Part shown: positions 1 through 16,106 of the stretch, piece by piece
Position numbering within the stretch: position 1 is the stretch's first letter
How the letters are laid out: each line of letters starts with the position of its first letter
Source: Nonlabens sp.
Lineage (GTDB): Bacteria; Bacteroidota; Bacteroidia; Flavobacteriales; Flavobacteriaceae
Direction of reading: 5' to 3'
Assembly: GCA_030731685.1 (NCBI GenBank)
Contig: JANQTO010000183.1
Location: 3,115 to 19,220 of the forward strand
Length of the DNA stretch: 16,106 bases
The notes under the pieces: generated by a model
The model's input: only the letters and a program-made list of their open reading frames with translations
Database searches by the model: none
Told to the model about the DNA's origin: nothing
Translations under genes and position numbers: made by a program

Positions 1-7
1 TAAAACT

Positions 8-15
8 TATTTTTG
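8..15 (+). promoter_or_regulatory. Putative -7 promoter box of purD (TATTTTTG)
   Basis: TATTTTTG matches the Bacteroidota primary-sigma -7 consensus TAnnTTTG at all six defined positions and ends 18 nt before the purD ATG. The -33 element would lie outside the window, so only half of the promoter can be seen. The same octamer precedes the DUF6341-like gene. Confidence 0.45.
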
Positions 16-33
16 CAATTCTAAACCAGTCAC

Positions 34-1305
34 ATGAACGTACTTATTCTTGGAAGCGGCGGCCGTGAGCACGCTTTTGCATATTCATTATCTAAAAGCC
101 CATTGCTTACTAACTTATTTGTTGCCCCAGGAAATGCTGGCACAAGTAATATTGCTACAAATGTTGCGTTGAATATTACAGATTTTGAGGCCGTCAAAGT
201 TTTTGTCTTGGAAAATGATATCGCTATGGTGTTGGTAGGTCCAGAGGCACCGCTGGTAGCGGGTATTTATGACTTTTTCATAGAAGATGAGCAGCTTGTA
301 CACGTGAATGTTATAGGGCCGTCTAAGCAAGCCGCAATGCTCGAAGGAAGCAAGGAGTTTGCAAAAGAATTTATGGAGCGCAACAAGGTTCCTACTGCAG
401 CTTATCAAAGTTTTACAGCCTCATCACTCAAAGAAGGAATGTCTTTTATAGATAGCTTGAAACCACCATATGTATTAAAAGCTGACGGTCTTGCCGGTGG
501 TAAAGGCGTGCTTATTATTCCAAATGCTGATGAAGCAAAGCAATCGCTAGAAGAAATGCTGGTAGGTGGCAAATTTGGCGCTGCGTCTAATAAAGTGGTG
601 ATTGAAGAATTTCTTGATGGAATAGAAATGAGCGTCTTTGTCATGACTGACGGGAAATCTTATAAAATATTACCTACCGCCAAAGATTATAAACGCATAG
701 GTGAAGGTGATACAGGGCTCAACACAGGCGGCATGGGTGCGGTTTCTCCTGTGCCATTTGCTGGTGAGGAACTCATGAAAAAAATTGAGCAGCAAGTTAT
801 TATTCCAACCATAGAGGGTTTTAAAAAAGAAGAACTGGTCTATAAGGGATTTGTTTTTATAGGATTGATGATAGTAAATAACGAGCCGCTCGTAATAGAA
901 TATAACGTGCGTATGGGCGACCCAGAGACCGAGGTTGTCTTGCCTCGTTTGAGCAGCGATTTGCTTGCGCATTTGCATGCCTTTAAAAATGAGCAATTAG
1001 ATAAAGAAGTAGTCACAATAGACGCAAGAGCTGCGGTTACGGTAATGTGCGTCTCTGGTGGTTATCCGGAAGCTTACGAAAACGGAATGGTAATTACTGG
1101 AATTGAAGAGGTAACGGACAGCATCATTTTTCATGCAGGAACCATTAGACAGGATGATAGGATAGTTACAAATGGTGGTCGTGTGCTAACGGTAACATCC
1201 TATGGAGCAAATTTCAACGAAGCACTAAAAAAATCCTATCATAATACAGCTAAGCTACATTACGATAGGATGTATTATAGAAAAGATATAGGTTTTGACC
1301 TATAA
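34..1305 (+). CDS. purD: Phosphoribosylamine--glycine ligase (GAR synthetase)
   Basis: Joins glycine to 5-phosphoribosylamine using ATP, giving glycinamide ribonucleotide, the second step of de novo purine synthesis in the cytoplasm. At 423 aa it has the usual length for single-domain PurD. Visible family signatures are the N-terminal GSGGREHA loop (residues 7-14), KADGLAGGKGV in the ATP-grasp region (about 149-159), DYKRIGEGDTGLNTGGMGA (about 218-236) and RMGDPETEVVLPRL (about 293-306), which contributes metal and ATP binding. The ATG at 34 places the nucleotide-binding loop directly at the N-terminus, as in the family. No other purine gene is adjacent. The next gene is convergent with only 4 bp between the stop codons, so purD ends its transcription unit here. 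All key motifs are intact. Confidence 0.97.
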   Translation: MNVLILGSGGREHAFAYSLSKSPLLTNLFVAPGNAGTSNIATNVALNITDFEAVKVFVLENDIAMVLVGPEAPLVAGIYDFFIEDEQLVHVNVIGPSKQAAMLEGSKEFAKEFMERNKVPTAAYQSFTASSLKEGMSFIDSLKPPYVLKADGLAGGKGVLIIPNADEAKQSLEEMLVGGKFGAASNKVVIEEFLDGIEMSVFVMTDGKSYKILPTAKDYKRIGEGDTGLNTGGMGAVSPVPFAGEELMKKIEQQVIIPTIEGFKKEELVYKGFVFIGLMIVNNEPLVIEYNVRMGDPETEVVLPRLSSDLLAHLHAFKNEQLDKEVVTIDARAAVTVMCVSGGYPEAYENGMVITGIEEVTDSIIFHAGTIRQDDRIVTNGGRVLTVTSYGANFNEALKKSYHNTAKLHYDRMYYRKDIGFDL

Positions 1306-1309
1306 TATA

Positions 1310-1534
1310 TTATCCTAGGAAGGAGTGACCGGTTTGGGTCTTGTCTTCGTCTTTGTCAAATTCTTTCAACTTGCGCATCCAGTAAACAACCGCAACAACG
1401 AGAACTAAGATAGAAATCCAGCTGAATGCATTTGCTAGCCACCAGTTATCGCTTTCCAGTTCTCTAAGTGCATTAAATGGTGCTAATAAAATCTCTTCAA
1501 AAAAATATGCTATTGCTTCAAAAAATTCTGTCAT
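1310..1534 (-). CDS. Small single-helix membrane protein, DUF6341-like
   Basis: A 74-aa protein with one clear membrane helix (about residues 36-52, SWISILVLVVAVVYWMR). An aromatic, acidic N-terminal segment (MTEFFEAIAYFFEEIL) comes before it, and a charged cytoplasmic-looking tail (KLKEFDKDEDKTQTG) follows. It resembles the small flavobacterial family listed as DUF6341, a recollection not checked against a database. Relatives sometimes carry the name uracil phosphoribosyltransferase, but nothing here could be that enzyme: it is far too short and has no PRPP-binding motif. The gene is convergent with purD (4 bp apart) and divergent from the DUF6427-like membrane protein (40 bp apart). A perfect TAnnTTTG box lies 25 nt upstream. 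The role is unknown; the neighbour suggests a shared membrane function. Confidence 0.8.
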   Translation of the reverse strand: MTEFFEAIAYFFEEILLAPFNALRELESDNWWLANAFSWISILVLVVAVVYWMRKLKEFDKDEDKTQTGHSFLG

Positions 1535-1559
1535 GGTCGTAACTTGCTTATTAATGCTG

Positions 1560-1567
1560 CAAAAATA
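1560..1567 (-). promoter_or_regulatory. Putative -7 promoter box of the DUF6341-like gene (TATTTTTG)
   Basis: On the minus strand the sequence reads TATTTTTG, a perfect TAnnTTTG, ending 25 nt before the ATG at 1534. No TTG/TTTG is seen at the usual -33 distance, which would fall inside the divergent gene. The call therefore rests on the octamer and its position. Confidence 0.35.
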
Positions 1568-1574
1568 AATAAAA

Positions 1575-2483
1575 ATGCTTTACAGTTTTTTAAAATCTGT
1601 TAAACCTATACATTATCTCCTTACGGGGATAATTCTCGCATTGTGCACGGCTCTATTAACCTTATGGAAATCTTACGCACTTGTTGACGCATTTCTCGCC
1701 TTTTTGATAGTAGCAGCTTGCTTACTTGTATTCCAATTTGTCGTTGGAAAAAATGAGCTTATTGCACGCTCTGCCATTGGTATATGGATATTTTTATGGC
1801 TGTTACTGGCAAGCATGGCAGCAACTATAGATACAGAGTCGCTTACCGCATTGCTCCTTTTATTGCTTGCATTAAGACGTATCTTATCGATGCGTTCTGG
1901 ACTTCAGGAGATTTCTAAAATATTTGATGCTAGTTTTTGGATCGCTATAAGTTGCTTTATAAACCCGTGGTATGCGGCAATGTTTATCGTGGTTTATGTG
2001 GGTATATTTTTATTTGCGCGCAGTCAGGTACGGTTCTGGTTCATTCCATTTATAGCCATGGTTTGTGTGGGATTTTTATCTTTTACCATAGGGTATGTAT
2101 TTGAAATTCCTATGTACAGACCTTGGGAAAATTCGTGGGCTTTAGTAGATTTAGGAATCGTGCAAAAAAGTTCCAGCGCATTTACATTCTACACCATATT
2201 GTGTCTCGCAATTGTGTTTTTATTTATTTATCTTGTTCGTGTTGTGGACGTTAACAAACGCGTTCCTCAATTTATAAGCGTGTTTATAACTCTTTTGGTT
2301 CTAGGTGCATTGCTCATGGTAGTTAATCACAGCGCACCACTTAGCGCAGCACTTTTGACCATTCCTGCTCTGGCCATATTTTTAGGTAGGGCATCTTATT
2401 TTATGGACCATAAAGTTTTTAGGGAGCTTCTCCTTTGGTTCCCAGTGTTCATTTGCTTGGTAAACTGGTTGTTGTTCCTTTAG
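1575..2483 (+). CDS. Polytopic inner-membrane protein, DUF6427-like
   Basis: A 302-aa, strongly hydrophobic protein with about nine or ten membrane segments and short loops. It has no signal peptide. The segment LALLLLLLALRRILSMRSG followed by KIFDASFWIAISCFINPWYA (about residues 93-133) matches my memory of the flavobacterial DUF6427 family, which typically has an ALRRI-SLRS motif and then FDA-FWIA. No catalytic or transport motif of a characterised family is recognisable. The ATG at 1575 follows a short A-rich stretch, as is usual for Bacteroidota starts with no Shine-Dalgarno sequence. It is divergent from the DUF6341-like gene, and the DUF4254-like gene starts 44 bp after its stop with its own promoter-like box. 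Function is unknown; an envelope role would fit the neighbours. Confidence 0.82.
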   Translation: MLYSFLKSVKPIHYLLTGIILALCTALLTLWKSYALVDAFLAFLIVAACLLVFQFVVGKNELIARSAIGIWIFLWLLLASMAATIDTESLTALLLLLLALRRILSMRSGLQEISKIFDASFWIAISCFINPWYAAMFIVVYVGIFLFARSQVRFWFIPFIAMVCVGFLSFTIGYVFEIPMYRPWENSWALVDLGIVQKSSSAFTFYTILCLAIVFLFIYLVRVVDVNKRVPQFISVFITLLVLGALLMVVNHSAPLSAALLTIPALAIFLGRASYFMDHKVFRELLLWFPVFICLVNWLLFL

Positions 2484-2501
2484 GCTCGCACTAGAAAATA
2501 C

Positions 2502-2509
2502 TATATTTG
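2502..2509 (+). promoter_or_regulatory. Putative -7 promoter box for the DUF4254/GT9 pair (TATATTTG)
   Basis: TATATTTG is a perfect TAnnTTTG in the 44-bp gap before the DUF4254-like gene, ending 18 nt before its ATG. The nearest upstream TTG (2472-2474) is 27 nt away, longer than the usual 17-23. The pair may be transcribed from here as well as by readthrough from the membrane-protein gene. Confidence 0.45.
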
Positions 2510-2527
2510 TAATCTTAAAAATTTATT

Positions 2528-3136
2528 ATGTTTTCACAAAAGGCAAATTCCATTTTTCAAAAAGTAATAGACCTGTATCACGTTGCTAATACCGTGGACC
2601 AACCTTTTGAAAACGTTTACGACCGCAATGCTCACACCATCGAGCATTTATTGTATCGCAAGTGCTGGATAGATACCGTGCAGTGGCATTATGAAGATAT
2701 TATTCGAGACCCTAATATAGATCCAGTTGCAGCCCTAACACTCAAACGTCAAATAGATGCCAGCAACCAGGACCGTACAGATATGGTTGAATATATAGAC
2801 AGCTATTTCCTAGAGCAATATGGAGATGTTGAGGTAAAGAAAAACGCGACTATCAATACCGAAAGTCCAGCATGGGCTGTAGATAGGCTGTCCATTCTTG
2901 CCCTGAAAATATATCACATGAATGAGGAAGCGTCACGTGAAGATGCCTCTACAGAGCACATTGCCGCTTGCCAAAAAAAGCTGGATATCCTTCTAGAACA
3001 ACGCATTGATTTGAGTACGGCACTAGACCAGTTACTTGCTGACATTGCAAATGGTAGCAAGTACATGAAAGTGTACAAACAAATGAAAATGTACAACGAC
3101 GACGAGCTTAATCCAGTCCTTAGAGCCCGTAAATAA
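2528..3136 (+). CDS. DUF4254-family protein, probably linked to LPS core synthesis
   Basis: A 202-aa soluble, mainly helical protein without signal peptide or membrane segment. Residues about 28-70 (ENVYDRNAHTIEHLLYRKCWIDTVQWHYED, then IRDPNIDPVAALTLKRQID) fit the DUF4254 family as I remember it: a helical bundle with conserved His, Trp and Asp/Arg residues. A second helical block (about 115-190) contains PAWAVDRLSILALKIYHM. No biochemical activity is established for this family to my knowledge. Its stop is 1 nt before the start of a GT9 heptosyltransferase-like gene, so the two are almost certainly co-transcribed and perhaps translationally coupled. By association I infer an accessory role in transfer or supply of LPS core sugars. 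Confidence 0.85.
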   Translation: MFSQKANSIFQKVIDLYHVANTVDQPFENVYDRNAHTIEHLLYRKCWIDTVQWHYEDIIRDPNIDPVAALTLKRQIDASNQDRTDMVEYIDSYFLEQYGDVEVKKNATINTESPAWAVDRLSILALKIYHMNEEASREDASTEHIAACQKKLDILLEQRIDLSTALDQLLADIANGSKYMKVYKQMKMYNDDELNPVLRARK

Positions 3137-3137
3137 C

Positions 3138-4166
3138 ATGTCCACGCCACAGCGCATTTTGGTCATAAGACTCAGCGCTATGGGCGATGTAGCCATGTGC
3201 GTACCCGTACTTTTAGCTTTTAAAAGAGCAAATCCGCAGGTGGAGCTTGTTACGCTTTCGCGAAAGCGAACTAATTACATCCTACAGCAAATCTCTGGCA
3301 TTACGGTCCTAGAAGCACGCGTGCTAGATGTTCATCGTGGAATTGCCGGTATTTTCAAACTTTCCAGAGAATTACGTAAGCATAAAATCACCGCCATTGC
3401 CGACTTGCACAACGTGCTGCGCTCTAAGTTGCTGCGATTTTTTATGACTGGCACAAAAAAAGCCGCGCTGGACAAAGGTCGTTCACAAAAAAAGCGCTTA
3501 ATAAATGACCCAAATTTTTTCGAGCAATTACAGCATACCACGCAACGATATGTTGATGTATTCCGTCAGTTAGGTTATGAACTAGATCTTGTGGATACAG
3601 ATGTTTTGCCCAAAATACCGCTTGAAAATGAGATAACTAAAATTTTGGGAGCTAGTACAGTAAAAAAAATAGGTATTGCACCGTTTGCTGCGCACGCACC
3701 TAAATCGCTTACAGAAGCCCGAGCAGCAGCTCTTATTACTGAAATAAGTGCATTGCCTGAAGTTCAGGTTATCCTATTTGGTGGTGGAACACAGGAAATC
3801 ACGTTATTGGAAAAACTCGCGACTGCTGCTACAAATGTCATTTCACTAGCAGGAAAAACCACTTTCACAGCCGAATTAAGCGTAATTTCCAACCTAGACT
3901 GTATGATAGCCATGGATAGCGGCAATGGCCACCTAGCAGCCATGTATGGCGTTCCAGTTGTTACCATTTGGGGAAACACACATCCATTTGCAGGTTTCGC
4001 ACCATTTGGGCAGCCTACTGAAAACCAAATCACTGTTAACAGAGAGCAATTTCCGCTAGTTCCTACTTCCATTTTTGGGAATAGAGAAATACAGGGCTAT
4101 GCAAATGCAACAGACTCTTTTGATATGCAGCAGGTTATAGAAAGGGTAAAGGCTATTTTAGGGTAG
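3138..4166 (+). CDS. Glycosyltransferase family 9 (ADP-heptose:LPS heptosyltransferase-like)
   Basis: A 342-aa two-domain GT-B enzyme of the heptosyltransferase family, the normal length. Such enzymes move heptose from ADP-heptose onto the inner core of LPS at the cytoplasmic face of the inner membrane. The N-terminal RLSAMGDVAMCVPVL block (residues 11-25) is the acceptor-side motif. Asp17 aligns with the proposed catalytic base of WaaC-type enzymes. The C-terminal motif AMDSGNGHLAAMYGVPVVTIWG (about 258-279, Asp260 and His265) is the nucleotide-sugar site. The exact sugar and linkage cannot be read from sequence. The gene starts 1 nt after the DUF4254 stop. A perfect 16-bp palindrome (3253-3268) is embedded in the coding sequence, encoding part of LSRKR just after the second beta-strand region. 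Confidence 0.92.
   Translation: MSTPQRILVIRLSAMGDVAMCVPVLLAFKRANPQVELVTLSRKRTNYILQQISGITVLEARVLDVHRGIAGIFKLSRELRKHKITAIADLHNVLRSKLLRFFMTGTKKAALDKGRSQKKRLINDPNFFEQLQHTTQRYVDVFRQLGYELDLVDTDVLPKIPLENEITKILGASTVKKIGIAPFAAHAPKSLTEARAAALITEISALPEVQVILFGGGTQEITLLEKLATAATNVISLAGKTTFTAELSVISNLDCMIAMDSGNGHLAAMYGVPVVTIWGNTHPFAGFAPFGQPTENQITVNREQFPLVPTSIFGNREIQGYANATDSFDMQQVIERVKAILG
3253..3268. repeat. GCTTTCGCGNAAGCG palindrome, copy 1 (perfect)
   Basis: CGCTTTCGCGAAAGCG is a perfect 16-bp palindrome lying inside the GT9 gene. It is one of five related sites in the window, and the only other perfect copy is the intergenic one at 15531. Confidence 0.9.
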
Positions 4167-4200
4167 CGTATAACGGTATTATCAGTTCACTCTTATTGAA

Positions 4201-4216
4201 TTTTTTGTCATGCTGA
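4201..4216 (+). repeat. GTCATGCTGA direct repeat, copy 1
   Basis: TTTTTTGTCATGCTGA, identical over 16 bp to 4450-4465. In this copy the motif continues into a 6-bp hairpin, TCATGC-TGAG-GCATGA (4208-4223). Confidence 0.75.
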
Positions 4217-4449
4217 GGCATGATGCATCGTATCTAGCCATTCCACACAATTTCACCATAAACCTGAAACTTTTTCTCTAACCCTATAGAGTGAGGTTTC
4301 TACAATACGCGGTAAAAGGATTTGTTTCATAAAAAAGCATTTGTTTCCGCACCCTTCAGGGCTGGGGAACGGAAACATCGATATGGTTTTTGCCATAAGC
4401 GACCCTCGTGATACAATTCCTCGTACCTCGTGATGACAACCTAAGCACA

Positions 4450-4465
4450 TTTTTTGTCATGCTGA
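4450..4465 (+). repeat. GTCATGCTGA direct repeat, copy 2
   Basis: The same 16 bases as 4201-4216, in the same orientation, followed here by CGGAGGAAGCGTCGC. The flanking text is typical of the flavobacterial GTCATGCTGA-GGAGTCGAAGC intergenic repeat as I recall it. Confidence 0.75.
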
Positions 4466-4512
4466 CGGAGGAAGCGTCGCATGGAGCATTCAACAGCGTT
4501 TTATTACAAACC

Positions 4513-4524
4513 ATTAATCATTAG
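4513..4524. repeat. ATTAATCATTAG motif downstream of the A2M gene
   Basis: ATTAATCATTAG lies 27 nt beyond the A2M stop codon. The same 12 bases occur at 13881-13892 just beyond the glyQS stop, so both minus-strand genes end next to this AT-rich motif. Confidence 0.55.
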
Positions 4525-4550
4525 ACAATAAGCATTGAACATTTAAAAAC

Positions 4551-7500
4551 TTACCTAACAACCTCAATCCACTGTCCTTCTTTGCGTACCACATAATCAC
4601 CGTCATACATCGCCTCACATTGTACGCCTGGCAAGTAGTAGGTGCCTAGATAGCTAGCATTCATAACGGTTTTAAGCGTGATTGATTTTTGAGCGCCTAA
4701 ACTGAAATAATTATTCACGCGGTCGTCGCGTATGTCTGTATAGTCTACTTGTGTACTGGTTTCACTGGCTCCATATTCGGTGAAACGTGTGTTTATGATT
4801 TCCCAACCCGAGGGCAGTATTTGGGTACACGCGATGTTTTGCATGTCTACACCTGTATCGTTTGTAATGGTTGTTGTAATGATAATTTCGGTTCCTTGCG
4901 CAAGCTGGCTCACGTTGAGTGTTTTTCCGGAACGGTCTGTATAATTTACTACAGCGCGTAGCTTATTTTGTACGGTTCTTTCTTTTCCTACGGGTAATGT
5001 TCCTGTAAGCGCATTTGTAATAAACAACGTGCTGGAACCTGTGTTTTTAATGGTTACAGTTGTTGCGCCTGTTCCTATGCCTAGTTGCTGTGAAGCTATA
5101 CTTTTAGCGGTTGCAATTTGGGTCGTTTTACCGTTGTAGGTTGTACTTGCTTTCAAACCTTTGCCGCCGTTTGCTTGGGCATATTTTCCTATTGCGAGTA
5201 AACTGTAAGCAGTTGCTTGGGTGTTATAGTAATTATCTGAATCGAGCTCGCGGGCTATGTCTTCCATAAGATTGCGTGCCTTTTCAAGTTGCTTGAGTGT
5301 CACAAAGGTTTCTAGCGCCATGGCGCGGTTTCGCTGGGGTGAACCATAATTTCTATAATCATAACGTGATGGTTTGAAGTCTATGTTTGCTTTGTTTACA
5401 AGCTCGGTTGCAGCCTTGCTTTGGCCTACAAGTGCATAGGCAGCCGCAAGTCGCAGTTTACTGTCGTTTGATAGATTGTTGCTTTCGCGTAAGCGGTTCA
5501 TAGAAGATAAATCTGCTGCTCCAGCAAGCGCTAGTGTATATAATCTATACGCTTGGTTGAGGTCGTTATCACGGTCAAAGCGCCATTCTTTTGCAGCACG
5601 TTTTTGGTAGGTAATCCAGTTGCTTTTAAAGGAAACTGGCAGTTTGTAGCCAGCTTTTTCGGCCTCGAGCATGAAGTGTCCAGCGTATGTCGTTCCCCAA
5701 TCGTTTGCCTCGCCGTAGCCTGGCCAGTAGGTGAGACCACCATTAGGTTGCTGGAATTGGTCTATTTTACTTAGTGCGGCTTTAATATTCACTTCAATAT
5801 CATTGAGTGCTTTTTTATCGAGGTCTATAACTTTAGCTAAATGCAATTGTGGAAAGGCAGCACTTGTCGTTTGCTCAATGCATCCATGCGGATAACGCAC
5901 TACATAATCCAGCCTGCGTCCTAAATCCATGGCTGGCAACGTGGACACCGTAAGCACCGCACTGTTTGTTCCCGAAACACCAAATGGCTGTATGTTCAAC
6001 GTTTTAGTCTCGCCGGGTTTTAGGATTTCTTTATTGGAGATAGTTGTTGCAATATTAGGATTCACCACGTCTATCTCTGTGCTATAAACCGCACTTTCGC
6101 CACTACCGCTAGCACTTAAATCTAATTTAGCAATACCTGTTTTGTCAGCAACCTGTATGTCAAAGTATGCAATCTGGTCACCGGTTTCAGTGAAGGTCAA
6201 ACTTTGGTTTGCATTACCTAATAGTTTGAAATAGGGTGAAGATGCTAGCTTAATATTTACGTTACGTATCTTTTTATCCATGGCAAAAACGGTTATAGGT
6301 AACCTCACTGTTTCTCCTGGACTCAGCTTTCGCGGAAGCGAGGCAAGCATCATCAAAGGTTTTTTTACGGGTACTGTTTTCTCAGCATTACCGTAGGATT
6401 CTTTGTCACTATTTCCCGCCACAACCATCACGCGCACAGAACCTACGTATTGCGGTATTTTCACGGTGTGCGATTTGCGGCCGCCAGCGGGCAATTCAAA
6501 AGGTCCTAAATGCACGACCATAGGTTTGAAGCGGTTTGCTTTTTTAGCTTTGGAGGCATTTGCACTGGCATCGCCACCTATGGCAAATGCTGCTTCTATG
6601 CGGCCACCATAAGCGCCTATTACGTCATCATAAACGTCCCAAGTGCGCACACCTAGTGCCTCACGAGCAAAGAATTTATCCCAAGGATTTGGCGTTTTAT
6701 AATTTGTAATGTCCAGCAAACCTTCATCTACAATGGATAGCGTGTAGGTCATGGCCTTGCCGTTTTGCTCCTTAACCTCAATGCTGGTGGTACTTTCAGG
6801 ACGCAATTCTCCCTGCATATTGATGACAGGATTGAGGTGTGTTTCTTTATTTTCAACCAAAATAGGAATGACACCATACATGCGTAATGGCGTGTCGTTT
6901 TCTGTTTTGGCGTGTTTTTGTACGTAGGTTACATGTGCATAAACGTTAGGAACATAGTTCTCCTTGAGCGGTATGGTGACTTGTGTGTTGCCTTGCTTGG
7001 TTTCTACCCATTGTGCGTCCAGCACTTGCGTACCGTTCTCTATGGTTACAAGTAAACGACCGCCTGCTGCGGTAGGGACATTCAGTTTTGCCTGCTCGCC
7101 TACTTTGTAAGTTTCTTTGTCTGCATTAAAAAGGAGCATGGACGCGGTTGCTGGGTCTGTCTCACGGCTGTTTCCAGCCCAGTCTGGCCAGTCCACATAC
7201 ACAATTTTACCAGTAGCGTGACCGGTGCTCGGGTCATAAATGCGTACGAGGTAACGACCCCACGCCGGCTGATTTATTTTAAATTTAAAGGAACCTTTAC
7301 CGCTGTTGTTTGTACTTATTTTTGTACTATAAACTGGGTCGCGGTATTCTCGGGCCTCATATCTAGAAACGCTGCCAGACTGGCTTTGCCACCACCATCG
7401 CCAGCTTATTTGGTACACGTTGACTTCTAGATTGCTCGCTGCTCGCGCCTTTCCATACTGATCTATGCTCGCGACATTAAAAGTGTGGTCTTTGTCAGTG

Positions 7501-10061
7501 ACCAGCATATTGTTGCGCTTGTCGCCTTCTGGGGCTTGTACACCTACATAGCCAGAGTAAGGCGAAAAGGTTTTTGTAGTCACGTTTGTACTAAAATCAC
7601 CACCGTTTTCAAAAACCTTAGTCAAGAAGCTGGCTTTGAGCATTCCTGGAGCTTCTTCATTTACGGTTGGATTTAATGTTATAGCTGCAGCACCCGAATC
7701 GTTTACTGTACCATTAAAAACTTCAACTTCTTGGGTTTCAAAATCACGCGATGGGTCGTCAAATTGATATTTTTCGTAACCCTTAAAACTGGTTGCGGTA
7801 CTGTAAAATTTTGCAGTAATAGTTGCTTTTAGGTTTTTTGCAGTGGCACCGTGCAGCCACATGGTTTGTAGGTTCCCGCTAGCGCTTTGACCAGATTTAA
7901 TAATGTCTTCTTTAAAGGTAAGGTCCACTTTGAGCCTGTTGGGTTTTATGGTTTCTACCTTTACATACTTATAAAATGTTGCGCCACCTACCTGAACACG
8001 GGCGCTCCAGTTACCAGTTGGGGCATTTTCATTAGTCTTTAAATCAAACGGGTAAAAATTATTGAGGCCGCCAGTGTGCGTTTTTGTATAGACCATTTTA
8101 CCATTAGGGTCTCTTAGTTCTAAAGTTACAGGATGATTTGCAGGTAGTTTATTTTCGGCGTCGTTTAAAACGAACGTGAGGTAGATATTATCTCCAGGTC
8201 GCCATACATCGCGCTCACCGTAAATGTAACCTTTGAGTCCTTTCTCCAATTCCGTTCCTGAGGTGTCAAAGGTGCTCGTAGATAATGCAGAACCGTCGTC
8301 TAGACGTATGTAGCCATATTGCTTGCCGCTGGTTACTTTAGCAAAATAAGCTGGTTTCTTGGTTTTTACAGTTGCAAAACCATTACCGTCAGTGCGGTCG
8401 GTCGCTATTTCTTGTTGCTGGTAATTATAGAGTTGTATTTGCGCGCCGCTCATGGGAGCGGTCGTAACGATATTGCTTACGGTAAGAAAATAGGTGTTTG
8501 CACTTCCTTTTTTAACGGTGATTCCTAAATCACTGGCTAGGACATTTGTACTTACTGATTTGTCAGAGTAAAAGGTGCTGTGGCATGGGTTTTCTCGTTC
8601 TCTCCAATCATAATCATTATCGTAATAATAGTCGTCATCATAATAATAGCCTTGGCTTACATCCCAAGAACTGTCTTCTATAGTAGCATTATAATCAATT
8701 TTACGTTTTTCTTTGCCATCATTACAAGGATAAGCACTGTACGATAAATTATACTTGAACTCTACGCGATACATTGCTCCTGGGTCTGGCGCAATTATTT
8801 TACTTAAATCTATGGAATAGGTGTTCCAGCGGTTGACGTCTTTTCCGTCGCCTTGCAGGTTCAGTATTTTTCTAGCAACTGGGCGACCTACCTGTCGCAA
8901 GTTGTTTGTTTCGTTTAAGGTGTTGTTTTGTAGATATTGTAATATATTGTTTTTGTACACTTTATAAACCCACACGTCTACTGCGTTGAGGTTTACACTC
9001 TGGAAATTTATTTTCAGGTTTTGTGACGATGGCAGTATTACACCGCTGCGCACTAGTTTTATCGCAGGTTTTGTTTGCTCAAAAGCGATAAAATTACTGT
9101 AGCCGTCTTTCAAGGTATAGCCGTCTATACTTTTGATACCTTGAAAAATATCTATTTTTTTAGAACCGGTAACTGAACTTGCTATATACACTTTCAAAAG
9201 ATGCCCGTAAACTTCATATTTTAAGTCTGTCGCGTCTTCAATTTGAACAAGCCCATCAAAATTTTGAGAGGTATTTAATGGGTCTGAAAAATTTATGAGT
9301 ACGTAGTTTGTGTCCTTTTCAGACATGCGCACATCTGTAACTATAAAGGTTGTTTTACCAGGTAATGTCACCGTGGCATTACCGTTTTGTTTCACGTAGA
9401 TTGGGCTGCCGTTCCAAGAGACGAGGACATCTGCATCATTCTGCGGCCTGTTAATGCGGTCTATTTTAAATTCAAATAAGCGTGAAAGCTTATCAGTGGT
9501 TATGAAATTAATATCGAGTTTGCTTCCATCAAGTGAAGCTTCGATAAGTTTTTGTGCATCCTTACGCTCCATAAGGTCGCTGGTTGCTATCGTTCCTTTG
9601 ATATATTGTAAATCACGATTGTAAGAACCAACTGGGTCCAGCCGAACGATAAAATCCTGCTCCATTGTTTTTACATAGAATTTAAATTCCTTGTAAGTAG
9701 GAGCTACTTTTTTCACTTTCCCGAGTTTAAAAATCACTTCATATTCCTTATCCTGTGCAAGCGGTTGTGAAGGCTGAAAACTGATTGTTTGCGCGTCGAT
9801 AACGGTTGTTTCTCCCAATATGTCTGGACTTAGCGTCACTACATCATCACCTAAGACTTTTCCCGCGACCCATCCTTCAACGGGTTGTTGTAGCACGATG
9901 GTTATTGCTTCGCGTGTGGAAATACGATTGTCTGTAATTTGATAAATATGCTCCCTAAACTTAAAAAGTTCATTTTCTCGTTCCTTTGCTAGTTCTTCAG
10001 CGGTTTTTGAACAGGAAATTATTGTTAGGCAAGCGATTAGAAAATACAGGACTTTTTTCAT
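4551..10061 (-). CDS. Alpha-2-macroglobulin family lipoprotein with thioester
   Basis: A bacterial alpha-2-macroglobulin of 1836 aa, a large envelope protein thought to trap proteases, here lipid-anchored. I place the start at 10061: MKKVLYFLIACLTIISC gives a lipoprotein signal with lipid-bearing Cys17. The in-frame ATG at 10202 would add 47 residues ahead of the signal peptide. Macroglobulin beta domains fill the first two thirds (MG2-like GERDVWRPGDNIYLTF near residue 615). The A2M core holds VDEGLLDITNY and the GGRIEAAFAIGGD segment (about 1115-1165). The thioester is intact in YPHGCIEQTT (Cys1394, Gln1397) and is followed by the helical thioester domain (to about 1640) and C-terminal beta domains. 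Cysteines are few: besides Cys17 and Cys1394, C446/C493 and C1745/C1815 may form disulfides. It is longer than E. coli YfhM (about 1650 aa), and no pbpC lies next to it. Confidence 0.93.
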   Translation of the reverse strand: MKKVLYFLIACLTIISCSKTAEELAKERENELFKFREHIYQITDNRISTREAITIVLQQPVEGWVAGKVLGDDVVTLSPDILGETTVIDAQTISFQPSQPLAQDKEYEVIFKLGKVKKVAPTYKEFKFYVKTMEQDFIVRLDPVGSYNRDLQYIKGTIATSDLMERKDAQKLIEASLDGSKLDINFITTDKLSRLFEFKIDRINRPQNDADVLVSWNGSPIYVKQNGNATVTLPGKTTFIVTDVRMSEKDTNYVLINFSDPLNTSQNFDGLVQIEDATDLKYEVYGHLLKVYIASSVTGSKKIDIFQGIKSIDGYTLKDGYSNFIAFEQTKPAIKLVRSGVILPSSQNLKINFQSVNLNAVDVWVYKVYKNNILQYLQNNTLNETNNLRQVGRPVARKILNLQGDGKDVNRWNTYSIDLSKIIAPDPGAMYRVEFKYNLSYSAYPCNDGKEKRKIDYNATIEDSSWDVSQGYYYDDDYYYDNDYDWRERENPCHSTFYSDKSVSTNVLASDLGITVKKGSANTYFLTVSNIVTTAPMSGAQIQLYNYQQQEIATDRTDGNGFATVKTKKPAYFAKVTSGKQYGYIRLDDGSALSTSTFDTSGTELEKGLKGYIYGERDVWRPGDNIYLTFVLNDAENKLPANHPVTLELRDPNGKMVYTKTHTGGLNNFYPFDLKTNENAPTGNWSARVQVGGATFYKYVKVETIKPNRLKVDLTFKEDIIKSGQSASGNLQTMWLHGATAKNLKATITAKFYSTATSFKGYEKYQFDDPSRDFETQEVEVFNGTVNDSGAAAITLNPTVNEEAPGMLKASFLTKVFENGGDFSTNVTTKTFSPYSGYVGVQAPEGDKRNNMLVTDKDHTFNVASIDQYGKARAASNLEVNVYQISWRWWWQSQSGSVSRYEAREYRDPVYSTKISTNNSGKGSFKFKINQPAWGRYLVRIYDPSTGHATGKIVYVDWPDWAGNSRETDPATASMLLFNADKETYKVGEQAKLNVPTAAGGRLLVTIENGTQVLDAQWVETKQGNTQVTIPLKENYVPNVYAHVTYVQKHAKTENDTPLRMYGVIPILVENKETHLNPVINMQGELRPESTTSIEVKEQNGKAMTYTLSIVDEGLLDITNYKTPNPWDKFFAREALGVRTWDVYDDVIGAYGGRIEAAFAIGGDASANASKAKKANRFKPMVVHLGPFELPAGGRKSHTVKIPQYVGSVRVMVVAGNSDKESYGNAEKTVPVKKPLMMLASLPRKLSPGETVRLPITVFAMDKKIRNVNIKLASSPYFKLLGNANQSLTFTETGDQIAYFDIQVADKTGIAKLDLSASGSGESAVYSTEIDVVNPNIATTISNKEILKPGETKTLNIQPFGVSGTNSAVLTVSTLPAMDLGRRLDYVVRYPHGCIEQTTSAAFPQLHLAKVIDLDKKALNDIEVNIKAALSKIDQFQQPNGGLTYWPGYGEANDWGTTYAGHFMLEAEKAGYKLPVSFKSNWITYQKRAAKEWRFDRDNDLNQAYRLYTLALAGAADLSSMNRLRESNNLSNDSKLRLAAAYALVGQSKAATELVNKANIDFKPSRYDYRNYGSPQRNRAMALETFVTLKQLEKARNLMEDIARELDSDNYYNTQATAYSLLAIGKYAQANGGKGLKASTTYNGKTTQIATAKSIASQQLGIGTGATTVTIKNTGSSTLFITNALTGTLPVGKERTVQNKLRAVVNYTDRSGKTLNVSQLAQGTEIIITTTITNDTGVDMQNIACTQILPSGWEIINTRFTEYGASETSTQVDYTDIRDDRVNNYFSLGAQKSITLKTVMNASYLGTYYLPGVQCEAMYDGDYVVRKEGQWIEVVR
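5481..5495. repeat. GCTTTCGCGNAAGCG palindrome, variant copy (N=T)
   Basis: GCTTTCGCGTAAGCG lies inside the A2M coding sequence, where the minus strand encodes RLRES. It differs from the perfect palindrome at the N position and at the first flanking base. Confidence 0.75.
6326..6340. repeat. GCTTTCGCGNAAGCG palindrome, variant copy (N=G)
   Basis: GCTTTCGCGGAAGCG lies inside the A2M coding sequence, where the minus strand encodes SLPRKLS. The variant base falls at the same place on the plus strand as in the other asymmetric copies. Confidence 0.8.
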
Positions 10062-10136
10062 GCGGCGGTTGGTGAGTAATAATTTGTGATTGTGTTTAAA
10101 GTTAAATAAACTATTCGTTAAAATTAGTGATGCAAC

Positions 10137-10169
10137 CAAATTAAAATTAACCGCTTCAAAGCTGTCAAA
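10137..10169 (-). promoter_or_regulatory. Candidate promoter of the A2M gene
   Basis: On the minus strand, TTTG (10166-10169) is followed after 21 nt by TTAATTTG (10137-10144), one mismatch from TAnnTTTG. It lies about 75 nt upstream of the chosen A2M start. If correct, the transcript would begin downstream of the alternative ATG at 10202, supporting the start at 10061. The match is imperfect. Confidence 0.35.
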
Positions 10170-10219
10170 TGCTTTTAAAGGCGCGTGATTAAAATAATTC
10201 AAGAAACTTGTAGTTTTAC

Positions 10220-13200
10220 ATGCACATGAGGTTTCTAGTTATTTTCACTGCGTTTTTGTTCAGTACCGTTGCGGTTGCACAGGAATTTGCAAACCTCAAA
10301 AAGAAAAGACTGGCTGTAAGCGACAGCATACGTATAGATTCTGTAAGCATAAACGCTCGTTATTTTAAAGTTTTGGATAAAACAGGAGTGCTCGTAGATT
10401 CTACAACATACACAGTGGACTTTGCTAAATCGTTGTTGGTTTTCAAAAATACAGTTGCTGTACAGCGAGATTCTATAGACGTGGTATTCCTACCATTACC
10501 TGATTTTCTTACGAAACGCTATCAAACCTACAACCAGAGTATGGTCTTAGAAAATACCAGTAGGGTAGAGCAGCTTGTTGCACTTAAAAAACCAAAGGAA
10601 ACTGCTGCCTATGTTCCCTTTGACGGTTTGCAAACTACTGGAAGTATTACTAGAGGTTTGCGCTCCGGAAACAATCAAAACGCTGTTGTTGACTCACAAC
10701 TTGATTTACGTATTACTGGAAAACTCAACGACAAAGTTTCTTTGCGTGCTTCTATTCAAGATGCTAACGTACCACAGACCCAAAATGGTTATGCACAGCG
10801 TCTCGACGAATTTGACCAGATATTTATAGAGCTTTATAGCGATGACTGGAGCTTGCGCGCTGGTGATGTAGATGTGCAACAAACCGGTTTCCAATTCAAT
10901 AATTTCACAAAACGTGTTCAGGGTATTTCTGGGCAAATCAACTTTAACGGTGAAGACAGTTCTGGTTTTTTACGTGCTGCTGGCGCGCTGGTTCGTGGAA
11001 CGTTCAACACCAGCAGATTCACAGGGACTGAAGGTAATCAAGGTCCCTACAAACTTGTAGGTCAACGAGGTGAGCTTTTTATACTGGTTGTGTCAGGTAG
11101 CGAGCGTGTTTATGTAAACGGAGTGCTGCTCACACGTGGTGAAAACGCAGACTACGTAATTGATTACAATGCTGGTGAAGTGTTTTTTAATTCTACGTTT
11201 CCTATTACCAGTGAGATGCGTATTTCTATAGAATATCAGTTTAGTGAGCGCAATTTCACCCGATTTGTAGGCTACGCAGCCGGCGGTTTCACTACTGAAA
11301 AATTGCAGTTAGAAACCTATGGTTATACAGAAAGTGATGCAAAAAACCAGCCGCTGCAACAAAATCTGAGTCCTGAGCAGGTTGCGGTACTTGCCCAGGC
11401 AGGTGATGACCCGAGTCTTGCCACTGCGCCCAGTGCTATTAGTGACACTTTTTCTGAGAATAAAATCCTGTACCGTAAAGAAGTCATTGATGGCGTTGAA
11501 CGCTTCGTGTTTTCTCAAAATCCTATGGACGAGCTTTTTGCCGTTCGCTTTACGCTTGTAGGAGCAAACCAGGGAAATTATGTCATTGTAAACAATCAGG
11601 CAATCGCTGCGATTTATGAATATCGTGCTCCCATAAATGGCGTTCTTCAAGGAAATTATGAACCTATAATCAGGCTTTTTGCTCCTGAAGTCCTCACTAT
11701 AGCAGGCCTCAAGGCAACCTATAAACCTACCACCAGCACGCAACTTTTTACAGAATTTGCCGCCAGCAATAAAGACTTGAACAAATTCTCAAATATCGAC
11801 GATGATAACAATACCGGTATCGCCGCAAAGATTGCCATTGAACAGGAACTTAAGCCACGGGACTCGCTAAGCAGTTTGAAACTACGGGTTGATACAGACT
11901 ACATACAGACCGATTTTAGAAACGTGGAACGTGTGTATAATATCGAGTTTTCGCGTGACTGGAATTTAGTCAATACAAATGCTGACCAGCTATTTACGAC
12001 GCTAGGTTTGCAATACGTGCGCGACTCTACGTTGCAGCTTAGTTACAACTTTCAATACCTTGAATTTCAAGATACTTATGCAGGTAATAAACACGTAGTT
12101 GCAGGTAATTATACCAGTGATGGCTGGCGTTCTCGCTTTCGCGGAAGCGTACTCAACACAAGCGGTTCAGTGCTGAAAAGTCAGTTCACTAGGGCAAATG
12201 CAGCCGTGGAAAAGCGTTTTGCTAAAAATTATGTAGGAACCCGACTGGACCATGAAGACAACCAGCAACGCGATGCCGTCACCGATGCATTCACACCATT
12301 ATCTCAAAAATTTACGAGTTATGAGTTTTATGCAGGTCGTGGTGATAGTACGGCAACCTTTGTAGAAATAGGCTATCGTGGTAGGGTAAACGACAGTTTG
12401 CGCTTGGGCAATTTACAGCGCGTAAACAGGTCGCATAATTATTACACAACCTCGCAACTAATTAAAAATGAGTTTAGTAACTTACGTGTATTTGCAAACT
12501 ACCGTGTGCTCAAAAGTGAAGATGAGAGTATAGAAGACCAGCTTTCCTTTAACTCTCGAGTTCAATTTCAGCAAAAATTGTGGAAAAGCGGCGTGCTATC
12601 TAATACGACCTACGAAACAAACAGTGCCTCCATTCCACGGCAGGACTTTACCTATGTTGCCGTAAATCCTGGGCAGGGAACCTTTACTTGGATAGATTAC
12701 AATGAGGATGGCATTCAGGATTTGAACGAGTTTGAGGTCGCTCAGTTTCAAGATCAGGCAAGTTTTGTGCGCATTTTACTGCCTAACCAGCGCTTTTTAC
12801 CAACGCACCAAAACAAATTTGCACAAACGCTTACCTTAAACCCTATTGCTTGGGCAACTGCTAGCGGCATTAAAAAAGTTCTTGCCTCTTTTTATAACCA
12901 GACAGCTTACACGATAGACCGCATGGTTGCTCGTGAGGGAGCAAGTTTTGATTTGAATCCGTTTGCGCAAACTGACAACCAGCTGGGTCTAAACTTGAGT
13001 TTTAGGAACAGTTTGTTCTTTAATCGCGGGAAACAAAAGTTTACAACAAACTATACCTATTTAAGTACACAAACTGAAAACCTGCAAAGTATAGGCAGCC
13101 TAGAAAGTGATTTAGAAACCCATCAAATTACCTTTTTGCACAAACTAGGCGAGAGTTGGCTTGTTACCGTGAACGGTCAAACGGGTTTCAATGCTAGTGT

Positions 13201-13633
13201 AAGTGAGAATTTTGCAAACCGTAATTTTAAGATAGATGCGCAATTGTTCAGGCCACAAATTTCCTATTTTTTTGATGCCAGTAACAGACTTGATTTCTTT
13301 TATGAAACGCAGAACAAACAAAACGACGTAAATGATATTGCCATGCTCAATCAGCAGAACTTAGGAGTTACTTGGTCATTTACAAAGGCACAGTCATTTG
13401 CAATTAATGGCCAATTCAAATACGTAAAAAATGATTTTGAAGGACAGGCATTTTCACCTGTAGGTTTCCAAATGCTAGAAGGTTTACAACCAGGTAACAA
13501 CCTCACATGGAACCTCTTATTCCAAAAAAACATCAACAGTTTCCTAGACCTAAATTTAAGTTACAGCGGTCGTAACTCAGAAACAGCGCCTACGGTCCAT
13601 ACGGGCAGTGTGCAGATTAAGGCGTTTTTTTAG
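10220..13633 (+). CDS. Large outer-membrane beta-barrel protein of unknown function
   Basis: An 1137-aa secreted protein. MRFLVIFTAFLFSTVAVA is a Sec signal peptide with predicted cleavage AVA|QE after residue 20. A second ATG at 10226 is an equally good start and gives the same mature protein. The mature part is full of alternating polar and aromatic beta strands and ends in KAFF; a C-terminal Phe is the usual barrel assembly signal. Residues about 128-240 (GSITRGLRSGNNQNAVVDSQLDL and onward) resemble a conserved block of large Bacteroidota outer-membrane proteins, with some similarity to SprA segments. Two beta-sandwich-like modules (about 54-104 and 293-350) look related. An EF-hand-like loop, DYNEDGIQDLNE, spans residues 826-837. 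It has no TonB-box or plug domain that I can see. The gene is divergent from the A2M lipoprotein, so a joint envelope role is possible. No specific function is assigned. Confidence 0.85.
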   Translation: MHMRFLVIFTAFLFSTVAVAQEFANLKKKRLAVSDSIRIDSVSINARYFKVLDKTGVLVDSTTYTVDFAKSLLVFKNTVAVQRDSIDVVFLPLPDFLTKRYQTYNQSMVLENTSRVEQLVALKKPKETAAYVPFDGLQTTGSITRGLRSGNNQNAVVDSQLDLRITGKLNDKVSLRASIQDANVPQTQNGYAQRLDEFDQIFIELYSDDWSLRAGDVDVQQTGFQFNNFTKRVQGISGQINFNGEDSSGFLRAAGALVRGTFNTSRFTGTEGNQGPYKLVGQRGELFILVVSGSERVYVNGVLLTRGENADYVIDYNAGEVFFNSTFPITSEMRISIEYQFSERNFTRFVGYAAGGFTTEKLQLETYGYTESDAKNQPLQQNLSPEQVAVLAQAGDDPSLATAPSAISDTFSENKILYRKEVIDGVERFVFSQNPMDELFAVRFTLVGANQGNYVIVNNQAIAAIYEYRAPINGVLQGNYEPIIRLFAPEVLTIAGLKATYKPTTSTQLFTEFAASNKDLNKFSNIDDDNNTGIAAKIAIEQELKPRDSLSSLKLRVDTDYIQTDFRNVERVYNIEFSRDWNLVNTNADQLFTTLGLQYVRDSTLQLSYNFQYLEFQDTYAGNKHVVAGNYTSDGWRSRFRGSVLNTSGSVLKSQFTRANAAVEKRFAKNYVGTRLDHEDNQQRDAVTDAFTPLSQKFTSYEFYAGRGDSTATFVEIGYRGRVNDSLRLGNLQRVNRSHNYYTTSQLIKNEFSNLRVFANYRVLKSEDESIEDQLSFNSRVQFQQKLWKSGVLSNTTYETNSASIPRQDFTYVAVNPGQGTFTWIDYNEDGIQDLNEFEVAQFQDQASFVRILLPNQRFLPTHQNKFAQTLTLNPIAWATASGIKKVLASFYNQTAYTIDRMVAREGASFDLNPFAQTDNQLGLNLSFRNSLFFNRGKQKFTTNYTYLSTQTENLQSIGSLESDLETHQITFLHKLGESWLVTVNGQTGFNASVSENFANRNFKIDAQLFRPQISYFFDASNRLDFFYETQNKQNDVNDIAMLNQQNLGVTWSFTKAQSFAINGQFKYVKNDFEGQAFSPVGFQMLEGLQPGNNLTWNLLFQKNINSFLDLNLSYSGRNSETAPTVHTGSVQIKAFF
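12134..12149. repeat. GCTTTCGCGNAAGCG palindrome, variant copy (N=G)
   Basis: CGCTTTCGCGGAAGCG lies inside the barrel gene and encodes most of SRFRGS. It has a single mismatch to the perfect palindrome. Confidence 0.85.
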
Positions 13634-13659
13634 TCGCTTATTGTAACACCCAACTCTTA

Positions 13660-13679
13660 TCTTCCCTCAAAAGGGAAGA
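13660..13679. terminator. Hairpin after the barrel gene (TCTTCCCT/AGGGAAGA)
   Basis: A perfect 8-bp stem with a CAAA loop, starting 26 nt after the barrel-gene stop. No run of T follows, so it is not a classical intrinsic terminator. It could still stall RNA polymerase or protect the mRNA 3' end. Confidence 0.45.
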
Positions 13680-13847
13680 CGGTAATTTTGGATTTTCATT
13701 GACCGTGTTCTGTTGCTCGTGGTAAAGATTTTCCCTTGAGCCTGCCTGCCGGTAGGCAGGGGAAATGCCGCAGGCAATGGGTGTTGCGCAAAGAAAATCT
13801 GCTACGTTTTACCCTAGACTATGCCTTTCCTGCGATTTTACCGTCTT
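13676..13847. repeat. Imperfect nested inverted repeat, 172 bp
   Basis: Outer arms AAGACGGTAA (13676-13685) and TTACCGTCTT (13838-13847) are perfect over 10 bp. Inner arms AGATTTTC (13727-13734) and GAAAATCT (13793-13800) are perfect over 8 bp and share almost the same centre. The central GC-rich hairpin lies inside. The layout recalls a worn, gene-less inverted-repeat element, but no target-site duplication is evident. Confidence 0.5.
13730..13765. terminator. GC-rich hairpin CCTGCCTG-CCGG-TAGGCAGG
   Basis: CCTGCCTGCCGGTAGGCAGG (13741-13760) folds into an 8-bp stem with one G-T pair. Outer TTTCCC (13730-13735) and GGGAAA (13760-13765) extend it after a small bulge. This text closely resembles a short GC-rich repeat I recall from many flavobacterial intergenic regions. 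A role in bidirectional termination is inferred from the convergent setting. Confidence 0.5.
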
Positions 13848-13880
13848 AGCAACGAAAACTATTGCGATTACTTAGACCAA

Positions 13881-13910
13881 ATTAATCATTAGCCATTAAT
13901 CATTAATCAT
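13881..13910. repeat. ATTAATCATT short tandem repeats at the glyQS stop
   Basis: ATTAATCATT at 13881-13890 is followed by a second ATTAATCATT starting at 13895, and the ATTAATCAT unit begins again at 13902. The last unit overlaps the glyQS stop codon (13907-13909). The ATTAATCATTAG form matches 4513-4524. Confidence 0.6.
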
Positions 13911-15460
13911 TTCGAAATCTTCTTCAACAATACCGTCATACTAACGCGTTCCTCTAAATAATTTTTGAGGTCTTTAATCGCCACACGTTCTTGGGTCATT
14001 GTGTCTCGATCGCGCACGGTAACTGCGTGGTCTTCTTTAGTATCGTGGTCTATGGTGACGCAAAACGGTGTGCCGTTTGCATCTTGTCTACGGTAACGTC
14101 GGCCTATAGCGTCTTTCTCGTCATACTGCACTTTCATGGACCATTTAAGCTCTTCGATAATCTCGTTTGCTATTTCTGGCAAGCCATCTTTTTTGAGCAA
14201 TGGCAAGATTGCTGCCTTCACCGGTGCAAGCGCGACTGGCAGTTTGAGAACGGTGCGCTCGCTGCCGTCTTCGAGTGTTTCATCTTGCAGTGCGTTTGAG
14301 AAAATAGCAAGGAACATACGGTCTAAACCTATAGATGTTTCGAGAACATAAGGAACATAACTGCTATTTGTTTCATGGTCAAAAAACTGTAGTTTTTTAC
14401 CACTGTATTCTTCATGAGCCTTCAAGTCAAAGTCTGTACGTGAGTGAATACCTTCTAGTTCTTTAAAGCCAAAAGGGAAATTAAACTCAATATCGGTCGC
14501 GGCGTTTGCATAGTGTGCGAGTTTCTCGTGGTCGTGAAAGCGGTAATTACTTGCGTCCATACCCAGCGCTCTGTGCCATGCCATACGGCGCTCTTTCCAA
14601 ATCTTGAACCACTCCAGTTCCGTTCCTGGTTTTACAAAATATTGCATTTCCATTTGTTCAAACTCACGCTGGCGGAATATGAACTGGCGCGCTACAATCT
14701 CGTTTCTAAAAGCTTTACCTGTTTGCGCAATTCCAAACGGTATTTTCATACGTCCAGACTTCTGTACGTTTAAAAAGTTTACAAAAATTCCTTGTGCTGT
14801 TTCTGGTCGTAGGTATAAATCGGTTGCAGTGTCGGCACTTGCGCCTAGTTTGGTGCCAAACATGAGATTAAACTGGCGTACGTCTGTCCAGTTTTTAGAG
14901 CCTGTGTCTGGGTCGGCAATTTCTAGTTCTTCTATGAGTGCTTTAACTCCAGCAAGGTCTTCTGCCTCCAGTAATCTTGCAAGACGTTCCACAGGTTCTT
15001 TTGCGGCTTTTAAATAGCCCATGACGCGCTCATTTGTCTGGCGGTACATGTCTGCATCAAAACTTTCGCCAAAACGTTTTGCAGCTTTCTCAACCTCTTT
15101 TTCGGCTTTGAGACGTTGTTTCTCGCAGTAATCTTCTACAAGCACGTCAGCACGATAGCGTTTTTTACTGTCTTTATTATCTATTAACGGGTCATTGAAC
15201 GCATCTACGTGACCACTCGCTTTCCAGGTGGTAGGATGCATAAAAATAGCAGCATCTATTCCTACAATGTCCTGATTAAGCTGCGTCATGGCTTGCCACC
15301 AGTACTCGCGTATATTTTTTTTGAGCTCAGCACCATTCTGACCATAGTCATAAACTGCTTGTAGCCCATCGTAAATTTCGCTAGATTGAAATACATATCC
15401 GTACTCCTTTGCGTGTGAGAGTACCTTTTTAAACTGGTCGGTGTCGTTAGTTTGTGCCAT
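13907..15460 (-). CDS. glyQS: Glycine--tRNA ligase, single-chain (alpha2) type
   Basis: Charges tRNA-Gly with glycine in the cytoplasm. At 517 aa it is the homodimeric class II form, often labelled glyS in annotations, not the split GlyQ/GlyS form. The N-terminus (FKKVLSHAKEYGYVFQSSEIYDG) is the family's conserved opening, which fixes the start at 15460. Class II motif 2 is AFRNEIVARQFIFRQREFEQME (about residues 250-271, with Arg252). GFKELEGIHSRTDFDL is a glycine-site segment. Motif 3 is SIGLDRMFLAIF (near 375-386). The C-terminal anticodon-binding domain begins near LPVALAPVKAAILPLL. A charged helical insertion occupies about 84-195. Between SGHVDAFNDPLID and RYRAD there is no Cys pair. A TAnnTTTG box lies only 5 nt upstream of the ATG, suggesting a very short leader. 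Confidence 0.97.
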   Translation of the reverse strand: MAQTNDTDQFKKVLSHAKEYGYVFQSSEIYDGLQAVYDYGQNGAELKKNIREYWWQAMTQLNQDIVGIDAAIFMHPTTWKASGHVDAFNDPLIDNKDSKKRYRADVLVEDYCEKQRLKAEKEVEKAAKRFGESFDADMYRQTNERVMGYLKAAKEPVERLARLLEAEDLAGVKALIEELEIADPDTGSKNWTDVRQFNLMFGTKLGASADTATDLYLRPETAQGIFVNFLNVQKSGRMKIPFGIAQTGKAFRNEIVARQFIFRQREFEQMEMQYFVKPGTELEWFKIWKERRMAWHRALGMDASNYRFHDHEKLAHYANAATDIEFNFPFGFKELEGIHSRTDFDLKAHEEYSGKKLQFFDHETNSSYVPYVLETSIGLDRMFLAIFSNALQDETLEDGSERTVLKLPVALAPVKAAILPLLKKDGLPEIANEIIEELKWSMKVQYDEKDAIGRRYRRQDANGTPFCVTIDHDTKEDHAVTVRDRDTMTQERVAIKDLKNYLEERVSMTVLLKKISK

Positions 15461-15465
15461 AGTTG

Positions 15466-15473
15466 CAAATGTA
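15466..15473 (-). promoter_or_regulatory. Putative -7 promoter box of glyQS (TACATTTG)
   Basis: On the minus strand TACATTTG is a perfect TAnnTTTG, but it ends only 5 nt before the glyQS ATG. A start site at the normal distance would give an almost leaderless mRNA. No -33 TTG is seen at the expected distance, so this may be a chance match. Confidence 0.3.
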
Positions 15474-15530
15474 AAAAATAGGGTGCTATGCTGCTAGGTC
15501 TTTTTAGATATTTAGTGATGTTGGTTATTT

Positions 15531-15546
15531 CGCTTTCGCGAAAGCG
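15531..15546. repeat. GCTTTCGCGNAAGCG palindrome, intergenic copy (perfect)
   Basis: CGCTTTCGCGAAAGCG, the same 16 bases as 3253-3268 and again followed by AAC. This is the only copy in non-coding DNA, between divergent glyQS and the GT-C gene, 77 bp upstream of the latter. Confidence 0.9.
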
Positions 15547-15623
15547 AACCAAACTACGGACATACTGAGCCCAACATGCAATTTTTCTAGCCAAAACCAA
15601 CCTATTTATCTTACTTTTAAACC

Positions 15624-16106
15624 ATGCAGAAATTTTGGGACGTACTAGAAAAGCATGGGACCGTGGTCGTTTTAGGCTGGGCAGTTTTGCTTCGAGCTGT
15701 TCTAATGGGTTTTTACAGGCACGTTTCTCTGTTTCCAGATGCATATTATTACCGTGATTTAGCAGCCTACATATCGCGTTGGGATTTGACAGGCTATACC
15801 GGTGAGCGCACGCCTGGATATCCGGCCATGATTGCGCTTTTGGGCGAGAATTTATGGGCAGTGGTCTTTTTTCAAATGGCGCTCGGTATTTTAGGAACCT
15901 ATCTCGTCTATGACATTTCGCGATATATGCTTAAAAATAAACCGATTGCAGTAATTACCGCTCTGGTGTACACATCATTTTTATTTGTTCCGTTTTTTGA
16001 GTTCGCCATTTTAACAGAAACATTGAGCATTTTTTTATTGCTGTTATGTATGTGGCTCATCGTAAAATATCAACTGCTGGAAGCTAAGTCAGCGATACAA
16101 TACCAC
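15624..16106 (+). CDS. GT-C membrane glycosyltransferase (GT39/ArnT-like), 5' part
   Basis: The open frame runs from ATG 15624 off the window edge, showing the first 161 aa with no stop. It begins with a short cytoplasmic N-terminus and a membrane helix (about residues 12-30). A periplasmic-loop motif, PDAYYYRDLAAY (38-49), follows; its Asp39 is in the place of the catalytic acidic residue of GT-C enzymes. Then comes ERTPGYPAMIALLG (61-74), matching the RTPGYP motif of GT39/ArnT-like families. Further helices follow (about 75-95, 110-130 and 133-150). Such enzymes move a sugar from a polyprenyl-phosphate carrier onto lipid A, glycan or protein at the periplasmic side. Donor and acceptor cannot be told from this part. 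The gene is divergent from glyQS with 163 bp between starts. Confidence 0.8.
   Translation, partial: MQKFWDVLEKHGTVVVLGWAVLLRAVLMGFYRHVSLFPDAYYYRDLAAYISRWDLTGYTGERTPGYPAMIALLGENLWAVVFFQMALGILGTYLVYDISRYMLKNKPIAVITALVYTSFLFVPFFEFAILTETLSIFLLLLCMWLIVKYQLLEAKSAIQYH

Follow-up and report, generated by a model that had tools for sequence, protein, structure and literature searches.

The window analyzed here (16,106 nucleotides from a Nonlabens sp. genome) carries a phosphoribosylglycinamide synthetase gene (purD; positions 34 to 1305, + strand), a GT9 glycosyltransferase gene (3138 to 4166, +; PF01075), a bacterial alpha-2-macroglobulin gene (4551 to 10202, -; PF07703, PF00207, and bMG domains), a gene for a 1,137-amino-acid protein with no Pfam match (10220 to 13633, +), and a glycyl-tRNA synthetase gene (13907 to 15460, -; PF00587 and PF03129) that served for naming relatives and was the basis of our tree. 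Five sites in the window are copies of one 16-bp palindrome, CGCTTTCGCGAAAGCG, with 0, 2, 2, 1, and 0 mismatches, respectively, and all were found where an earlier note on this DNA had placed them. Site 1 (3253 to 3268) lies within the GT9 gene, in the codons for LSRKR. Sites 2 (5480 to 5495; RLRES) and 3 (6325 to 6340; LPRKL) both lie within the alpha-2-macroglobulin gene, and site 4 (12134 to 12149; RFRGS) lies within the gene for the 1,137-amino-acid protein; purD has no site in the window. The four coding copies are therefore distributed over three genes and encode differing peptides, as had been claimed. Site 5 (15531 to 15546) is located about 70 nt upstream of the listed glycyl-tRNA synthetase start and is also spanned by a mechanically called ORF of 152 amino acids. 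Sites 1 and 5 are full palindromes and match on both strands.

The 16-bp palindrome describes these sites better than the 15-mer with one free position (N) used in the earlier note; that N is one of two tolerant base pairs. Among the 72 single-mismatch sites in 1.12 Mb of strain BBFL7, the mismatch was in the outermost pair in 44 and in the N pair in 18. Chance recurrence had been called unexpected, and none of 200 dinucleotide-preserving shuffles of the sequence gave a match. The genome of the window contains 429 matches per strand to the 15-mer (reversed control, 0), which places the motif well off background. It was also found genome-wide in 22 of the 22 other Nonlabens genomes searched, so that neither of the two outcomes named in the earlier note as refuting came about. 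Two further Flavobacteriaceae genomes contained 630 and 153 exact copies, and the remaining sampled Flavobacteriaceae outside Nonlabens contained 0 to 13. The mention of similar motifs in "some marine Flavobacteriaceae" in the earlier note was thus correct for one genus and two more genomes. Strong, genome-wide over-representation within a clade is a property shared with the uptake sequences USS (Pasteurellaceae) and DUS (Neisseriaceae). A test on one gene did not reject a single clade of Nonlabens and genomes G290 and G274 (AU p 0.26), so we make no claim either way about horizontal spread of the trait; a quick 92-row tree, for which the named Nonlabens had not been counted in the trait group, placed G290 and G274 apart.

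The sites are evenly spaced. The 207 gaps left after exclusion of an assembly gap and two islands had a mean of 4,266 bp, a coefficient of variation (CV) of 0.36, and a 99th percentile of 8.6 kb, where random placement gives a CV of about 1. Even spacing was seen separately in two species. Chi of Escherichia coli, an asymmetric octamer of similar density that served as a control, was spaced as at random (CV, 1.03; mean gap, 4.4 kb; 42 gaps). In a toy model, any site could disappear except where this would leave a gap of >6 kb; the resulting means were 4.3 to 4.5 kb and the CVs 0.31 to 0.39. Evenness is again shared with USS: the 17 USS-core copies in the 32 kb of phage HP1 had a spacing CV of 0.51 (P 0.003), and USS have been reported to be evenly distributed, as drive would produce (PMC7811141). 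The even spacing of USS was itself at one time interpreted as pointing to a function in replication, repair, or compaction (PMC1939737).

Predicted ORFs contained 139 of 238 sites; the other 99 fell in the 9.6% of the DNA outside ORFs, an intergenic enrichment. Intergenic sites were rarest between convergent genes (0.54 versus 0.80 and 1.11 per kb), and a terminator function was rejected because this class showed no enrichment. Evidence on acquired DNA was divided. In BBFL7, two low-GC stretches, at least 21 and 22 kb long, have no site, whereas the surroundings of mobile-type ParB genes in three Nonlabens genomes (five stretches) hold 15 sites over 100 kb, which means that acquired DNA need not be site-poor. 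Nonlabens phages P12024S and P12024L (35.7 kb each) have no site with three or fewer mismatches and, because 67% of 31-mers are common to both, represent about one case. An exact 16-mer was present in 30 viral contigs, 21 of which have at least two sites, and some encode an integrase or transposase. Sites are frequent in about ten groups of these contigs, which were found by the motif, and viral contigs carry them about as densely as the host does. The hosts of these contigs are unproven, since an L185-like prophage had one distant match among the 23 Nonlabens genomes. The pattern agrees with temperate phages being rich and virulent ones poor in sites, for contigs selected by the motif and two site-free phages that are related. 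Pasteurellaceae phages divide likewise: those that lysogenize the family are reported to be USS-rich, and large, likely lytic ones USS-poor (PMC6776037).

At the five places compared, sites appeared and vanished by substitution, and sites occupied the same codons in species with about 60% protein identity. Sites with two or fewer mismatches were present in 11 of 12 rows at the site 1 codon (window included) and in 9 of 15 rows at site 3, where the peptide LPRKL was unchanged in all rows. At the site 2 codon, 8 of 15 rows carried a site, two of them an exact one, and all four rows covering the site 4 position had one. At purD codon 318, a site was present in five of nine aligned relatives, with substitutions as the differences. 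Within parB, 15 of 17 loci had a site at the same place, in a comparison of site positions only with "-" loci mirrored by hand. Conserved sites thus lay in permissive or intergenic positions, as for USS and DUS. A small second sample comprised 17 distinct sites of the window's genome (9 outside ORFs and 8 coding); three of the coding sites were matched in BBFL7 and one of the three was kept, too few to indicate general conservation. For the sites of G290 and G274, one gene had orthologue matches, with no site there.

The two halves of the palindrome are needed together: lone half-sites numbered 9, against 10.5 expected from base composition. The flanks are wide and symmetric. The core holds 31.5 bits, a figure inflated by the choice of sites by similarity, versus the 12.2 bits required to locate the sites in the genome. 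Flank arms pair no more than by chance (1,579 of 4,900 versus 1,580 ± 29), and only 1 of 21 double changes was compensatory; a hairpin or RNA structure was rejected on these grounds. Strand polarity was likewise rejected, as forward-only runs were a listing effect and the fetched DNA was palindromic, and so was an asymmetric, oriented site of the Chi type, forward and reverse counts of the 15-mer being nearly equal. The genome counts, the substitutional changes at orthologous places, and the absence of half-sites beyond full ones identify a genome-wide site at the DNA level, which upholds the claim that DNA and not peptide is kept. Most likely, a protein recognizes it.

Searches for a partner protein gave the following results. 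PF00437 (T2SS/T4P ATPase) was above the cutoff in 3 of 23 Nonlabens genomes and in none of the other 20, so the type IV pilus uptake machine of USS and DUS systems was not found in most carriers. ComEC is present in 23 of 23, in keeping with uptake; because 31 of 36 relatives from other genera have it too, it does not explain the restriction to carriers. No extra ParB_N protein was found genus-wide: 20 of 23 Nonlabens genomes have one, and the additional copies in the other three are proteins of about 600 amino acids. No parS-like sequence with two or fewer mismatches was detected near parB in 30 loci, from carriers or non-carriers. PF00145 was absent from 9 of 23 Nonlabens genomes, PF01555 was above the cutoff in 11 of 23, and four carriers that are at least 93% complete (G007, G008, G010, and G011) had neither above the cutoff. 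No cognate methyltransferase common to the carriers was therefore found in these two families, to which the test was confined. ParB, type IV pilus, and C5 and N4/N6 methyltransferase proteins were accordingly rejected as the missing partner, each being either not genus-wide or not genus-specific. On BBFL7 contig C2, site counts in 50 stretches showed no significant relation to distance from parB (rho 0.20, P 0.16); parB, at 331 kb, stands for the origin of this strain. No clustering by origin or terminus was thus seen on this contig.

The earlier note had left the function open among nucleoid organization, chromosome segregation, DNA uptake, and modification. Origin- or terminus-linked segregation is disfavored by the parB result, and modification by the absence of two methyltransferase families, each from many carriers. 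Of the functions that stand, uptake agrees best with how the sites are spaced, with their intergenic enrichment, and with their distribution in phages; nucleoid organization is its main rival. On the basis of these comparative data, we consider the chances about even that CGCTTTCGCGAAAGCG serves a Flavobacteriaceae lineage as a self-DNA recognition signal of the USS/DUS kind. A symmetric, probably dimeric receptor of the uptake pathway would bind the 16-bp duplex, with weaker preferences extending through the T-rich flanks as far as about 25 bp from the center. Fragments bearing sites would be preferentially taken up and then recombined into the chromosome, so that sites born by point mutation in permissive places would spread and stay. 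The endpoint would be a chromosome in which nearly every 6-kb stretch has a site and surplus neighboring sites decay. Known USS and DUS systems use type IV pili. Riemerella, although competent, is not known to have such a pilus. Riemerella columbina has been reported to favor its own DNA, and the same study described Flavobacterium johnsoniae as not competent (PMC7965970). We counted against uptake the rare type IV pilus ATPase, the palindromy, the wide distribution of ComEC, F. johnsoniae, the mobile-type ParB stretches, the relatedness of the two site-free phages, and the former interpretation of USS spacing.

USS and DUS are described as non-palindromic (PMC1939737; PMC12616744). Here the motif is a perfect palindrome of which both halves are required, and one whose halves do not occur alone looks, by its sequence, like the site of a cytoplasmic dimer, which speaks against uptake. 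Palindromes of 16 bp are typical of ParB/Noc-type sites. It is possible, although we regard it as unlikely, that the palindrome is the site of a dimeric nucleoid-associated protein of this lineage, which would use it at ~4-kb intervals along the whole chromosome to anchor or load something (as in loop anchoring, clamp loading, or nucleoid occlusion), selection holding the largest unbound stretch under ~6 to 9 kb. A perfect palindrome with jointly needed halves and wide symmetric flanks suits a cytoplasmic homodimer, and even spacing with few short gaps and no trend with parB distance on the contig examined fits chromosome coverage; the extra genus-wide ParB_N protein was not found, however, and this account alone does not predict host-like site density in phage genomes. 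The parS, Noc-binding, and matS sites are likewise dimer-bound palindromes of comparable size. They occur in small numbers, grouped near the origin or terminus, whereas the present sites number in the hundreds without a visible trend.

More tentatively still, the sites might form a chromosome-wide self address with no parallel known to us, in which a dimeric protein reads the ~30-bit palindrome every ~4 kb and DNA counts as self only if it has no site-free stretch longer than ~6 to 9 kb. DNA so recognized would be accepted, kept, or packaged, and resident phages and ICEs would have evolved to carry the site. Another proposal, which we consider improbable, is a self mark for a DNA-degrading or defense system to which DNA without a site within several kilobases is foreign; resident phages and ICEs would gain sites to pass as self, and other phages would evade it otherwise. 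An excess of 31.5 over 12.2 bits (the former inflated) suits the task of telling self from all environmental DNA, and so does the contrast between site-rich viral contigs and two site-free phages. Those two phages nevertheless infect the genus, site-free stretches of at least 21 to 22 kb are tolerated, and no candidate effector turned up short of a systematic search.

It is very improbable that the motif is a HIP1-like palindrome that owes its origin or upkeep to a DNA methyltransferase and repair with an inner target such as CGCG or TCGCGA. HIP1 (GCGATCGC) of cyanobacteria is likewise an over-represented, lineage-wide, GC-rich palindrome. Its gain and spread by substitution, inside and outside coding sequence, have been reported (PMC4390886), and the present sites arise in the same way. 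HIP1 differs in being 8 bp long and denser, with one copy per 1,131 bp in Synechocystis according to one report (PMC6604393). It is tied to methyltransferases, whereas PF00145 and PF01555 are not common to all carriers here, and 16 bp far exceeds the length of a methyltransferase target. A short palindrome in hundreds of copies could also suggest an interspersed repeat (REP/MITE), terminator, or hairpin element, but this is scarcely credible given the number of sites inside ORFs, the arms unpaired beyond chance, the rarity of compensatory changes and of sites between convergent genes, and the alignment of site-bearing with site-free orthologues at five places without a site-length insertion, on which spread by insertion was rejected.

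We return to an uptake signal as the preferred reading. Two families of proteobacteria have established uptake sequences, and none was found described for Bacteroidota in the open-access literature. The USS core is 9 bp. USS are asymmetric, occur about once per kb, and are taken up through type IV pili; the present motif is a 16-bp perfect palindrome occurring once per ~4.3 kb in genomes mostly without the pilus ATPase. The likeness to USS, as the latter are reported, lies in being genome-wide, dense, even, genic and intergenic, and scarcer in coding sequence (PMC7811141); USS are reported there to be scarcer in new DNA as well, a point on which the evidence here is divided. DUS, bound by ComP, are described as highly conserved in permissive core-genome positions and absent from recently acquired genes (PMC2397512); they differ in being non-palindromic and having a pilin receptor, and many recent DUS seem to have come from recombination. 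The spacing of DUS in Neisseria is reported to agree with the size of conversion fragments (PMC2397512). If CGCTTTCGCGAAAGCG is an uptake signal, it would be a palindromic one in genomes mostly lacking a type IV pilus ATPase, would flag natural transformation in a group of marine bacteria, and could serve as bait for the receptor of this phylum. As a nucleoid site, it would stand out among chromosome-wide protein sites for its regularity. Under both readings, the motif can be used as a tag for recognizing phages, ICEs, and transferred DNA of these hosts in metagenomes. No rival motif was detected in other genera in single 8- to 20-kb samples of ten other genomes (G033 counted once), samples that would miss rarer motifs; four further genomes that yielded no more than 1.5 kb were left out. 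Repeated 14-mers did appear in two genomes: that of G024 falls in a protein repeat, and that of G027 recurs at multiples of 75 bp.

We read the motif, with about even confidence, as a DNA uptake or self-recognition signal. The five copies that the earlier note had claimed in the window were confirmed, at 3253-3268, 5480-5495, 6325-6340, 12134-12149, and 15531-15546, and 200 shuffles of the window gave no motif match. The note had also proposed a genome-wide site, which proved correct: in the source genome (a 2.50-Mb draft, 77% complete), its 15-mer, a form of the motif with one N, occurred 429 times on each strand, and the pattern read backward 0 times. The 15-mer was present in all 22 other Nonlabens genomes (248 to 814 forward matches) and absent from 35 of 36 relatives outside the genus (13 of the family and 23 of the order), the sole match being G033, with 6 forward and 5 reverse matches, all on one contig. 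By glycyl-tRNA synthetase, the nearest named relatives, at 87 to 89%, were Flavobacteria bacterium BBFL7, Nonlabens ulvanivorans, N. xylanidelens, and one uncultured Nonlabens, which places the source genome in Nonlabens. A second set of 40 genomes was obtained via named loci (40 of 80 loci listed); its four Nonlabens/BBFL7 members (457 to 625 forward matches) had the same counts as G001, G003, G007, and G013 and are thus the same genomes, and the remaining 36 had 0 to 6 matches (above zero in five). The exact 16-mer, surveyed in 299 genomes drawn from Flavobacteriaceae, was present in 38: three Nonlabens (384 to 579 copies each), G290 (630), G274 (153), G160 and G370 of one genus (12 and 13), G135 (11), and 30 further genomes (1 to 4).

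A 1.12-Mb portion of BBFL7 yielded 145 exact sites, 72 with one mismatch, and 21 with two. The first 26 stretches held 65, 32, and 8 of these classes, respectively, and none of 30 shuffled palindromes of equal composition occurred there with 0 to 2 mismatches. Outside sites, the half CGCTTTCG occurred 9 times versus 10.5 expected from base composition; a lone half at no more than expectation identifies the whole palindrome as the unit. Core information was 31.5 bits (196 sites; inflated, as the sites were picked by similarity), and 12.2 bits are enough to locate the sites in the genome. Flanks were weak and symmetric, being T-rich at 10 to 11 and 14 to 20 bp from the center (T at 17 in 64%), with A at 12, G at 22, and C avoided on the left arm. 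Because flank arms within sites paired no more than by chance (1,579 of 4,900 versus 1,580 ± 29 when shuffled) and only 1 of 21 double mismatches was compensatory, the form read seems to be the duplex rather than a hairpin.

The sites were evenly spaced. A contiguous 500 kb of BBFL7 held 116 sites, with a spacing CV of 0.47 versus 0.99 at random (0 of 5,000 simulations as low), with 2 gaps below 1.5 kb versus 33.7 expected; the CV fell to 0.36 without one 18.9-kb gap containing 8.6 kb of N. In 200 kb of the genome G016, 48 sites had a CV of 0.37. Pooling five runs, cut to exclude the 18.9-kb N gap and two site-free islands, gave 207 gaps (mean, 4,266 bp; CV, 0.36), adjacent ones being weakly anticorrelated (rho = -0.15, P = 0.04). 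Spacing was less even when only exact copies were counted (BBFL7 CV, 0.80, P = 0.03; G016 CV, 0.59); near copies thus occupy the gaps and act as sites. Sites per 20 kb averaged 4.25, with a variance of 1.79 (56 stretches). A toy model that removed a site unless the merged gap exceeded 6 kb gave a mean of 4.3 to 4.5 kb and a CV of 0.31 to 0.39, with too many gaps below 1.5 kb (4 to 8% versus 4 of 207 observed). The window has one short gap, of 845 bp, between two two-mismatch sites of one gene. Unlike the motif, Chi in 200 kb of Escherichia coli K-12 had a CV of 1.03 over 42 gaps; the 17 uptake sequences (USS) in the 32 kb of the Pasteurellaceae phage HP1 had a CV of 0.51. It is possible, if doubtful, that the motif is a chromosome nucleoid site. 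In 15 of 17 loci from Nonlabens (L311 to L330; positions mirrored by hand), a site occurred at the same position in the parB region. None of 30 parB loci had a parS-like 16-mer with up to 2 mismatches closer to the gene than about 1.5 kb. On BBFL7 contig C2 (50 stretches), site counts had class means of 3.6 to 4.6 and showed no significant trend along the distance to parB (rho = 0.20, P = 0.16).

In 14 relatives, the sites that could be placed in the seven genes of the window numbered 33 and fell at only five codon positions. Counting the window's own row and up to 2 mismatches, a site was present at codon 42 of the GT9 gene in 11 of 12 rows, at codons 1532 and 1250 of the alpha-2-macroglobulin gene (orthologues 58 to 65% identical) in 8 and 9 of 15, at codon 641 of the 1137-aa gene in 4 of 4, and at codon 318 of purD in 5 of 10. 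Site-free orthologues had no site-length indel at these five places, only substitutions, and the PurD protein changes with the DNA (HAFAKAEL versus NAFATTSL and HAFKNEQL). Against such conservation, only one of three source-genome coding sites with a match in the BBFL7 sample was common to both. By crude ORF prediction, 99 of 238 sites lay outside or only partly in ORFs, versus 9.6% of the DNA outside them; in-frame peptides were AFAKA (81), RFRES (34), and LSRKR (24), and intergenic density per kb was 1.11 in divergent, 0.80 in tandem, and 0.54 in convergent regions. Contig C2 of BBFL7 (G059) was site free over its first 21.0 kb and at 117.8 to 139.9 kb (L241 and L242), with a GC of 0.32 in 20-kb samples inside both stretches; GC correlated with site count (rho = 0.41, P = 0.0015). 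Seven of 10 proteins scanned there had Pfam matches (reverse transcriptase, MORN, Reg_prop repeats, AAA_21, RHS, beta-lactamase family, and epimerase). We infer that the two stretches are accessory islands, possibly defense or variable ones. That the motif itself is a defense-type self mark appears improbable. Five 20-kb stretches around ParB genes of about 600 aa (G014, G018, and G019) held 15 sites, which speaks against a simple placement rule.

Two phages of one Nonlabens (Persicivirga) strain, P12024S and P12024L, contained no site with up to 3 mismatches; they have 67% of 31-mers in common, no annotated integrase, and mostly hypothetical genes. An exact 16-mer scan of viral contigs returned 41 stretches of 30 contigs, with 80 sites in the 420 kb fetched. 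At least two sites with up to 2 mismatches were present in 21 contigs (about ten groups by common 31-mers) and one in nine, eight of which had a GC of 0.48 to 0.67 and look like chance matches. Fifteen tabulated multisite contigs plus pieces from an earlier scan held 57 sites in 267 kb; removing one site for each stretch fetched left 24. These densities are biased upward because the motif itself was used to find the contigs. Ten large proteins of motif-rich contigs comprised two of the phage transposase family (one without a Pfam match), one integrase, one tape measure, one terminase, three in families of unknown function, and two without a match. The motif and GC of a viral contig may point to the phage's host genus. 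GC was 0.45 to 0.47 in 3300040781_000495, 3300040769_000041, 3300040801_002026, and 3300035698_008001, 0.47 in the carrier G274, and 0.36 to 0.43 in most others. In Pasteurellaceae, phages lysogenizing the family are reported to be rich in USS, and every large, likely lytic phage is among the USS-poor ones; one prophage cluster also lacks USS (PMC6776037).

Together, even spacing, permissive placement, conservation, and the contrast between phages make up the published signature of uptake sequences (PMC2397512, PMC7811141, PMC1939737, PMC6776037). This match supports the uptake or self-recognition reading, but two misfits, the palindrome and the missing pilus, hold it at even confidence. The T4P/T2SS ATPase (PF00437) was above cutoff in only 3 of 23 Nonlabens (G004, G007, and G015), ComEC was in 23 of 23 and in 31 of 36 others, and ParB_N occurred once per genome in 20 of 23, the extra copies of G014, G018, and G019 being about 600 aa. 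PF00145 was in 14 of 23 Nonlabens and PF01555 above cutoff in 11; none of these five families was present in every carrier and absent from other genomes. That methylation drove the palindrome is very improbable. The uptake mark of Campylobacter jejuni is a short methylated palindrome. A preference for own DNA has a precedent in Flavobacteriales: one study reports that Riemerella columbina prefers its own DNA and has an enriched k-mer (its role untested there), that Flavobacterium johnsoniae was not competent, and that C. jejuni takes up methylated DNA (PMC7965970). The 10-letter motif center TTTCGCGAAA occurs in ten open-access papers, none of which, by title and abstract, concerns such a motif; in that literature the 12- and 14-letter centers were absent, and no description of a comparable motif for the genus Nonlabens turned up.

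Outside Nonlabens, G290 had four exact sites and three with two mismatches in a 20-kb sample, and two such samples of G274 had two and three exact sites, with a further two and three, respectively, at one or two mismatches; with exact and near copies, both carry the motif system. A tree built from 45 of 92 glycyl-tRNA synthetase rows made them sisters (support, 98/93), and in it a single clade with Nonlabens was not rejected (AU P = 0.26; one gene); they came apart in a quick tree that used all 92. One old origin of the system in Nonlabens, G290, and G274 is possible. Among low-count genomes, intercopy distances of 933, 2,446 to 2,481, and 3,460 bp recurred in several, and such copies look like one mobile element, as if one integrative family (ICE), Nonlabens-like in origin, had dispersed across Flavobacteriaceae. 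Matching distances were seen at places in G162, G171, G185, G195, G228, and G368, among several noncarrier genomes. On G033:C18, 75 to 95 kb (L291), motif copies lay on a segment of mobile type that encodes a 598-aa protein with a ParB domain and has, judged by eye, metal-efflux-like genes. The uncultured Aquimarina G074 had five sites within 8 kb (C4, 215 to 235 kb; L299), a probable transfer from a motif carrier; this block adjoins a phage-integrase-family gene and holds, by eye, an efflux-like operon with a TetR-type regulator.
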